Shown piece by piece: positions 1 through 64,000 of a stretch of 64,000 nt of DNA. The DNA is taken from contig JABFRT010000030.1 in NCBI GenBank assembly GCA_013141015.1, positions 1-64,000 on the forward strand, written 5' to 3'. Position 1 is the stretch's first letter, and every line of letters starts with the position of its first letter. The translations under genes and the position numbers were made by a program. The stretch comes from Hyphomicrobium sp. Its GTDB lineage: Bacteria; Pseudomonadota; Alphaproteobacteria; Rhizobiales; Hyphomicrobiaceae. The notes beneath the pieces were generated by a model. It did no database searches. It was not told where the DNA came from and saw only the letters and a program-made list of their open reading frames with translations.

Positions 1-240
1 ATGAAGATGCAGATCCTGCGAGACCTGTGGTCAACTTTACAGATATTCGCAGACCACGCTTGGGAACCTGGGCCTCTCCATGACGCCATCCCGCAAAAAC
101 CACCCACCAAATAATCCCGACAAGATTTCGAACTAAAAACCTAAGCAATAACAATCACTTGAAAACAAGATTACACACCAAGAGTTTTAAATTATGAGAA
201 ATAGTGTGCGTTTTCAATAACTTAGACAAAGTATTGAGAA

Positions 241-317
241 TGGCGCGCCCGGCAGGAGTCGAACCTGCGACATCGAACTTAGAAGGTTCGCGCTCTATCC
301 AGCTGAGCTACGGGCGC
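241..317 (-). tRNA. tRNA-Arg (anticodon UCU), CCA encoded
   Basis: Reverse complement GCGCCCGTAGCTCAGCTGGATAGAGCGCGAACCTTCTAAGTTCGATGTCGCAGGTTCGACTCCTGCCGGGCGCGCCA folds as a cloverleaf: 7-bp acceptor stem, CTTCTAA anticodon loop, TTCGA T-loop. Confidence 0.96.
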
Positions 318-373
318 TGATTGATGGGGTTTGCTACACGCTTTTTGGGCGGCGGACAATCGGGCAGCCGGCA

Positions 374-1066
374 TCATTGGCTCAGCTGCACGATGCCTGC
401 ATTCTCGTCGATCAATTCCTGGCCGGTTTTCCAAATATCGTTGCCACCGGCCATTGCGGCGCGCACGCCGCGGATCCAGTCTTCCGGCACGCCAGCCGGC
501 GCAAAATAGATGGAAAACAATCGGTCGGTTGCCGACCCGATGGCGCGCTCGGGCACACTTGCGTCTTCCTCGGCCAAGACATCGCGGAAACTTACTTCAT
601 GGAACATGAACTTGGCAGACGGCGCAGCTGAGCGGCGTTGCCCTTGCAGATAGACTGGCACACACATCGACGCGCACCGGCTGCCCGCGGCGACAACCGT
701 TTCGAGTTTGTGCGTCTCACCGATCCGGCGCAACAGCCGCACAACCTTGGCGCCATGATCAAGTGACCCGCCGGGCGACGACAGCGAAAGCACAATTCTG
801 CGGGCACGCGATTGATGCATCGCGAAAGCGTGGTCGATTTCGCTCAGCATGGGTGCTTCGATTTTACCGCGCCACTGCAGATACACGGTGTCGTCGTCAG
901 CGGCGGCGCGGACGTCAAGCCTGCCGACGCCGATAAACATCGCGTCGAACTGGTCCCGGGCTTGAAAGCCAAACACCACGATCAGCAGCAGGGCAATAGC
1001 CCACAAGATGCGATTGAGTGTGCGTGACGGCATCGCGCGGGTCCATTCAGCGAAGGAATGAAACAA
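374..1066 (-). CDS. Membrane-anchored ClpP-like (COG3904-type) periplasmic protein; start uncertain
   Basis: N-terminal TM helix, then 'SLSSPGGSLDHGAKV...CASMCVPVYLQG', a Clp-fold-like motif. Confidence 0.65.
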   Translation of the reverse strand: MFHSFAEWTRAMPSRTLNRILWAIALLLIVVFGFQARDQFDAMFIGVGRLDVRAAADDDTVYLQWRGKIEAPMLSEIDHAFAMHQSRARRIVLSLSSPGGSLDHGAKVVRLLRRIGETHKLETVVAAGSRCASMCVPVYLQGQRRSAAPSAKFMFHEVSFRDVLAEEDASVPERAIGSATDRLFSIYFAPAGVPEDWIRGVRAAMAGGNDIWKTGQELIDENAGIVQLSQ

Positions 1067-1135
1067 CTATTGAAAGAAGCACCGCGCGGCCGCTCCCGGC
1101 CAGCTCCCCGAAAAGGCGCCCGAAGCGCCCATTCC

Positions 1136-1441
1136 TCAGTGCGTCCAGGTGCCGATGCGGCCGAATTTGAAATTCTCGGCGTAAGATTTTTGGATTGGTG
1201 AGCGCGGCTTGGGCTCAACCACCGTGTAGGCCAGTCCGTTGCGCACGGCATAAGCTATGGCGTCTTCTTTGCTTGCAAATTCGAGGCGGACTTGCGCGCG
1301 CACATCGCGGGAGCTGGTCCAGCCCATCAGCGCGTCGCGTTCGGCGGCGCTGGCTGGTTCGTGCTCCAGCAGCCAATCCTTGGTGCGGGCTTCACCCGAC
1401 TGCATCGCGGTTTTGGCGGGTCGGTAAATGCGCACGGCCAT
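1136..1441 (-). CDS. NADH dehydrogenase (complex I) accessory subunit NDUFS4/ETC complex I subunit family
   Basis: 101 aa 'MAVRIYRPAKTAMQSG...W.LEHEP...' with C-terminal 'KSYAENFKFGRIGTWTH', typical of the family. Confidence 0.85.
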   Translation of the reverse strand: MAVRIYRPAKTAMQSGEARTKDWLLEHEPASAAERDALMGWTSSRDVRAQVRLEFASKEDAIAYAVRNGLAYTVVEPKPRSPIQKSYAENFKFGRIGTWTH

Positions 1442-1513
1442 AGGGGCGATCCCGGATCAAGGGCGGCTGCCGCACGCAACTAAAGGGACAGCCGCTGCGG
1501 CTCAAGAAAGTAA

Positions 1514-1590
1514 TGGTCGGGGCGACATGATTCGAACACGCGACCCTCTGGTCCCAAACCAGATGCTCTACCAGGCTGAGCTACACCCCG
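1514..1590 (-). tRNA. tRNA-Pro (anticodon UGG), CCA encoded
   Basis: Reverse complement CGGGGTGTAGCTCAGCCTGGTAGAGCATCTGGTTTGGGACCAGAGGGTCGCGTGTTCGAATCATGTCGCCCCGACCA; anticodon loop TTTGGGA. Confidence 0.96.
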
Positions 1591-1665
1591 ACACAAGTGA
1601 AGCGTTCGTTTGCCGGTTTCAGCGGCGAAGGTCAAGGGCCACCGCCACCGCGGCCTAATCTGCCG

Positions 1666-2205
1666 CTACTTCGGCGGCTTAACGGCGTCGAAAAAGGCGT
1701 GGCGGACTTTATCGCCCGCCTTGATGCCGAGCCGCTCGGCAGCCCCACCGGCCAATTCCAATACCGCTGAGACCGGGGCGCCAGCCGCAATTACCCTTTC
1801 AGACAGTGGTTGTGTGCGCGCCTCGATGCGATGGATAACGCCTTCGGCGCGGATAAAGACCATATCGAGCGGAATATAGGTGTTGCGCATCCACATCGTT
1901 ATGTCTTGTGCGCCGCCGTAGGCAAACAGCATACCTTCACTATCGGCGAGTTTGGTCCGATACATCAAACCGAGGGCTTTTTCCTGGTCGGTCGTGGCGA
2001 CCTCAATTTCGAAGGTGCGCGCTGGACCGCCACCGGCGGGCTCGATCATCAACGTGTCGAGCCGCATCCGCGCCTTGGCGGGCCGGATGATTTCAACGTG
2101 CGCGGGCAATACCGGCCAAAAGACCACAATCCCGAGGCCTGCAAAAACAAAAAGGGCCGCGCGCGTGGCGGCCCTTTTGAAATTCGTATGTCGCACGCGA
2201 CCCAT
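1666..2205 (-). CDS. DUF192 family protein with N-terminal hydrophobic/signal segment
   Basis: 'FEIEVATTDQEKALGLMYRTKLADSEGMLFAYGGAQDITMWMRNTYIPLDMVFI' is a DUF192 signature. Confidence 0.85.
   Translation of the reverse strand: MGRVRHTNFKRAATRAALFVFAGLGIVVFWPVLPAHVEIIRPAKARMRLDTLMIEPAGGGPARTFEIEVATTDQEKALGLMYRTKLADSEGMLFAYGGAQDITMWMRNTYIPLDMVFIRAEGVIHRIEARTQPLSERVIAAGAPVSAVLELAGGAAERLGIKAGDKVRHAFFDAVKPPK
2148..2180 (-). terminator. Intrinsic terminator downstream of the cold-shock gene, inside the DUF192 ORF
   Basis: Minus strand AAAAGGGCCGC-CACGCGC-GCGGCCCTTTTTGTTTTT. Confidence 0.75.
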
Positions 2206-2217
2206 CCCAACTGGTTG

Positions 2218-2829
2218 TCAGTTTTTCGACGGGAGCCCCGTTGGAACACCATCCGGGCGAAGCTCTGCCGCCATGCAGCCCTTGGAGCCGAAGCCCCAGC
2301 GGACCTGAACGATCTGACCCGGCCGCAGCTCCGTGAAGCCGAACCGGCGCAGTGTTTCCATGTGGCAGAAAATATCGGGCGAACCTTCACCGCGTGTCAA
2401 GAAGCCAAAACCGCGAACGCGGTTGAACCACTTGACGTAGGCACGCTCCCAATCGCTTTCCGCGGTCACGATGACGTGCGTGCGCTGCGGCAACTGCGAT
2501 GGGTGGATGGCCGTGCTTTCGTCCATGCTGAGAATGCGGAAAGCCTGCATGCCCTTCGGACGCTTCAGGACTTCGCACTGAAGGCGCGCGCCTTCATAAG
2601 CGGTTTGAAAGCCGCCAGCGCGGAGACACGTGACGTGAAGAAGAATATCCGGCAGGCCATTATCGGGAACGATAAAGCCATACCCCTTGGATGCGTCGAA
2701 CCACTTGATGGTCCCGGCGATTTCAAAAACTTCGACACCAGCCTCGCCCAACAGATCTGGACGGCCTTCAAATGGCTGTTCGAAGTCCGGAAAGCCCGGA
2801 CGCTTAGTATCCCCCGTCATATAGTACAC
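2218..2829 (-). CDS. Protein with two cold-shock domains
   Basis: Two CSD units: 'GTIKWFDASKGYGFIVPD...DILLHVTCLR' and 'AYVKWFNRVRGFGFLTRGEGSPDIFCHMETLR'. Confidence 0.92.
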   Translation of the reverse strand: MYYMTGDTKRPGFPDFEQPFEGRPDLLGEAGVEVFEIAGTIKWFDASKGYGFIVPDNGLPDILLHVTCLRAGGFQTAYEGARLQCEVLKRPKGMQAFRILSMDESTAIHPSQLPQRTHVIVTAESDWERAYVKWFNRVRGFGFLTRGEGSPDIFCHMETLRRFGFTELRPGQIVQVRWGFGSKGCMAAELRPDGVPTGLPSKN

Positions 2830-3373
2830 CCCGCTACTGCGTCTTACGTTACCAACTGCACCCTACAGCTGAGGAGACTGCGGCAAATCTGGAAGAGCCC
2901 TCTTCAGATTTGCACCAATCTGGCACAGCCGTACGATGCGGCCGGAACATAACATTGCTTCGCGTCGATGCCAGTCCGTTTTTCTCTGCAACCATCTTGA
3001 CGCCGCGAACAAGTAGATTGATTCGCCTTCATCGATGGCGATAAGCGCATGAAACACAACTAAGAATTCGCATTCAAATTTCATCCCCAGTTTTACGAAG
3101 AAACACCGTTATGCAAACACATATTCAACAGTTGAGCGCATCAAAAGAACAGCTGCGAACACGCGCAAAGTGATTCGTTTTTCGCAAATGTTTGCTGCGC
3201 AAATCGCTTGTGCCACTGGCGGCACATTTCGACTTATCAAGAGGTCATGCACAGGCAGCATGTGGCTCATTTAGTCAGGTTGTCGCATGAGCATCGCTCA
3301 TCAAGCAGTCTAACAGTGAGCACAACCGCGCAACCGCCACTGATGATGGCAAGAATCGCAAAGGACTATGTTC

Positions 3374-3814
3374 ATGCGCTACCTGCACACAATGGTTCGC
3401 ATCCGGAATATTGACGAGAGCTTGGCGTTCTATTGCGGCGGACTTCAGATGCGCGAGATCCGGCGCATGGAGAATCCTCAAGCGCGCTTCACTCTGATTT
3501 TTCTCGCCGCCGCCGATGACGAAGATCGCGCTAAGGTTGAGAAAGCGCCGATGCTGGAACTGACCTACAATTGGGACGTCGAAGACTACGGGTCGGCGCG
3601 CAACTTCGGCCACCTCGCTTTTCTCGTCGATGATATCTATGCCACCTGCGCGCGGCTTGCGGCCCTAGGCGTGACCATCAACCGGCCGCCGCGCGACGGG
3701 CACATGGCGTTCGTGCGTTCTCCCGATCTGGTTTCGGTCGAGTTGCTCCAGAAGGGCGCGGCCTTGGCGCCGGCCGAGCCTTGGGTCAGCATGCCCAATA
3801 CCGGCTCATGGTGA
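3374..3814 (+). CDS. gloA: Lactoylglutathione lyase (glyoxalase I)
   Basis: 'MRYLHTMVRIRNIDESLAFYCGGLQMREIRRMENPQARFTLIFLA...LELTYNWDVEDYGSARNFGHLAFLVDD' matches GloA. Confidence 0.92.
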   Translation: MRYLHTMVRIRNIDESLAFYCGGLQMREIRRMENPQARFTLIFLAAADDEDRAKVEKAPMLELTYNWDVEDYGSARNFGHLAFLVDDIYATCARLAALGVTINRPPRDGHMAFVRSPDLVSVELLQKGAALAPAEPWVSMPNTGSW

Positions 3815-5061
3815 GTGCTCTGACAAACGCACGGCGGCATATTGCGGTCATTGGCGCAGGCCCCGCGGGCCTGATGGCAGCCGAAGTGTTGGCTGAGGCC
3901 GGGCACGCGGTCACTGTCTACGAGCGCATGCCCTCGCCTGCCCGCAAATTTCTGATCGCCGGGCGCGGCGGGCTGAACCTGACACACAGCGAACCGCTTG
4001 ATCTCTTCCTCAGCCGCTACGGCGGCAACTCGGCCGCCATTCGCAAGGCTGTTGAAGATTTTCCGCCCGAACGGCTGGTCGCGTGGGCCCACGGCCTCGG
4101 CCAAGAGACCTTTACCGGTTCGAGCGGGCGTATTTTTCCGCGCGCGATGAAGTCGTCGCCACTGCTGCGCGCTTGGTTGAAAAGGCTCGAGAACCTCGGT
4201 GTCCTTCTGAAAACGCGGCACACCTGGACGGGCTTTGCAGCCAACCATGACGTTGTATTTGCGACGCCCGGCGCCGTAAGCCTGCACGTGGCACACGACG
4301 CTGTGGTGCTGGCGCTTGGCGGCGCAAGCTGGCCAAGGCTTGGCTCGGACGGCGGCTGGGTGTCAATCCTCAAGACAGCAGGCGCTGGCATAACACCGCT
4401 CTCGCCAGCCAATAGCGGCGTGCTGATCGAATGGTCAAACATTCTGGCAGGGCGCTTTGCCGGCCAACCGTTGAAGCGCATCGCCGTGACCGCTGGCGGC
4501 GTGACCCGGCGGGGCGAAGCCATGATCACCCGAACGGGTCTCGAAGGCGGCGTGATTTACGCGCTGAGCCGGGATATCCGCTCAGCGCTCGGCGATACCG
4601 GCTGTACGTCGCTGACCATCGATCTCAAACCCGGCATGAGCCTTGAGGATTTGACCGGACGTCTGTCGCGCCCGCGCGGCGCCCAGCCACTGACAAATTT
4701 CCTGCGCAAGGCCGCATCGCTTGAGGCTGCTGCCATCAGTTTGCTGCGCGAGCCGGGCCCGCTGCCAAGTCAACCGGCCGCTTTGGCCGGGCGGATCAAG
4801 GCGTTGCCGTTAACCATCATCGGGGTCGCAGGGCTGGACCGGGCAATTTCGACGGCAGGCGGGGTGCAACTGACTGATTTAACGGAGAATTTCATGCTTA
4901 AACCGCGCCCTGGCGTATTCGTGGCGGGTGAGATGCTCGACTGGGAAGCTCCAACCGGCGGATACCTGTTGCAAGCCTCGTTCGCCACTGGCCACGCCGC
5001 CGCAAAGGGCGTGCTAGACTGGCTTCATCGCCAATCCCTATCTGGCGAACAGCTGGAATAG
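3808..5061 (+). CDS. TIGR03862/HI0933-like flavoprotein (NAD(P)/FAD-dependent oxidoreductase)
   Basis: Rossmann motif 'HIAVIGAGPAGLMAAEVLAEAGHAVTVYERM' and 'KFLIAGRGGLNLTHSE'; its start overlaps the gloA stop. Confidence 0.88.
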   Translation: MVSALTNARRHIAVIGAGPAGLMAAEVLAEAGHAVTVYERMPSPARKFLIAGRGGLNLTHSEPLDLFLSRYGGNSAAIRKAVEDFPPERLVAWAHGLGQETFTGSSGRIFPRAMKSSPLLRAWLKRLENLGVLLKTRHTWTGFAANHDVVFATPGAVSLHVAHDAVVLALGGASWPRLGSDGGWVSILKTAGAGITPLSPANSGVLIEWSNILAGRFAGQPLKRIAVTAGGVTRRGEAMITRTGLEGGVIYALSRDIRSALGDTGCTSLTIDLKPGMSLEDLTGRLSRPRGAQPLTNFLRKAASLEAAAISLLREPGPLPSQPAALAGRIKALPLTIIGVAGLDRAISTAGGVQLTDLTENFMLKPRPGVFVAGEMLDWEAPTGGYLLQASFATGHAAAKGVLDWLHRQSLSGEQLE

Positions 5062-5204
5062 ACGATAACCATCCTAACAGCATTGGTTTTGATAAAAAAT
5101 TTCACCACAAGCGGTTGGTGAGCATGGGATGCCATGCTTATTTGTCAAAGTTGCTTCCATGGGGAATGATTTACCCCTATGTATCCGGCCACTGGAGGTC
5201 TTCC

Positions 5205-5999
5205 ATGATATTGATCGATCGATCCGCGCCGGTGGCACACCAGGCGCCGCAGAGCGCGTCGCACGCCGTGCCGCTTGAGCAGCTGGCTGCCGCGCTGGAC
5301 AGCCAATTAGCAGCGCTCGGCACCTTAGAAGACCGCATCCGCGCAATTGCCGCCGCCATCCCGGGCCGCGTCGCCTTCTCGACCAGTCTTGGCATTGAAG
5401 ACCAGGCCGTCACGCACGCCATCGCAACCTCCGGTGCAAAGGTCGATGTCTTTACATTAGATACCGGCCGCCACTTCGCCGAGACCTATGACACGTTGTT
5501 TGAGACCGAAGGCCGCTATGGCCTGAAAATCCGGGTCATGTATCCCGACGCCGCCGAAACCGAGGCCTTGGTTCAAGAGGACGGCATCTACGGCTTTCGC
5601 TACTCAATAGATGCCCGCAAGGCCTGTTGCGACATCCGCAAGGTCCGCCCGTTGAACCGGGCGCTTGCAGGTGCGGGCGGCTGGATCACGGGCCTGCGCC
5701 GCGATCAGAGCCAGGGACGCGCCCATGTTCCGTTCGCGAGTTTCGACGCCGCACAGAACCTGATCAAGCTCAACCCAATCGCCGATTGGCCGCTGGCGCA
5801 GCTGGATGGCTACATCAGTGCCAACAAAATTCCGGTCAATGCCCTGCACGCGCAAGGCTTCCCATCAATCGGCTGCCAGCCATGCACCCGCGCCATTAAA
5901 CCCGGCGAAGACATCCGGGCCGGGCGCTGGTGGTGGGAAAACGAAAGCGGCAAGGAATGCGGCTTGCACACCGCCGCCACAGACACGCAATCCAAGTAA
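5205..5999 (+). CDS. cysH: Adenylyl-sulfate (APS-type) reductase, CysH family
   Basis: '[16 protein letters not shown]', 'GLRRDQS' and '[24 protein letters not shown].....ECGLH'; the CC...CxxC set is typical of Fe-S APS reductases. Confidence 0.92.
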
Positions 6000-6040
6000 C
6001 ATCAACATCTACGCGACAGACGATAAAGGACACGCGCGGC

Positions 6041-6946
6041 ATGACCGCTTCCCCATCGCATCTCGATCTTCTTGAAGCCGAGAGCATCCACATTTTCCGC
6101 GAGGCCGCGGCCCAATTCCGCAAACCCGTGCTGATGTATTCGATCGGCAAGGACTCAACGGTGCTGCTGCATTTGGCGCGCAAGGCGTTCTTTCCGCAGA
6201 AGCTGCCGTTCCCGTTGTTGCACATCGACACGACGTGGAAATTCCGCGACATGATCGCGTTCCGCGACAAGACCGCCAAAGACTTCGGCCTCGATCTGAT
6301 CGTTCACAAAAACGAAGACGGCTTAAAGCAGGGCATCAACCCAATCGATTTTTCGCCGTCGATCTATACCGACGTTCTCAAGACCCAAGGCTTGAAGCAA
6401 GCGCTCGACAAATATGGGTTTGATGCGGCTTTCGGCGGCGCGCGCCGAGACGAAGAGGCAAGCCGCGCCAAGGAGCGCGTGTTCTCATTCCGCGCCGCCG
6501 GCCATCGCTGGGACCCGCGTAAGCAGCGCCCGGAGATGTGGCGTTTGCTCAACGGCCGGCTTGGCACCGGCGAAAGCGTTCGCGTGTTCCCGATGTCGAA
6601 CTGGACCGAAAAAGACGTCTGGCGTTACATCCTTCGCGAAAAGCTCGACGTGGTGCCGCTGTATCTGGCCAAAGAACGCCCGACCATTGAGCGCAACGGC
6701 CAGCTGTTGATGCAGGATGACGAACGCCTGCAGCCAAAACCTGGCGAAAAAGTTGTGATGCGTAAAATCCGCTTCCGCACACTTGGTTGCTATCCGCTGA
6801 CGGCCGCCGTTGAATCGGACGCCTCCGACATGGAAAGCATCGTCGCTGAAACCATCAACGCGCAAACCTCAGAGCGCGTCGGCCGCCTGATCGACCACGA
6901 TCAATCGGGCGCTATGGAAAAGAAAAAGCAGGAAGGCTACTTCTAA
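6041..6946 (+). CDS. cysD: Sulfate adenylyltransferase subunit 2
   Basis: '[19 protein letters not shown]...[15 protein letters not shown]' and C-terminal '[21 protein letters not shown]'. Confidence 0.97.
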
Positions 6947-8469
6947 TGACGATCCAGGCTTCCCTGAAAGCATCTACCGCGGCAGCCGGCGTGAAAGCCG
7001 CGAGCCCCTTGCGCGATCTGAACGGCATTGTGCATCTCCTCACCTGCGGATCGGTGGACGACGGCAAGTCGACCTTGATCGGCCGCTTGTTGTGGGACGC
7101 ATCCGACCTCTACGAGGATCAGCGCGAAAACGTCCGCAAATCCGGTCGTAAAGCCGCAGATTCCGATCTGCCGGATTTTTCCATGCTGCTTGACGGCCTC
7201 GTCGCTGAACGCGAGCAAGGCATCACGATAGACATTGCGTGGAAGTATTTCGATACCGAGACCCGCCGTTTTGTGATTATCGATTCACCCGGCCACGAGC
7301 AATACACCCGCAACATGGCGTCAGGCGCATCTTTCGCCGACGTGGCGATTCTGCTGGTGGATGCGCGTTCGGGCGTCAAGAAGCAGACCAAGCGCCACGC
7401 TGCGATTCTCGATCTCGTCGGCGTCAAGCGCGTCGTGCTGGCCGTCAACAAAATGGACCTCGTCGGCTACTCGGAAGATGTGTTCCGCAAAATCGAAGCC
7501 GACTTCCGCACGCTGTGCTGGAAGTTTGGCTTCTGGGACGCGACCGCCATTCCATTGTCTGCCGTCTATGGCGACAACGTCTCGACCAAGTCGGACGCGA
7601 TGGCGTGGTACACCGGCCCGCATCTGCTTGAACATTTGGAAAAGGCGCCGAGCCGCGGCACCGCGTCGAGCGGTACGTTCCGTTTTCCGGTACAGACCGT
7701 GCTGCGCGATGGCCAGGATTTCCGCGGGCTTGCCGGCACCGTCTCATCGGGCTCGGTCAACGTCGGCGACAGTGTTACCGACGCCTTGAGCGGCCGCAGC
7801 GCCAAGGTCATTCGCATCGCCACAATGGATGGTGATTTGAAATCGGCAACGTCGGGCCAGGCGATTGCCTTGCAACTCGATGTCGACATCGATGTGTCGC
7901 GCGGCGCGGTGCTTTCTTCATCCGAAATGCGCCCGATAGCGGCGCAAACTGTTGAAGCGCGGCTTGTCTGGCTGTCGGAGAATGCTTTCAATCCGCGCAC
8001 CGGATATTTGCTGCGCACCGTCACCGACCTCATCCCGATTTCAACGCTTGAGATTAAAGCGCTGCTTGATCTGGAAACGATGTCATCGCATCCATCGGCG
8101 TCATGCGGCGTCAACGACATTGCCGTCACCAAGATCACGCTTGGACGGCCAGCAGCTATCGACGTGTTTTCAGATATTTCCGAAACCGGCACGGTGATGA
8201 TCGTCGATGCCGTCACCGGCGCATCGATTGCTGGTGGCGTTGTCACTGCGGTCAACGCCAAGGGCGAAATCCTCGGCGACGGACACTTTAATCTGACCCG
8301 CGAAATGCTGGCCAATGGGCTGTGCCGCGATCTGTCGCTGAGTTCTTCGGATCGCGAAGAGTTCACGCGCCGCGCCAATGAAGCCGCAATTCTCTTGCGC
8401 TCGGCTGGCGTCTCTGTGGCGATTGAACCGCCGCCACCGATTGATGATGGACTTGATCCGGGCCTCTAA
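6946..8469 (+). CDS. cysN: Sulfate adenylyltransferase subunit 1 (GTPase); no CysC fusion
   Basis: 'LTCGSVDDGKSTLIGRLLWD' P-loop and 'DSPGHEQYTRNM'; overlaps the cysD stop. Confidence 0.96.
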   Translation: MTIQASLKASTAAAGVKAASPLRDLNGIVHLLTCGSVDDGKSTLIGRLLWDASDLYEDQRENVRKSGRKAADSDLPDFSMLLDGLVAEREQGITIDIAWKYFDTETRRFVIIDSPGHEQYTRNMASGASFADVAILLVDARSGVKKQTKRHAAILDLVGVKRVVLAVNKMDLVGYSEDVFRKIEADFRTLCWKFGFWDATAIPLSAVYGDNVSTKSDAMAWYTGPHLLEHLEKAPSRGTASSGTFRFPVQTVLRDGQDFRGLAGTVSSGSVNVGDSVTDALSGRSAKVIRIATMDGDLKSATSGQAIALQLDVDIDVSRGAVLSSSEMRPIAAQTVEARLVWLSENAFNPRTGYLLRTVTDLIPISTLEIKALLDLETMSSHPSASCGVNDIAVTKITLGRPAAIDVFSDISETGTVMIVDAVTGASIAGGVVTAVNAKGEILGDGHFNLTREMLANGLCRDLSLSSSDREEFTRRANEAAILLRSAGVSVAIEPPPPIDDGLDPGL

Positions 8470-8538
8470 CCCCGCCTTTAACGCGAAGCGACTTATCCCT
8501 TAGAAACAAGCGATACCAACGGCCGGAAGATTGCGTTT

Positions 8539-9285
8539 ATGTGGGAAGATATTCTGCTCTATGTTGCCGTAGGCTTCGCCGCCCAGATGGTCGATGGCGC
8601 GATTGGCATGGCCTATGGCATCACCTCATCGACGGTCCTGCTCAGCCTTGGCATTGCGCCGGCCACGGCCAGCGCATGCGTTCATGCGGCTGAGACCTTC
8701 ACCACCGCCGTCTCCGGTATATCGCATTGGAAATTCGGTAACATCGATTGGAGATTGGTGCGCCGCCTCGCGCTTCCCGGCGCCATTGGCGGCGGCATCG
8801 GTGCCTACGTTCTCGCCAACGTCGATGGCAACGTGATCAAGCCGTACATCGCCGGATATCTGGTGCTGATGGGCCTGTTCATTTTGTGGAAAGCGATCAG
8901 CCACGAGCCGAAAGAAAACAGCGAACCGCCAAAGCACGTTGGCCCGCTCGGTTTCTTCGGCGGCCTCGTTGACAGCATCGGCGGCGGCGGCTGGGGGCCC
9001 ATCGTGACGACGACTTTGATCGGCTCCGGCACCACGCCGCGCTATGCCATCGGCTCCGTCAACCTGACGGAATTCTTTGTCACGCTGACCATCTCCGCGA
9101 CGTTCCTCTTTACAATCGGCCTTGAACTGTTTCCGATCATTGCCGGGCTTTTGGTCGGCGGCGTCATTGCGGCCCCTTTTGCCGCCTACGCCACAAAGCA
9201 CCTGCCCGACAAAGTCTTGATGATCATCGTCGGTTCGGTGATTGTGTTACTCAGCCTTCGCACCATCCTGATCTCACTCCACTAA
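8539..9285 (+). CDS. TauE/SafE family permease
   Basis: Multiple TM segments, 'AAQMVDGAIGMAYGITSSTVLLSLGIAPATASACVHAAE', 'GGGGWGPIVTTTLI'. Confidence 0.88.
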   Translation: MWEDILLYVAVGFAAQMVDGAIGMAYGITSSTVLLSLGIAPATASACVHAAETFTTAVSGISHWKFGNIDWRLVRRLALPGAIGGGIGAYVLANVDGNVIKPYIAGYLVLMGLFILWKAISHEPKENSEPPKHVGPLGFFGGLVDSIGGGGWGPIVTTTLIGSGTTPRYAIGSVNLTEFFVTLTISATFLFTIGLELFPIIAGLLVGGVIAAPFAAYATKHLPDKVLMIIVGSVIVLLSLRTILISLH

Positions 9286-9357
9286 AGCTGCTCCTAACCG
9301 TGCAGCAGCACCGGCGCGTCTCTGCCCTCTGTTAAGTTGGAATTGTTGAAGACCATC

Positions 9358-10161
9358 ATGTTCGACACATCGCTCATAGACGTATGGCCGTTGATCGTAT
9401 CGGGCGGATTCGTTGTTGGATTTCTCGTTGGCATGACCGGCGTCGGCGCGGGGTCGCTGATGACGCCATTCTTGATTACACAGGTCGGCATTGCGCCGAC
9501 GCTGGCAGTCGGCACGGACCTGCTGTTTGCCTCCCTCACCAAAGCTTCGGCAGCTCTGCCACACCACAACTTCGGCAACGTGAACTGGCGCATGGTTGGC
9601 TGGCTGGCTGCGGGCAGCGTACCCGGCTCCATCGCCATGCTCGGGCTGCTGCACTATTTCGATCCCGATACCGCGTCGATGGCCCGCCTGATCAAGATGG
9701 CACTCGTGGCAGCGCTTGTGCTCAGCTCCGTGGCGATTATCGTCTACCCTTACGTCACAGCGGCGCGGCCTTCAGTGACGCCAGACCCAGACAGCGTGCC
9801 GGTTCGCAAACTGCCGACACTTATTCTCGGGATCGTCCTCGGCTCAATCGTCACGCTGACGTCAGTTGGCGCGGGCGCTATCGGCGTCGTGGTGCTGACG
9901 CTGCTCTATCCGACACTGATGACCCGCCGCCTGATCGGCACGGATATCGTGCACGCCGTACCGCTGACACTGGTCTCTGGCCTTGGCCATCTGTCGATGG
10001 GCAACACAAACCTGTCGCTGCTCGCCATTCTACTGGCCGGATCGCTACCCGGCATCGCGCTTGGATCGCGGCTGACCGGAAAGTTGCCAGACCGCTTCCT
10101 GCGCATCGCGCTCGCGGTCATACTGTGCTTCGCTGCGTGGCAGCTCAGCCGTAAGATTTGA
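9358..10161 (+). CDS. TauE/SafE family permease (second copy)
   Basis: 'GFLVGMTGVGAGSLMTPFLITQVGIAPTLAVGTDLLFASLTK...HHNFGNVNWRM'. Confidence 0.88.
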   Translation: MFDTSLIDVWPLIVSGGFVVGFLVGMTGVGAGSLMTPFLITQVGIAPTLAVGTDLLFASLTKASAALPHHNFGNVNWRMVGWLAAGSVPGSIAMLGLLHYFDPDTASMARLIKMALVAALVLSSVAIIVYPYVTAARPSVTPDPDSVPVRKLPTLILGIVLGSIVTLTSVGAGAIGVVVLTLLYPTLMTRRLIGTDIVHAVPLTLVSGLGHLSMGNTNLSLLAILLAGSLPGIALGSRLTGKLPDRFLRIALAVILCFAAWQLSRKI

Positions 10162-10299
10162 GCCACGCTCGGCAAGCCGCCCCGCGTTACCCGTCATTCC
10201 GTGTGCATACTCGTCATCCCGTGCGCGCGTGCAGCGCCTTTATCGGCGGTGCACCGCAGACACGGGATCTTGCCCAAAAGCGTTCTCTGGAAATTCAAG

Positions 10300-10348
10300 A
10301 TCCCGGACGCGACGCACCAATAAAGGATTGCTGCGTCGCGTCCGGGAT
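10300..10348. repeat. 17-bp perfect inverted repeat (stem-loop) between convergent genes
   Basis: ATCCCGGACGCGACGCA ... TGCGTCGCGTCCGGGAT. Confidence 0.85.
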
Positions 10349-10365
10349 GACGGGTAGAGTAGGAT

Positions 10366-12096
10366 CTACGCCAATTTCACGTCAGCGTGGAACTGATTGC
10401 CGGCTTTGGTGGCAGCCACGTATCCGGCGCGGATCGTGAAATCACCGAAGTGTTCGCCGGGTTTGCGTTCCTTCGCATACTTCACGAAGATCGGCTCAAG
10501 CAGCGCGATGATGCGCTCCTTGCCAACGTCCTGCGCATAGAGCTTCGACAGCCGCGTTCCGTCGAACGCCGCGCCCAGGTACAGGTTGTAAAGCCCTGGA
10601 TTGCGGCCGACCAAACCAATCTCGGCCAGATAAGGCCGCGCGCAACCGTTCGGGCAGCCGGTCATGCGGATCACGATGTCATCGTCCCGCAATCCCGCCT
10701 TATCGAGGCTGTCTTCAAGCGCGGTGATCAACTCCGGCAGGAAGCGTTCGCTTTCGGCAAGCGCCAATCCGCAGGTTGGCAGTGACACGCAGGCCATCGA
10801 ATTGCCGCGCAAACCCGACGACACCGAAATATGAATGCCATGTGCTTTGAGCGCCGCCTCGATCTTGGCTTTGAACTTCTGCGCGACGTTGGCGAGAATC
10901 ACGTTCTGGTTCGACGTGCACACGAAATCGCACAAACCCGCTTCGGCGATCTCGCGCAATGCGGTGCGCAGGCTATGGCCGGGGCGGTCTTTGATGCGGC
11001 CGTTCTCGACGAACAGCGTCAGGTTCCAGGCTTTGTCCTCGCCCTTCTTGGCGTCCAGGCTCTGGCGCCAGCCGAGCGGATCGCCGGTGCCGGTGAACGT
11101 GTACGGCTTCGGCTTGCCAAGCTTATAGCCAAGGCGCTTTTCAACTTCATTGCGGAATGCATCAATGCCGCGATCTTCGACCGTGTACTTTAATCGCGCG
11201 CGCGGGCGGCTTTCGCGGTTGCCCCAGTCGCGCTGCACCGTCAGCACTTTTTCGGCCACATCGACGGCTTGTTCCAGCTTGCAGTATCCGAGATGGTCGG
11301 CTGTGCGCGGGAACGTGTTGGTGTCGCCGTGCGTCATGCCCATGCCGCCGCCGACTGTGACGTTCCACCCGGTTACTTCGCCCTTTTCGACTATTGCGAT
11401 GAAGCCGAGGCAGTGGGCGAAAATATCGACGTCGTTGTCGGGCGGCACCGCGATTACGGTTTTGAATTTGCGCGGCAGATAATGGATGCCATAGAGCGGC
11501 TCTTCCGCGGCACCGGCCTTGCGCGATTTGTCTTCGACCTTTTCGCCATCAAGCCAGATCTCGTGATAGGCGCCGGTCTTGGGCAGCAAATGTTCGCTGA
11601 TTGCTTTGCCAAGCTCGTAGGCCTGGCGGTGGGCCTTCGACAGATACGGATTGGCCGCCGTCATCACGTTGCGGTTGACATCGCCGCAGGCCGCAATCGT
11701 ATCGAGCGCTGCAGCATTGATCGCCTGCATGGTCCGGCGCAGGTTCGACTTGATCACGCCATGATACTGGAACGTCTCGCGCGTCGTCAGGCGCAGCGTG
11801 CCGTTGGCATAATTGGAGGCGATCGCATCCAGCGCCAGCCACTGCTTGGGCGTCACCAGACCGCCCGGAATGCGCAGCCGCAGCATGAACGAAAAAGCCT
11901 TTTCCAGCTTTTTCTTGGCCCGCTCGCCACGCACGTCGCGGTCGTCTTGAATATAGGAGCCGTGAAACTTGATCAGCTGATGATCGTCTTCGGCGATGTC
12001 ACCGGTGATCACGTTGTCCAGGCCCTCGGCCAGCGTGCCGCGCAGCTGGTGGCTGTTTTCTTTGATGATCTCGTTTCTGGCGCGCTTGTCGGTCAT
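10366..12096 (-). CDS. cysI: Assimilatory NADPH-sulfite reductase hemoprotein (beta) subunit
   Basis: 'RLTTRETFQYHGVIK', 'RMTGCPNGCARPYLAEIGLVGRNPGLYNLYLG' siroheme/4Fe-4S motifs. Confidence 0.96.
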   Translation of the reverse strand: MTDKRARNEIIKENSHQLRGTLAEGLDNVITGDIAEDDHQLIKFHGSYIQDDRDVRGERAKKKLEKAFSFMLRLRIPGGLVTPKQWLALDAIASNYANGTLRLTTRETFQYHGVIKSNLRRTMQAINAAALDTIAACGDVNRNVMTAANPYLSKAHRQAYELGKAISEHLLPKTGAYHEIWLDGEKVEDKSRKAGAAEEPLYGIHYLPRKFKTVIAVPPDNDVDIFAHCLGFIAIVEKGEVTGWNVTVGGGMGMTHGDTNTFPRTADHLGYCKLEQAVDVAEKVLTVQRDWGNRESRPRARLKYTVEDRGIDAFRNEVEKRLGYKLGKPKPYTFTGTGDPLGWRQSLDAKKGEDKAWNLTLFVENGRIKDRPGHSLRTALREIAEAGLCDFVCTSNQNVILANVAQKFKAKIEAALKAHGIHISVSSGLRGNSMACVSLPTCGLALAESERFLPELITALEDSLDKAGLRDDDIVIRMTGCPNGCARPYLAEIGLVGRNPGLYNLYLGAAFDGTRLSKLYAQDVGKERIIALLEPIFVKYAKERKPGEHFGDFTIRAGYVAATKAGNQFHADVKLA

Positions 12097-12186
12097 TGTG
12101 ATCCCGGAAGAAGGAAATTGAGATTAGGGAATGGGGCGTTGGAAGTTGGAAGCAGGGACGGAAGCCTTATCCCTACTCCCTCACTT

Positions 12187-13965
12187 TCAATACACGTCGC
12201 GTTGATAGCGCCCGGCTTTGGACAGCTCTTTGAGTTTTGCGCGACCGGCCTCTTCGTCGCCCTTGGCCGCTTCGCTCAAGATTTTGACCAGCGTCGCGTC
12301 AACATCTTTGGCCATACCCTTTTCGTCGCCGCACACATAGATGTGGGCGCCGTCAGCTATCCAGGAATTTAGCGCCGCGCGCCGTTCCCACAAGCGATGT
12401 TGGACGTAAATCTTTTCCGGCTGATCGCGCGAGAACGCTACGTCGATGTTGGTCAGCGCGCCGGCCGCTTTGTGATCCTGCCAGTCAAGCTGATAGAGGA
12501 AGTCGTTGGTGTAGTTGCGTTCACCAAAGAACAACCAGCTCTTGCCGGTTGCACCCGTCTCCGCGCGCTCTTCAATGAAGCCGCGATAGGGCGCGACGCC
12601 GGTGCCGGAGCCGATCATGATGATCGGCGTGGCGCCGTCTGCCGGCAGGCGGTAGTGACGGTTCGGCTTGACGTAGATGCGCGCCGTCGAGCCAACTTTC
12701 CGGCGGTCTGCGAGATAGGTGGACGCAACGCCCTTGCGCTTGTGGCCGTAGCTTTCCCAGCGCACCGTACCAACCAGCAAATGCGCCTCGCCTTGATGCG
12801 CTTTCGGGCTCGATGCAACTGAGTAGAGCCGGCCCGGCAACGGGCGCAGAAGGCCGAGCAGTTGCTCGGGCGTCAGCTTTTCGGAATAGGTTTCAAACAG
12901 ATCGACAAGCTGACGGTCGGAGGAGAACTTGGCAAACGCATCGCCGTCAAGCAGCGCCTTGACATCGGCGCGGCTGGTCAGCTTGGCATAATTGTCGACC
13001 GCTGCCCGCGACAGCGTGGTGACGTCGAAGCCCTTTTGAATTTTCAACAGCAGCGCGGCGTCGGAGCCTAGCCCGGTTGCCTGCAGCAGCTGATCGACCA
13101 GCACCGGATCGTTCTCCGGCAATACGCCAATTGCGTCGCCGGGCTGATATTGAAAGCGCGGATCATCGAACGCAAATTCGACATGCCACGTCTCGCGCGA
13201 CGACCCAGTGCCGTTCAAATTGACGAGCGCTGAAATCTCGGCTTCGAGCGGCGTTTCAGCAGTGTATGCCGGTTCGTCATCGTCTTCCGCTTGCGAACCG
13301 CCCGCAAAATTGACGTGTACGACCGTGCCCGATGCGCCCGTGTCGGCTGGTGCCAGCTTGGCAAGCGCGCCATCGGTCCAGGCAACCGCCTGCTTGGCGA
13401 AATCGAGATCGAGATCGATACGGTCGTTAGCGCGCTTGGCGCCCAGCGCTTCCAAGCGCGCATCAATCGCTTTGCCGATAGCGCAAAAGTGCACGTACGC
13501 CGTGTCACCTAAAGCGCACACCGCGAAGTGCGCGCCGTCGAGACGTGGCGCTGCATCGCCCATCAAGGCAGCATAGAAATCAACCGCGCGGGCTGGCGGA
13601 TCGCCTTCGCCCCAGGTTGCAGCAAACACCAAAATTTTCTTCGCCTTGGCAAGCAGCGCCATATCGGCGTCCGCCATATCGAACACCTTGGCGTCGAGAC
13701 CATGCTTTTGCGCGGTCTTTTTGGCTTTCAGCGCGAGGCTCTCACAGTTGCCGCTTTCACTGGCGTAAAGAATGGTCAGCGGCGCGCGCGGCTTGGCAGC
13801 GGCCAGCGGAACAGCCCCGCCACCCTGCGCTGCCTCGAAGCCCGCGAAAAATCCAGCCAGCCAAGACCGCTGCTGCGGCGTCGACCGCGACACAACTTTA
13901 TTCAACAATTCGATGTCATCAGCCGAGAACGGTGCGTTTTTCGGAAGCAGCGGGGTTGCGGTCAC
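12187..13965 (-). CDS. cysJ: NADPH-sulfite reductase flavoprotein (alpha) subunit
   Basis: Flavodoxin domain 'LTILYASESGNCESLA' plus FNR domain 'RLYSVASSPK', 'GSGTGVAPYRGFIEER', C-terminal 'RYQRDVY'. Confidence 0.95.
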   Translation of the reverse strand: MTATPLLPKNAPFSADDIELLNKVVSRSTPQQRSWLAGFFAGFEAAQGGGAVPLAAAKPRAPLTILYASESGNCESLALKAKKTAQKHGLDAKVFDMADADMALLAKAKKILVFAATWGEGDPPARAVDFYAALMGDAAPRLDGAHFAVCALGDTAYVHFCAIGKAIDARLEALGAKRANDRIDLDLDFAKQAVAWTDGALAKLAPADTGASGTVVHVNFAGGSQAEDDDEPAYTAETPLEAEISALVNLNGTGSSRETWHVEFAFDDPRFQYQPGDAIGVLPENDPVLVDQLLQATGLGSDAALLLKIQKGFDVTTLSRAAVDNYAKLTSRADVKALLDGDAFAKFSSDRQLVDLFETYSEKLTPEQLLGLLRPLPGRLYSVASSPKAHQGEAHLLVGTVRWESYGHKRKGVASTYLADRRKVGSTARIYVKPNRHYRLPADGATPIIMIGSGTGVAPYRGFIEERAETGATGKSWLFFGERNYTNDFLYQLDWQDHKAAGALTNIDVAFSRDQPEKIYVQHRLWERRAALNSWIADGAHIYVCGDEKGMAKDVDATLVKILSEAAKGDEEAGRAKLKELSKAGRYQRDVY

Positions 13966-14673
13966 GTCTCGTCTCCTGAGCCGCTGAGCGGCAAAAACTC
14001 AAGTCCACGCACCGGCGCGGCGCGCTTGCAGAAATTCTGGTCGCCGTCCGTAGCCTGCCCAAGCGCCCGGCGAAAGACGGCCTTTCGGCGCCTTCCGGGA
14101 TGCCGGAGCGGTTACGGTTCCGCCGCGGTTATGGCTCACAAAACGTTCGGGGCACATATCGCGGGTCTGGATAGCTGGTTTTGGAACAGATTTCTACATT
14201 ATAGGTTGAAAGGTTCGCAAAATAGAACGGGGTTCCCCTGGCGGCCATATTGGGAGGTCTGGACCGGCATTCGCGGCTCCCGGTTGGGACAGCAGATCTG
14301 ACCCAAGTGCAATTGGCGAAATCCTCTTCCTAAACTTCCGCCGCCCAGCGCGGCTTTGGTCAGTATAACGGCCGTCGAAACTGAGTGATCAGCCGCCCGT
14401 CGCTGGATGATGCATTGCAGCAAGCTGGATCGTATGGACGGTTTAACTTTGGACCTGCAAATTTCTGCACAAATTTTCACACGCAGTCGTGACAGGGAGT
14501 GATTTGCGCCGCCAATTGTTACGTGTTTTATCAGTAAATATGCGGTGGCTCTTGACAATGCCAGAGCGATCCGCAGATTGGTGCCGCACAAAAAAAGTGT
14601 CTGCACCATTGGCTAGGCCCTCGGCGGGGTCTGCGACACTGGGAACGCAGCTTACCATCTGGAGGAAACTAGC

Positions 14674-14763
14674 ATGAAGATTTGGTCCAAGCCGGCAGTC
14701 CGCGAGCAGGAAGTTGGTCTCGAAGTGACGAGCTACCTGCCAGCCGAAATCGACGTCATCTAA
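14674..14763 (+). CDS. pqqA: PQQ precursor peptide PqqA (29 aa; absent from the supplied ORF track)
   Basis: MKIWSKPAVREQEVGLEVTSYLPAEIDVI contains the EVTxY motif (cross-linked Glu and Tyr); ribosome-binding site GGAGG upstream; immediately upstream of pqqB. Confidence 0.95.
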   Translation: MKIWSKPAVREQEVGLEVTSYLPAEIDVI

Positions 14764-14803
14764 CTGATGTCATCGGCCTCACGGACTTCGTGAGAACCCG
14801 GCG

Positions 14804-14831
14804 CGGCGGTCGATGGATGCATCGGCCGCCG
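14804..14831 (+). terminator. 12-bp hairpin between pqqA and pqqB (candidate attenuator/stabiliser)
   Basis: CGGCGGTCGATG-GATG-CATCGGCCGCCG, 12/12 paired with one G-U. Confidence 0.75.
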
Positions 14832-14934
14832 TTGCTGTTTCTAGATCGGAAAATTTGATCGAAAACAAATTCACCGGGCGTGTGCCATCGGCGTGGCGTA
14901 GCCTCGTAAGAGTAAGTCACACAGCAAGCCGCAC

Positions 14935-15867
14935 ATGATCATAAAAATTCTTGGCTCAGCAGCCGGAGGCGGGTTTCCGCAATGGAACTGCAACGGCCTG
15001 CACTCAGCCAATGTTCGCGCCGGAAAATCAGGCTATCGCGCCCGCACCCAGTCGTCGCTGGCGGTTTCCGCCAACGGCCAGGATTGGGTTCTGCTCAACG
15101 CATCGCCCGATTTGCGCCAGCAGATCAACGATACGCCGGAGCTACACCCGTTTGCAGATGGCGGCTTGCGCAATTCGCCAGTCAAAGCCGTGGTTGTGAC
15201 CAACGCCGACGTCGATCACATCACTGGGCTTATCAATCTGCGCGAGGGCCAGCCGTTTTCGATCTACGGATCGGACCGCGTGCTCGCAACGCTCAACGCC
15301 AATTCGATTTTCAACGTCTGCGCGCCCGATAAGGTGCCGCGCATCGCCTTCGCGCTTGATCAGCCAACCCCGCTCACCGGCGCGGGCATTGATCTAGGCT
15401 TGAGCGTTGAAGCGTTCGCGGTGCCCGGAAAAATAGCGCTTTTCCTCGAAAAGGGTGGCGAAAAAGAAAACTACGGCAGTCGCGACGGCGACACGATTGG
15501 CCTCAAAGTCACGGACTACGCAACCGGCACATCGTTCTTCTATATTCCGGGCTGCGCCGAGGTCGACCCGCCGTTAGCTGATCGCATCAAGGGCGCTGAT
15601 CTCATCTTCCTCGACGGCACGCTGTTCACCGACGACGAAATGGTAACCCAAGGCTTGTCGCATAAAACCGCGCAGCGCATGGGCCACATTTCAATCTCCG
15701 GCGACAACGGATCGATCGCAGCACTCAAACCGCTGGCAATCAAGCGCCGTATCTATGTTCATATCAACAACTCAAACCCCGTGCTGGACGAGCATTCAGA
15801 TGCCCGCCGCATCGTTGACAGCGCCGGCTGGGAAGTCGGATTTGATGGAATGGAGGTCCGCTTATGA
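14935..15867 (+). CDS. pqqB: PQQ biosynthesis protein PqqB (MBL fold)
   Basis: 'MIIKILGSAAGGGFPQWNCNGLHSANVRAGKSGYRARTQSSLAVSANG', 'TNADVDHITGLINLREGQPF'. Confidence 0.97.
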   Translation: MIIKILGSAAGGGFPQWNCNGLHSANVRAGKSGYRARTQSSLAVSANGQDWVLLNASPDLRQQINDTPELHPFADGGLRNSPVKAVVVTNADVDHITGLINLREGQPFSIYGSDRVLATLNANSIFNVCAPDKVPRIAFALDQPTPLTGAGIDLGLSVEAFAVPGKIALFLEKGGEKENYGSRDGDTIGLKVTDYATGTSFFYIPGCAEVDPPLADRIKGADLIFLDGTLFTDDEMVTQGLSHKTAQRMGHISISGDNGSIAALKPLAIKRRIYVHINNSNPVLDEHSDARRIVDSAGWEVGFDGMEVRL

Positions 15868-16640
15868 ACCCTGTCAGCTTGGAAAAGAAATCAACCGGGC
15901 GCCGCGATGCCGGACCGCCGTTGAGCGTTGCCGATTTCGAAGCCGCGATCCGCGCGGTCGGGCCTGAGCGCTATCACGACCTGCACCCGTTCCATCATAT
16001 GCTTCATGGCGGCAAGCTCGATAAGGGCCAAGTACAGGCCTGGGCGCTCAATCGTTATTGCTATCAGTCGGCGGTGCCACGCAAGGATGCAGCCTTCATC
16101 AGCCGCGTTCATGACCGCGAGTTGCGCCGTGAGTGGTTGCACCGCGTGCTCGATCACGATGGTTCGCCCCCCGGTGAAGTTGGCGGCATCGAACGCTGGT
16201 TGATCCTGACCGATGGCCTCGGCCTTGATCGTGACTATGTGATCTCGCGGCGCGGCGCCCTTCCAGCGACCGTGTTCGCCGTTGAAGCCTACGTCACCTT
16301 CGTGCGTGAGCAGCCTTTGACGGTTGCGGTTGCCTCATCCTTGACCGAACTGTTTGCGCCCAAAATCCACAAAGAACGCATCTCCGGGATGCTTGAAGGC
16401 TACAGCTTTATCGACGACAAGGTGCTCGCCTATTTCAAGCGCCGCCTGACGCAAGCCCCGCGCGACAGCGAATTTGCGCTTCAGTATGTGCTGAAACACG
16501 CCAAAACGCGCGAAGAGCAAGACGCCTGCGTCGATGCCGTGCGCTTCAAATGCAATGTGCTATGGGTGCAGCTTGACGCGCTCTATCATGCCTATGTCGC
16601 CGGAAACATTCCGCCCGGCGCATTCCGTCCGGAGGTTTAA
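15864..16640 (+). CDS. pqqC: Pyrroloquinoline-quinone synthase PqqC
   Basis: 'YHDLHPFHHMLHGGKLDKGQVQAWALNRYCYQSAVPRKDAAFISR'. Confidence 0.97.
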   Translation: MNPVSLEKKSTGRRDAGPPLSVADFEAAIRAVGPERYHDLHPFHHMLHGGKLDKGQVQAWALNRYCYQSAVPRKDAAFISRVHDRELRREWLHRVLDHDGSPPGEVGGIERWLILTDGLGLDRDYVISRRGALPATVFAVEAYVTFVREQPLTVAVASSLTELFAPKIHKERISGMLEGYSFIDDKVLAYFKRRLTQAPRDSEFALQYVLKHAKTREEQDACVDAVRFKCNVLWVQLDALYHAYVAGNIPPGAFRPEV

Positions 16641-16642
16641 CC

Positions 16643-16948
16643 ATGACGACCACCACTGCGCAGCGCACCCGCACGATCATCACTGAAGCGTCGCTGCCGG
16701 CTTTGCCGAACCACATCAAATTGCGCCACGACGCGGGCCGCGGCCGCTGGCATGTGCTCGCTCCCGAACGCGTGTTCGAACCCGACGAGATTGCTGTCGA
16801 AATCTTGAAGCGATGTGATGGCGCAACGCCAGTCAGCGCGATCGCCGGCGTGCTATCGAAGGAATACAACGCGCCATTGAGCGACATCCTTGCCGACACC
16901 ATATCAATGCTTCAGGAACTTGCCGACAAAGGTGTCGTCAAGGCCTGA
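16643..16948 (+). CDS. pqqD: PQQ biosynthesis peptide chaperone PqqD
   Basis: 'LPNHIKLRHDAGRGRWHVLAPERVFEPDEIAVEILKRCDGATPVSAI', between pqqC and pqqE. Confidence 0.96.
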   Translation: MTTTTAQRTRTIITEASLPALPNHIKLRHDAGRGRWHVLAPERVFEPDEIAVEILKRCDGATPVSAIAGVLSKEYNAPLSDILADTISMLQELADKGVVKA

Positions 16949-16966
16949 ACGGAGCACACGCAAAAA

Positions 16967-18127
16967 ATGAACGAGATCGCGCCGTTTGAGCAGTTTTCAG
17001 AAGCCACAGCGGACAGCTGCGCGCGGGCACCCATCGGCCTTCTTGCCGAGCTCACGCACCGTTGCCCGCTGCAATGCCCATACTGTTCAAATCCGCTCGA
17101 GCTTGATCGCGTCAATCAGGAACTGACCACCGCCGAGTGGCAGGACGTGATGCGGCAAGCGGCCGACCTTGGCATTCTGCAAATCCATCTGTCGGGCGGC
17201 GAGCCGACAGTGCGCAAGGACCTTGAACAGATCGTCGAGGTTGCGGCGAAGGCAGGTCTCTATACCAACCTGATCACGGCCGGCGTAACGCTGACGCGTG
17301 ACCGTCTGAAAGCGCTGCAAGACCTGGGTCTTGATCACGTTCAGCTGTCGATCCAGGATGTGGACGACGCCAATGCCGAGAAAATTTCGGCCTATAAAGG
17401 TGGCCTTGAGAAAAAGCGCGAACTCGGCAAATGGGTGCGCGAGTTTTCGATGCCGCTGACAGTCAACGCGCCAATCCACCGCCACAACATCGAGAACTTG
17501 CCAAACATCATCAACTTCGCGGTCGAGCTTGGTGCTGACCGCATCGAAGTGGCCAACATTCAATATTACGCCTGGGCCTTGAAGAACCGGGCCAGCCTGA
17601 TGCCGACGCGCGCCCAGGTGCTGCGCAGTGCCGAAATCGTCGAGGAAGCCAAGGAGCGCTTGAAAGGCGTACTGGTGTTCGACTTCGTAGTGCCAGACTA
17701 CTACGCCAAGACACCAAAGCCGTGCATGGGCGGATGGGGCAAAGGCATTATCAACGTCACGCCGCAGGGCCGGGTGTTGCCGTGCCATGCGTCAGAACAA
17801 ATCCCAGGCCTCGAATTCGATAACGTCAAATCCAAGCGCTTGGCCGACATCTGGCTGAACGGGCAAGCATTCAACAAATATCGCGGCACGTCATGGATGA
17901 AAGAACCGTGCAAGAGCTGCCCGAAGGCGGAACTCGACTTCGGCGGCTGCCGCTGCCAGGCCATGGCCTTCACGGGGGACGCGACCAACACCGACCCGGC
18001 CTGCAAATTTTCACCCCACCACGCCGAATTTGTTGCAGCTGCAGAGCGTGAAAGCGCCAACCCGAACCCGCCAGCCTTCGTCTACCGGCGGCTTGGCGGC
18101 GCCAAAAGCGGCGCGGAAACCGAATAG
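16967..18127 (+). CDS. pqqE: PQQ biosynthesis radical SAM enzyme PqqE
   Basis: '[22 protein letters not shown]' radical SAM motif; SPASM-type cysteines 'CMGGWGKG...[16 protein letters not shown]', '[18 protein letters not shown]'. Confidence 0.97.
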
Positions 18128-18338
18128 TCCCGCTGGGCATTCTCAACATAGATCAAGATTTGGCAAAGTGTGCGCCGCAACATAAGCGGCGGGCGCTGCT
18201 TTTTCCTCACACATGCGGCGTTACGTTCAGTTTGAGTTCAGAAAATAAATGTCATTTTCCCGCCGCTAGTCTATTGGTTTCGGCGTTATAAATTCGCCGG
18301 GTAGGCGAAACGGGCCCACAACGGGAAGGAAACTCACG

Positions 18339-18705
18339 ATGCGCAAGTTGGTTTTGGCAGTCTCTATGATTGCCGCAATGCCGGTCGCGGCGAATGCTGC
18401 TGATGCGGAAGCCGGAAAGGCTGTTTTTGGTAAGTGCAAAGCCTGCCACCAGATCGGCGAAGGCGCGAAGAACGCTGTCGGCCCGAGCTCTCACCGGCAT
18501 CATCGGCAAGAAAGCCGGCACGACCGAAGGCTTCACCTATTCCGACGCTATGAAGAACTCGGGCAAGACCTGGGACGAAGCAACCTTCAAGGCATACATT
18601 GCCGATCCGAAGGCCGCTATTCCGGGCAACAAGATGGTGTTCATGGGCGTCAAGGACCCGGCCGACATCGACAACCTGACCGAATATCTGAAGACCGCGA
18701 AGTAA
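18339..18705 (+). pseudogene. Class I cytochrome c with an apparent 1-nt frameshift near 18486
   Basis: Frame A encodes 'MRKLVLAVSMIAAMPVAANAADAEAGKAVFGKCKACHQIGEGAKNAVGP'; frame B continues 'ALTGIIGKKAGTTEGFTYSDAMKNSGKTWDEATFKAYIADPKAAIPGNKMVFMGVKDPADIDNLTEYLKTAK'. Confidence 0.85.
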
Positions 18706-18729
18706 GTTCGCGAGCGTCTTTTGAGAATG

Positions 18730-18764
18730 GAAAGCGCCGCGGAACTTTTTCGCGGCGCTTTTTT
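18730..18764 (+). terminator. Intrinsic terminator after the cytochrome c gene
   Basis: AAGCGCCGCG-GAACTTTTT-CGCGGCGCTT-TTTT. Confidence 0.9.
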
Positions 18765-19278
18765 ATGTCGGCTGCGCCTCGTCGAAAGGCACCGTATCGC
18801 CGGCGCCGAGCGCCCCAATCAAATCATCGAGAGTCCGGCCGTTTATTCGCGTGCCAGGCGCCACATCGCGCAGCGGTAGCAGCACAAACGCGCGCTCTGC
18901 GATCAACGGATGCGGCACGACGAGATCTGGCAAGCGGATGATTTGATCGCCATACGTCAGAACATCGACGTCGATCAGGCGCGGACCCCACTTTTGCTGG
19001 CGCACACGGCCCATCTCGTTTTCAACACGCTGGCAGCGCAGCAAGAGCTCGTGTGCTGTGAGGCCGGTCGCAACTGAAATGCAGGCATTCACAAACCAAT
19101 CCTGATCGAGAACGCCCCACGGCGCCGATCGGTATTTGGGCGATGCTTTGGTGAGCCTGATCGCACCGTCCGCCGTCAACAACGCAATGGCGCGATCAAT
19201 GTTGCCGGCTTTGCCGCCGATGTTCGAACCAAGGCCAATGGCCGCGTCAAAAGACGCTCTATGTGCTTCACGAGTCAT
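18763..19278 (-). CDS. folK: 2-amino-4-hydroxy-6-hydroxymethyldihydropteridine diphosphokinase
   Basis: 'AAIGLGSNIGGKAGNIDRAIALL', 'WGPRLIDVDVLTYGDQII', 'PHPLIAERAFVLLPL'. Confidence 0.95.
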   Translation of the reverse strand: MTREAHRASFDAAIGLGSNIGGKAGNIDRAIALLTADGAIRLTKASPKYRSAPWGVLDQDWFVNACISVATGLTAHELLLRCQRVENEMGRVRQQKWGPRLIDVDVLTYGDQIIRLPDLVVPHPLIAERAFVLLPLRDVAPGTRINGRTLDDLIGALGAGDTVPFDEAQPT

Positions 19279-19293
19279 CGCGTCCCGTCGGCC

Positions 19294-19671
19294 TCAATCG
19301 TATTTAATATAGGCGAAGCGCTGGTCGCCTTCGGGAGTGCCGTCGAGGCCCTTACCTTCTTTGCCCGGCTGCCAGCAAACGACCTCTTCAATCTTACGGG
19401 CAAGTTCGAGATCCTTTGACGTGATCCCCTTGGCCGAATGAGTCATCAGGCGGACCTCAACCCAGGCATAGGATGCGGTGATGTCCGGGTGATGCCACGC
19501 GGCTTCGGCCAAATGCCCGACGGTATTGATGACCATCAGAGTACCCTTCCAACTGGCCGTCTTGTAGGTACGCCGCACCCAGCCGTCTTCCAGCTTCCAC
19601 GCCGGAATATGGGTATTCAACCAGGCCTTGACGTCGGCGTCCGGCATCGGCTTTTCGCGCTCGGCGGTCAT
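19294..19671 (-). CDS. 4a-hydroxytetrahydrobiopterin dehydratase (PCD/DCoH family)
   Basis: 'AEAAWHHPDITASYAWVEVRLMTHSAKGITSKDLELARKIE'. Confidence 0.93.
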   Translation of the reverse strand: MTAEREKPMPDADVKAWLNTHIPAWKLEDGWVRRTYKTASWKGTLMVINTVGHLAEAAWHHPDITASYAWVEVRLMTHSAKGITSKDLELARKIEEVVCWQPGKEGKGLDGTPEGDQRFAYIKYD

Positions 19672-19771
19672 GTTGGCCTCTTCTCTGGTTTTTTGCCATG
19701 TCCGGCGCTAAGGCTACCCCTTGACGCCAGCCCAAGCAAACCTATCCGACCATTGCCCGAGGACAAAAGCC

Positions 19772-20737
19772 GTGAGGCCTAAAATCGCGACATCGACCAC
19801 CGTTCGCGTCCGCGCTCCCGCCCGGCTGCATCTCGGCTTCCTTGATATGAACGGTGCTCTTGGCCGCCGCTTTGGCTCAATCGGCCTTGCCGTTGACCGG
19901 CCAGCAACGCGCGTCACCGTGGCTCGCGCCGATACCAATTCGGCCTCGGGTGCCGAAAGCGCGCGCGCCTTGACCCTCGCCAAAATGTTCGGCCGGGGTT
20001 CGCGCACGGGGTTCGCCATTGATATTGAAGAGGCGATCCCAGCGCATGCGGGCCTTGGCTCTGGAACCCAGCTGGCGTTGGCGATTGGCACGGCGATTGC
20101 GCGCCTTGAAGGCCGCGAACTGGCGATCCAGGATTTGGCAGGGCTTGGCGAACGCGGTGCGCGCTCCGGCATTGGACTGGCGGCCTTTACCAGCGGTGGC
20201 TTTCTCGTTGACGGTGGCCGCGGACCGCAAAATCACGCGCCGCCGTTGACGCTGCGCTCGGATTTTCCCGACGACTGGCGCGTGCTGCTGATGCTCGACC
20301 CGAGCCGGGCGGGGGTGTCGGGGGAGGCTGAAAAGAAAGCCTTCGAGGCGCTGCCCGAATTCCCAGAGCCGTCGGCTGCCCACATCTGCCATTTGGTTTT
20401 GATGAAACTGGTACCCGGCCTCAAGGAACGCGACATCAAGGCGTTTGGCGATGCGCTGACCGAAATTCAAACCATCGTTGGCGGTCACTTCGCCTCGCGC
20501 CAGGGCGGCAGCCCGTGGACCAGCCCGGCGGTTGGACGGATAGCGAGCCGCATGCAAGACCTCGGCGCGACCGGCATTGGCCAGAGCTCTTGGGGGCCGA
20601 CCGGGTTCGCGTTTGTCGAGGGCGATGAAGCGGCAGTTCGCCTCTATCATTCTTTAGTCGAAGCCGCTAAAGCCGACGGCGTTGAAATCGTCATTGCCCG
20701 GGGCCGCAATACAGGCGCCCGCGTAGAGACCGCATAA
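19772..20737 (+). CDS. Beta-ribofuranosylaminobenzene 5'-phosphate synthase (GHMP family, H4MPT biosynthesis)
   Basis: 'RVRAPARLHLGFLDMNGALGRRFGSIGLAVDRP', 'IPAHAGLGSGTQLALAIGTA', 'GIGQSSWGPTGFAFV'; GTG start with GAGGA upstream. Confidence 0.92.
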   Translation: MRPKIATSTTVRVRAPARLHLGFLDMNGALGRRFGSIGLAVDRPATRVTVARADTNSASGAESARALTLAKMFGRGSRTGFAIDIEEAIPAHAGLGSGTQLALAIGTAIARLEGRELAIQDLAGLGERGARSGIGLAAFTSGGFLVDGGRGPQNHAPPLTLRSDFPDDWRVLLMLDPSRAGVSGEAEKKAFEALPEFPEPSAAHICHLVLMKLVPGLKERDIKAFGDALTEIQTIVGGHFASRQGGSPWTSPAVGRIASRMQDLGATGIGQSSWGPTGFAFVEGDEAAVRLYHSLVEAAKADGVEIVIARGRNTGARVETA

Positions 20738-20768
20738 CACCACAAAATCTTGGGAGATTCAGAACGTT

Positions 20769-21674
20769 ATGAGCGAAGCGACCCCCATCCTGCACATGCT
20801 CGATCCGCGCAAGCACGTGAGCCCGTTCGATGTGAACATGGCCGCCGACGCTGGCTACAAGGTCATCGTGCCCTACACCAACGTCGAAGTGGCAGACGTG
20901 ACCCCGCTGATCCAGGACGCAATTTTCTCGCGTCCGCCGAACTATGGCGTGCGCACCGGCTTCTTCATGGGTGGCAAGGACGCACTCATGGCACTCGACA
21001 TGATCGACGCCGCCAAGAAGGCCATGGTGCCGCCGTTCGAATGCTCGGTGTTCGCGGACCCGGCCGGATCGTTCACCACCGCTGCCGCGATGGTTGCCTG
21101 CGTTGAGCGCCAGTTGAAGCAGAAGTTCAATCGCGACTGGAAGGGTGTCAAGGTTGCCGTGTTCGGCGCGACCGGCGTTGTTGGCTTTGCCTCGTCGATC
21201 ATCGCAGCGCTTGAAGGCGCCAACGTACAGCTCGTCGCCCACCGTGGCGTAGACCGCGTGATCAAAAATGCCGCGATCTCGAAAGAACGTTTCGGCGTCG
21301 ATCTTGAAGCGGTCAACGGCGAAACCGCCGACCAGAAACGTGACATCATCGCCAACGCCGAAGTGATCTTTGCTGCCGCCGCCGCCGGTGTGCAGGTCGT
21401 CTCGGCTGAACACAAGGCGCTGGCCAAAAACCTGATCGCAATTGCAGATGTCAACGCCGTGCCGCCTGCTGGCGTCGAAGGTCTCGATCTGTTTATGGAT
21501 GGCGCGCCGCTGCCGGGCTGCAACGCTGTCGGCGTCGGCGCTCTCGCAATCGGCGATATCAAGTACAAGACGGAATCGGGCCTGTTCAAGCAGATGCTAT
21601 CGTCGGACAAGCCGCTGGCTCTCGACTTCCGCCACGCCTACGCGATGGCCAAGCAGCTGACGGGTATTGCTTAA
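20769..21674 (+). CDS. mtdB: NAD(P)-dependent methylene-tetrahydromethanopterin dehydrogenase
   Basis: 'ILHMLDPRKHVSPFDVNMAADAGYKVIVPYTNV', 'VFGATGVVGFASSIIAA'. Confidence 0.95.
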   Translation: MSEATPILHMLDPRKHVSPFDVNMAADAGYKVIVPYTNVEVADVTPLIQDAIFSRPPNYGVRTGFFMGGKDALMALDMIDAAKKAMVPPFECSVFADPAGSFTTAAAMVACVERQLKQKFNRDWKGVKVAVFGATGVVGFASSIIAALEGANVQLVAHRGVDRVIKNAAISKERFGVDLEAVNGETADQKRDIIANAEVIFAAAAAGVQVVSAEHKALAKNLIAIADVNAVPPAGVEGLDLFMDGAPLPGCNAVGVGALAIGDIKYKTESGLFKQMLSSDKPLALDFRHAYAMAKQLTGIA

Positions 21675-21703
21675 GCGATTGGTTTCCCTCGGGCCCAGGA
21701 TTT

Positions 21704-21810
21704 CCTTCTCCCCTTGGGGAGAAGGTGGCCGAAGGCCGGATGAGGGGGCTGAATGATTGCTGCCAATCCTTAAGCCCCCTCACCCTGACCCTCTCCCCAA
21801 GGGGAGAGGG
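21704..21810. repeat. Dispersed palindromic repeat element (copy 1)
   Basis: CCTTCTCCCCTTGGGGAGAAGG ... CCCTCTCCCCAAGGGGAGAGGG; same architecture at 23951-24062. Confidence 0.9.
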
Positions 21811-21815
21811 AAATT

Positions 21816-22961
21816 ATGCGAGGGAATTCGACCTCCATGACCTCAACAATCCTCATCGCGGCGTTCTCGGGCCGGTCGCTGGCGCAGTCGGCGCGGCGGG
21901 CGGGATATGTGCCGCTGGTTGCTGATGCTTTCGGCGATCAGGATACGCGTGCGGCGGCCCATGATTTCCGCAGCCTTGACGGCGCCATGCAGACGGGCTT
22001 TCGTGCCAAGCCGTTGCTCGCAGCCCTCAATGAATTGATCGCCGCCGCACCTTCAAAGCCAATCGGCCTCGTGCTCGGGTCCGGCTTTGAAGACAAACCG
22101 CGCCTCGTCGATTTGCTCGATCAGCGGTATGGCGTGATTGGCTGCGGCGTGGAGGCCCTCACCGCCTGCAAAGATCCAAAGATCTTTTTTCCGGTGCTCG
22201 ATGAACTCGGGATCGCGCATCCCGAAACGCGCATGACGCCTCCGGACAATTGCGAAGGCTGGATCACCAAGCGCATTGGCGGCAGCGGCGGACGTCACAT
22301 CCGCGATTGCACGGCAACGTCACGCGCAAAACCGCGCCGCTATTTCCAAAAACGCATTGAGGGGACGCGGATTTCGGTCAGCGCCATCGTTGCAGACGGC
22401 ATTGCAACCGACATGACGCGGCAGTGGTGTTCACCAGCGCCCGGCCAGCCGTACCAGTATGGCGGCGCGGTCAGCGTGCCGTACAGCGACACGCCCGACC
22501 AACTGCAAATGCTGATGGCCGTTGATCAACTCGCGCGCGGCTTGGAGTTGCGCGGCCTCGTGTCGTTCGATTTCATTGTCGCAAATGGCACGGCCTACTT
22601 GCTCGAAATCAACCCGCGGCCCGGGGCCAGTCTGGACGTGATCGACACGGTCGAAGGCTCTCGCTTTCACGCCCACGTCGCAGCCTGCAGGGACGGTAAA
22701 CTCGATCAATGGGGTGGCTCATCCACAGGGCTTGCGAAGGCTGCCGCTATTCTGCACGCCGGCCGGGGCGCGTTAACGCTTGGCCCGACCAACTGGCCGG
22801 AATGGACGGCAGACCGCGGCGCACCCGGCACGCATGTTCCAGCTGGCGCGCCGCTCGCAACCGTGTTTGGCGAGGCTGAAACACCAGATGCCGCAGTTGC
22901 GCTGGCCCGCGCCCGCTTGGCCGAACTGGAAAGCCTGATATACGAAAGTACAAAATCCTAA
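21816..22961 (+). CDS. ATP-grasp domain protein of the H4MPT cluster (Methylobacterium orf5-like)
   Basis: 'ILIAAFSGRSLAQSARRAGYVPLVADAFGDQDTR', 'YFQKRIEGTRISVSAIVADG', 'LRGLVSFDFIVANGTAYLLEINPRPGASLD'; between mtdB and mch. Confidence 0.82.
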   Translation: MRGNSTSMTSTILIAAFSGRSLAQSARRAGYVPLVADAFGDQDTRAAAHDFRSLDGAMQTGFRAKPLLAALNELIAAAPSKPIGLVLGSGFEDKPRLVDLLDQRYGVIGCGVEALTACKDPKIFFPVLDELGIAHPETRMTPPDNCEGWITKRIGGSGGRHIRDCTATSRAKPRRYFQKRIEGTRISVSAIVADGIATDMTRQWCSPAPGQPYQYGGAVSVPYSDTPDQLQMLMAVDQLARGLELRGLVSFDFIVANGTAYLLEINPRPGASLDVIDTVEGSRFHAHVAACRDGKLDQWGGSSTGLAKAAAILHAGRGALTLGPTNWPEWTADRGAPGTHVPAGAPLATVFGEAETPDAAVALARARLAELESLIYESTKS

Positions 22962-22981
22962 AGTGGACGGAGACACCCACA

Positions 22982-23947
22982 ATGCAGAGACACGCACAGC
23001 CGAGCGTTTCAGCGCGCGCCGCAAAAATCGTTGACTCCATTGCCGCCAACGCCGACGCGTTGCGCTTGTCGGTCACCACCGGCAGCCAGGGCGAACGCCT
23101 GATCGACATGGGTGGCAACGCGCTCGGCTGCCTGGAAGCCGGACGTCTGCTCGGCGAAGTCTGCATGGGCGGTCTTGGCCGCGTCGAATTCACCAAATCG
23201 TCGGGTGTTTCCAATTGGCCGCTGGGCGTGGTCGTGTCGTCCACCAATCCGGTGATCGCGTGCCTCGGCTCGCAATACGCCGGGTGGACCATCACCGATG
23301 ACGCGTCGGGCTTCTTCGCGCTTGGCTCAGGCCCGGCCCGCGCGCTGTCGCGCGTTGAAGACCTCTACAAAGAACTCGGCTACGTCGATCATTGCGCGCA
23401 GGCATCACTCGTCATCGAAGGCGACAAGGCCCCGCCCGCCGCCGTAATCACAAAAGTCGCCGAAGCCTGCGGCGTCACCCCGTCAGGCCTGACCATTCTC
23501 TACGCACCGACCTGGTCGCTCGCCGGCACGGTGCAAATCGCCGCCCGCGTGCTTGAAGTTTCGATCCACAAGGCGCACGCGCTGCACTTCCCGCTGGAGA
23601 ACATTCTGGACGGCACCGGCACCTGCCCAATCGCGCCGCCGTTCCCGGATTTCGTCAAGGCGATGGGCCGTACCAATGACGCGATCATCTATGGCGGCCG
23701 CATCCACCTGTTCGTCAAGGGCTCGGACGCAGACGCGCAGAAACTTGCCGAAGGTCTGCCGTCGTCGTCGTCGAGCGCTTATGGCAAGCCGTTCGCGGAC
23801 ATCTTCTCGGAAGTGAACGGCGACTTCTACAAGATCGACGCGATGCTGTTTTCACCGGCACAAGTGACCGTCTCGAACGTCGAAACCGGCAAATCATTCC
23901 ACGCCGGCAAACTCGCGCCGGAGATCGTGGACGCGAGTTTTGCTTGA
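22982..23947 (+). CDS. mch: Methenyltetrahydromethanopterin cyclohydrolase
   Basis: 'IDMGGNALGCLEAGRLLGEVCMGGLGRVEF', 'ALGSGPARALSRVEDLYKELGY'. Confidence 0.96.
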   Translation: MQRHAQPSVSARAAKIVDSIAANADALRLSVTTGSQGERLIDMGGNALGCLEAGRLLGEVCMGGLGRVEFTKSSGVSNWPLGVVVSSTNPVIACLGSQYAGWTITDDASGFFALGSGPARALSRVEDLYKELGYVDHCAQASLVIEGDKAPPAAVITKVAEACGVTPSGLTILYAPTWSLAGTVQIAARVLEVSIHKAHALHFPLENILDGTGTCPIAPPFPDFVKAMGRTNDAIIYGGRIHLFVKGSDADAQKLAEGLPSSSSSAYGKPFADIFSEVNGDFYKIDAMLFSPAQVTVSNVETGKSFHAGKLAPEIVDASFA

Positions 23948-23950
23948 TAA

Positions 23951-24062
23951 GCCTCTCCCCTTGGGGAGAGGCCGGCGCAATGCGCCGGGTGAGGGGGTGT
24001 AAAAATGAACTCCGCAACATCAACGCTCCCCTCACCCCAGCCCTCTCCCCAAGGGCAGAGGG
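23951..24062. repeat. Dispersed palindromic repeat element (copy 2), overlapping the next ORF start
   Basis: GCCTCTCCCCTTGGGGAGAGGC ... CCCTCTCCCCAAGGGCAGAGGG. Confidence 0.9.
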
Positions 24063-24985
24063 GGCAGAAGCCCAACGGCACGGGGCTGCATCTCGCGTTG
24101 CTGATCGAGGAAGGCCGGGGCGAGTGGCATGCGCGCCGCATCGTCCGGGCGCTTGAGAGTATGGGCGCGCGGGTGACGGTGTCGTCGCTGCCGCATTGCG
24201 CGTTCGATTCGGGACTTAAGAGCGGCATCGATATTCCGGGCTTCAAGGGCGAACTGCCGGACGGACTGTTCGTGCGTTCGATTTCCGCTGGCACACTTGA
24301 ACAGATCACGTTTCGCTTGGGCTTGCTGCATGCGCTGCGCGAAAGCGGCGTCAGGGTTTGGAACGATGCACGCGTGATCGAACGGTGCGTCGACAAATCG
24401 CAAACCACGTTCCTGCTGCACAAGGCCGGCATCCCGACGCCGCGCACGCGGGTGTGCGAAACCGAAATCCATGCGCGCGAATATACCGAAGGCCTCAATC
24501 GCACGCTGGTGATGAAGCCGCTGTTTGGCAGCCAAGGCAAAGGCATCGGCCAGATCATGCGCCAAGAGCAGCTGCCGCCGGGCGAGACCGTCGATCACAT
24601 CTATTACATGCAGGATTTCGTCGCCCCCGCCGATGACATATTCGAAGATTGGCGGGTGCTGGCCTCGCGGCACCGCATTATCGCGTCGATGACACGGCGC
24701 GGCAAAACCTGGGTGACGAACATCCACCAGGGCGCGAAAGCCCGCACCCATACGCCCGACGCCGAGATGGCTGAGATATCAATGGCTGCGATGCGGGCGA
24801 TTGATGCCGACTATGCGGGTATCGATTTGATCCGCACCGCCAAAGGCGAATTGCAGGTGCTTGAAGTCAATTCCAACCCTGCGTGGCGCGGGCTGCAAAG
24901 CGTCGCCGATATCAACATCGCGGAAGCGATCGCCGAAGACTTCCTCAAAACCGTTGTCGCACACCGGGCGGAGCGCGGGCAATGA
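24005..24985 (+). CDS. RimK-like ATP-grasp ligase of the H4MPT cluster (orf7-like); start uncertain
   Basis: 'HLALLIEEGRGEWHARRIVRALESMGARV...TFLLHKAGIPTPRTRV...VMKPLFGSQGKGIG...YAGIDLIRTAKGELQVLEVNSNPAWRGLQ'. Confidence 0.86.
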   Translation: MNSATSTLPSPQPSPQGQRGQKPNGTGLHLALLIEEGRGEWHARRIVRALESMGARVTVSSLPHCAFDSGLKSGIDIPGFKGELPDGLFVRSISAGTLEQITFRLGLLHALRESGVRVWNDARVIERCVDKSQTTFLLHKAGIPTPRTRVCETEIHAREYTEGLNRTLVMKPLFGSQGKGIGQIMRQEQLPPGETVDHIYYMQDFVAPADDIFEDWRVLASRHRIIASMTRRGKTWVTNIHQGAKARTHTPDAEMAEISMAAMRAIDADYAGIDLIRTAKGELQVLEVNSNPAWRGLQSVADINIAEAIAEDFLKTVVAHRAERGQ

Positions 24986-25842
24986 CGGCGCGCACGCGCG
25001 AAGATATCGCGCAGGCGTTCGTCGCCGCGTGTCATGCTGAGCTGCAGGCATTGAAACCCGGCAATGTTCACATCCATGCGCCCGGCCACGGCATGGACAT
25101 TTCGCACTTCGAAAAAGCCGCCGCCGCCGCCGCACCATTCATCGCAGACCCATCGCTCTCTGTTGGCAAACGCATCTTGCAAGCCACAGAGGCAAGCTTC
25201 GGCGCAACCGGCCTCAACACCAATCTCGGCATCGTTTTGTTATGCGCGCCCCTCGCCAAGGCCGCCGCCGAAACCGATGCCAGCACCGGCCTGCGCCGGC
25301 GCCTCGCGGTTATTCTTGGCACCCTTACAAAAGACGATGCCGATGACGCGTTCGCCGCCATCCGCATCGCCAACCCGGCAGGCCTCGGCAAAGTTGATAA
25401 TGGCGACGTGACCGCATCCGCCGCACCGCGTATGACATTGATTGAAGCCATGCAGCTTGCGCGTGACCGCGACCGGATCGCCAACGCCTACGTGACGGCC
25501 TTCGAGGACATCTTCGATTTCGCCCTTCCTGTGCTGGATCAGGCCCGGACCAGCGCGGCGCGCGAGGACCTGGCCGTCTCCACGTTGCATATGGCGCTAT
25601 TGGCCGAATTCCCCGATAGCCACATCGCCCGCAAGTACGGCCCGGCCAAAGCGCTGGAGGTGCGCGACGCAGCCCGCAAGCTGGCCACCGCCTGGAGCCC
25701 GGCCGTCACCCAGAAGTCATTCAATACATTGAAAGAATTTGATCTAAGCTTGAAATCGCGCGGGCTTAATCCAGGCACCACGGCGGACTTCGTGGTGGCA
25801 ACGCTGTTTACGTCCCTTATGTCACGGCGGAAACTTCGCTAA
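24982..25842 (+). CDS. Triphosphoribosyl-dephospho-CoA synthase (CitG)-like protein of the H4MPT cluster (orf17-like)
   Basis: 'ALKPGNVHIHAPGHGMD', 'GLNTNLGIVLLCAPLAKAA'; start overlaps the preceding ligase. Confidence 0.85.
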   Translation: MTARTREDIAQAFVAACHAELQALKPGNVHIHAPGHGMDISHFEKAAAAAAPFIADPSLSVGKRILQATEASFGATGLNTNLGIVLLCAPLAKAAAETDASTGLRRRLAVILGTLTKDDADDAFAAIRIANPAGLGKVDNGDVTASAAPRMTLIEAMQLARDRDRIANAYVTAFEDIFDFALPVLDQARTSAAREDLAVSTLHMALLAEFPDSHIARKYGPAKALEVRDAARKLATAWSPAVTQKSFNTLKEFDLSLKSRGLNPGTTADFVVATLFTSLMSRRKLR

Positions 25843-26071
25843 ACGGCACAAAGTCTCCTACTAAAGGACTTGTCGAGGCCGCATATGTAGGGCTAAGACA
25901 AGCGCCGTGTCTGCAACGGACACGAGGCGTATCCAACGCTCCGCCGCCGGAGATATTTTCCGGGATTGCGGGGCGCGGGTATCCATCAGAGGAGCTGAAC
26001 AGCAAAGTCCCGGCTTTCGACGGGGGTGCGTTGGTGCTCGTATTGTTTTTTTCGTGGGAGGAACCCCCCTA
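25843..26071 (+). promoter_or_regulatory. Long 5' leader of fae with several hairpins (candidate structured RNA)
   Basis: CTTGTC(25869-25874)/GACAAG(25897-25902); CGCCGTGTC(25903-25911)/GACAC(25919-25923)+GGCG(25926-25929); CCGGA(25947-25951)/TCCGG(25959-25963). Confidence 0.45.
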
Positions 26072-26584
26072 ATGGCCAAGATCAACAAAGTCATGATCGG
26101 CGAGTCGCTCGTCGGTGACGGCAACGAAGTCGCACACATCGACCTCATCATCGGACCGCGCGGTTCGGCTGCTGAGTCGGCATTCGTCAACTCGCTGACC
26201 AACAACAAGGACGGCTTCACGTCGCTCCTCGCCGTTATCGCTCCGAACCTGGCCTGCAAGCCGAACACGATTCTGTTCAACAAGGTCACCATCAAGGACG
26301 CCCGTCAGGCCGTTCAGATGTTCGGACCGGCTCAGTATGGCGTTGCTAAGGCCGTTCAGGACTCGGTTGCTGAAGGCGTGATCCCGGCTGCTGAAGCTGA
26401 CGACCTCTACATCCTCGTCGGCGTCTTCATCCACTGGGAAGCGGCAGACGATGCCAAGATCCAGGACTACAACTACCGCGCAACCAAGGAAGCACTGGCA
26501 CGCGCCGTTGCTGGCAAGCCGACGGCTGCCGAAGCAACCGCACAGCGCAACTCGGCTTCGCATCCGTTCGCTGCCAAGTCTTGA
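26072..26584 (+). CDS. fae: Formaldehyde-activating enzyme
   Basis: '[88 protein letters not shown]'; GGAGG ribosome-binding site. Confidence 0.98.
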
Positions 26585-26765
26585 AGCGGACACCGTCCAC
26601 AGCAGGAAAACACGAAGCAAGACACTGCCCCACCTATGAAGGTGGGTCTGCTGCAGCGATTGGGAAGACTGCTCTCGGGACGTTACAACGGTTAGCCTGA
26701 TCGCGTCGCGCCGCCGGAAACGGTTCGCGCCGCTCCAAGGTCAAGCCTGTTGGCAATTGAGAACT

Positions 26766-27473
26766 TTAACGGCTGGTGATCTCCTTGAGATCTCCGGCCG
26801 TTATTTTTTGCTCATGTAGCGCCGAGGCAATCAGCGCGCCGCATGCACCTGCCGCCCGCACCGCATCAAGATCAAGCCGGTGGCGCATGCCGCCTGCCGC
26901 ATAGATGCGGCGCCCTTCAGACCGCCGCGCGATGTCGCGAATGCGCGCCACATCTGGCCCTTCGCCGCTGCCAATCCGCGCCAACGTCATGACAATCACG
27001 TTGTGCGGCCAAAGCGCTACGTCATTGAGCAACGCCTCTGGCCCGAGAAATTCGTCACCGCGAAAATCGAGGCTTAGCACCGTCCGGCCCGGCGCTTCGG
27101 CGATGATATCCTTGAGCACGGCAACGCTTTCCAGCGTCTCCGAACCGATCACCAGCGTCGTCACGGGGGACGCCAGCAACGCGCGCGCGGCGCCACGTGA
27201 CCCGGTGCCCGCATCCACCCAAATATCCGTGCCCGGCATGGCGCGGCTCAAGATGCCAGCCAGATGCACGTTACGTCCGCGCCCTTCGATGCCGTCGAGA
27301 TCGGCGAGGTAGACTTTGCCAAACGGATGCAGGCGGTGAAGCCCCGCCGCGACATCGAACGGATCGCAGGTCTCCGACAATGGCGTCTCAATCGGCTTGT
27401 AGTTGGCCCGGTCGCCCCGCTTGGCGCGCACAACGGCGCCGCGGGCAACATCGATAACCGGAATAATGTCCAT
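26766..27473 (-). CDS. HisA/HisF-like TIM-barrel protein of the C1-transfer cluster
   Basis: 'MDIIPVIDVARGAVVRAKRGDRANYKPIETPL...VYLADLDGIEGRGRN'; located between fae and a TIGR03123-type gene. Confidence 0.85.
   Translation of the reverse strand: MDIIPVIDVARGAVVRAKRGDRANYKPIETPLSETCDPFDVAAGLHRLHPFGKVYLADLDGIEGRGRNVHLAGILSRAMPGTDIWVDAGTGSRGAARALLASPVTTLVIGSETLESVAVLKDIIAEAPGRTVLSLDFRGDEFLGPEALLNDVALWPHNVIVMTLARIGSGEGPDVARIRDIARRSEGRRIYAAGGMRHRLDLDAVRAAGACGALIASALHEQKITAGDLKEITSR
26768..26809 (+). terminator. Intrinsic terminator on the fae strand, inside the 3' end of the convergent HisA-like gene
   Basis: AACGGCTGGTGATCTC-CTT-GAGATCTCCGGCCGTT (15/16 paired, one G-T) followed by ATTTTTT. 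Confidence 0.88.
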
Positions 27474-27532
27474 GCCTTTGTGTCTCCTGCCAACTCCTGT
27501 ATCACGGACATCAAGCATTTGGAGCACGGCGC

Positions 27533-28537
27533 ATGACCACGGTTACTATTGGATACGACGTGGGCGGCGCGCATTTGAAAGTTGCGCGCATTGAAGATGG
27601 CCGCGTTACAGCCGCCGAACAGTTTGCTTGCGCACTGTGGAAGGGGCTTGATCAGTTGGATGCGGCGTTATCTGCCGCGTCTCAGATAACGCGCGGCGCG
27701 GACAACCATGCCGTCACAATGACCGGCGAATTGTGCGAACTGTTCACGACCCGGCACGAGGGTGTCGTGGCATTGTCCTCGCATCTCGCCGGCCATCTTG
27801 GAAGCAGCGCCCGCTTCTACATGGGTCTTAAGGGATTTGGCGACGCCAGCGCAGTGGCGTCGCAACCACTTAGCGTCGCATCTGCAAATTTTCTAGCGAC
27901 CGCTCAGGCCGTTGCGCGGCTGCGCCCCAAAGCGCTTTTGATCGACATGGGTTCGACCACAACCGATATTATCGCCTGCGACCGCCCGCAGGGCTTGTCG
28001 GATGCCGAGCGCTTGCAGACCGGCGAACTCGTCTACACCGGTTTGACGCGCACGCCCGTGCCAAGCATCACCACGCGCGGCGTGCTGGCCGGACAATGGC
28101 AGGGCCTCGCCCGCGACACCTTCGCGACGATGGCAGATGTCCGCCGCGTGCTTGGTGAATTGACCGAAGACGTTGACCATCACGACACGGCGGACGGGCG
28201 CGGCAAGTCAGTTGAGGAAAGTCTCGCGCGCTTATCCCGCGGGTTTGGCCGCGACGCGGAATTGCGCCATTTGGCTGTGTGGCAGGTGGCCGCCGCACAT
28301 ATCCGCGAAGAGCAACTGCGCTCGATTTATGATGGCGCAATACAAGTGCTGTCGCGTCCGGGTTTGGAAATCACCAGCGTCGCCGCAGCCGGTATTGGCG
28401 CAAGCGTCGCGTCCGGGATCGCCCACCGCCTCGGGCTCGAATGCATCACCTTTGGCGAATTGATTGGCGCAAACGAACCCCGCCGCCTCAACGCCACGCG
28501 CTACGCGCCAGCAGTGGCCGTGGCGATGCTGGCGTAG
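27533..28537 (+). CDS. H4MPT-linked C1 transfer pathway protein (TIGR03123-like, hydantoinase/oxoprolinase fold)
   Basis: 'TIGYDVGGAHLKVARIEDGRV', 'LLIDMGSTTTDIIACD', 'TGLTRTPVPSI'. Confidence 0.88.
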   Translation: MTTVTIGYDVGGAHLKVARIEDGRVTAAEQFACALWKGLDQLDAALSAASQITRGADNHAVTMTGELCELFTTRHEGVVALSSHLAGHLGSSARFYMGLKGFGDASAVASQPLSVASANFLATAQAVARLRPKALLIDMGSTTTDIIACDRPQGLSDAERLQTGELVYTGLTRTPVPSITTRGVLAGQWQGLARDTFATMADVRRVLGELTEDVDHHDTADGRGKSVEESLARLSRGFGRDAELRHLAVWQVAAAHIREEQLRSIYDGAIQVLSRPGLEITSVAAAGIGASVASGIAHRLGLECITFGELIGANEPRRLNATRYAPAVAVAMLA

Positions 28538-28565
28538 TCATTTCGAGATTGCCATCCCGGACGAA

Positions 28566-28644
28566 CCCTCATGCGAGAGCCGGGACCGACATGACAATTA
28601 TGGCTGTTTCGACAGCAACGTCTCCAAATGCTGCGACGTGAATC
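28566..28644. repeat. 79-bp direct repeat, copy 1 (displaced methyltransferase 3' end)
   Basis: CCCTCATGCGAGAGCCGGGACCGACATGACAATTATGGCTGTTTCGACAGCAACGTCTCCAAATGCTGCGACGTGAATC; 78/79 identical to 29758-29836. Confidence 0.97.
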
Positions 28645-28669
28645 GAATTTGAGCTCTGAGCGAGGCGAA

Positions 28670-29563
28670 CTAAATTTGCGGAGCGCTTTGCGGCTCGCCC
28701 TTTCCATCGAAGAAATGCCGGTAGGCAAAGGAGAGGAAGCCGATGTAGATCATCGCGATCAGCATGAAATAGGGCGTCGTTAAACCCGTCAGCCAGGTCA
28801 AGTTTGACATCATCTCAACCGGGTCGATCTTCTGTCCCTTCTCGGGAAATTTTATAACGCTAAACGCTGCCATTTGTACCGGGATCGCGAGTGGCACTGA
28901 GCAGAGGAAGATTCCTCCAATCATCCGCCATGTGTTGGCGCGCACCTGCCTTAAGATTGTCCGGAAGTTCAAACCGTTATTTCCGACCGCGCGCGCCGGC
29001 AGGACAAGCATCAGATGCATCATGAGATACGCAACGCCGCAATACGCCACAAAAAACAGAAAGTAAGAGAACGGCCCAGCATTCTGGGGCAATGGCGAAC
29101 CGGCAAAGGTTAATGCGAAAAACAACATCGGCAGGGCAGGCAACATCGACACGATCGACATTGCTATCCCTGCACCGATATATCGCCAAACGGCAGAGCT
29201 AAAAACACTGCCCCCGAACTTGGGTTGTTCCCCGAGCAACAACAAGCGGTGCCAAGCGACAGCCATCGTCGCTCCTGAAATTCCGATAACGAGATTGAGC
29301 GCCATCTGAATCGCCTGCCATGACCAAACTACGGGCATGACAGATACGTCTGGGCCGCCAGCCTCTCCCGCGCCTGCAACCCAAGACTTGAGCACTTCGG
29401 ATAAGGCGTATGACAAGCATCCCATCAAAATCAGCCACGGCAATGCAATCTTGAGCAGCGGCCCCAGGTTTGCGAAAAACGCCGCATAGGCCTGCTTAAC
29501 CGTTTGCCACATAGGCAGCGGATCAGGCAGTACGTCCGAAATAGAATTGCTTGTATCAGACAT
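28670..29563 (-). CDS. Polytopic membrane protein of unknown function
   Basis: About six hydrophobic segments, e.g. 'LLKIALPWLILMGCLSYAL', 'YIGAGIAMSIVSMLPALPMLFFAL', 'FMLIAMIYIGFLSFAYRHFF'; ATG at 29563. Confidence 0.75.
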   Translation of the reverse strand: MSDTSNSISDVLPDPLPMWQTVKQAYAAFFANLGPLLKIALPWLILMGCLSYALSEVLKSWVAGAGEAGGPDVSVMPVVWSWQAIQMALNLVIGISGATMAVAWHRLLLLGEQPKFGGSVFSSAVWRYIGAGIAMSIVSMLPALPMLFFALTFAGSPLPQNAGPFSYFLFFVAYCGVAYLMMHLMLVLPARAVGNNGLNFRTILRQVRANTWRMIGGIFLCSVPLAIPVQMAAFSVIKFPEKGQKIDPVEMMSNLTWLTGLTTPYFMLIAMIYIGFLSFAYRHFFDGKGEPQSAPQI

Positions 29564-29757
29564 GAGCACTTCCCCAATTCGCACGCCTTGAGGCGCAAGC
29601 CTTATTTCTGCATACAAATCATTTGCAAACCATATCAGATCGGACTGTATTGAAACACGCCGAAATTCGCCAATGATATGTTGCTGGCACCGCCGAACCC
29701 AGCCGCCTGAATTGTCATCTTTGTTTCTCGACGGGTGTGCGGGCACAGCGGAGCGTG

Positions 29758-29836
29758 CCCTCATGCGAGAGCCGGGACCGACATGACAATTATGGCTGCT
29801 TCGACAGCAACGTCTCCAAATGCTGCGACGTGAATC
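29758..29836. repeat. 79-bp direct repeat, copy 2 (overlaps the methyltransferase stop)
   Basis: Same 79-mer as 28566-28644 with one substitution (GGCTGC vs GGCTGT). Confidence 0.97.
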
Positions 29837-31007
29837 CCATCTGGGCTTTCAGCGCAGCGTATTGTTTTTGCGCTTGCGTGCGGTCCACACGCGCATCCCG
29901 GATCGCGGCGATCAAGATATTCTTGGCGGTATGTTCGGTCGACACGAACTCGATGACTTTGACTGTGTAGCCTTGGGCTTCGAGCAACAAACAGCGCGCC
30001 GCGTCCGTTACGAGATCAGCTTGGCGCTGTTTAAACAGACCGAACTTCAGCAAACCATCAAGCGGCTTAACTGCGCGCGTCAATTGCGGCGCGAGTTCAT
30101 GCTGGCAGCACGGCGCAGTCACGATCAATGCGGCGTTGCCTTTGATGCCTTGATAGATTGCGTCGTCCGTCGCGGTATCGCAGGCGTGCAGCGCAATCAT
30201 AATATCGTTCGCGCGCGGTGCTGATTGCGCGGCGGCCACAGCTTCGAATGTGAGGCCGCTGAAGCCCGACTTAACCGCAAGATCATTGCACAGCGCGACC
30301 AACTCGGGCCGGATTTCGATGCCGGTGACGGAGGCTTGCCGGCCGGGCTTCGCCGCCAAGTGATCGTAAAGCGCAAACGTCAGATAGCCTTTGCCCGAAC
30401 CGATATCGGTGACGCGCAATGCGCTTGCATCGCGCACGTCGGACTCTGAAATCAGGGACTCGACGATTTCGACGAAGTGGCAGATCTGCTTGAACTTGGC
30501 GTACATCGACGGCTTGATGGCGCCCTTGCCGTCTGACACGCCGAGCCCCGCGAGATAAGGGCGGCTCGCGTCCACGATGTACTGCTTGGCGCGATTGTGC
30601 TCAGCCACCGGTACGCTCGAAAACGTCGGCTTGCCGCGCGTCAGGGTGGTCGTCTTCTTTTTGGTGTAACCGAGCGTCACATCTTCCGCCGTCGTGAACA
30701 GCGTCGCGCTCAGGTAGTCCGCGCCGAGCACCTTCTCAACGAACGTGACTGCATCTTCGACCGCGTAATTCTGCGTCACATCCTTGCGGGCGTGGCTGGT
30801 GACGGCTTTCAGCATCGCCGCGCCCTTGATCGCAACCGGCGTCAGCACAATTTTTTCCGCGTCACCCGCTCCGCGATATTTGCCGAGTGTCAAGCGCACG
30901 AACGTGCCCGCTGAAATGCTTGCTTCGAAGCCTGCGAGAAATGTATCCTTGTCGCCACCGCTGGTCATCCCTTTAGATCCACCGGTTTGATCAGCGTGCC
31001 GCGCCAT
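29790..31007 (-). CDS. SAM-dependent methyltransferase domain protein
   Basis: 'RVTDIGSGKGYLTFALYDHL', 'VTGIEIRPELVALCNDLA', 'DIMIALHACDTATDDAIYQGI', 'LIVTAPCCQHEL'. Confidence 0.85.
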   Translation of the reverse strand: MARHADQTGGSKGMTSGGDKDTFLAGFEASISAGTFVRLTLGKYRGAGDAEKIVLTPVAIKGAAMLKAVTSHARKDVTQNYAVEDAVTFVEKVLGADYLSATLFTTAEDVTLGYTKKKTTTLTRGKPTFSSVPVAEHNRAKQYIVDASRPYLAGLGVSDGKGAIKPSMYAKFKQICHFVEIVESLISESDVRDASALRVTDIGSGKGYLTFALYDHLAAKPGRQASVTGIEIRPELVALCNDLAVKSGFSGLTFEAVAAAQSAPRANDIMIALHACDTATDDAIYQGIKGNAALIVTAPCCQHELAPQLTRAVKPLDGLLKFGLFKQRQADLVTDAARCLLLEAQGYTVKVIEFVSTEHTAKNILIAAIRDARVDRTQAQKQYAALKAQMGFTSQHLETLLSKQP

Positions 31008-31552
31008 GCGGTGATTTTTTCCATCAACCAGCCCCAGGCTTCTTCCTCCTGAAGCGACGCGGTTTTCAGAATCGCGATTTCGAGATACTTGAGTTCGCTT
31101 TCGACTTTTTCGGGCGGCAGCATTTTGAGGCGCGTGGTCAACACAGCGAGTTCCAGCACGGCGGCCTGCGCGCGGCTGAATCCTTGCCAGGCGCCGTGCG
31201 CTTCCTGATGCACGATTTTGCAGCGGAAACGCGGGCGCAAATCATCTTCGATGATATCTTCGACCTTTAGCTCCCAATGCGACAGACAATCAGCAAGCCG
31301 CCCGCCTTTGATCTCAGCCGTTGGTGTCAGCGGCCAATCCTTGCGGCCCGTCACGCAGCCGGCGAACACGCGCACGTCGTCGGTGTGGCTGGCGGCCGCA
31401 AACGGATGAGCGCGCAGGTTCTCGAGCGTCTTCGACGGTTTGAACGGCGCGATGATCCAATGCTTGCCCTCCGCGATCAGCCCCAACGGCGCGATGTGCA
31501 CGTTACCGTCTTTATCGGATGTGGAAACAATCGTCTCAACGATGCGCGGCAT
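30965..31552 (-). CDS. DUF447 family protein (C1-cofactor cluster)
   Basis: 'IVETIVSTSDKDGNVHIAPLGLIAEGKHWIIAPFKPSKTLENLRAHPFAAASHTDDVRVFAGCVTGRKDWPL'; neighbouring H4MPT genes. Confidence 0.82.
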   Translation of the reverse strand: MPRIVETIVSTSDKDGNVHIAPLGLIAEGKHWIIAPFKPSKTLENLRAHPFAAASHTDDVRVFAGCVTGRKDWPLTPTAEIKGGRLADCLSHWELKVEDIIEDDLRPRFRCKIVHQEAHGAWQGFSRAQAAVLELAVLTTRLKMLPPEKVESELKYLEIAILKTASLQEEEAWGWLMEKITAWRGTLIKPVDLKG

Positions 31553-33003
31553 TAGCCGTCTCCTTGGCCGTCACGGGACTTCTTAGCATTCAGCGTTGCA
31601 CCCGGCTCTTTTGCTTTGAGGGTTGCACCCTCGGGTGCGTGGCGCGTCAGGTCTTCGCTTTTTTTGTCAGCTGAGATGCCCCAATCGAGCGGATTATCTT
31701 GCACATATCGCTTGCCGAGTTGCATGGCGATTTCAGCTTTTGCCAATTCATAGCCGAGATAAAACGCGTGCGCGCCGTCCGCATCAACATTCAACTTCGG
31801 AAATAGTTCGAACGGATCGCGCGCACTGTGATGGCCTTGGCGCGAATAAATGTGCACGCCCGCTTCGCCAACCTGTATGCGGAAATTATCGTCGCGCGTA
31901 CCGGCAGCCGCCGCCGCAATCTCCGCTTCGGTCATCGGATACGGGATTAAATCATGCAGCGCCAGCAATCCGCCGCCATAGGTTTTGGGCAAGCTCTCGT
32001 CTTCGCGCGCGCGGAACATCAAGCGGCGCGCCGCGTCGTGTTCTTCAATCGTGCGGCGCGTGTGCGGCGACACCTGCACCAGCAGCACATTCTGAATGCG
32101 CAGCTCCGAACAGATACCAAGCAACAGCGCCGTCACGCCCAGGCTATCGGCATCCGTCAGCTCGGTCAGATTGCCGGTGCCCATCAGAATTTCAACGTCC
32201 GGCCGCTGGCGGCGCAGCTCGGCGTAACGCTCGATTGACGTTGTGAATCCAAAGTGGACCGGGTCGAGGATCGGATCGGCGATGTGTTTGGTCTTTTTCT
32301 TGTTCGCCAGATCAATGGCGCGGATCAGCGACGCCAGATCACCGTGGGGCTTCGGCACCAAAACCGGCACACACTTGGTGCCCTTGACGGCGTCAAGCGT
32401 TGTCTCGTCAAGGCTCAACACAAAATGTGCGCCAGCCGTGGCAGCCCGCTGCAATTCTTCGACGTTGCCGCTATCGACGCTGACTTTGAAACCCGCATTG
32501 ATAAGCGCTGCCACCATCTCTTCCAAATGCGGGAACGGCTGACCCGGCTGACAGCCGACGTCGATCACATCCGCGCCTTTGGCTTTTTGCTCCGTCGCGC
32601 GTGCCAGCATCTGCTCGACGGTCAGCGTGGTCGCGTCATCGCTTTCGGCAAAAATCCGCAGATCATGCCTTGAAAAATCAGGCGGATGCCCGCCGTGGCC
32701 GAGATATTGCGGCAGGTCAGCCAACTCGTCCGGCCCGCGCTCAAACGGCACGCCGTAGTGCGCTCCCAGTGCATCCAAATCCATACGCGCGCGGCCTGGC
32801 ACAATCACGCGCGTTGCGTCCAGCGGCCCCTTCAAGCGATTGCGGACAATCGCATCGCTCATCAGGGCCGCCACTTTGATATTGAGATTGGCAACCGACC
32901 ACGCAGCATCCTCAAGCCCTGTGGATTGCACCACGCGCTTCAACCGGCTCTCCGCCAGCTTGCCGGTTAAGAAGAGGAGCTTGTCTTTTGGGTCTTGAGC
33001 CAT
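31552..33003 (-). CDS. Dihydropteroate synthase-related protein (TIGR00284-like/DUF6513)
   Basis: 'ADVIDVGCQPGQPFPHLEEMVAALINAGFKVSVDSGNVEELQRAATAGAHFVLSLDE', 'PILDPVHFGFTTSIERYAELRRQRPDVEILMGTGNLTELTDADSLGV'. Confidence 0.85.
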   Translation of the reverse strand: MAQDPKDKLLFLTGKLAESRLKRVVQSTGLEDAAWSVANLNIKVAALMSDAIVRNRLKGPLDATRVIVPGRARMDLDALGAHYGVPFERGPDELADLPQYLGHGGHPPDFSRHDLRIFAESDDATTLTVEQMLARATEQKAKGADVIDVGCQPGQPFPHLEEMVAALINAGFKVSVDSGNVEELQRAATAGAHFVLSLDETTLDAVKGTKCVPVLVPKPHGDLASLIRAIDLANKKKTKHIADPILDPVHFGFTTSIERYAELRRQRPDVEILMGTGNLTELTDADSLGVTALLLGICSELRIQNVLLVQVSPHTRRTIEEHDAARRLMFRAREDESLPKTYGGGLLALHDLIPYPMTEAEIAAAAAGTRDDNFRIQVGEAGVHIYSRQGHHSARDPFELFPKLNVDADGAHAFYLGYELAKAEIAMQLGKRYVQDNPLDWGISADKKSEDLTRHAPEGATLKAKEPGATLNAKKSRDGQGDG

Positions 33004-33551
33004 TCGAGCCTAGCTGCCACGGCGCTTTTCAAATCCGCAACGCTTTCGACAACGGTGGTTGCTTCAAACGTCTTGAGCTTCTCGGTGTTTTCCAGATCGA
33101 TGCGGCGCGGATAGACTTTGACCATACCCTTGGGCGCTTCGGTGTCCATCTCGGGCGCTGTATCGCAGGCAAACACAATCGCGGGCACGCGGCATTTGCC
33201 GGCCTGGGCGAAAACGTTGGTTGCGAGGTTGTCGGATATGCCGGCGACGCACTTGGCAACAGTGTTAGAGGTCGCGGGCGCCATGATGAGCGTATGATAG
33301 ACGCCGTAATAGAACATGCCGACGGGCGCGGCGCTGGCCGTCGTGTCCTTAAAAATGCGAACGTCAGCGGAGAGGTCCAGCTCCTGCTTGTACATGCGAA
33401 TGACTTCGGCCGCCGCCTTCGACACAAACACGTCGAGGTTTGGCAGCGTCCGCATGATCTCAAGGCTCTCCTTGAAGAAATGCCCCGAGCCCGTCAGCGC
33501 CCATCCAAACCGCGGGCGCGCGACGCCCTTCATCTCTGCTTCGTAATCCAT
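32967..33551 (-). CDS. Flavoprotein (HFCD/AfpA family; dihydromethanopterin reductase DmrB-like)
   Basis: 'FGWALTGSGHFFKESLEIMRTLPNLDVFVSKAAAEVI', 'YHTLIMAPATSNTVAKCVAGISDNLATNVFAQAGK'. Confidence 0.83.
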   Translation of the reverse strand: MDYEAEMKGVARPRFGWALTGSGHFFKESLEIMRTLPNLDVFVSKAAAEVIRMYKQELDLSADVRIFKDTTASAAPVGMFYYGVYHTLIMAPATSNTVAKCVAGISDNLATNVFAQAGKCRVPAIVFACDTAPEMDTEAPKGMVKVYPRRIDLENTEKLKTFEATTVVESVADLKSAVAARLEWLKTQKTSSSS

Positions 33552-33606
33552 GGGTGCGCGATTAGCATGGGCGAACCGGCGCGTCGACGCAGAAATTCTG
33601 CGGACC

Positions 33607-34230
33607 TTAAGATTTGGCAGCCGCTTTAGGAGCCTCAGTCAGCAGCGCCGAAAACGCCGCATCGGCGCCTGGGCCATAGATGCGCCATGTTAGGTTAGCG
33701 CGCGCGGCGATGCCCGGAAACGCCTCATCGACGACGCCGGCGTGCGCGAGTTCAGCGGCGGTCTCAGCACCTGCCACGTCGACCGATTTCAAAAGCACCA
33801 GCGGCGCGCCACCCAGCAGCTCAGCAAGCCGCGCGGCGATGCTGTCGGACGTGATCGACCAATCGGCGGGAATAGTTGTATCGCGCTCTAAAGTTGGCAA
33901 CGGCACCCAGACCGGCGTCAGCCCGAAACGCAGACAATCGAAAATGCCGTCAAGCGTATCGGTGATCCGCAGTTTCGGCGACAACGTCACGAACACTTCG
34001 GCCATCTGATGCATGCCAAGCATCGCCAAGCGGTGGGCGGTCGCGTCATCAAAACGCACGGCGCGCTGCAGATCGCGCACCTTGTCGGCAAATGCGCCGC
34101 CACCGGGTACGATTACCACCGGGCGGTTGGCGGCTGCGATCCGGTTGAGTTCACCTTGCAGCCGCCCAGTCTCGGCCAAACTGCCGCCAACTTTAACAAC
34201 AAGCGGCAATTCGTGACGCGCATCACTCAC
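33607..34230 (-). CDS. mfnE: Methylofuran-type kinase MfnE-like (amino acid kinase family)
   Basis: 'LPLVVKVGGSLAETGRLQGELNRIA...VVIVPGGGAFADKVRDLQ'; GTG start overlaps the folB stop (cGTGAGTGA); near mfnB. Confidence 0.8.
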   Translation of the reverse strand: MSDARHELPLVVKVGGSLAETGRLQGELNRIAAANRPVVIVPGGGAFADKVRDLQRAVRFDDATAHRLAMLGMHQMAEVFVTLSPKLRITDTLDGIFDCLRFGLTPVWVPLPTLERDTTIPADWSITSDSIAARLAELLGGAPLVLLKSVDVAGAETAAELAHAGVVDEAFPGIAARANLTWRIYGPGADAAFSALLTEAPKAAAKS

Positions 34231-34669
34231 GGCCGAACTCACGGGCCGCGAGCTTCGTTGCAGGGCGGATGATTTCAACGCCGCGCAGAGGGCCACGTTC
34301 CAATTTCTCAAGCTTCACCCGGACAGCGACGATGCGCTTGTCGGCTAAGCAGTTGGCGGCGACGCGTTCGGCGAACGTCTCGACCAGATTGATATGGCCG
34401 CCGCGCGCGAGGCCAACGATAAAGTCAATGATATCGGCATAAGACGGCACTTCCACCATCTCGTCATCGAGACTGAAGATGTCGTTGGCGAGCCGCGCTT
34501 CGACTGAGAAGCGCACCTTTTGCGTGACGCCCTGCTCCTCGGCGTAGACGCCGACATTGCAATCGACGATGAAGTCATTGACGAAAATGCTGTCGCCAAT
34601 TTCGCGGGCCTTGGCGGCAGCCTGTTTGGCCTTGGCTGCGTCTGGGTTTGTCTTTTTCTTGTCGCTCAT
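34223..34669 (-). CDS. folB: Dihydroneopterin aldolase family protein
   Basis: 'GDSIFVNDFIVDCNVGVYAEEQGVTQKVRFSVEARLAND...SYADIIDFIVGLARGGHINLVETFAERVAANCL'. Confidence 0.9.
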   Translation of the reverse strand: MSDKKKTNPDAAKAKQAAAKAREIGDSIFVNDFIVDCNVGVYAEEQGVTQKVRFSVEARLANDIFSLDDEMVEVPSYADIIDFIVGLARGGHINLVETFAERVAANCLADKRIVAVRVKLEKLERGPLRGVEIIRPATKLAAREFGRE

Positions 34670-35421
34670 GCCACGCTTCTCTTGGCCAAAATTCTATTCA
34701 CAGGCTGCACTGCGGCGATGGCCGCATCTAAACTTTCGCGCACGCCGCGGACGCGCGCGCCATCGAGCGCGTTGGTGCGTCCGCCGTCACACAACGCGCC
34801 GCGAAATCCGATGATGTCGGGCTGTAACGCAACGAGGCCTGCGATGTGGTGGCGGCGCAACGACCCGGCGAGGCCGCACGCCAGGTTGTGGGCGCGCGCT
34901 TCAAATATAAAAGCGGCGAGCGCTTTGTTGTCTAAAACATCGGGCAAGGCACCAGCCGCTTTGTCAGCGGTATCGAGCATCACGCCAGCGAAGCCCGCTG
35001 CCGCCAATTGCCGAACAATCGCCAAATTTGGATTGCGGTCTGCCATCAACACAGCAACCAATCGCGCGCGGCCAAGGTCCGCGGACCCAAGCGCCGCGAT
35101 GGCTGCGGCGGCATCTTTTGAATCGAAAAATCCAACCTTGACGATATCAGCGCCCGTGGCGGCCACGCGCGCAGCAGCGTTTACCATGAGCGCCGCATCG
35201 TTTGGTAAATCGCCGGTCGTGGCGCTGACCAAAACCTTGCCGGCCACGGCCCTTACGATAGCTTCAATCTGAGAGCCCCTGAGAGCGCCAAGGGCGCCCT
35301 TTTGAGGGTCCTTGCAGTCGATGATGCTGGCGCCGCAATCGAGCGCTGTACGGGCTTCCTCAGCGCTTGTGACGCTTGCCAGAAAAAGCGGCACACTGCC
35401 GGTCCTGAGGCCGTCGTTCAT
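34666..35421 (-). CDS. mfnB: (5-formylfuran-3-yl)methyl phosphate synthase
   Basis: DUF556 family: 'LFLASVTSAEEARTALDCGASIIDCKDPQKGALGAL', 'ADIVKVGFF', 'GLAGSLRRHHIAGLVALQPDIIGFRGALC'. Confidence 0.92.
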   Translation of the reverse strand: MNDGLRTGSVPLFLASVTSAEEARTALDCGASIIDCKDPQKGALGALRGSQIEAIVRAVAGKVLVSATTGDLPNDAALMVNAAARVAATGADIVKVGFFDSKDAAAAIAALGSADLGRARLVAVLMADRNPNLAIVRQLAAAGFAGVMLDTADKAAGALPDVLDNKALAAFIFEARAHNLACGLAGSLRRHHIAGLVALQPDIIGFRGALCDGGRTNALDGARVRGVRESLDAAIAAVQPVNRILAKRSVA

Positions 35422-35450
35422 CGTAAATTCCAAGGATCGCGGTTAACCGG

Positions 35451-36194
35451 TTAAGCGGCGGCGAAAATGCGGGTCTGCTCGGCGAGCACGACCGCCCGGT
35501 CCAGCCTTTCAGCCGGCGTCAGGCGCACACGCGCATCCTGCACCACACTCGCGCGTCCCGGCGCCAAGCGCAAGATACGCGTGCCAAGTTGCACCGCCTC
35601 CGCGCGATCATGGGTGACGAAAATCACCGTTGTCGGGTGGCTGTTCCACAGCTCGATCAGCAATTGCCGCAGGCTCTGCGCCGTTGGATCGTCGAGCGAC
35701 ACGAACGGCTCGTCCATCAGCAGAATGTCGGGTTCCAGAATGAAACCGCGGGCCAGGGAGGCGCGCCGCTGCATGCCAAGCGACAATCGCTCCGGATAGG
35801 CGTTCGCCGCTTCAGTCAAGCCAACCCGGGCGAGCATAGCTGGAATATTGGCGACGCGCGGATCGCCATCTGGAAGCGCAAGTAGAATGTTGTCGTAGAC
35901 CGTGCGCCAGGGCAGCAGGCGCGGCGACTGGAAAATGTAGGTCATGCGGTCCTTACCCGGACCAAGATCAATCGCGCCTTCATAGTCGGTATCAAGACCG
36001 GCCACGATATTGAGCAGCGTTGATTTTCCGCAGCCCGATGGCCCCGTCAGCACCAGGAACGAGCGCGGCTCAACCTCGAACGCCACGTTGCTGAGCACCA
36101 GTTGCTCGTCACGCTCGCCGACCGCTGGGAAAACCTTGCGGTCAACGCGGATCTTAATCGGCTCTGTCAACGTGCTGCCCATTACCGCCGCCAT
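35451..36194 (-). CDS. NitT/TauT-type ABC transporter ATP-binding protein
   Basis: 'LTGPSGCGKSTLLNIVAGLD', 'LSLGMQRRASLARGFILEPDILLMDEPFVSLD'. Confidence 0.92.
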   Translation of the reverse strand: MAAVMGSTLTEPIKIRVDRKVFPAVGERDEQLVLSNVAFEVEPRSFLVLTGPSGCGKSTLLNIVAGLDTDYEGAIDLGPGKDRMTYIFQSPRLLPWRTVYDNILLALPDGDPRVANIPAMLARVGLTEAANAYPERLSLGMQRRASLARGFILEPDILLMDEPFVSLDDPTAQSLRQLLIELWNSHPTTVIFVTHDRAEAVQLGTRILRLAPGRASVVQDARVRLTPAERLDRAVVLAEQTRIFAAA

Positions 36195-37024
36195 CTGTTG
36201 ACCCTTGCGAGCAGCGGTTGCAGCACCGTGAACTCAATGATCTGCACAATCAGGATGAAGGCCAGCGCATATGCCAGAATGGTGCTCACGTCGAACTCCT
36301 GGAAGGCGATGAAGATCTGGTATCCGACACCGCGGCCATTTCCACCGAAGGCTTCGACCACCAGCACGATTTTCCAGATTAATGCCAAGCCGGTGCGGGC
36401 CGCGCCTGCGAAATACGGCGCCAGCTGCGGAATGGTGACGTGGCGCAGCGTCTTCCACCAGCCGAACTTATAGATCAGTGCCATTTCATTGAGATCGCGC
36501 GATAACGCCCGCGTGCCTTCGCGCAGCGTCACGGCCGCCGACGGGATCTTGTTCAACGCGACGGCTGTGACGGCGGCCGTTTGCGTGAGGCCGCCCCATA
36601 TGAAGCACAGCGTAATCGTGACGATGGCCGGCAGATTGAGGAACAGCACCAGCCAGGGATCGAAGAAGCGATCAACACGCGGATATTTGCCAAGCAGAAT
36701 GCCGATCACCGAGCCGATGATCATGGCCGAGAAAAACGCCAATGCCACGCGCACCAGCGTGACGCCGATGTTAGACCAGAGCGCGCCGCTGGCCGCCAAT
36801 TGCATGACGGTTTCGAGCACGGCGGCGGGCGTAGGGAAGCGCCGCACGTCGTTGGCGATCATGGCAATCACTTGCCACAGCGCAACAAACGCAAGCAGCG
36901 ACGCGACGACCCAGCCGAGCCGTTCGAAGCCTGCCATCCAAGCGGCGGACGCGTTAGCCCGCCTGCGTGTAGAAGAGATTGGGGTCGAACCGGGTGCCAT
37001 CGCCAACGAGTTCCGTATCTCCAA
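36182..37024 (-). CDS. NitT/TauT-type ABC transporter permease
   Basis: BPD permease signature 'EGTRALSRDLNEMALIYKFGWWKTLRHVTIPQLAPYFAGAARTGLALIWKIVLVVEAFG'. Confidence 0.92.
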   Translation of the reverse strand: MEIRNSLAMAPGSTPISSTRRRANASAAWMAGFERLGWVVASLLAFVALWQVIAMIANDVRRFPTPAAVLETVMQLAASGALWSNIGVTLVRVALAFFSAMIIGSVIGILLGKYPRVDRFFDPWLVLFLNLPAIVTITLCFIWGGLTQTAAVTAVALNKIPSAAVTLREGTRALSRDLNEMALIYKFGWWKTLRHVTIPQLAPYFAGAARTGLALIWKIVLVVEAFGGNGRGVGYQIFIAFQEFDVSTILAYALAFILIVQIIEFTVLQPLLARVNRWRR

Positions 37025-37955
37025 GTTCGATCAAAAGTCTGCTCATTTTTTCAGCCGAAGCGGTCGCCTGCGCATTCCACGGACCGGTGATGCCGGAGCG
37101 GAAATAGGCTTTGATTGACGCCATTTCGTCGTCCGACGACGGCTTGACCAGCGGCTTCAAGCGCTCCCATGCGGGCTCCGAATTGGCGAGAACTGCGTTG
37201 GCGTCACTCACCGCCGCCAGCAGCTTATTGACGGGAACGCCGCCGCTCGCCACGGCCTTTTCAGACCAGATGAAGCCGACCAGCGGCGGCGGCGGCGAAA
37301 TATCGAGCGCCTTGATGACGTCGGCCATGCTGAGCAGCTGGCGTGATCCGGTGCCCGCCAGCCGCGCCGCATAAGTCCAGAAGTTCAGGCATCCGTCCAG
37401 CCGCCCGCTCTTGAATTCTTCTGTGATCAAAGGGGCCGCGCCAAACACCACGTCGGCGTTCTTGCCGATGTCTTTGCCGAGCACCTTCATCGAATAGGCG
37501 CGCAGCAAAATCCAGCTTTTATCAACGCCCGTTCCGGCCACCCCGATCTTTTTGCCATAGAGATCGCCCAAGGTTTTAACCGGGCTGTCCTTTGGCACCA
37601 TAACACTGCCAAGTGCCGACGAGTACGAGGCAAACTTGAAATCCTGGCCTTTGGACCGCTGCCGCATGGCCCAGGTCCAATCGCTGACCACGACGTCCGC
37701 TTCGCCGGCCAGCAGGGCTACAGGCGCCGCGCTGTTGGTCGCGACTTCTACGACTTTCAGTTCAAAACCGTGCTTCTTGTCGAGGCCTTCGGCGCGGATC
37801 GTCTCGATCAGCCAGCCGACAGAACCGGACTTGACGGATGACAACCGCACGGTATCGCCCGCCATCGCCGGTTGAATAAACGATGTGCGCAGCAGACAGG
37901 CGGAGGCTGCGAGCGCACTTCCTGAAATCAGCAATTGGCGCTTCGAAATCGGCAT
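36954..37955 (-). CDS. NitT/TauT-type ABC transporter substrate-binding protein
   Basis: Signal peptide, 'RLSSVKSGSVGWLIETIRAEGLDKKHGFELKVVEVATNSAAPVALLAGEADVVVSDW'. Confidence 0.88.
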   Translation of the reverse strand: MPISKRQLLISGSALAASACLLRTSFIQPAMAGDTVRLSSVKSGSVGWLIETIRAEGLDKKHGFELKVVEVATNSAAPVALLAGEADVVVSDWTWAMRQRSKGQDFKFASYSSALGSVMVPKDSPVKTLGDLYGKKIGVAGTGVDKSWILLRAYSMKVLGKDIGKNADVVFGAAPLITEEFKSGRLDGCLNFWTYAARLAGTGSRQLLSMADVIKALDISPPPPLVGFIWSEKAVASGGVPVNKLLAAVSDANAVLANSEPAWERLKPLVKPSSDDEMASIKAYFRSGITGPWNAQATASAEKMSRLLIELGDTELVGDGTRFDPNLFYTQAG

Positions 37956-38476
37956 TACTTTTTCTCAGCCTCGATGTTGAACCGGTTCTTCCACAGATAG
38001 CGGATGCCATGCAGCCATAACTCGTCGGTATTACCGCGAATTTCCGCCGACATGGTTTTTTTCATCTCGCCTGTTGCCGCGTCACGGGCAAACAACTGCA
38101 AGCTGATCAGCGCATCCGACAATTTGTCAACAAAGCCGGTGACGGCAAGCTCAGCGCCCGCCTTCTTGGCGATTTCAGCTTCGCAGCCGTCGCATTTATT
38201 AAAGGGCGAGGCCTTGTCGATGTCGGCGGCGAAGGCTGCCATATCGACCACGTCATACTTGCCCGACTTTTCCATCAACACTTTGAGTTCGTCAGCGACA
38301 AGGCGCATGCGGGCAATATCGTAGTCCTTGGGCTTGGCAAAATAGTCGCCTTCGATTTCCGCGTCGCGGATGTCGAATGGAAAGATCGCCACTTTTTGCG
38401 CCGCAACAGCCGGGTGGCTGACGGCGAGTGCGAGGACCATTACGATCAGGCGGCGAACAGTGGTCGAGGGCATCAA
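37955..38476 (-). CDS. Secreted DUF2380/DUF3280-like protein
   Basis: Signal peptide, 'KVAIFPFDIRDAEIEGDYFAKPKDYDIARMRLVADELKVLMEKSGKYDVVDM'. Confidence 0.6.
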   Translation of the reverse strand: MMPSTTVRRLIVMVLALAVSHPAVAAQKVAIFPFDIRDAEIEGDYFAKPKDYDIARMRLVADELKVLMEKSGKYDVVDMAAFAADIDKASPFNKCDGCEAEIAKKAGAELAVTGFVDKLSDALISLQLFARDAATGEMKKTMSAEIRGNTDELWLHGIRYLWKNRFNIEAEKK

Positions 38477-38773
38477 GGTCTCTGTTTCTCACATTAACGC
38501 GCCGTAACGTGTAACCGTCACTGGACTTTGGAAATAGCAATGATTGCAGATACGTGCGTCGCGCGCCCTGTAGATTTCAAGAGGGCCAACGCAGTCGCGT
38601 CCCATCGTGTGGTCACAAATCCGCGATTGCCCGGCCCCCGCCTTGACAAGCGCCGCCCCACCCCCCTTTTACAGTAACACAGTAACATTGGAAGTCTGGC
38701 CGGTGACCGCCGGGTGAAGCGGCCTCTCTTCCAGGCCCCGTTGGCTTTCAAGGTTTAGCAGGAGACGCGCTGC

Positions 38774-40081
38774 GTGACGGTTTCGTTCGGACAATACTTC
38801 CAAGGCGCTGCAACGGCCCGGCGATCCTTTCAGCGCGGCGCAATGCTGGCCGCGATTGTCATAAGTGCGGGCGCCCTCGCCCTACATCCAGCTGCAGCCC
38901 AAGATAAGCCCGCCGCACCGGATGCGTCCGCTGCCGCGCCCGCCGCCAAGGACGCGCTGACATACAGCATTCTTTACGTGCGCCAAACCCGCGAAAAGCC
39001 AGCGCCGCTCTCTCTGCTCGATCTGCCGTCCGCCGACGACGGGATCGCAGGCGCCAAGCTCGCCATTTCCGACAACAACACGACCGGCAAGTTTCTCAAC
39101 CAATCATTCAAACTCGACGTGATCGAAGGCGCTGATGCCGCTGACCTCAGCCGGCAGGCGCTGGAAAAGATCACCGCTGGCACCGGATACATTATTGCCG
39201 ACATGGAGCCCGACAGCCTGCTGAAGTTTTCTGATGCGCTGGCGGGTAAGCCGGCCCTGATTGCCAATGTCGGCAGCGCTGACGATAGCTTGCGCGAAGA
39301 AAACTGCCGCGCCAACGTGCTGCACGTCGCCCCGACGCGGACCATGCTGGCCGACGCGCTTGGCCAATACTTATCTTGGAAGCAGTGGCGAAACTGGTTC
39401 CTGGTGTCGGGCTCTCAGCCGGATGACAAGGCGTTTGCGGAAGCGCTGCGCCGTGCCGCAAAACGGTTTGGATCGAAGATCGTCGAAGAGCGCGAATTCA
39501 AATACCAGTCCGGCAGCCGCCGCTCAGACGGCGGGTTTGAACAGATCCAGCAACAAATTCCGCAATTCACACAGAACGCCAAAGACCACGATGTGGTGGT
39601 TGTGGCTGATGAAAGCGGGCAGTTTGGTGACTACATGCCATATCGCACGTGGACGGCGCGCCCCGTTGCCGGCACGTCAGGCCTGACCGCCACAAGCTGG
39701 CATCCAGCGCTCGAGCTTTGGGGTGGCACCCAATTCCAGAACCGCTTCCGCCGCCTGACCAACCGCCTGATGACGCCTCTCGACTATGACGCATGGCTGG
39801 CTGTGCGCGTGATCGGTGAAGCCGCCTCGCGCAAGCAAACCACAGATTTCAAAACTTTGAGCGCCTTCATCCATGCCCCGGAGTTCGAGGTTGCAGCCTT
39901 CAAAGGCGTCAAGACCACGTTCCGCAACTGGAATGGCCAATTGCGCCAGCCGCTGATTGTGACCACACCGAAACTGCTGGTCAGTATCTCGCCCCAGCCC
40001 GGGTTCCTGCATCAGTTCACCGAACTCGACACGCTCGGCATCGATAAACCCGAAACCAAATGCAAAGCGTATGCGCAATAG
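38774..40081 (+). CDS. ABC substrate-binding protein, PQQ-dependent alcohol dehydrogenase system (TIGR03863-like; LutA-like)
   Basis: 'LTYSILYVRQTREKPAPLSLLDLPSADDGIAGAKLAISDNNTTGKFLNQSF', 'YRTWTARPVAGTSGLTATSWHPALELWGGTQFQNRF'; start of the ABC cluster. Confidence 0.82.
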   Translation: MTVSFGQYFQGAATARRSFQRGAMLAAIVISAGALALHPAAAQDKPAAPDASAAAPAAKDALTYSILYVRQTREKPAPLSLLDLPSADDGIAGAKLAISDNNTTGKFLNQSFKLDVIEGADAADLSRQALEKITAGTGYIIADMEPDSLLKFSDALAGKPALIANVGSADDSLREENCRANVLHVAPTRTMLADALGQYLSWKQWRNWFLVSGSQPDDKAFAEALRRAAKRFGSKIVEEREFKYQSGSRRSDGGFEQIQQQIPQFTQNAKDHDVVVVADESGQFGDYMPYRTWTARPVAGTSGLTATSWHPALELWGGTQFQNRFRRLTNRLMTPLDYDAWLAVRVIGEAASRKQTTDFKTLSAFIHAPEFEVAAFKGVKTTFRNWNGQLRQPLIVTTPKLLVSISPQPGFLHQFTELDTLGIDKPETKCKAYAQ

Positions 40082-40126
40082 GCAAACAGCCGTCGCACAC
40101 TGCGGCCAGCCCGCCAGCGAATTCCA

Positions 40127-41131
40127 ATGATCCGAATGGAGAAGCGAATGTTCCGATCGAATTTGATGCTCAGCGCCACGCTCGCGGCGTTGACACTTGG
40201 TTTCACAGCCGTCCCCGCATCGGCGTACACGGCCTACATCACCAACGAAAAAGACAACTCCCTGACGGTCATTGACACCGAAAAACTGGAAGTCACCAAG
40301 ACCATTAAAATCGGCCAGCGCCCCCGCGGCGTGGTGCTGTCAAAGGACGGCAAGCTGGTCATCATCTGCACCAGCGATGACAATATCATCCAGGTTTATG
40401 ACGCAAAAACGCTTGAGTTCGTCAAAACGCTGCCCTCGGGTCCCGATCCTGAATTGCTGGTCCTGCACCCCGACGGCAAGACGCTGTACGTCGCCAACGA
40501 AGACGACAACCTCGTCACCGTAGTCGATATCGAACAGGGCAAGGTCGTGTCCGACATCCCGGTCGGCGTTGAACCTGAAGGCATGGGCATGAGCCCGGAC
40601 GGCAAAGTGCTGGTCAACACGTCGGAAACGACCAACATGGCGCACTTCATCGATACCGCCAGCCACAAGACCTTCGACAACATCCTCGTCGACAGCCGTC
40701 CGCGCGTGGCGATTTTCAATGCCGACGGCACGCAGCTCTGGGTGTCGTCTGAAATCGGTGGAACCGTCGCCGTCTTTAATCCGGCCGACCGCAAGCTGAT
40801 CGGCAAAATCAACTTCGAGATTCAAGGCATCGCCAAGGAAGCGATCCAGCCGGTTGGCGTGCGCATCACCAAGGACGGCAAGAAAGCTTTCGTCGCGCTT
40901 GGCCCGGCAAACCGCGTGGCGATCATCGACACAGCGACCTTGAAGGTCGAGAAGTATGTGCTCGTCGGCCAGCGCGTCTGGCAGATGTATCTGACGCCGG
41001 ATGACAAGCTGCTGCTGACAACCAACGGCGCATCCAATGACGTCAGCGTGATCGACGTGGCCGCTCAGAAGGCCGTCAAATCGATCAAGACCGGGCGCTA
41101 TCCGTGGGGCGTCGTGATCTCCAAGGACTAG
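40127..41131 (+). CDS. PQQ-dependent catabolism-associated beta-propeller (YVTN) protein (TIGR03866-like; LutD-like)
   Basis: Repeated 'YITNEKDNSLTVIDTEKLEVTKTIKIGQRPRGVVLSKDGK'-type blades. Confidence 0.88.
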   Translation: MIRMEKRMFRSNLMLSATLAALTLGFTAVPASAYTAYITNEKDNSLTVIDTEKLEVTKTIKIGQRPRGVVLSKDGKLVIICTSDDNIIQVYDAKTLEFVKTLPSGPDPELLVLHPDGKTLYVANEDDNLVTVVDIEQGKVVSDIPVGVEPEGMGMSPDGKVLVNTSETTNMAHFIDTASHKTFDNILVDSRPRVAIFNADGTQLWVSSEIGGTVAVFNPADRKLIGKINFEIQGIAKEAIQPVGVRITKDGKKAFVALGPANRVAIIDTATLKVEKYVLVGQRVWQMYLTPDDKLLLTTNGASNDVSVIDVAAQKAVKSIKTGRYPWGVVISKD

Positions 41132-41214
41132 ACGGCCTTTGCATGGGTGCGCGATCACGCGGCAACACCTGAAGACAGTAACACCACGGCGTTCAAGGAA
41201 AAGCAGAGCCCTCG

Positions 41215-42006
41215 ATGACCCTTCAAGAGACGATACAGCCGGGCGGTGCCGACAGCATGATCCCTTCCCTGGTGGTCAGCGGCGTCAGTCATGCGTTCGG
41301 CGACAAACGCGTGCTCGACAATGTCTCGCTGACCGTGCCGCAAGGCGCGTTCGTGGTGCTGCTCGGCTTGAATGGCGCCGGTAAATCGACGCTGTTTTCC
41401 TTGATCACCCGGCTGTACGACAACGTCTCCGGGCAGATTGCGATCCGCGGCTTTGATGTGCGGCGCAAGCCATCGCAAGCCCTGCAGAAGCTGGGTGTGG
41501 TCTTTCAAAGCCGCACGCTCGATAGCGATTTGACGCTGTTGCAAAACCTCAAATATCACGCAGCGCTGCACGGCTATCACGGTGGCGACGCGGCCACCCG
41601 CGCAGCCCAGGCTCTTGAGGTCGTCGGCCTTGCTGAGCGTTCAGGCGAGAAGGTGCGTGCATTGTCTGGCGGTCAGGCGCGCCGCGTTGAAATCGCGCGA
41701 TCTCTGATGCACCGGCCCGATCTGTTGTTGCTTGACGAGGCAACCGTCGGTCTCGATATCGGTTCGCGTGAGAGTGTCGTAAAAATTGTCCGCGATCTCG
41801 TCGCCAGCCAGGGGCTCGGCGTGTTGTGGGCCACACATCTGATGGATGAAGTCCGCCCAGGCGATCATGTGGTTGTGCTGCACAAGGGCCGCGTGATGTT
41901 TAAAGGCGGCGTGCCGGACTTCATGAAAACAACTGGCAAAGACAGCGTCAGCGAAGCCTTCCGCGCCATTACCGGCAGTGCCGCCGCTCTTGAGGAGGCC
42001 GCGTAA
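41215..42006 (+). CDS. ABC transporter ATP-binding protein (TIGR03864-like; LutE-like)
   Basis: 'LLGLNGAGKSTLFSLITRLYD', 'LSGGQARRVEIARSLMHRPDLLLLDEATVGLD'. Confidence 0.9.
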   Translation: MTLQETIQPGGADSMIPSLVVSGVSHAFGDKRVLDNVSLTVPQGAFVVLLGLNGAGKSTLFSLITRLYDNVSGQIAIRGFDVRRKPSQALQKLGVVFQSRTLDSDLTLLQNLKYHAALHGYHGGDAATRAAQALEVVGLAERSGEKVRALSGGQARRVEIARSLMHRPDLLLLDEATVGLDIGSRESVVKIVRDLVASQGLGVLWATHLMDEVRPGDHVVVLHKGRVMFKGGVPDFMKTTGKDSVSEAFRAITGSAAALEEAA

Positions 42007-43019
42007 TGGCAACAAGCACAACACTCGATCCGGCGATTGGCCCAGGCACAGAGACGATGGCCGAAGCCGCGGCGCGGCGCATCGGCATCAGCGGCTACCT
42101 CGCCTGCTTCAAGGGCATCGTCTGGCGCGAAGTCCTGCGCTATCTGCATCAGCGCGAACGGTTCTTCTCCGCCCTCGTGCGGCCGCTGATCTGGCTTTTC
42201 ATATTTGCCGCCGGGTTCCGCCAGACGCTCGGTGTTTCGATCATTCCGCCGTATGAATCGTACGTGCTCTATGAAGAGTTCATCGCGCCGGGACTGATCG
42301 GCATGATCCTGCTGTTCAATGCCATGCAGTCGTCGCTGTCGATGGTCTATGACCGCGAGACCGGCGCCATGCGCACGCTGCTGGTCAGCCCGTTCCCGCG
42401 CTCGTTCCTGCTGCTGTCCAAACTCTTGGGCGGCGTCTCGGTCGCGTTGCTGCAGGTCTATGCATTCCTGTTCGTCGCCTGGTTCTGGGAAATTCAGCCC
42501 CCCAAAATCACGGAAATTAAATTGTTCACGATGTACGAAACCCCCGTCTGGCTCGGCGACGTGTTTGGCAGCGTCAAAGAACCGGTCGTCACGTCGTTGA
42601 TCGGGTTGCCAACATTCCTGCAGGCCTACGCCGGTTACATCACGGTTATACCGGCCCTGCTGCTGGCTGGGCTGATGCTCGGCTCGCTGGCGCTGTTCAT
42701 GTCGTCGGTCATCAAGCAGCTTGAGAACTTTGCCGGCGTCATGAACTTCGTGATCTTCCCGATGTTTTTCGCGTCATCCGCGCTCTATCCGCTCTGGCGT
42801 ATCCGCGAAGCGAGCCCATTGCTTTATGAAATCTGCCGCTTTAACCCGTTCACATATTGCGTCGAGTTAATCCGCTTTGCATTGCACGGGCAGATCGACA
42901 CCGTATCACTTGGCGTAGTAATAGCCTGTACCGCCGGATTCCTGGCGGCGGCCGTCTATGCTTACAATCCGTCGAAGGGCTTGATCGCACGCCGCGGCGG
43001 TCCCGGCGGATCAGCTTGA
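42006..43019 (+). CDS. ABC-2 type transporter permease (TIGR03861-like; LutF-like)
   Basis: 'VWREVLRYLHQRERFFSALVRPLIWLFIFAAGFRQTLGVSIIPPYESYVLYEEFIAPGLIGMILLFNAMQSSLSMVYDRE'. Confidence 0.9.
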   Translation: MATSTTLDPAIGPGTETMAEAAARRIGISGYLACFKGIVWREVLRYLHQRERFFSALVRPLIWLFIFAAGFRQTLGVSIIPPYESYVLYEEFIAPGLIGMILLFNAMQSSLSMVYDRETGAMRTLLVSPFPRSFLLLSKLLGGVSVALLQVYAFLFVAWFWEIQPPKITEIKLFTMYETPVWLGDVFGSVKEPVVTSLIGLPTFLQAYAGYITVIPALLLAGLMLGSLALFMSSVIKQLENFAGVMNFVIFPMFFASSALYPLWRIREASPLLYEICRFNPFTYCVELIRFALHGQIDTVSLGVVIACTAGFLAAAVYAYNPSKGLIARRGGPGGSA

Positions 43020-43029
43020 GGAAGCGACT

Positions 43030-43740
43030 ATGTTCGACGTGCGCAAAGTGTTTGACGGTCGCAAGCTCCATTTGGCCATCGCCATGGGCGCCGCCTTGGC
43101 ATCTGGATGGTCCAGCATCGCTTTAGCCAAAGATGAATCGACGCCCGATTGGCCGTGCGTCTGGCGCAAAGTGATCGAGATTGACGCTGCTGCCATCTGG
43201 GACGGACCATCGCTTGACGGCGCTAAGGACTGGATGAAAGACGACGCGGTGCGCAAACTGTCGGCCTACCTGATCTCGCGCCGCTTGAAACCGGAAGAGG
43301 TCGAAGCCGCAATCGCAAAATTTGCCGAGGGCGTGCCGGAGGCAACGCGCGACGCCAAGTTGACAGAACTGTTTACCGCTTCACTGTCGCGCACCAACGA
43401 CGAGCGCAAAATTGTGATGAGCGGTATCGAACGGTTTCACAAGCGGCAGCTTGCCCGCGCCAAGGAAATCGAAGCTGCCGGTATTGATTTGAAGGACGCC
43501 GACGCCATTCAGCCCGCTCCCGAAGGCCAAGGCACGACCGGGCCGGCCGGCAAAATCGAAGACGTGCAGGCTGCTGCTGCAGCGGCCGCCAAGGATGACC
43601 CGGAAGAAAAGATGAAGTGGGAAGTCCGCGTTTTCCAAGAGCGCCAGCAGAACATTCCGATTGCCTGTGAGATTCCGCAGTTGATGGATGAGCGGGCGGG
43701 CGTTATCGCGCGGGCCATCCGGGCCTTGATGAAGAGCTGA
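43030..43740 (+). CDS. Secreted protein of unknown function, last gene of the ABC cluster
   Basis: Signal-like N-terminus, 'DWPCVWRKVIEIDAAAIWDGPSLDGAKDWMKDD'; co-directional, 10 nt after the permease. Confidence 0.75.
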   Translation: MFDVRKVFDGRKLHLAIAMGAALASGWSSIALAKDESTPDWPCVWRKVIEIDAAAIWDGPSLDGAKDWMKDDAVRKLSAYLISRRLKPEEVEAAIAKFAEGVPEATRDAKLTELFTASLSRTNDERKIVMSGIERFHKRQLARAKEIEAAGIDLKDADAIQPAPEGQGTTGPAGKIEDVQAAAAAAAKDDPEEKMKWEVRVFQERQQNIPIACEIPQLMDERAGVIARAIRALMKS

Positions 43741-43760
43741 CACTTACTCCAAACAGATTG

Positions 43761-43930
43761 CCCGCGTTCCCGGACGCAGGCGTGGAGCGAAAGCTGAACA
43801 CCAAAGATCCGGGATCTTTCGCGTTCGCGTTTTTTGTCAATTGCCGCGACCGCTAAAGATCCCGGATAGCTGCGGAAGCGGGATCGAAATTTTACCGCTC
43901 CATCTGGGCCGCGGCTTCCGGGAATGCGGG
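43761..43930. repeat. 170-bp element with 13-bp terminal inverted repeats (12/13)
   Basis: CCCGCGTTCCCGG ... CCGGGAATGCGGG, with nested AAAGATCCGGGATCTTT. Confidence 0.8.
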
Positions 43931-43990
43931 TGGGTGTTGTTCCGGATTCCACCTCGCTCCGGCAACCGCACAAATCCTCAACGCAAAGGC

Positions 43991-44620
43991 CTACGGCTCG
44001 GGCTTTATCTCAGCCACCGGCTGGCCAATTTCCTGCCAGGCGTCTGTGCCTTCGGAGAACCACAGCACGTTGGCATAGCCGTAAGTCAGCGCGCGCTTGG
44101 CGGCGTTCCAACTCATCCAGCAATTGCGCAAGCAAAAGAACACCAGCGGTTTTGATTTGTCGCCGCCGCTGAGGCGTTCGAGATTGCTTTTAAAGTATGA
44201 TTCCGCTTCCGCCGACAGCACGCCATAACCGGTGTTCGCCAGCCACTTGGCGTTCTCAATCGAGAAGTGCTGCGGCTCGCGCCAGACGGTGCTGGCCGGA
44301 AGGTTCGGCGGTTTTGGCGCATGCGGATAAACATCGATGAACACAGCCGAGCCCGCTGACCATAGCTTGGAGGCATCGTCCGCTGAGAGCACCTTGGCAC
44401 CCCTCAGCGTCGCCGGTACGGGCTTGCGATAGTCGTCGGTCCGGTACGTTTCAGGCTCGGTGACAGTTTCCGCTTTCTGCCCCGGATCAACGGCTTCCGC
44501 CGCGACTGGTGCTGTTGTGGCGAGCAGCGGGATAATCACGGCGCAAGCGATGCCCAGCGCACACAAATCGAACAGCCGGCGGCGCAGACGCCAAGCATCG
44601 TCCATCGCTGCAAAACCCAT
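43991..44620 (-). CDS. PQQ-dependent catabolism-associated CxxCW-motif protein (rhodanese-like)
   Basis: 'KPLVFFCLRNCWMSWNAAKRALTYGYANVLWFSEGTDAWQEIG' contains CLRNCW. Confidence 0.9.
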   Translation of the reverse strand: MGFAAMDDAWRLRRRLFDLCALGIACAVIIPLLATTAPVAAEAVDPGQKAETVTEPETYRTDDYRKPVPATLRGAKVLSADDASKLWSAGSAVFIDVYPHAPKPPNLPASTVWREPQHFSIENAKWLANTGYGVLSAEAESYFKSNLERLSGGDKSKPLVFFCLRNCWMSWNAAKRALTYGYANVLWFSEGTDAWQEIGQPVAEIKPEP

Positions 44621-45516
44621 CAGCGCGCCGCCGCGGCTGGTGCCATTGGCGCGCCACCAGTAGCGGCTGCAGCTTGGCGCGGCTCCTTGATCAGATCGAC
44701 CGATAGATCGTCTTCGACCATCACCGGTACGCCGTAGTCGAGCAGCACCTTGTCGATGTCGCCGCGGCGGCGGGCGATGATTTCGTTGAGCTGGCGCTTC
44801 CAGGCGTCATCACCGTTGCGCACGCCCATGGTGATGCGGAACGCAATCTTGTTCTTCGCCGCTTCTTTCAGCAACGGCACAACCACAAGATCCGGGCTGG
44901 TCTGCTTGGCCCAGTATGCGGCGATCGGACCCCAGTTCACGCCAAAGTCAATTTCACCGGACAGTATGTCCTTCATCATATCGGCGGCCGGGTTGTCGAA
45001 ACGCCGGTCGGTCATCATCCGATAGCCTTTGACCTGGCTCATCAGTCCGTATTTGGCGGCCAGCGTTCCGCCCGCCGAGCCCTGCACGACGCCAGCCTTC
45101 TTGCCCTGCAACTTGGGATCGCCCAGCGTTTCGACGCCGTCAAACCCTGCGCCCTTTTTGTAGATCAGCACTGACGTCGAGCGGTAAATCGAATTGGTGT
45201 TGAGCACCATGTCATCGCCCTGTCCCCAGCCGATCACCAGATCGCACTTTTTGGCGAATAACGTCATGCGGATAAATCCGGTGGCTTTGGGGAACCACGT
45301 GTAGACGACTGGCACTTTCAAATCGTCGCCGATGATGTCAGCGATCTTGTTCTCAAAGCCCTCGCGCTTTTCATTCGAGAACGGCAAATCGGCCGGATCC
45401 GAGCACACGCGCAACTGCTTGCGATTAACGAGATCGGCCTTCGGTGCGTCGGCAGCGGAAGCCGCGAAATTGAGGCCGGCGAGCGCGACCAGAGCACTGA
45501 CAAGAACTTTCTTCAT
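44620..45516 (-). CDS. xoxJ: Quinoprotein dehydrogenase-associated periplasmic binding protein (XoxJ-like)
   Basis: 'LRVCSDPADLPFSNEKREGFENKIADIIGDDLKVPVVYTWFPKATGFIRMTLFAKKCDLVIGW'. Confidence 0.9.
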   Translation of the reverse strand: MKKVLVSALVALAGLNFAASAADAPKADLVNRKQLRVCSDPADLPFSNEKREGFENKIADIIGDDLKVPVVYTWFPKATGFIRMTLFAKKCDLVIGWGQGDDMVLNTNSIYRSTSVLIYKKGAGFDGVETLGDPKLQGKKAGVVQGSAGGTLAAKYGLMSQVKGYRMMTDRRFDNPAADMMKDILSGEIDFGVNWGPIAAYWAKQTSPDLVVVPLLKEAAKNKIAFRITMGVRNGDDAWKRQLNEIIARRRGDIDKVLLDYGVPVMVEDDLSVDLIKEPRQAAAATGGAPMAPAAAAR

Positions 45517-45728
45517 TGCGGTTCGGCGCCTTCCAGATTGAGAATGTTGTGGCTGATAGAGCAGCACAGGACTTGGGACCTACTACGGCTGCGGCGCCTA
45601 TTCGACCACTTTTTCCTGAGCTTCCGGGAAAATTTCCGTGATCGTTATGCGGGCTCGCGTGAGCATTGATGCGCTGCGGGCCAAGTTGTGACGCAGAGTT
45701 AATGTTGCGCCCTGCTGCTGGCAGCGAA

Positions 45729-45759
45729 ACGGGAGCAGAGGCCTTGCCCCTGCTCCCGT
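45729..45759 (-). terminator. Hairpin downstream of the lipoprotein cytochrome gene
   Basis: ACGGGAGCAG-AGGCCTTGCCC-CTGCTCCCGT; no long T tract. Confidence 0.55.
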
Positions 45760-45812
45760 GATCGATGTCGTCAGCGGCCGCTCATCCAAGCGTGCCACAT
45801 GCAGCGTACCGT

Positions 45813-46859
45813 CTAGCCGGTGCAGTCGGCGGCGGCCTTCTTCGCTTCCGGCGAGATGTCTTCGCGGCCATTCGGACGCCCAGCCGGCATGCCGGTCTTG
45901 GGGTCAACCATATTATTCGAACGGGCCTTAATGTAGGTGTAGATGTCGTCGAGGTAGCACATGATGTTGCGGTCTTCGCCGAAGGCCGGCATCACGTAGG
46001 TGGTCCCTGCGCGGTTCACTGTGCGGCCGCCGACAACTGTGCCGAAGAATGTTTCATAATCCATCGTCTTCAAGGATTCACCGAGGCCCGGCGCAAAGGA
46101 TGAGCCGAGCGCGTTGGGGCCGTGGCAGACGTGACAAGCATCGTGATAGCGGCGGAAGCCCTGCCATGTGGCCCAATCCACTTTGTAGTCCTTGGTCACG
46201 GCTGGCGTGGGCTTGCCGTCCTTGTCGCGATAGCGGCCATCTTTGAATGCTAAGCCCTGGGTCGTGGCCTGGGCTTGAACTTCTGCGTTGTCGCCAGTGG
46301 CGGCAGGCGCGGCAGCCGGCGCTGCCGCTGGTGCCGGTGTTGCTACCGGAGCGGCAGGTGCCGCTGGAGCGGCCGGTGCTGCAGGTGCTGCAGCGATGGC
46401 ATCCTTCACCGCTTCTTTCGCAGCTTCAACTTTTGGAGCAACAGCGTCCTTCACTTCAGCCGCCTTGTCAGCGACCACCGCAACGGCGTCCTTGGCTGCT
46501 TCCTTTGCCGCTTCGACCTTCGGCGCCGCCGCGTCCTTCGCAGCTTCGAGCTTAGCCACGACCACGTCTTTAGCGTCCGATGCCTTGTCGGCAACATTCG
46601 CGGCTGCATCCTTTACAGCTTCCTTGGCGGCTTCGACCTTAGGCGCCGCGGCCTCTTTCACAGCCGCAACTTTATCCGCGACTTTTCCAGCAACGTCTGC
46701 GGCCTTATCCTTCGCCGCGTCAACCACCGCAGCGGCCTTTTCGCTCGCCGTTGGCGCTGCCGGCGCTTTGTTCGCCGTCTTATCTTCGTTGCACGCACCA
46801 ACGCCCAGCGCCGCGCCTACAGCGAGAACCGCTGCCAATACTTTCAGATCTGCACTCAC
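45813..46859 (-). CDS. XoxG-like cytochrome c fused to an N-terminal lipoprotein signal and Ala/Lys-rich repeat stalk
   Basis: GTG start (AGGAG upstream); lipobox VGAC-N; three 'APKVEAAKEA[VA]KDA' units, then (PAA)n; C-terminal cytochrome with CHVCH, near-identical to 47033-47608. Confidence 0.88.
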   Translation of the reverse strand: MSADLKVLAAVLAVGAALGVGACNEDKTANKAPAAPTASEKAAAVVDAAKDKAADVAGKVADKVAAVKEAAAPKVEAAKEAVKDAAANVADKASDAKDVVVAKLEAAKDAAAPKVEAAKEAAKDAVAVVADKAAEVKDAVAPKVEAAKEAVKDAIAAAPAAPAAPAAPAAPVATPAPAAAPAAAPAATGDNAEVQAQATTQGLAFKDGRYRDKDGKPTPAVTKDYKVDWATWQGFRRYHDACHVCHGPNALGSSFAPGLGESLKTMDYETFFGTVVGGRTVNRAGTTYVMPAFGEDRNIMCYLDDIYTYIKARSNNMVDPKTGMPAGRPNGREDISPEAKKAAADCTG

Positions 46860-46969
46860 GACCGCTCCTGTTGATGTCGATGCCGGCCCCACAGCCATAT
46901 TAGCCTATATAGAACCAAGCTTTGGAATTGACACGGATATTTGGCGTAATCGATGCAGATTTTGCGCCA

Positions 46970-47006
46970 AAAAAAAATGGACCGCGAAATTCTCCGCAGT
47001 CCATCT
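46970..47006 (-). terminator. Intrinsic terminator downstream of xoxG
   Basis: Minus strand GATGGACTGCGGAGAATTTCGCGGTCCATTTTTTTTT. Confidence 0.85.
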
Positions 47007-47032
47007 TTAACGCGTTCCGGCACCAATTGGAC

Positions 47033-47608
47033 TTAACCGGTGCAGTCGGCGGCGGCCTTCTTGGCTTCCGGCGAGATGTCTTCGCGGCCATTCGGACGTC
47101 CGGCTGGCATGCCCGTCTTCGGGTCGGCCATGTTGTTCGAACGCGCTTTGACGTACGTGTAGATGTCGTCGAGGTAACACATGATGTTGCGGTCTTCGCC
47201 AAACGCCGGCATCACGTACTTGGTGCCGCCGCGATCGGCAATGCGGCCGCCGACGACGACGCCGAAGAACGTTTCATAATCCATCGTCTTCAACGAGTCA
47301 CCCAAGCTCGGCGCAAACGTCGAGCCGAGTGCGTTCGGGCCGTGGCAGACATGGCAGGCGTCGTGATAGCGGCGGAAGCCCTGCCACGTTGCCCAATCCA
47401 CTTTGTAGTCCTTGGTTACGGCTGGAGACGGCTTGCCGTCCTTGTCGCGGTAGCGGCCATCTTTGAATGCTAAGCCCTGGGTTGCTGCCTGGGCTTGGAC
47501 TTCGGCGTTGTCGCCAGCGGGTGCCGGATCTGCTGCCGAACTCACTGTGATGCCGATGGCGGCGCAGGCAAGTGCTGCGGCCGCAAATGTGATGCTGAAC
47601 CTTGTCAC
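47033..47608 (-). CDS. xoxG: XoxG-type c-type cytochrome (methanol dehydrogenase electron acceptor)
   Basis: Signal peptide, 'YHDACHVCHGPNALGSTFAPSLGDSLKTMDYETFFGVVVGG...MPAFGEDRNIMCYLDDIYTYVKAR'; immediately downstream of xoxF. Confidence 0.93.
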   Translation of the reverse strand: MTRFSITFAAAALACAAIGITVSSAADPAPAGDNAEVQAQAATQGLAFKDGRYRDKDGKPSPAVTKDYKVDWATWQGFRRYHDACHVCHGPNALGSTFAPSLGDSLKTMDYETFFGVVVGGRIADRGGTKYVMPAFGEDRNIMCYLDDIYTYVKARSNNMADPKTGMPAGRPNGREDISPEAKKAAADCTG

Positions 47609-47830
47609 GAGTTTCCTCTCACGCGTTTGTTTTTTGCAGGGTTCGTACTTTTTGTACGATTTTGGGCGCTGTTTAAAACGCCGGTCGTGTCTTTTGGCTG
47701 TATAGGCGCGCGCGCATTCCGGTCAAGTTACAAGGCCGGCCGCATTGATGTGAATCGCGGACCAATCGTCGCTTTTTCACAGGCGCCAATCACCGTCCCT
47801 TGCCCGTCCGTCATCGAGTGCCATGCTCAT

Positions 47831-47867
47831 AAAAAAGGACCGGCGCAGGTTTCCCCGCGCCGGCCCC
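47831..47867 (-). terminator. Intrinsic terminator downstream of xoxF
   Basis: Minus strand GGGGCCGGCGCGGGGAAACCTGCGCCGGTCCTTTTTT. Confidence 0.88.
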
Positions 47868-47889
47868 GAAGTGTCGATCAACTACCGGT

Positions 47890-49710
47890 TTATGGCAGCG
47901 AGAACACGGTCAGCGAGCCACCGAGGTTGGTGTACTGCTTGAGGCCAGCGTAGCCACCAACAGCGCCCAGACCATCGGTCGGGTTCGTCAGGCCAGCAGC
48001 AAGACCGATACCGGCCCAACCACCAACGCCCGAGAAGACGCCGACGTACTGCTTGCCACCATGCGAGTAGGTCATGGCGTTGCCGATGATGCCCGACGGA
48101 GTGCGGAAGCGGAACAGCTCCTTGCCATCCTTCTGGTCAACAGCTTTGAAGAAGCCTTCGAGCGTGCCGTAGAATGCAACGCCGCCAGCTGTCGTCAGAG
48201 CGCCCGACCATACCGAGAACTGCTCAGGCTTCGACCAGACGATCTTGCCCTTCACGCCATCCCAGGCGATGAAGTTGCCCATGCCGCCATGCGAATCCGG
48301 AGCCGGGAACATGGACAGCGTGGCGCCGACGTATGGCTGACCAGCGGTGTACGAGACCTTGAATGGTTCGTAGTCCATGCAAACGTGGTTCGTCGGAACA
48401 TAGAACAAGCCGGTCAGCGGCGAGTATGCTGCTGGCTGCTGGTCCTTAGAACCGAGAGCTGCCGGGCAGATGCCCTTCGAGTTCACGTCCTGACCGTTGA
48501 GGAATGTCGAGTACTTAGCGACAACCTGCGGACGGCCGTACTGCGGACTCTTCGGATCCATGACGACTTCCGTTGCCCAGTTGACCTTCGGGTCATACTT
48601 CTGAGCGACGAGGAGTTCGCCGGTCGTGCGATCCCATGTGTAGCCGAAGCCGTTACGGTCGAAGTGCGTAGCGGTCTTACGCTTCGTACCACCGAAATCG
48701 AGTTCTGCCAGGATCGGTTCGTTGATGCCGTCATAATCCCATTCATCGAATGGGGTCATCTGGTAGGCCCACTTGGCAACGCCGGTGTCGACGTCACGAG
48801 CAAACATGGTCATCGACCACTTCTGGTCGATCTGCTTGCCATCGGGTCCAGCGCGCTGTGCCGGGTTCCAGGTCGATGGGTTGCCCGAACCGTAGTAGAA
48901 CAGGTTCAGTTCTGCGTCGTAGGCCATATAGCCCCACGTTGAACCGCCACCGATCTTCCACTGATCGCCATTCCAGGTCTTCAAGGACGAGTCCTTGCCG
49001 ACCGGCTTGCCGAGCGACATGGTCTTTTCCGGGTCCATCAAGATGTCGGAATCCGGGCCCATCGAGTAGGCGCGCCAGACTTTCTTACCCGAGTTGATGT
49101 CGTATGCCGTCACGTGGCAGCGAACGCCGAATTCTGCGCCCGAAACGCCGATGACAACCTTATCCTTCATGACGAGCGGAGCGCCTGTGCCCGTTTCGCC
49201 CTTCTTAGGATCAGCGTTGACAGCCTTCCAGAGTTCCTTGCCGGTCTTTGCATCGAGTGCAACGAGCGACGTGTCGGCCTGGTGAAGGAAGATCTTGCCT
49301 TCTGCGTACTGAACGCCACGGTTGACCGTGTCACAGCACATAACCGGGATAACCGACGGATCCTGCTTCGGCTCGTACTTCCAGATGATCTTGTTGTCAT
49401 CCTTCAGGTTGAGAGCGAACACGATGTTCGGGAATGCCGAGTGGAGATACATGGTATCGCCAATCACGAGCGGGCTGCCTTCGTGACCACGAAGAACGCC
49501 GGTCGAGAACGTCCAAGCAACCTTCATGCTGCCGACGTTTGCGGTCGTGATTTGGTCGAGCTTCGAATAACGAGTACCTGCGTAGTCACCGGACTGGATG
49601 GCCCAGTTTGCCGGATCGGCAGCCAGCTTTGCGACGTCCGCGTTCGCCCAAACAGGCGACGTAAACGCTGCAGATGCCAACAGACCGCATGCGATTGCAC
49701 TTTTGCGCAT
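47890..49710 (-). CDS. xoxF: Lanthanide-dependent methanol dehydrogenase XoxF (PQQ)
   Basis: Eight-bladed quinoprotein; '[15 protein letters not shown]' carries the extra XoxF Asp (MxaF has Ala); vicinal Cys '[18 protein letters not shown]'. Confidence 0.97.
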
Positions 49711-50177
49711 CGCGCTTCCTCCATTTTGAGTATTGTCTTGCCACGCTTGCAAGCTGATCAGATCGCCACCCTCGCCCTCGCCTTCGAGTTCAGGTTTGCG
49801 GGATTATTTCCCGTCTTCCCTGCCCGGCTAAACTAGGCTTCACACTTTCGTGTTGAACCCGGTAGTTCTCGTGATCGCGCCGCATGTAGTCACTTTTTTT
49901 TCCTTTCCGCAACCGGAACTCGGTAATGTTTTCTAAGCAAATCAAATAGGACAGCGCCTCTGACCCAAAACGAGCCAGGTTTTACGGTGCAATTTTGCGC
50001 TGCACAAAAAATGGTGCGATGCACGACTAGTTGCGGCGGGCTGTCGCATTTTTGGTCTTTGGTAGGGGGATTGGGAATGTTTGCCTCACAGAGGGCTCTC
50101 GTTTTCGTGATGAGCACCTTGGTCGTAGGCACTTTTGCCCATGTAAGAGTCGTTATGAGACGAAGGTGCGGAGCACG

Positions 50178-51149
50178 ATGACCACAGAATCGAGATCTCA
50201 CATCCCAACTATGACCCGGCAAGGCTTTCTGCGCGGGGCAGCGGCGGCAAGCCTGCTGCCTTGTCTACCGGTGCTCTCAAAAGCCCATGCAGCCGCTATT
50301 GGCGTCGTCGAAATTGCCCCTGGGTTGTTCGTACACAAGGGGCAGCACGCCGACGTCAATGCTGAAAATGCCGGCGATATCTCGAATATGAGCTTTATCG
50401 TTGGAAGAGAGTCGGTCGCAGTCATCGACACCGGCGGCAGCGCGCGCATCGGCGCGAACCTGCGGGAAGCTATAGCGGCGGCCACCGACCGGCCCATCCG
50501 CTATGTCATCAACACCCACATGCATCCCGACCACGTGTTCGGCAATGCGGGCTTCGCCAGCGCCAAACCTGAGTTCGTTGCGCACCACAAAATGGCGCGA
50601 GGGCTTTCTGCCAGGGCTGAGGGCTATTTGGCGCGCAACAAGGAGTGGATGGGGGACGCCAACTTTGCCGGCACTGAAGTCATCTTGCCCGCTACCGCCG
50701 TCGCCACCACACTCGATCTTGACCTGGGCGGCCGCGTGTTGCGCCTCGAAGCGCGGCCAACGGCGCACACCGACAACGACATGACCGTGCTCGATACGGC
50801 AACCGGCACGCTGCTCCTGGGTGATATTGCTTTCTCTGGCCGCATTCCGACGATCGACGGTTCAATCGCCGGATGGCTGAAATTGATTGCAAAGCTCAAG
50901 TCTGAAAGCGTGGCGCGGGTAGTGCCCGGGCACGGTCCGCCGTCGATGAGCATGAGTGACGCACTATTGCCCTTGGAGCGCTATTTGACGGCCGTCGCAA
51001 CCGAAGTCCGCGCCGCCATCAAGGACGGCAAGACGCTGTCAGAGACAACAGAAACGGCGGCACTTTCGGAAAAGGACGCCTGGCTGCTGTTTGCCGAGCA
51101 TCACAAGCGAAACGTCACAGCGGCGTTCGCCGAGCTTGAATGGGAATAG
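50178..51149 (+). CDS. MBL-fold protein, quinoprotein relay system zinc metallohydrolase-like (SoxH-related)
   Basis: 'RYVINTHMHPDHVFGNAGF', 'ARPTAHTDNDMTVLDTATGTLLLGDIAFSGRIPTIDGSIAGW', 'VVPGHGP'. Confidence 0.85.
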   Translation: MTTESRSHIPTMTRQGFLRGAAAASLLPCLPVLSKAHAAAIGVVEIAPGLFVHKGQHADVNAENAGDISNMSFIVGRESVAVIDTGGSARIGANLREAIAAATDRPIRYVINTHMHPDHVFGNAGFASAKPEFVAHHKMARGLSARAEGYLARNKEWMGDANFAGTEVILPATAVATTLDLDLGGRVLRLEARPTAHTDNDMTVLDTATGTLLLGDIAFSGRIPTIDGSIAGWLKLIAKLKSESVARVVPGHGPPSMSMSDALLPLERYLTAVATEVRAAIKDGKTLSETTETAALSEKDAWLLFAEHHKRNVTAAFAELEWE

Positions 51150-51157
51150 ACCGCAAA

Positions 51158-51188
51158 CAAAAAAGGGCACCCTCGGGGTGCCCTTCTT
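51158..51188. terminator. Bidirectional intrinsic terminator between convergent genes
   Basis: AAAAAAGGGCACCCTCGGGGTGCCCTTCTT. Confidence 0.9.
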
Positions 51189-51209
51189 AATGGACAGGCG
51201 CCACACGGA

Positions 51210-51569
51210 TCAGAAGCAGCGCAACTCGGCTTCGACTTGAGCGAGCTTCAATGTGTGCACCTTCTTCAGCAGCTGAGGCGAATTGAACAGTGACGCAGAG
51301 TCTCCACCGCGCACGCCGATCGACATGATCGTCTCGGCTTCCGTGTATTCGTCCCACGACAGCAGTTCCGCGATTTTATCGATTGAACACGAGCATTTTT
51401 CGAGAACTTGACGCGTTGGCCCGTTCGCTTGCATGCAGGCATAAACATAGTCGGCGCGGCCAACGGTCGGGTAGTCGTTGGGCGGCAGCTCGGCCGCCGA
51501 TAAAGGCACGGCCGCACCAGCGATCAAAGCCAATCCGGCGGCCCAGGTCACGGTTCTCTTGCGGCTCAT
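51210..51569 (-). CDS. Small secreted Cys-containing protein of unknown function
   Basis: Signal peptide, 'RADYVYACMQANGPTRQVLEKCSCSIDKIAELLSWDEYTEAETIMSI'. Confidence 0.75.
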   Translation of the reverse strand: MSRKRTVTWAAGLALIAGAAVPLSAAELPPNDYPTVGRADYVYACMQANGPTRQVLEKCSCSIDKIAELLSWDEYTEAETIMSIGVRGGDSASLFNSPQLLKKVHTLKLAQVEAELRCF

Positions 51570-52345
51570 TTCACATCTCCCACGCCGTCCAACGTGGTGG
51601 TTTCAGTCAATGTCGGCGCATCTTTTTGAGAGTTGCTGAAACTCGAAGTCATCCGCGCGAACTGGCCTGGAATTTTATCCGAGATCACGATTTTGAACTC
51701 GGCACCTTCGTAGCCGCGCATCTTGGCGCGCGATGGATCATCGGCGAACGGCGTGACGGTCACGCTTTGCCCTTCGACCTCGGCACCTTTGTAAGTGATC
51801 TTCACCGGCGTAATTTTGGGCTGGTTGCCGATGCTCTTGGAAAACTGATTTTTCAAGTAGGCGCGATCCCCGCCGGCAAGCTGACGGAAGTGACCAAGCG
51901 CATTGTCGAGATAGACAATGAGCATCGGGTTGCCGTCCATATCGGTGATGCGGTTGGGCTCGCGTGCGCGCTCACCGGTGTAAATCGAAACGAGCACGTT
52001 CTTCTTGCCGGCCGCAGCGTCGCTCTCGACCTTGACCTTGATGTCGTCGGTGAAGGCCTTGCCGAGCAGCTTTTCGTCCGACGGCGCGCGGTTGAACTTA
52101 TAAACCAATTCAGTACCGGCGGGCACATTGACGATGTGCTTGGCGTCAAACAGCATTTCGGTGGCTTTTTTGCCGTCACCTTCGAGACCTTTCGGCGGCG
52201 CCTTTTCCGGCACCTTCGCGGCCTCGGCTTCTGCGGGCTTATTGACATCCGGCCCGGCCGCACTGGCGGGTGAGAGCGGCGCTGACGAGACAAGGGTAAC
52301 AGCCAGCACAGCGCCAGTTGCAAAGCTGAGAGTAGACTTGAGCAT
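51566..52345 (-). CDS. Secreted protein of unknown function in the methanol oxidation locus
   Basis: Signal peptide; start-stop overlap with 51210-51569; no cysteine residues. Confidence 0.75.
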   Translation of the reverse strand: MLKSTLSFATGAVLAVTLVSSAPLSPASAAGPDVNKPAEAEAAKVPEKAPPKGLEGDGKKATEMLFDAKHIVNVPAGTELVYKFNRAPSDEKLLGKAFTDDIKVKVESDAAAGKKNVLVSIYTGERAREPNRITDMDGNPMLIVYLDNALGHFRQLAGGDRAYLKNQFSKSIGNQPKITPVKITYKGAEVEGQSVTVTPFADDPSRAKMRGYEGAEFKIVISDKIPGQFARMTSSFSNSQKDAPTLTETTTLDGVGDVK

Positions 52346-52554
52346 TGGGGGCGATCCTCCAGATCGTCGAGACGTGATATGCAGCGGGCTTTCTAGCGGC
52401 CCGGATTGGTGATGACCAGAGTCTGTTTGCGCACCGCAACCGCGGACGGCCAGCCCCGGAAAACGACCAGCACATTGCGCTATTGCGGGAGGAAGTGGAA
52501 CTTAAAAGCCGTTAATCTGCAAGCCATTGCGCCAACAGACCTAACGGGCGGGCT

Positions 52555-52584
52555 CAAAAAAAAGACCGGCGCACCGCGCCGGCC
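52555..52584 (-). terminator. Intrinsic terminator downstream of the mxaD-like gene
   Basis: Minus strand GGCCGGCGC-GGT-GCGCCGGTC-TTTTTTTT. Confidence 0.88.
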
Positions 52585-52620
52585 TGTCAATTCTCGAAAC
52601 ACGTCAAGCGGCCGGCGGCC

Positions 52621-53160
52621 TCAGCCGCCTTCCAGCTTCTTCTTTAGAGCCGCGAGGCCGTCTTTGTACACGCCTGTGATCGCCTTGACGGCGGCTTCGT
52701 CCGAAAGTTCCGGCGGCGGGTCATTGTTGACGTAGCCGCGATAGAACGCGCCCTTCCATTCGACCGTCGATTTGCCACCCGCATCCTTAACACTGATCGT
52801 CGAGGCGTAATTGCTGACCGGCACAACCTTCACATCGACCGCCGTGATCTCGTAAGACAGTGACTTGTCGTCCTTGTTGTATTTGACAAGCTTCTCTTCA
52901 ATCTTGGCGCCGCCCTTCAGCGTCAGTGTCCGGGTTGCATTGACGTCATTGCCGCCCTTGCCTTCGGTTTTTTCAAAGGCCGGGTGCCAACCCATATCCT
53001 GGAAGTTGCCGATAACGGCCCAGACCTTGTCGGGGGCGGCATTGATCTCAATCGTTTCAGTCACCTTCTGGCGCGACGGCCCGTGGGCCGAGGCCATGGC
53101 AGGGGCGAGCGCCACAAAGGCTCCCACTAGTGCAGCGCCAAGCGCCAAGCGTTTGAACAT
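52621..53160 (-). CDS. SRPBCC family protein, MxaD-like
   Basis: Signal peptide, 'KVTETIEINAAPDKVWAVIGNFQDMGWHPAFEKTEGKGGN'. Confidence 0.85.
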   Translation of the reverse strand: MFKRLALGAALVGAFVALAPAMASAHGPSRQKVTETIEINAAPDKVWAVIGNFQDMGWHPAFEKTEGKGGNDVNATRTLTLKGGAKIEEKLVKYNKDDKSLSYEITAVDVKVVPVSNYASTISVKDAGGKSTVEWKGAFYRGYVNNDPPPELSDEAAVKAITGVYKDGLAALKKKLEGG

Positions 53161-53404
53161 TTAACCGTCTCCGAAAGTTTCGTGGACCACGTCTGTGCCG
53201 GTGAGCACCCCGGCGGGATAAGCGGCCGGACCATAAAGCGTGCTGCCGTCTTCGGCAACGCCGCGCTTGATCAGAGCCGCGTCTGATGAGGGCTTAAGAA
53301 TTCCGGCCCATATGAATGGGTAGTGCTTGACCACCCGAGTTGGAGTTGTTTTAGGTGCACCCTCGTGCTTTGGTCGAATCTGGTGGGAGCGAGAACTGAC
53401 CGAC

Positions 53405-54703
53405 ATGGGTGTAATGACCGAAAGTACCGGAACAAGCGCAACTGACTCCGGACACTATGACAATGTTGCGTGCCCTTTTTGCGGCATTCTTTGTGACGAT
53501 CTGGCGATTTCGCGAACAGCGGGCGGGCTAAAGGTCACCAAGAACGGCTGCGACAAAGCGAAAGCCGGCTTCGAGCGCGCGGTCGCCAGCACAGGGCCGC
53601 AGATCGCCGGCAAGCCCGCGACACTTAGCGAAGCCGTGGCCGCCGCCGCGAAACTGGTAAAGAGCGCCGAGTTGCCGATCTTCGGCGGGCTTGGCACCGA
53701 CGTTGAAGGCATGCGTGCCGTGATGTCGATTGCCGATAACGCGGGTGGCGTGGTCGATCACGCCTTGAGCGAAGGCCAGTATCGCAACTTCCGCGTTCTG
53801 CAGTCGGGCGGCTGGGTGATGACGACCCTGACCGAAGCCCGCAACCGCGCTGACCTGTTTGTCATCGTCGGCAGCGATATTCATCAACTGCATCCGCGCT
53901 TTTTCGAACGTATCGTTTGTAACGAGCGCTCGATGTTTTCAGACAATCCGCCAAAGCGCACGGTGGTCTTCCTTGGCGAAGGCCTCGACCAATCGGCCGC
54001 GAAAAGCACGCGCATTGGCGATGTGATCACGATCCCCGCCAAAGGTGAGCGGATCGGCGAAATCATGGTCGCGCTCCGGGCTATGGCCAAGGGCGGTGCG
54101 ATATCGGGCGACACAATTGGTGGCATGCCGCGCGCACAAATCGAAGACCTGCTGGCGCGTTGCCAGAAGGCCAGCTACGGCGTGATGGTTTGGGCCCCAC
54201 CGAGCTTGAGCTTCCCGAACGCCGATCTGACGGTTCAGGCAACGTCTGAATTCATCAAAGACATCAACCAAACGTCGCGCTTCGCTGGCCTCTCGCTTGG
54301 CGGAAATGAGGGCGCTGTGTCGGCAGGTGCCGTGTGCGCCTGGCAGTCGGGCTATCCGCTTCGAGTGTCGTTCGCCAGCGGCAAGCCGCACTACGACACC
54401 GAGCGTTTCGCAATGGCGTCGCTGCTGGCGAATAAGCAGAGCGATCTGCTGGTCTGGGTCGCGTCTTACACGCCCGGCCTCTCGCCGCCAGACTGCGACG
54501 TGCCAATGGTGGTGCTGGGGACGCCCGGCTTGGCGCTCTCCCGGACGCCAGCGGTTTATATTCCGGTCGGCACGCCGGGCGTCGATCACGCGGGGCTGAT
54601 CGTGCGTTGCGACAACGTCGTGTCCTTGCCGCTTCGCAACCTTGGCCGCTCGACGCTGCCGCGCGCAGCCGACGTGCTCGCCCAGATCGAAGCCGCCCTT
54701 TAG
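53405..54703 (+). CDS. fhcB: Formyltransferase/hydrolase complex subunit B (FwdB/FmdB-like)
   Basis: 'NVACPFCGILCDDLAISRTAGGLKVTKNGC', followed by fhcA-D-C. Confidence 0.93.
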   Translation: MGVMTESTGTSATDSGHYDNVACPFCGILCDDLAISRTAGGLKVTKNGCDKAKAGFERAVASTGPQIAGKPATLSEAVAAAAKLVKSAELPIFGGLGTDVEGMRAVMSIADNAGGVVDHALSEGQYRNFRVLQSGGWVMTTLTEARNRADLFVIVGSDIHQLHPRFFERIVCNERSMFSDNPPKRTVVFLGEGLDQSAAKSTRIGDVITIPAKGERIGEIMVALRAMAKGGAISGDTIGGMPRAQIEDLLARCQKASYGVMVWAPPSLSFPNADLTVQATSEFIKDINQTSRFAGLSLGGNEGAVSAGAVCAWQSGYPLRVSFASGKPHYDTERFAMASLLANKQSDLLVWVASYTPGLSPPDCDVPMVVLGTPGLALSRTPAVYIPVGTPGVDHAGLIVRCDNVVSLPLRNLGRSTLPRAADVLAQIEAAL

Positions 54704-54730
54704 AGTTCTCTTTCCTTCGAGATTAGAAAC

Positions 54731-56395
54731 ATGCTCATCAAGTTGACCGGCGGCAAAGTCTACGATCCCGCGAACGGCGTGGATGGCGTTGTCCGTGACG
54801 TCTACGTCGAGAACGGCCGTATCGTCTCGCCATCACCGGGCGCCAAAATTGACCGCGAATATGGCTTGCACGGCAGTGTCGTGATGGCCGGCGGCATCGA
54901 CCCGCACAGCCACATCGGCGGTGGCAAAGTCACCATCGGCCGCATGCTCATGCCGGAAGATCACCTCGGCAACGAAGTCGCGCGCACTGCATTGACCCGT
55001 TCGGGCTGCGGCCACGCCGTACCATCGACGATGACGACCGGCTATCGCTACGCCGAGATGGGCTACACGGCAGCCTTTGAGCCGGCCATGCTGCCCGCCA
55101 ACGCGCGCCAAGCCCACATGGAAATGGCCGACGTGTCGATCATCGACAAGGGCGCGTTCGTCATGCTCGGCTCGGACGATTTCTTCCTGCGCCAGCTGGC
55201 CGCAAAGTCGGATTTCTCGGCGGTCAAGGACTACATCGCCTGGACCATGCACGCCGCACAGGCCATCGCGGTAAAGGTCGTAAACCCTGGCGGCATCAGC
55301 GCGTTTAAATTCAATCAGCGCAAACTCGATCTCGACGAAAAGCACGTCCACTACGGCGTGACGCCACGCGATATCATTTTGAACCTGGCGCGCGGCTTGA
55401 AGGAACTTGGCGTCGTCCATCCGATCCATATTCACGGCTGCAACCTTGGTGTGCCGGGCGGCGTGGAAACCACGCTTGAGACGATCCGCGGATCAAGTGG
55501 CCTGCCGATCCATCTGACGCACATCCAGTTCCACAGCTATGACACCGAAGGCGACATGAAGTTCTCGTCGGGTGCCGCACGCGTGGCGGAAGCCATCAAC
55601 AGCCACAAGAACGTTTCGATTGACATCGGCCAGGTCATGTTTGGCCAGACCTGCACGGCGTCGGGCGACAGTATGCGCCAGTTCGTCAACACGCGCTCGG
55701 CCGACCCGAAGAAGTGGGTGGTCATGGATATCGAATGCGATGCCGGTTGTGGCGTCGTGCCTTTCAAATATCGCGACAAATCTTTCGTCAATGCGCTGCA
55801 ATGGGCGATCGGGCTTGAGCTATTCTTGATGGTCAACGATCCGTGGCGCATCTTCCTGACCACCGACCATCCGAACGGCGGACCGTTTACCTGCTATCCG
55901 CATTTGATCCGCTTGCTTATGGACAAGACGTTCCGCAAGCAGGTTATGGGAACGATCAATCAGGATGCGCTTAAATATTCAGCCCTCGCAACGCTTGACC
56001 GGGAATATTCGCTCTACGAAATCGCCATCATGACGCGTGCGGGACCGGCGAAAAGCCTGGGCCTCAAAGATCGCGGACATTTGGGCGTTGGCGCGTGTGC
56101 TGACATCACGGTCTACGCCGACAACCCGGACCGCGAAGCGATGTTCGAAAAGCCGGAGCTTGTCTTCAAGAACGGCGAACTGATCGTTCGCGACGGCAAA
56201 ATCGTCAAGGTGGTCAACGGCGCGACGCACGTTGCGCGGCCGAGCTATGACAAGGGTATCGAAAAGTCGTTGAAGCAATACTTCGACGATTTCCATACGG
56301 TGCGCATGGAGAATTTCCGCCTGTCCGATGATGAAATCATCAACTACGGCCAGGGCGAAATCATCGTGCAACCCACGGGAGCACGCACGGCATGA
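54731..56395 (+). CDS. fhcA: Formyltransferase/hydrolase complex subunit A (FwdA-like amidohydrolase)
   Basis: 'MLIKLTGGKVYDPANGVDGVVRDVYVENGRIV', 'VMAGGIDPHSHIGGGKV', 'FLTTDHPNGGPFTCYPHLI'. Confidence 0.96.
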   Translation: MLIKLTGGKVYDPANGVDGVVRDVYVENGRIVSPSPGAKIDREYGLHGSVVMAGGIDPHSHIGGGKVTIGRMLMPEDHLGNEVARTALTRSGCGHAVPSTMTTGYRYAEMGYTAAFEPAMLPANARQAHMEMADVSIIDKGAFVMLGSDDFFLRQLAAKSDFSAVKDYIAWTMHAAQAIAVKVVNPGGISAFKFNQRKLDLDEKHVHYGVTPRDIILNLARGLKELGVVHPIHIHGCNLGVPGGVETTLETIRGSSGLPIHLTHIQFHSYDTEGDMKFSSGAARVAEAINSHKNVSIDIGQVMFGQTCTASGDSMRQFVNTRSADPKKWVVMDIECDAGCGVVPFKYRDKSFVNALQWAIGLELFLMVNDPWRIFLTTDHPNGGPFTCYPHLIRLLMDKTFRKQVMGTINQDALKYSALATLDREYSLYEIAIMTRAGPAKSLGLKDRGHLGVGACADITVYADNPDREAMFEKPELVFKNGELIVRDGKIVKVVNGATHVARPSYDKGIEKSLKQYFDDFHTVRMENFRLSDDEIINYGQGEIIVQPTGARTA

Positions 56396-57309
56396 GCGAG
56401 ACACTCAAAGGCAAAACAGTCAACGGCGTGTTCGTTGACGACACATTCGCCGAAGCCTTCGGGATGAGCGGCACCGGCATCATCATCACCGCCGACAGCA
56501 TGAAGTGGGCCAAAATCGCCGCCGTCACGGCCACCGGCTTTGGCACGTCGGTCATCGGCTGCGGCGCGGAATGCGGTATCGACCGCGAGCTGACGCTGGA
56601 CGAAACACCCGACGGCCGCCCAGGCGTGCGCGTGCTTATGTTCGGGTTCTCGCCCGACGCGCTGATCGGCCAGGTCAAGAACCGCATCGGCCAATGCGTG
56701 CTGACCTCTCCAGGGTCCGCCTGTTACGCGGGCCTCGACGCGCCGATGAAAATCGGTCTTGGCAAGGCGCCGCGCTTTTTCGGCGACGGTTTCCAGACCG
56801 CAAAGAAGCTCGGCGATAGCCGGTACTGGCGCGTGCCGGTGATGGACGGCGAGTTCGTGATCGAGGAAACCACCGGCTGCACGACAGACGCAGTCGGCGG
56901 CGGCAACATGCTGATCGTCGGCACGGATCGCGCAGGACTTCTTGAAGCGACCGAAGCCGCCGTCGAAGCGATCTCTAAAATCGATGACGTGATCACGCCG
57001 TTCCCGGGCGGCATCGTGCGTTCAGGTTCGAAAGTTGGCACCAAGTATAAGGGCATGTTTGCATCGACCAACGACGCGTTCTGCCCAACGTTGCGCGGCG
57101 CAACCAAAAGCGAGCTGGCAGCCGGCTCGTTGTCTGTGCTCGAAATCGTGATCGACGGGCTGACCTCGAAGAACGTCGCGGATGCTATGCGGGTAGGCCT
57201 CAAAGCCGTCACCGACATCGGCGCGAAAAAAGGCGTCACCCGCATCACCGCCGGCAACTACGGTGGCAAACTCGGCCAGCATCACTACCATCTGAAGGAT
57301 CTGATCTGA
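56392..57309 (+). CDS. fhcD: Formylmethanofuran:H4MPT formyltransferase
   Basis: 'VNGVFVDDTFAEAFGMSGTGIIITADSMKWAKIAAVTATGFGTSVIGCGAECGID'. Confidence 0.96.
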   Translation: MSETLKGKTVNGVFVDDTFAEAFGMSGTGIIITADSMKWAKIAAVTATGFGTSVIGCGAECGIDRELTLDETPDGRPGVRVLMFGFSPDALIGQVKNRIGQCVLTSPGSACYAGLDAPMKIGLGKAPRFFGDGFQTAKKLGDSRYWRVPVMDGEFVIEETTGCTTDAVGGGNMLIVGTDRAGLLEATEAAVEAISKIDDVITPFPGGIVRSGSKVGTKYKGMFASTNDAFCPTLRGATKSELAAGSLSVLEIVIDGLTSKNVADAMRVGLKAVTDIGAKKGVTRITAGNYGGKLGQHHYHLKDLI

Positions 57310-58139
57310 TGAGCGGCCAAAACCTTCAAAATGGTTTGACCTTCCGCCTGAAGGCGCCCGCAACCGAGCGGCTCGATCTTTCAGGTGTCAGCCCGGCCAA
57401 GCTCGCCAATCTGTCGAGCTACGACATCGCCAGCATGAAAGTTGGCATGGGCCGTCATGCGCTGACGCTTGGCGACGCGTTCGATATTTCCGGCAGCAAC
57501 GGCGACACGATCACGATTGAAGGATCTGGCGCCAGCCTCGACTTTGCCGGAGCGGGCCTATGCAGCGGCACGTTACGCATCATCGGCAACGTCGGCACGT
57601 ACGCCGGCCGCAAAATGACTGGCGGCAAGCTTGAGATTCGTGGGCATGCCGGAAGCTATCTGGCGTCGGGCATGACCGGCGGTCTGATCCACGTTTCCGG
57701 CAACGCCAGCGATAACCTCGGCGGCATCCTGTCGGGCGACCGCTTCGGTATGGCTGGCGGCACGGTGGTCGTAGAAGGCAATATCGGCGCGCGCGCGGGC
57801 GATAAAATGCGCCGCGGCACCATTGTCGTGCGCGGCCAAACCGGCGAAGGCGCCGGCACCCGCATGATCGGCGGCACCATTTGGGCGGAAGGCGGCTTCG
57901 GCCCAGCGCCCGGCTATATGATGCGGCGGGGCACGCTGATCGGCTCCAAGGTCGAGCGCCTGTTGCCAACGTTCGTCGATTGCGGCCGTCACGATCTCGT
58001 GATCGTGCGCGTTCTGGGCCGCTACCTCAAGGCCACCCTCGGCGACCTCGCGCCGAAGCCTATGCCCTTGTTTGTCCAGAAAATTGCCGGCGACATGGCG
58101 ACCATTGGCAAGGGCGAGATCCTGCTGCCTGCTGGTTAA
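57309..58139 (+). CDS. fhcC: Formyltransferase/hydrolase complex subunit C
   Basis: 'GNVGTYAGRKMTGGKLEIRGHAGSYLASGMTGGLIHVSGNASDNLGG' beta-helix repeats. Confidence 0.95.
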   Translation: MSGQNLQNGLTFRLKAPATERLDLSGVSPAKLANLSSYDIASMKVGMGRHALTLGDAFDISGSNGDTITIEGSGASLDFAGAGLCSGTLRIIGNVGTYAGRKMTGGKLEIRGHAGSYLASGMTGGLIHVSGNASDNLGGILSGDRFGMAGGTVVVEGNIGARAGDKMRRGTIVVRGQTGEGAGTRMIGGTIWAEGGFGPAPGYMMRRGTLIGSKVERLLPTFVDCGRHDLVIVRVLGRYLKATLGDLAPKPMPLFVQKIAGDMATIGKGEILLPAG

Positions 58140-58332
58140 TCCAATCCGCATTCTCCGGGGCGCGGGAAAAAATCCGCCCCCGCGTTATCCCCGTATCCCT
58201 CCTGGGCGTTAACGTCACACAAGCGTCTTGTGACGTGAAACGCGGCGCGCCTGGCAAGCGTAGCTCCGAGAGGTCAACAGAAACGGCTTCGTCTGGTGCG
58301 CGGGCGGGCCAAGTTCAGGGATAGGTCAGACG

Positions 58333-58533
58333 ATGCTCGCAATCATACTTTCAGCCTGCATGGCCAATGATCCAGGCTTTTGCAAAGACTACAAAATTCA
58401 ACTCAATTCAGACGCCGACCCGGCGAGCTGCGCCATGCATGCGCCGCCACACTTCGCGCAGTGGGCGCAAGAACACCCCGGCTGGCAGATCAAAAAGTGG
58501 CGTTGCACGGCTGCGTCTGAAAACGACATTTGA
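58333..58533 (+). CDS. Small conserved hypothetical protein (66 aa)
   Basis: 'MLAIILSACMANDPGFCKDYKI...CAMHAPPHFAQWAQEHPGWQIKKWRC'; Cys-rich; terminator hairpin shortly downstream. Confidence 0.55.
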   Translation: MLAIILSACMANDPGFCKDYKIQLNSDADPASCAMHAPPHFAQWAQEHPGWQIKKWRCTAASENDI

Positions 58534-58560
58534 GCGGGCCACTTTTGATGCTGATTTGAA

Positions 58561-58588
58561 GGGCGCGGACATTGTCTGCGCCTTTTTT
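58561..58588 (+). terminator. Intrinsic terminator
   Basis: GGGCGCGGACATTGTCTGCGCCTTTTTT. Confidence 0.75.
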
Positions 58589-58677
58589 GCCTTTAGCGCC
58601 GCGATGGGACCTCTGCCCCCGGTAACGTTGGCGTTGATTGCAGCGAAAACCAATTCTGCTGTCTGAAAGGCCGGGCG

Positions 58678-59499
58678 ATGAAGATATGGCTCCGTTGGTT
58701 GAGTGTTGTAGTAGCCACTGGCATATTGGGCGCAGCGCTGCCGGCGCGCGCGCAGGATTTGACTCAGTTCCTCGACCTGCACTCAGACGAGTTTACCAAA
58801 GCCGACTTGACCCGCACGGACGTCGAGAAAGCCCTCGCCGGGCTCGCTCCGGGAGCGACGCTCGATCTCTCGGGCAAGCGCCTCAACAAGATCAACTTCA
58901 GCGGCATGGATCTGACGCGCACCAAGTTGACGTCAGCGCGCATCAACGGCTGCAATTTTAGGGGCGCCAATTTCTCAGCCGTCAGTCTTGACGGGGCGTG
59001 GGCTCTGAAGTCGGATTTTACCGGCGCCAAATTCATCGGCGCCAGCCTGTTTCAAACTCAGATGATGGACGCACTGCTGGATGGCGCGGATTTTTCCAAC
59101 GCCATGGTCGGCGCCGACATGTCGCGCGCCAGTCTGGTCAACGCCAAGTTTGCCGATGCGATGCTCGCGCCTGATCTGACCAATCAGTCGATGGGCCTGA
59201 TGCGCGGCGTTTTGAAATCGGCCAAGCTCGACGGCGCGTCGTTCAAAGGCGCGAACTTGAAGCGCTCGGCTTTCGAATTTGCATCTCTCAAAGGCGCGGA
59301 CTTCGAAGGTGCGGATCTTGAAGGTGCCGAACTCTCAGGTGCGGATCTGACGGGCGCCAACGTCGCCAAAGCCAACTTTGCCAAGGCCGACATCAACGGC
59401 ACGAAGCTACTCGAGCTTCGCGGGCGCGGCAGCGCTCTGGGCTTTGACAGCGCCGTCAATCGCGACAAGGCGATTGTTGACTGGCAAATTGCCCAATGA
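58678..59499 (+). CDS. Secreted pentapeptide-repeat protein
   Basis: Signal peptide, then A(D/N)LxG repeats: 'GANLKRSAFEFASLKGADFEGADLEGAELSGADLTGANVAKANFAKADINGTKL'. Confidence 0.92.
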   Translation: MKIWLRWLSVVVATGILGAALPARAQDLTQFLDLHSDEFTKADLTRTDVEKALAGLAPGATLDLSGKRLNKINFSGMDLTRTKLTSARINGCNFRGANFSAVSLDGAWALKSDFTGAKFIGASLFQTQMMDALLDGADFSNAMVGADMSRASLVNAKFADAMLAPDLTNQSMGLMRGVLKSAKLDGASFKGANLKRSAFEFASLKGADFEGADLEGAELSGADLTGANVAKANFAKADINGTKLLELRGRGSALGFDSAVNRDKAIVDWQIAQ

Positions 59500-60312
59500 C
59501 CGGCCGGCAAAGCGCTGCGGCGGCACGAGGCCACTGATTTCGATAATGAACTTCTGGCGGATGGCGCGGGCGAAATCCGAATAGCCATTGGCTGGAAGAA
59601 CAAAGCTGCCCGTTCCTCCTTGAACGTGGGTCTTGAACCACTCTTCAAGGCTTTTTGAGCCATCCGTTGGCTTAGCCGCCGTGTTGGGTTCAGCGCCGGG
59701 CGCAACAACGCCGCCGGTGGTGGCACCTGCGTTAGCGCCGTCCAAAATCGGCAGTCCGTTGATCGTCACGCCGTTGGCCACGAGTTCATCGCGTACCGTC
59801 TCAATCGGCTCGTCGGCGTTGCAGTTATCGGGCCCGTCGCCCGACACATCGATCACCACACGCAGCGCTTTCGCCGGAATTTGCGGCACGATTTTATCAT
59901 TGGCCGAGCGCAGCATCTTGGTCATGCAGGTAAATTCTCCGCCCTGCAGTGGCAGTTTGCGCACGCGGGCGGCGAGTGCCAGAGCGTCTTCTTTACTGGC
60001 GATTTTGACCCACGGCAGCGCCAGCGCGGGGCGGTCTGCCCACGTCACCATCGAAAACAGAATGCCGCCATTAGGCCCGCCAATGATGGCTTCGATGACG
60101 CCCGGGTCTTCGAGCGCTTTGGCGATGCCTTCCATCTGCAGCTTATAGCGGTCGCCATCGACCGAGTTGGAAACGTCGATTGAGACGATCAACGCCGTAT
60201 CGACCTGCGCCTCTTGGGCGTGGACAGCCGGCACCAAAAGCAGCGCGGCCAAAGCCATCCGCACCCAAGCCAAAATCCAGATCCGCAATTTAAGCACCCG
60301 GTCAATCCTCAC
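59407..60312 (-). CDS. DUF1194 (VWA-like) secreted protein
   Basis: 'VDTALIVSIDVSNSVDGDRYKLQMEGIAKALEDPGVIEAI', 'LRVVIDVSGDGPDNCN'. Confidence 0.93.
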   Translation of the reverse strand: MRIDRVLKLRIWILAWVRMALAALLLVPAVHAQEAQVDTALIVSIDVSNSVDGDRYKLQMEGIAKALEDPGVIEAIIGGPNGGILFSMVTWADRPALALPWVKIASKEDALALAARVRKLPLQGGEFTCMTKMLRSANDKIVPQIPAKALRVVIDVSGDGPDNCNADEPIETVRDELVANGVTINGLPILDGANAGATTGGVVAPGAEPNTAAKPTDGSKSLEEWFKTHVQGGTGSFVLPANGYSDFARAIRQKFIIEISGLVPPQRFAGRSLGNLPVNNRLVAIDGAVKAQSAAAPAKLE

Positions 60313-61217
60313 CCGCGCTGAGCCCTATCGAGATTGCGCACGCTTTCGAGACCTTTGACGGTGTCGAAGCCTTTGACCCCGGATAGATTGGCGCCATCGA
60401 GATTGCAACCGGAGAGATCGGCACCGGTCAGATCAGCGCCCGAAAAATCGGCGCGCGATAGCTCGAGATTGATCAATTTTGCGTTGACCAGCGAAGCTCC
60501 CGTGAAGCGCGCGAAGGTCATCTCGACTTCGCGGATCTCAACACCAGTCATCGTCGCGCCGGAAAAGTCCATGCCCGGGCTGCGTGAGGCCGGTGCCATG
60601 CCGGCTTCCGCCGACCGGTCGTTGGGACCGATGCGGGCACCCGTCAAATCAGCGCCGCGAAAATCGGCGCCGTCCAAGCGGGCCGCTATCCGCGTGCCGC
60701 GCAACCGGGCGCGCGCAAATATAGGCGCGTCGGCGTGGTCAAAGTTCGTGCTGCTGAACACACTTGGCGCCATGATGCTCGCGCCTTGCAAATTGGCGCC
60801 GCTGAAATCGGCCTTCCGCAGAATGGTCCGGTCGAGTTTGGCACCGGACAGATCGGTGTCTTTCAAATTGGCGTCCGTCAAATCCGAGCCATAGAGATTG
60901 GCTTTCGCCAGGATGGCAGCCTTGAAATCAAGCCCCGCCAAATCGAGATTGCTCAGGTCTTTGCCGGAGAGATTGACGCGCGCGTGGGCCTCAGCCTTAT
61001 GAAACAAAGCCGTCACGTCCCGGGCCGTTAGATCCGCGGCCAAAGCTGGAATGGCAATCAGGGGCCAGGCAAGCGCAAGCCCGTTGGCGATCCATCTCAA
61101 TGCTGCCGGGATACATCCCTGCCCCGCATTTAAAGGCACGGATGGTCTATTGGTCGTCACTGTCGAAATGCCTCCGAGATCAGCCGCCATGATTGCCCAG
61201 ACCGCATGGCCCGGCAA
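60309..61217 (-). CDS. Secreted pentapeptide-repeat protein
   Basis: 'NLSGKDLSNLDLAGLDFKAAILAKANLYGSDLTDANLKDTDLSGAKLDRTILRKADFSGANLQGAS'. Confidence 0.9.
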   Translation of the reverse strand: MPGHAVWAIMAADLGGISTVTTNRPSVPLNAGQGCIPAALRWIANGLALAWPLIAIPALAADLTARDVTALFHKAEAHARVNLSGKDLSNLDLAGLDFKAAILAKANLYGSDLTDANLKDTDLSGAKLDRTILRKADFSGANLQGASIMAPSVFSSTNFDHADAPIFARARLRGTRIAARLDGADFRGADLTGARIGPNDRSAEAGMAPASRSPGMDFSGATMTGVEIREVEMTFARFTGASLVNAKLINLELSRADFSGADLTGADLSGCNLDGANLSGVKGFDTVKGLESVRNLDRAQRG

Positions 61218-61275
61218 GGGTTGCAGCTGTGATCATGACAGATGGACCGGGAGCAAATGAGGCTTGACGCTTGGT

Positions 61276-62208
61276 TCAGCGCACAGCGGTCGCCAAGTTC
61301 TTGATTGTATCACCGCCGTTTACCGTATCGAGGCCGCGCACGCCGGACAAAATCGCACCGTCCAGATCAGCGTCCATCAAATTGGCGCCCGTAACGTCGG
61401 CGCCCGACAGATCGCATTTGGAGAGATCGGCTCCGGCAAAATTCACGTCGCGCAGATCAGCGCCGACAAATTTTGAAAACCGCAACTTTGCCCACATCAA
61501 ATCGGCCCGGCGCAGGATCGCGCCTGAGAAATCGCTGCCGCGCAGAATCGAGCCCGGCATACTCGACATATCGGCACGCAAATCATAGGGACCGAGATTT
61601 GCGTCCGTCAGATCCGCACCGCGGAAATCGGCGCCGTCCATCATTGCCGTGATACGCGCGCCGCGAAGATTGGCACCGGCGAACTTCGGCGCGTCACGCG
61701 GATTGCGGTCGAGTGCAACATTGATGCTGGGGCGCAGCAACGATGCGCCAGCAAGGATCGCTCCTGAGAAGTCCGCCGACACAATCGACGCGCGGTCGAG
61801 CATCACGCCCGAAAGGTTGCTGCCCTTGAGATTGGCTTTGGTCAGATCGGACCCATACAAATTGGCGCCCGACAGGCTCGCGCCCTTGAAGTCGATACCG
61901 GCAAGATCAAGAAAGCTTAAATCGCGGCCGGAAAAATCGGGCGGCAACTGCGCCGTTGCCTTGTGGAACGCTTCAGTGACTTGCCGGGCGGTGAAGTCTG
62001 CCGCAGCTACAGCCCCGCCCCCCGCAAGCGCTGCCAACAAGCAGACGAACAGCCCGCAACGGACGGCGCATCGGCCTGCAGCCGTAGATACATTTTTTTC
62101 CAGCAACGCCATTAGCGCCTCCAGGCATTGCACCTCAGTGATACAACGGCTGTTCCAAGCCGTTGGATTACCGGAAATCCATAAAAGTTGTGGTTGGCAT
62201 TGGCACAA
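61276..62208 (-). CDS. Secreted pentapeptide-repeat protein (paralogue of 60309-61217)
   Basis: 'DFSGRDLSFLDLAGIDFKGASLSGANLYGSDLTKANLKGSNLSGVMLDRASIVSADFSGAILAGAS'. Confidence 0.9.
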   Translation of the reverse strand: MCQCQPQLLWISGNPTAWNSRCITEVQCLEALMALLEKNVSTAAGRCAVRCGLFVCLLAALAGGGAVAAADFTARQVTEAFHKATAQLPPDFSGRDLSFLDLAGIDFKGASLSGANLYGSDLTKANLKGSNLSGVMLDRASIVSADFSGAILAGASLLRPSINVALDRNPRDAPKFAGANLRGARITAMMDGADFRGADLTDANLGPYDLRADMSSMPGSILRGSDFSGAILRRADLMWAKLRFSKFVGADLRDVNFAGADLSKCDLSGADVTGANLMDADLDGAILSGVRGLDTVNGGDTIKNLATAVR

Positions 62209-62450
62209 TCCCCTTCACGGAGGATCTTAAGACCTGCAGCTCAACACGGAGCTGGACGCGAAACTGAGCGGGCTTAAATTGCGTTGTTAATTGCCAATAA
62301 AGGGCGGCCGAGCCTATAGCTTTTGTGCGTATTAGCGATGACCGCAGGAAAGTGCCCGCATCCAAGACGCTGGCGTTGCGCCGCGCTGCGACTTTGACAT
62401 ACCTTCCGATGCGCCGGTAAGGTGCCGATCAGCAAGCAAGGTGCCCAGTC

Positions 62451-63876
62451 TTGAAACGCAAAATCGCCGCTATTCTTGCAGCAGACGTCGCCGGCTATAG
62501 CCGCCTTGTTGCCGAAGACGAGGAGCAAACGCTGACCCGTCTGCGCGCCTATCAGGCCGTGTTTGCAGACGTCATCAGTCACGCTGGCGGGCGGGTGTTC
62601 AAAACGGCGGGAGACAGCGTGTTGGCCGAGTTTCCGAGCGCCGTGGATGCGCTCCGGTGCGCGATCAACGTCCAGGAAACGCTGCGTGTGCGCAATCAAG
62701 CTTATCCCATGAGCCGGCAGATGGCCTATCGCATCGGCCTGACCATCGGCGATGTCGTCGATCAAGATGGCGATCTCCTCGGCGACGGCGTTAACATTGC
62801 GGCGCGCTTGGAATCTCTGGCGCAGCCGGGCGGCATTTGTATTTCGAAAGCCATGCACGACGCGGTCAGCAGCAAGCTGTCGGTCAAATATATCGACATG
62901 GGATCTCATCAAGTTAAAAATATCCCGATCCCCGTGCATGTGTTTTCGGTGACGCCAGATGCGCGGCCAGCATCGACCGGCGACCATGAAATCGACTCTC
63001 AACCGGCCAACCGCGCAAGCTGGCAGCCACCGTTGGCCGTCTCCGCGCTTGCCGTTGCCATCATTAGCGCGGCGTTGGCTTACACCGTCCCGCAGCTTTT
63101 TAAGGCGCAACCCAAGCCCACAACAACAACGGCAGTGACCGCTGCCCCGGCTCCAGTGCCGGCCATTAAAGCGCCGTCGCCCACTGTGGACACAGCTCCC
63201 CCGCAACGCCACCGTCCACCCCGCTGCACCTCAGGATGCGTCCCCACCCAAGAAGGAAGCCACGGCTCAACCGGCAGCGCCTCAGCCTCAGTCATTGGCT
63301 GAAGACCCTGCGGCTGCATTGCGGCTTCGCCCAATCCGCTGGACCACGTGCAACGCAGAAGATAGCGATGCGGCCATCCAGGCCTGCGGTGCGCTGGCAG
63401 CAGATACGGCCATGACCGGCGAAGATCTGGCTCTCGCGCAGCGCCGATTCGGTTATGCGCTCCGCAAGAAGGGGTTGCTCGACGACGCGATCACGGCACT
63501 CAACGCTTCGATCGCGACGGCCGCTTCAAGCGCCGCCCATAACGACCGCGGCGTTGCGTATTTGTTAAAAGGGCAATTTGCACAAGCATTGACCGACTTC
63601 GATGAGGCGGTGCGGCGCGACGGCAAAAACGGCGATGCCTGGAACAACCGTGCGTGGACCTACTTCAAGACCAGCCGCAACGCTGAAGCTCTTGCCGACG
63701 CAGACAAAGCCGTCGCATTGATCAGCGGCAAGGCCTACGTCTGGGATACGCGTGGCCATATCCATGAGGCGGCCGGTGACCGGAAGGCGGCCGAAGCGGA
63801 CTTCGTCCAAGCGCTGTCACTCGAACCCGGCCTTGCAACCAGCCGCGCCGCCCTCAAGCGCCTGACGGGGCGGTGA
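62451..63876 (+). pseudogene. Adenylate/guanylate cyclase domain + TM + TPR protein, split by an apparent frameshift near the C5 run at 63198-63202
   Basis: Cyclase domain 'RKIAAILAADVAGYSRLVAEDEEQTLTRLRAYQ'; TPR part in frame +1 'LAQRRFGYALRKKGLLDDAITALNASI...AHNDRGVAYLLKGQFAQALTDFDEAVRRDGKNGDAWNNRAW'. Confidence 0.75.
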
Positions 63877-63926
63877 GTGCTGCGCGCCGGATTGCGTGAT
63901 AAACGCTGTCCGCAACGGCTTTAATT

Positions 63927-64000
63927 TTATTCTCCCAGGTTGACCACCTGCACGCGCCGGTTCTCGCTGGCGAATGGATTCTTGCTATCCTTCAACCGCT
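63927..64000 (-). CDS. C-terminus of an OmpA-family protein (partial, truncated by window end)
   Basis: Minus strand ends ...RLKDSKNPFASENRRVQVVNLGE*, typical OmpA-domain C-terminus. Confidence 0.75.
   Translation of the reverse strand, partial: RLKDSKNPFASENRRVQVVNLGE

Follow-up and report, generated by a model that had tools for sequence, protein, structure and literature searches.

Genes and features of the xox locus

The window, a stretch of 64,000 nucleotides from Hyphomicrobium sp., carries on its minus strand, in this order, xoxF, a soluble xoxG, a second xoxG whose product is predicted to be tethered (xoxG2), xoxJ and a gene for a CXXCW protein (Table 1). The WDYDG motif found in the xoxF product is expected of lanthanide methanol dehydrogenases. 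In the same genome, an ordinary MxaG belongs to a WDYAG-type cluster; since this MxaG is plain and soluble, with neither lipobox nor stalk, the predicted tethering is confined to the xox genes. Two more WDYDG-type dehydrogenase frames, one of them at a contig end, lie elsewhere in the genome (L169, 12500-13279 and neighbouring frames), and the same contig encodes a cytochrome with a Pro-Ala linker.

Table 1. Positions of genes and sequence features at the xox locus of the window
Feature	Position	Strand	Remarks
CXXCW motif protein	43991..44620	-	
xoxJ-like substrate-binding protein	44620..45567	-	
Predicted tethered xoxG (xoxG2), 348 aa	45813..46859	-	GTG start
XoxG cytochrome domain, residues 189-348	45816..46295	-	
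Haem site CHVCH, residues 242-246	46122..46136	-	
Pro-Ala hinge, residues 158-188	46296..46388	-	low pLDDT
Helical Ala/Lys/Asp/Glu stalk, residues 38-157	46389..46748	-	
APKVEAAKEA unit 3, residues 141-150	46410..46439	-	
APKVEAAKEA unit 2, residues 112-121	46497..46526	-	
APKVEAAKEA unit 1, residues 72-81	46617..46646	-	
Cys23, predicted lipidation site	46791..46793	-	lipobox rule and conservation in nine proteins of the genus
XoxG2 signal peptide, residues 1-22	46794..46859	-	
Ribosome-binding site AGGAG	46865..46869	-	five bases before the xoxG2 GTG; related genes are preceded by comparable sites
Soluble xoxG, 191 aa, no stalk	47033..47608	-	
Conserved intergenic hairpin (xoxF/soluble xoxG)	47836..47867	-	
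xoxF with WDYDG motif	47890..49752	-	best PDB matches are XoxF structures

The hairpin between xoxF and the soluble xoxG is very strong, with a folding energy of about -31 kcal/mol. Of 31 family loci, 29 have it within about 30 bases past the stop codon of xoxF, with compensatory changes in its outer stem; L118 and L119, whose xoxF has diverged, lack it. The xoxF-xoxG intergenic region gave no Rfam match. Perhaps the hairpin acts as an incomplete terminator, or as a barrier to processing, and keeps XoxF above XoxG.

The frame, coordinates, GTG start and AGGAG site of xoxG2 are all as the original prediction described. All of 22 related xoxG genes start at a GTG that is preceded, at a comparable distance, by a GAGGA- or GGGGA-type site, which supports this start. 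The upstream ATG at 46896-46898 would be possible as a start, but is outside the one common to the relatives. The signal VSADLKVLAAVLAVGAALGVGAC, ending in GVGAC-N, fits the lipobox rule used, a sequence pattern (Cys at 15-35, basic residue in the first seven), with Cys23 and Lys6, which agrees with the predicted lipobox ALGVGAC-N. Its n-region, MSADLK, is only weakly basic, which counts against a lipoprotein signal. Profile searches showed that the genome encodes LspA (110.1 bits against a cut-off of 73.95) and LolA, while a match to the LolC/E model stayed below its cut-off.

The cytochrome part of XoxG2 is complete and XoxG-like with a CHVCH site, as had been proposed. It scores 162.8 bits against TIGR03874, a narrow margin over the cut-off of 161.75 (soluble paralog, 163.7 bits), and matches the XoxG structure 6onq with an E value of 4e-41. 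In a Foldseek search, 6onq was also the sole PDB hit with an E value below 0.001 (4e-9). C242, C245, M290, P291, C301 and C346, representing the CXXCH motif, a Met-Pro pair and two further cysteines, are invariant in 23 sequences.

Structure of the stalk

Between the signal and the cytochrome, the original prediction placed about 130 residues of Ala/Lys/Glu repeats. We found an amphipathic helical region there, with a length of about 120 residues, containing the three predicted repeat units at residues 72, 112 and 141 and followed by the predicted Pro-Ala hinge. The stalk is 48-64% identical to itself at offsets of 29, 40 and 69 residues. A recent duplication of the unit at the DNA level was rejected, as Tandem Repeats Finder gives only 9- and 12-base runs. 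The helical periodicity peaks at 3.62 residues and none of 500 shuffles reached this peak, so that the pattern exceeds what composition would give.

The proposal that the stalk is a periplasm-spanning rod in the manner of Braun lipoprotein is not supported, although the lipid anchor and spacer of the same prediction are well supported by sequence comparison. The power at 3.5 residues is 0.7 as opposed to 16.2 at 3.62, so that a heptad coiled coil was rejected and an Lpp-like coil is unsupported. In the AlphaFold model the stalk is predicted as three helices broken near prolines (block pLDDT 64-77), and the other tethered XoxGs mostly have Pro/Ala/Glu spacers lacking the helix repeat. If fully extended, the 118 helical residues would reach about 18 nm.

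An amphipathic stalk might instead lie on the membrane surface or form a compact bundle, like an apolipoprotein, and keep the cytochrome near the membrane. The helical wheel is class-A-like, with V/L/I on one side and Asp/Glu opposite at 178 degrees, which speaks for such an arrangement, as do the three modelled helices. The matches in this direction are weak: a Pfam apolipoprotein hit far below its cut-off and Foldseek hits of the stalk to helical-bundle proteins with E values of 0.4 or worse. However, the hydrophobic moment of the stalk is low and no window along it passes the lipid-binding threshold used. The model of the G011 ortholog predicts one long helix of 71 residues and a disordered Pro-Ala stretch. 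Moreover, the spacer is helical only in the window protein and in G011, whereas the Pro/Ala/Glu spacers of the other lipidated XoxGs would be unable to lie on a membrane or to bundle. We therefore regard this arrangement as unlikely.

Predicted lipidated XoxGs in relatives and their soluble paralogs

Searches extended over the genus, family, order, class and phylum, and 46 XoxGs of the Hyphomicrobiaceae were compared. Twelve of them have a lipobox, nine belonging to Hyphomicrobium and the other three to a second Hyphomicrobiaceae genus, and all twelve carry a long spacer, with the first haem cysteine at residue 167-311. In 33 of the 34 non-lipidated XoxGs this cysteine is found at residue 75-133 (p 4e-7 in a Mann-Whitney test without correction for kinship). 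Five of five independent tree contrasts agree on the association of lipobox and spacer; the sign test (p 0.0625) falls short of significance because only five contrasts are available. The length of the spacer and the anchor are kept, but not the sequence, as a tether would require. Taken together, the sequences argue strongly that a lipid-anchored XoxG on a long spacer is often found in Hyphomicrobium.

The longest spacer seen, about 248 residues of tandem Ala/Pro/Glu repeats, belongs to the tethered XoxG of G113 (L104, 4303-5604). The 34th non-lipidated XoxG, in G036 (L136, 628-1587), has an Ala/Lys helical stalk and a hydrophobic N-terminus devoid of Cys, which might stay in place as a transmembrane anchor.

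It could be argued that the lipobox is incidental, with signal peptidase I cutting the signal, the protein being soluble and the stalk a neutral low-complexity expansion. In its favour, the genome often combines proteins with Pro-Ala linkers or with signals that end in Ala-rich stretches, a cytochrome on contig C8 being one case, and GVGAC is not the commonest lipobox motif. Against this, the nine proteins of the genus share Cys23 although their signals have diverged, and the cysteine is independently placed in a second genus, always together with a long spacer. Near relatives that lack the cysteine have short spacers: in a nested soluble group of the genus, GAAAC-QEQ has become GAAAA-KEQ, with the Cys replaced and the spacer short. 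An incidental lipobox hence seems quite improbable to us.

Several near-complete genomes (G001, G003, G019 and G021) encode no XoxG other than the lipidated one, and the cultured strain H. facile DSM 1565 (G001) appears to carry only the tethered form. The 100% complete genome G019 has no MxaG above the cut-off, which leaves the lipidated XoxG as its only recognised methanol dehydrogenase cytochrome partner. No MxaG match was obtained in G013 (92% complete). On the other hand, tethering is dispensable, given that numerous close relatives rely on a soluble XoxG. G014 has its tethered XoxG at the main locus and a second xoxF-xoxG locus with a soluble XoxG (L127, 7082-9718).

XoxG relatives were also found in the wider samples of 398, 395 and 399 genomes from the order, class and phylum. 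No lipobox with a stalk was seen beyond the family in 20 fetched stretches, which had been picked mostly for their long frames; as the reading covered long-frame XoxGs, lipidated forms without a stalk may exist there. Nor did we find a tethered XoxG described in the literature searched, which took in few subscription journals. The original claim that none has been described is therefore not contradicted, although other genomes encode such a protein as well.

XoxG2 and the soluble XoxG of the window are 85% identical over the matched part, and the second genus of the family has the same tandem of a soluble and a tethered copy. The tandem arrangement with an intact soluble copy could indicate that xoxG2 is a redundant duplicate heading for loss, having no role of its own. 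However, the window pair has a Ks of 0.64 and a Ka of 0.046, and a Ka/Ks of about 0.07 indicates that both copies are maintained by purifying selection, which speaks against decay. As G011 carries an orthologous tethered copy and the tethered form is the sole XoxG in several genomes, we find such a fate very improbable. At one tandem, in G111 (L106, 5594-7225), the soluble copy leaves the frame once past the haem region, and a short stretch of the cytochrome is missing from the tethered copy, which may be an assembly error or real damage.

Within a genome, the Ks of the pair is 0.16-0.64 in four of five pairs, compared with 0.63-1.72 between genomes of a genus; the G113 pair (Ks 1.13) is no closer than copies from different species. 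In G000, G011 and G110, the cytochrome domains of the soluble and the tethered copy are each other's closest relatives. The AU test rejected uniting the tethered copies, at p 0.0002 when G000 was joined with G011 and at p 0.007 when the three copies from the second genus were joined. The lipoprotein N-termini, in contrast, match across genomes, with 16 of 34 residues between G000 and G011 and 18-23 residues for G113, G110 and G111, while soluble and tethered N-termini in these genera match at only 6-11 residues. These sequence patterns suggest gene conversion of the cytochrome part, giving one cytochrome with two address labels, which would explain both the clustering of the domains by genome and the matching of the N-termini across genomes. 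Repeated duplication, in which similar N-termini were regained, is less likely. A single origin of the lipidated form was rejected on the cytochrome tree (p 4e-8); with gene conversion, this tree would be a poor guide to the history of the N-terminus.

Proposed role and comparison with known systems

Judging from the sequences and from the known analogues, xoxG2 probably encodes a lipid-anchored, spacer-borne electron acceptor for XoxF, comparable to cytochrome c_y and Laz. After export, the signal would be cut before Cys23 and the cysteine acylated. The spacer, made of helices and a Pro-Ala hinge here and of Pro-Ala-Glu in most relatives, could then swing the cytochrome from a membrane to periplasmic XoxF. 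The anchored XoxG would take electrons from XoxF and, staying inside the envelope, hand them on to a further cytochrome or an oxidase, and the adjacent soluble XoxG would play the same role as a diffusing carrier. The pair may therefore represent a single cytochrome sent to two addresses, with gene conversion probably keeping the copies alike. Opinion is evenly balanced, in our judgement, on the broader proposition that lanthanide methanol oxidation in the Hyphomicrobiaceae runs via a spacer-borne, lipid-anchored cytochrome, with two addresses for one domain, gene conversion, repeated gain and loss, and selection on anchoring itself.

Display of the anchored cytochrome from the outer membrane, where it would exchange electrons outside the inner-membrane chain, is very improbable: by the E. 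coli rule, lipoproteins without Asp at +2 are sorted to the outer membrane, and the residues found here (Asn in XoxG2; Gln, Trp or Gly in other lipidated XoxGs) and the presence of LolA are compatible with this, but the rule may not be that of this host, and Laz, which comes nearest among the analogues, is oriented towards the periplasm (PMC6277709).

The cytochrome domain and fold of XoxG2 are those of XoxG from Methylorubrum extorquens AM1 (6onq). The 196-residue chain of 6onq matches XoxG2 only from residue 160 of the latter, which leaves the lipobox and the helical stalk without an equivalent in 6onq. MxaG (cytochrome c_L, TIGR03872), the acceptor of the calcium methanol dehydrogenase, is encoded elsewhere in the same genome and belongs to another family. 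XoxG is usually viewed as a freely diffusing periplasmic cytochrome. If this lineage of methylotrophs anchors it, the electron flow from the lanthanide methanol dehydrogenase would have a spatial organisation that has not yet been considered, and the natural soluble, tethered and paired XoxGs would offer a ready-made comparison of what the tethering of a carrier buys.

Outside the methanol dehydrogenases, the Braun lipoprotein Lpp has a lipid anchor followed by an Ala/Lys-rich helix, in which it resembles XoxG2. Lpp, however, is a heptad coiled coil, whereas the stalk of XoxG2 has a period of 3.62 residues. The spacer of Laz from Neisseria is rich in Ala, Glu and Pro. Laz is a lipoprotein electron carrier that is located on the outer membrane (PMC6277709). 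It differs from XoxG2 in being a copper protein instead of a cytochrome and in serving an unrelated pathway. Cytochrome c_y of Rhodobacter capsulatus consists of a 30-residue transmembrane helix, a 69-residue linker and a 100-residue cytochrome; through the linker, the haem domain can get to its partners, the length of the linker affects which partner is served quickly, and shortening it does not stop cytochrome c_y from serving the oxidase (PMC7876108). It is a different cytochrome, held by a transmembrane helix and not by a lipid, and it acts between bc1 and the oxidase or the reaction centre, not from a dehydrogenase. Nevertheless, it shares with XoxG2 the membrane anchor, the long linker and the electron carrier, and by its sequence XoxG2 combines such an anchor, linker and redox domain in one chain.
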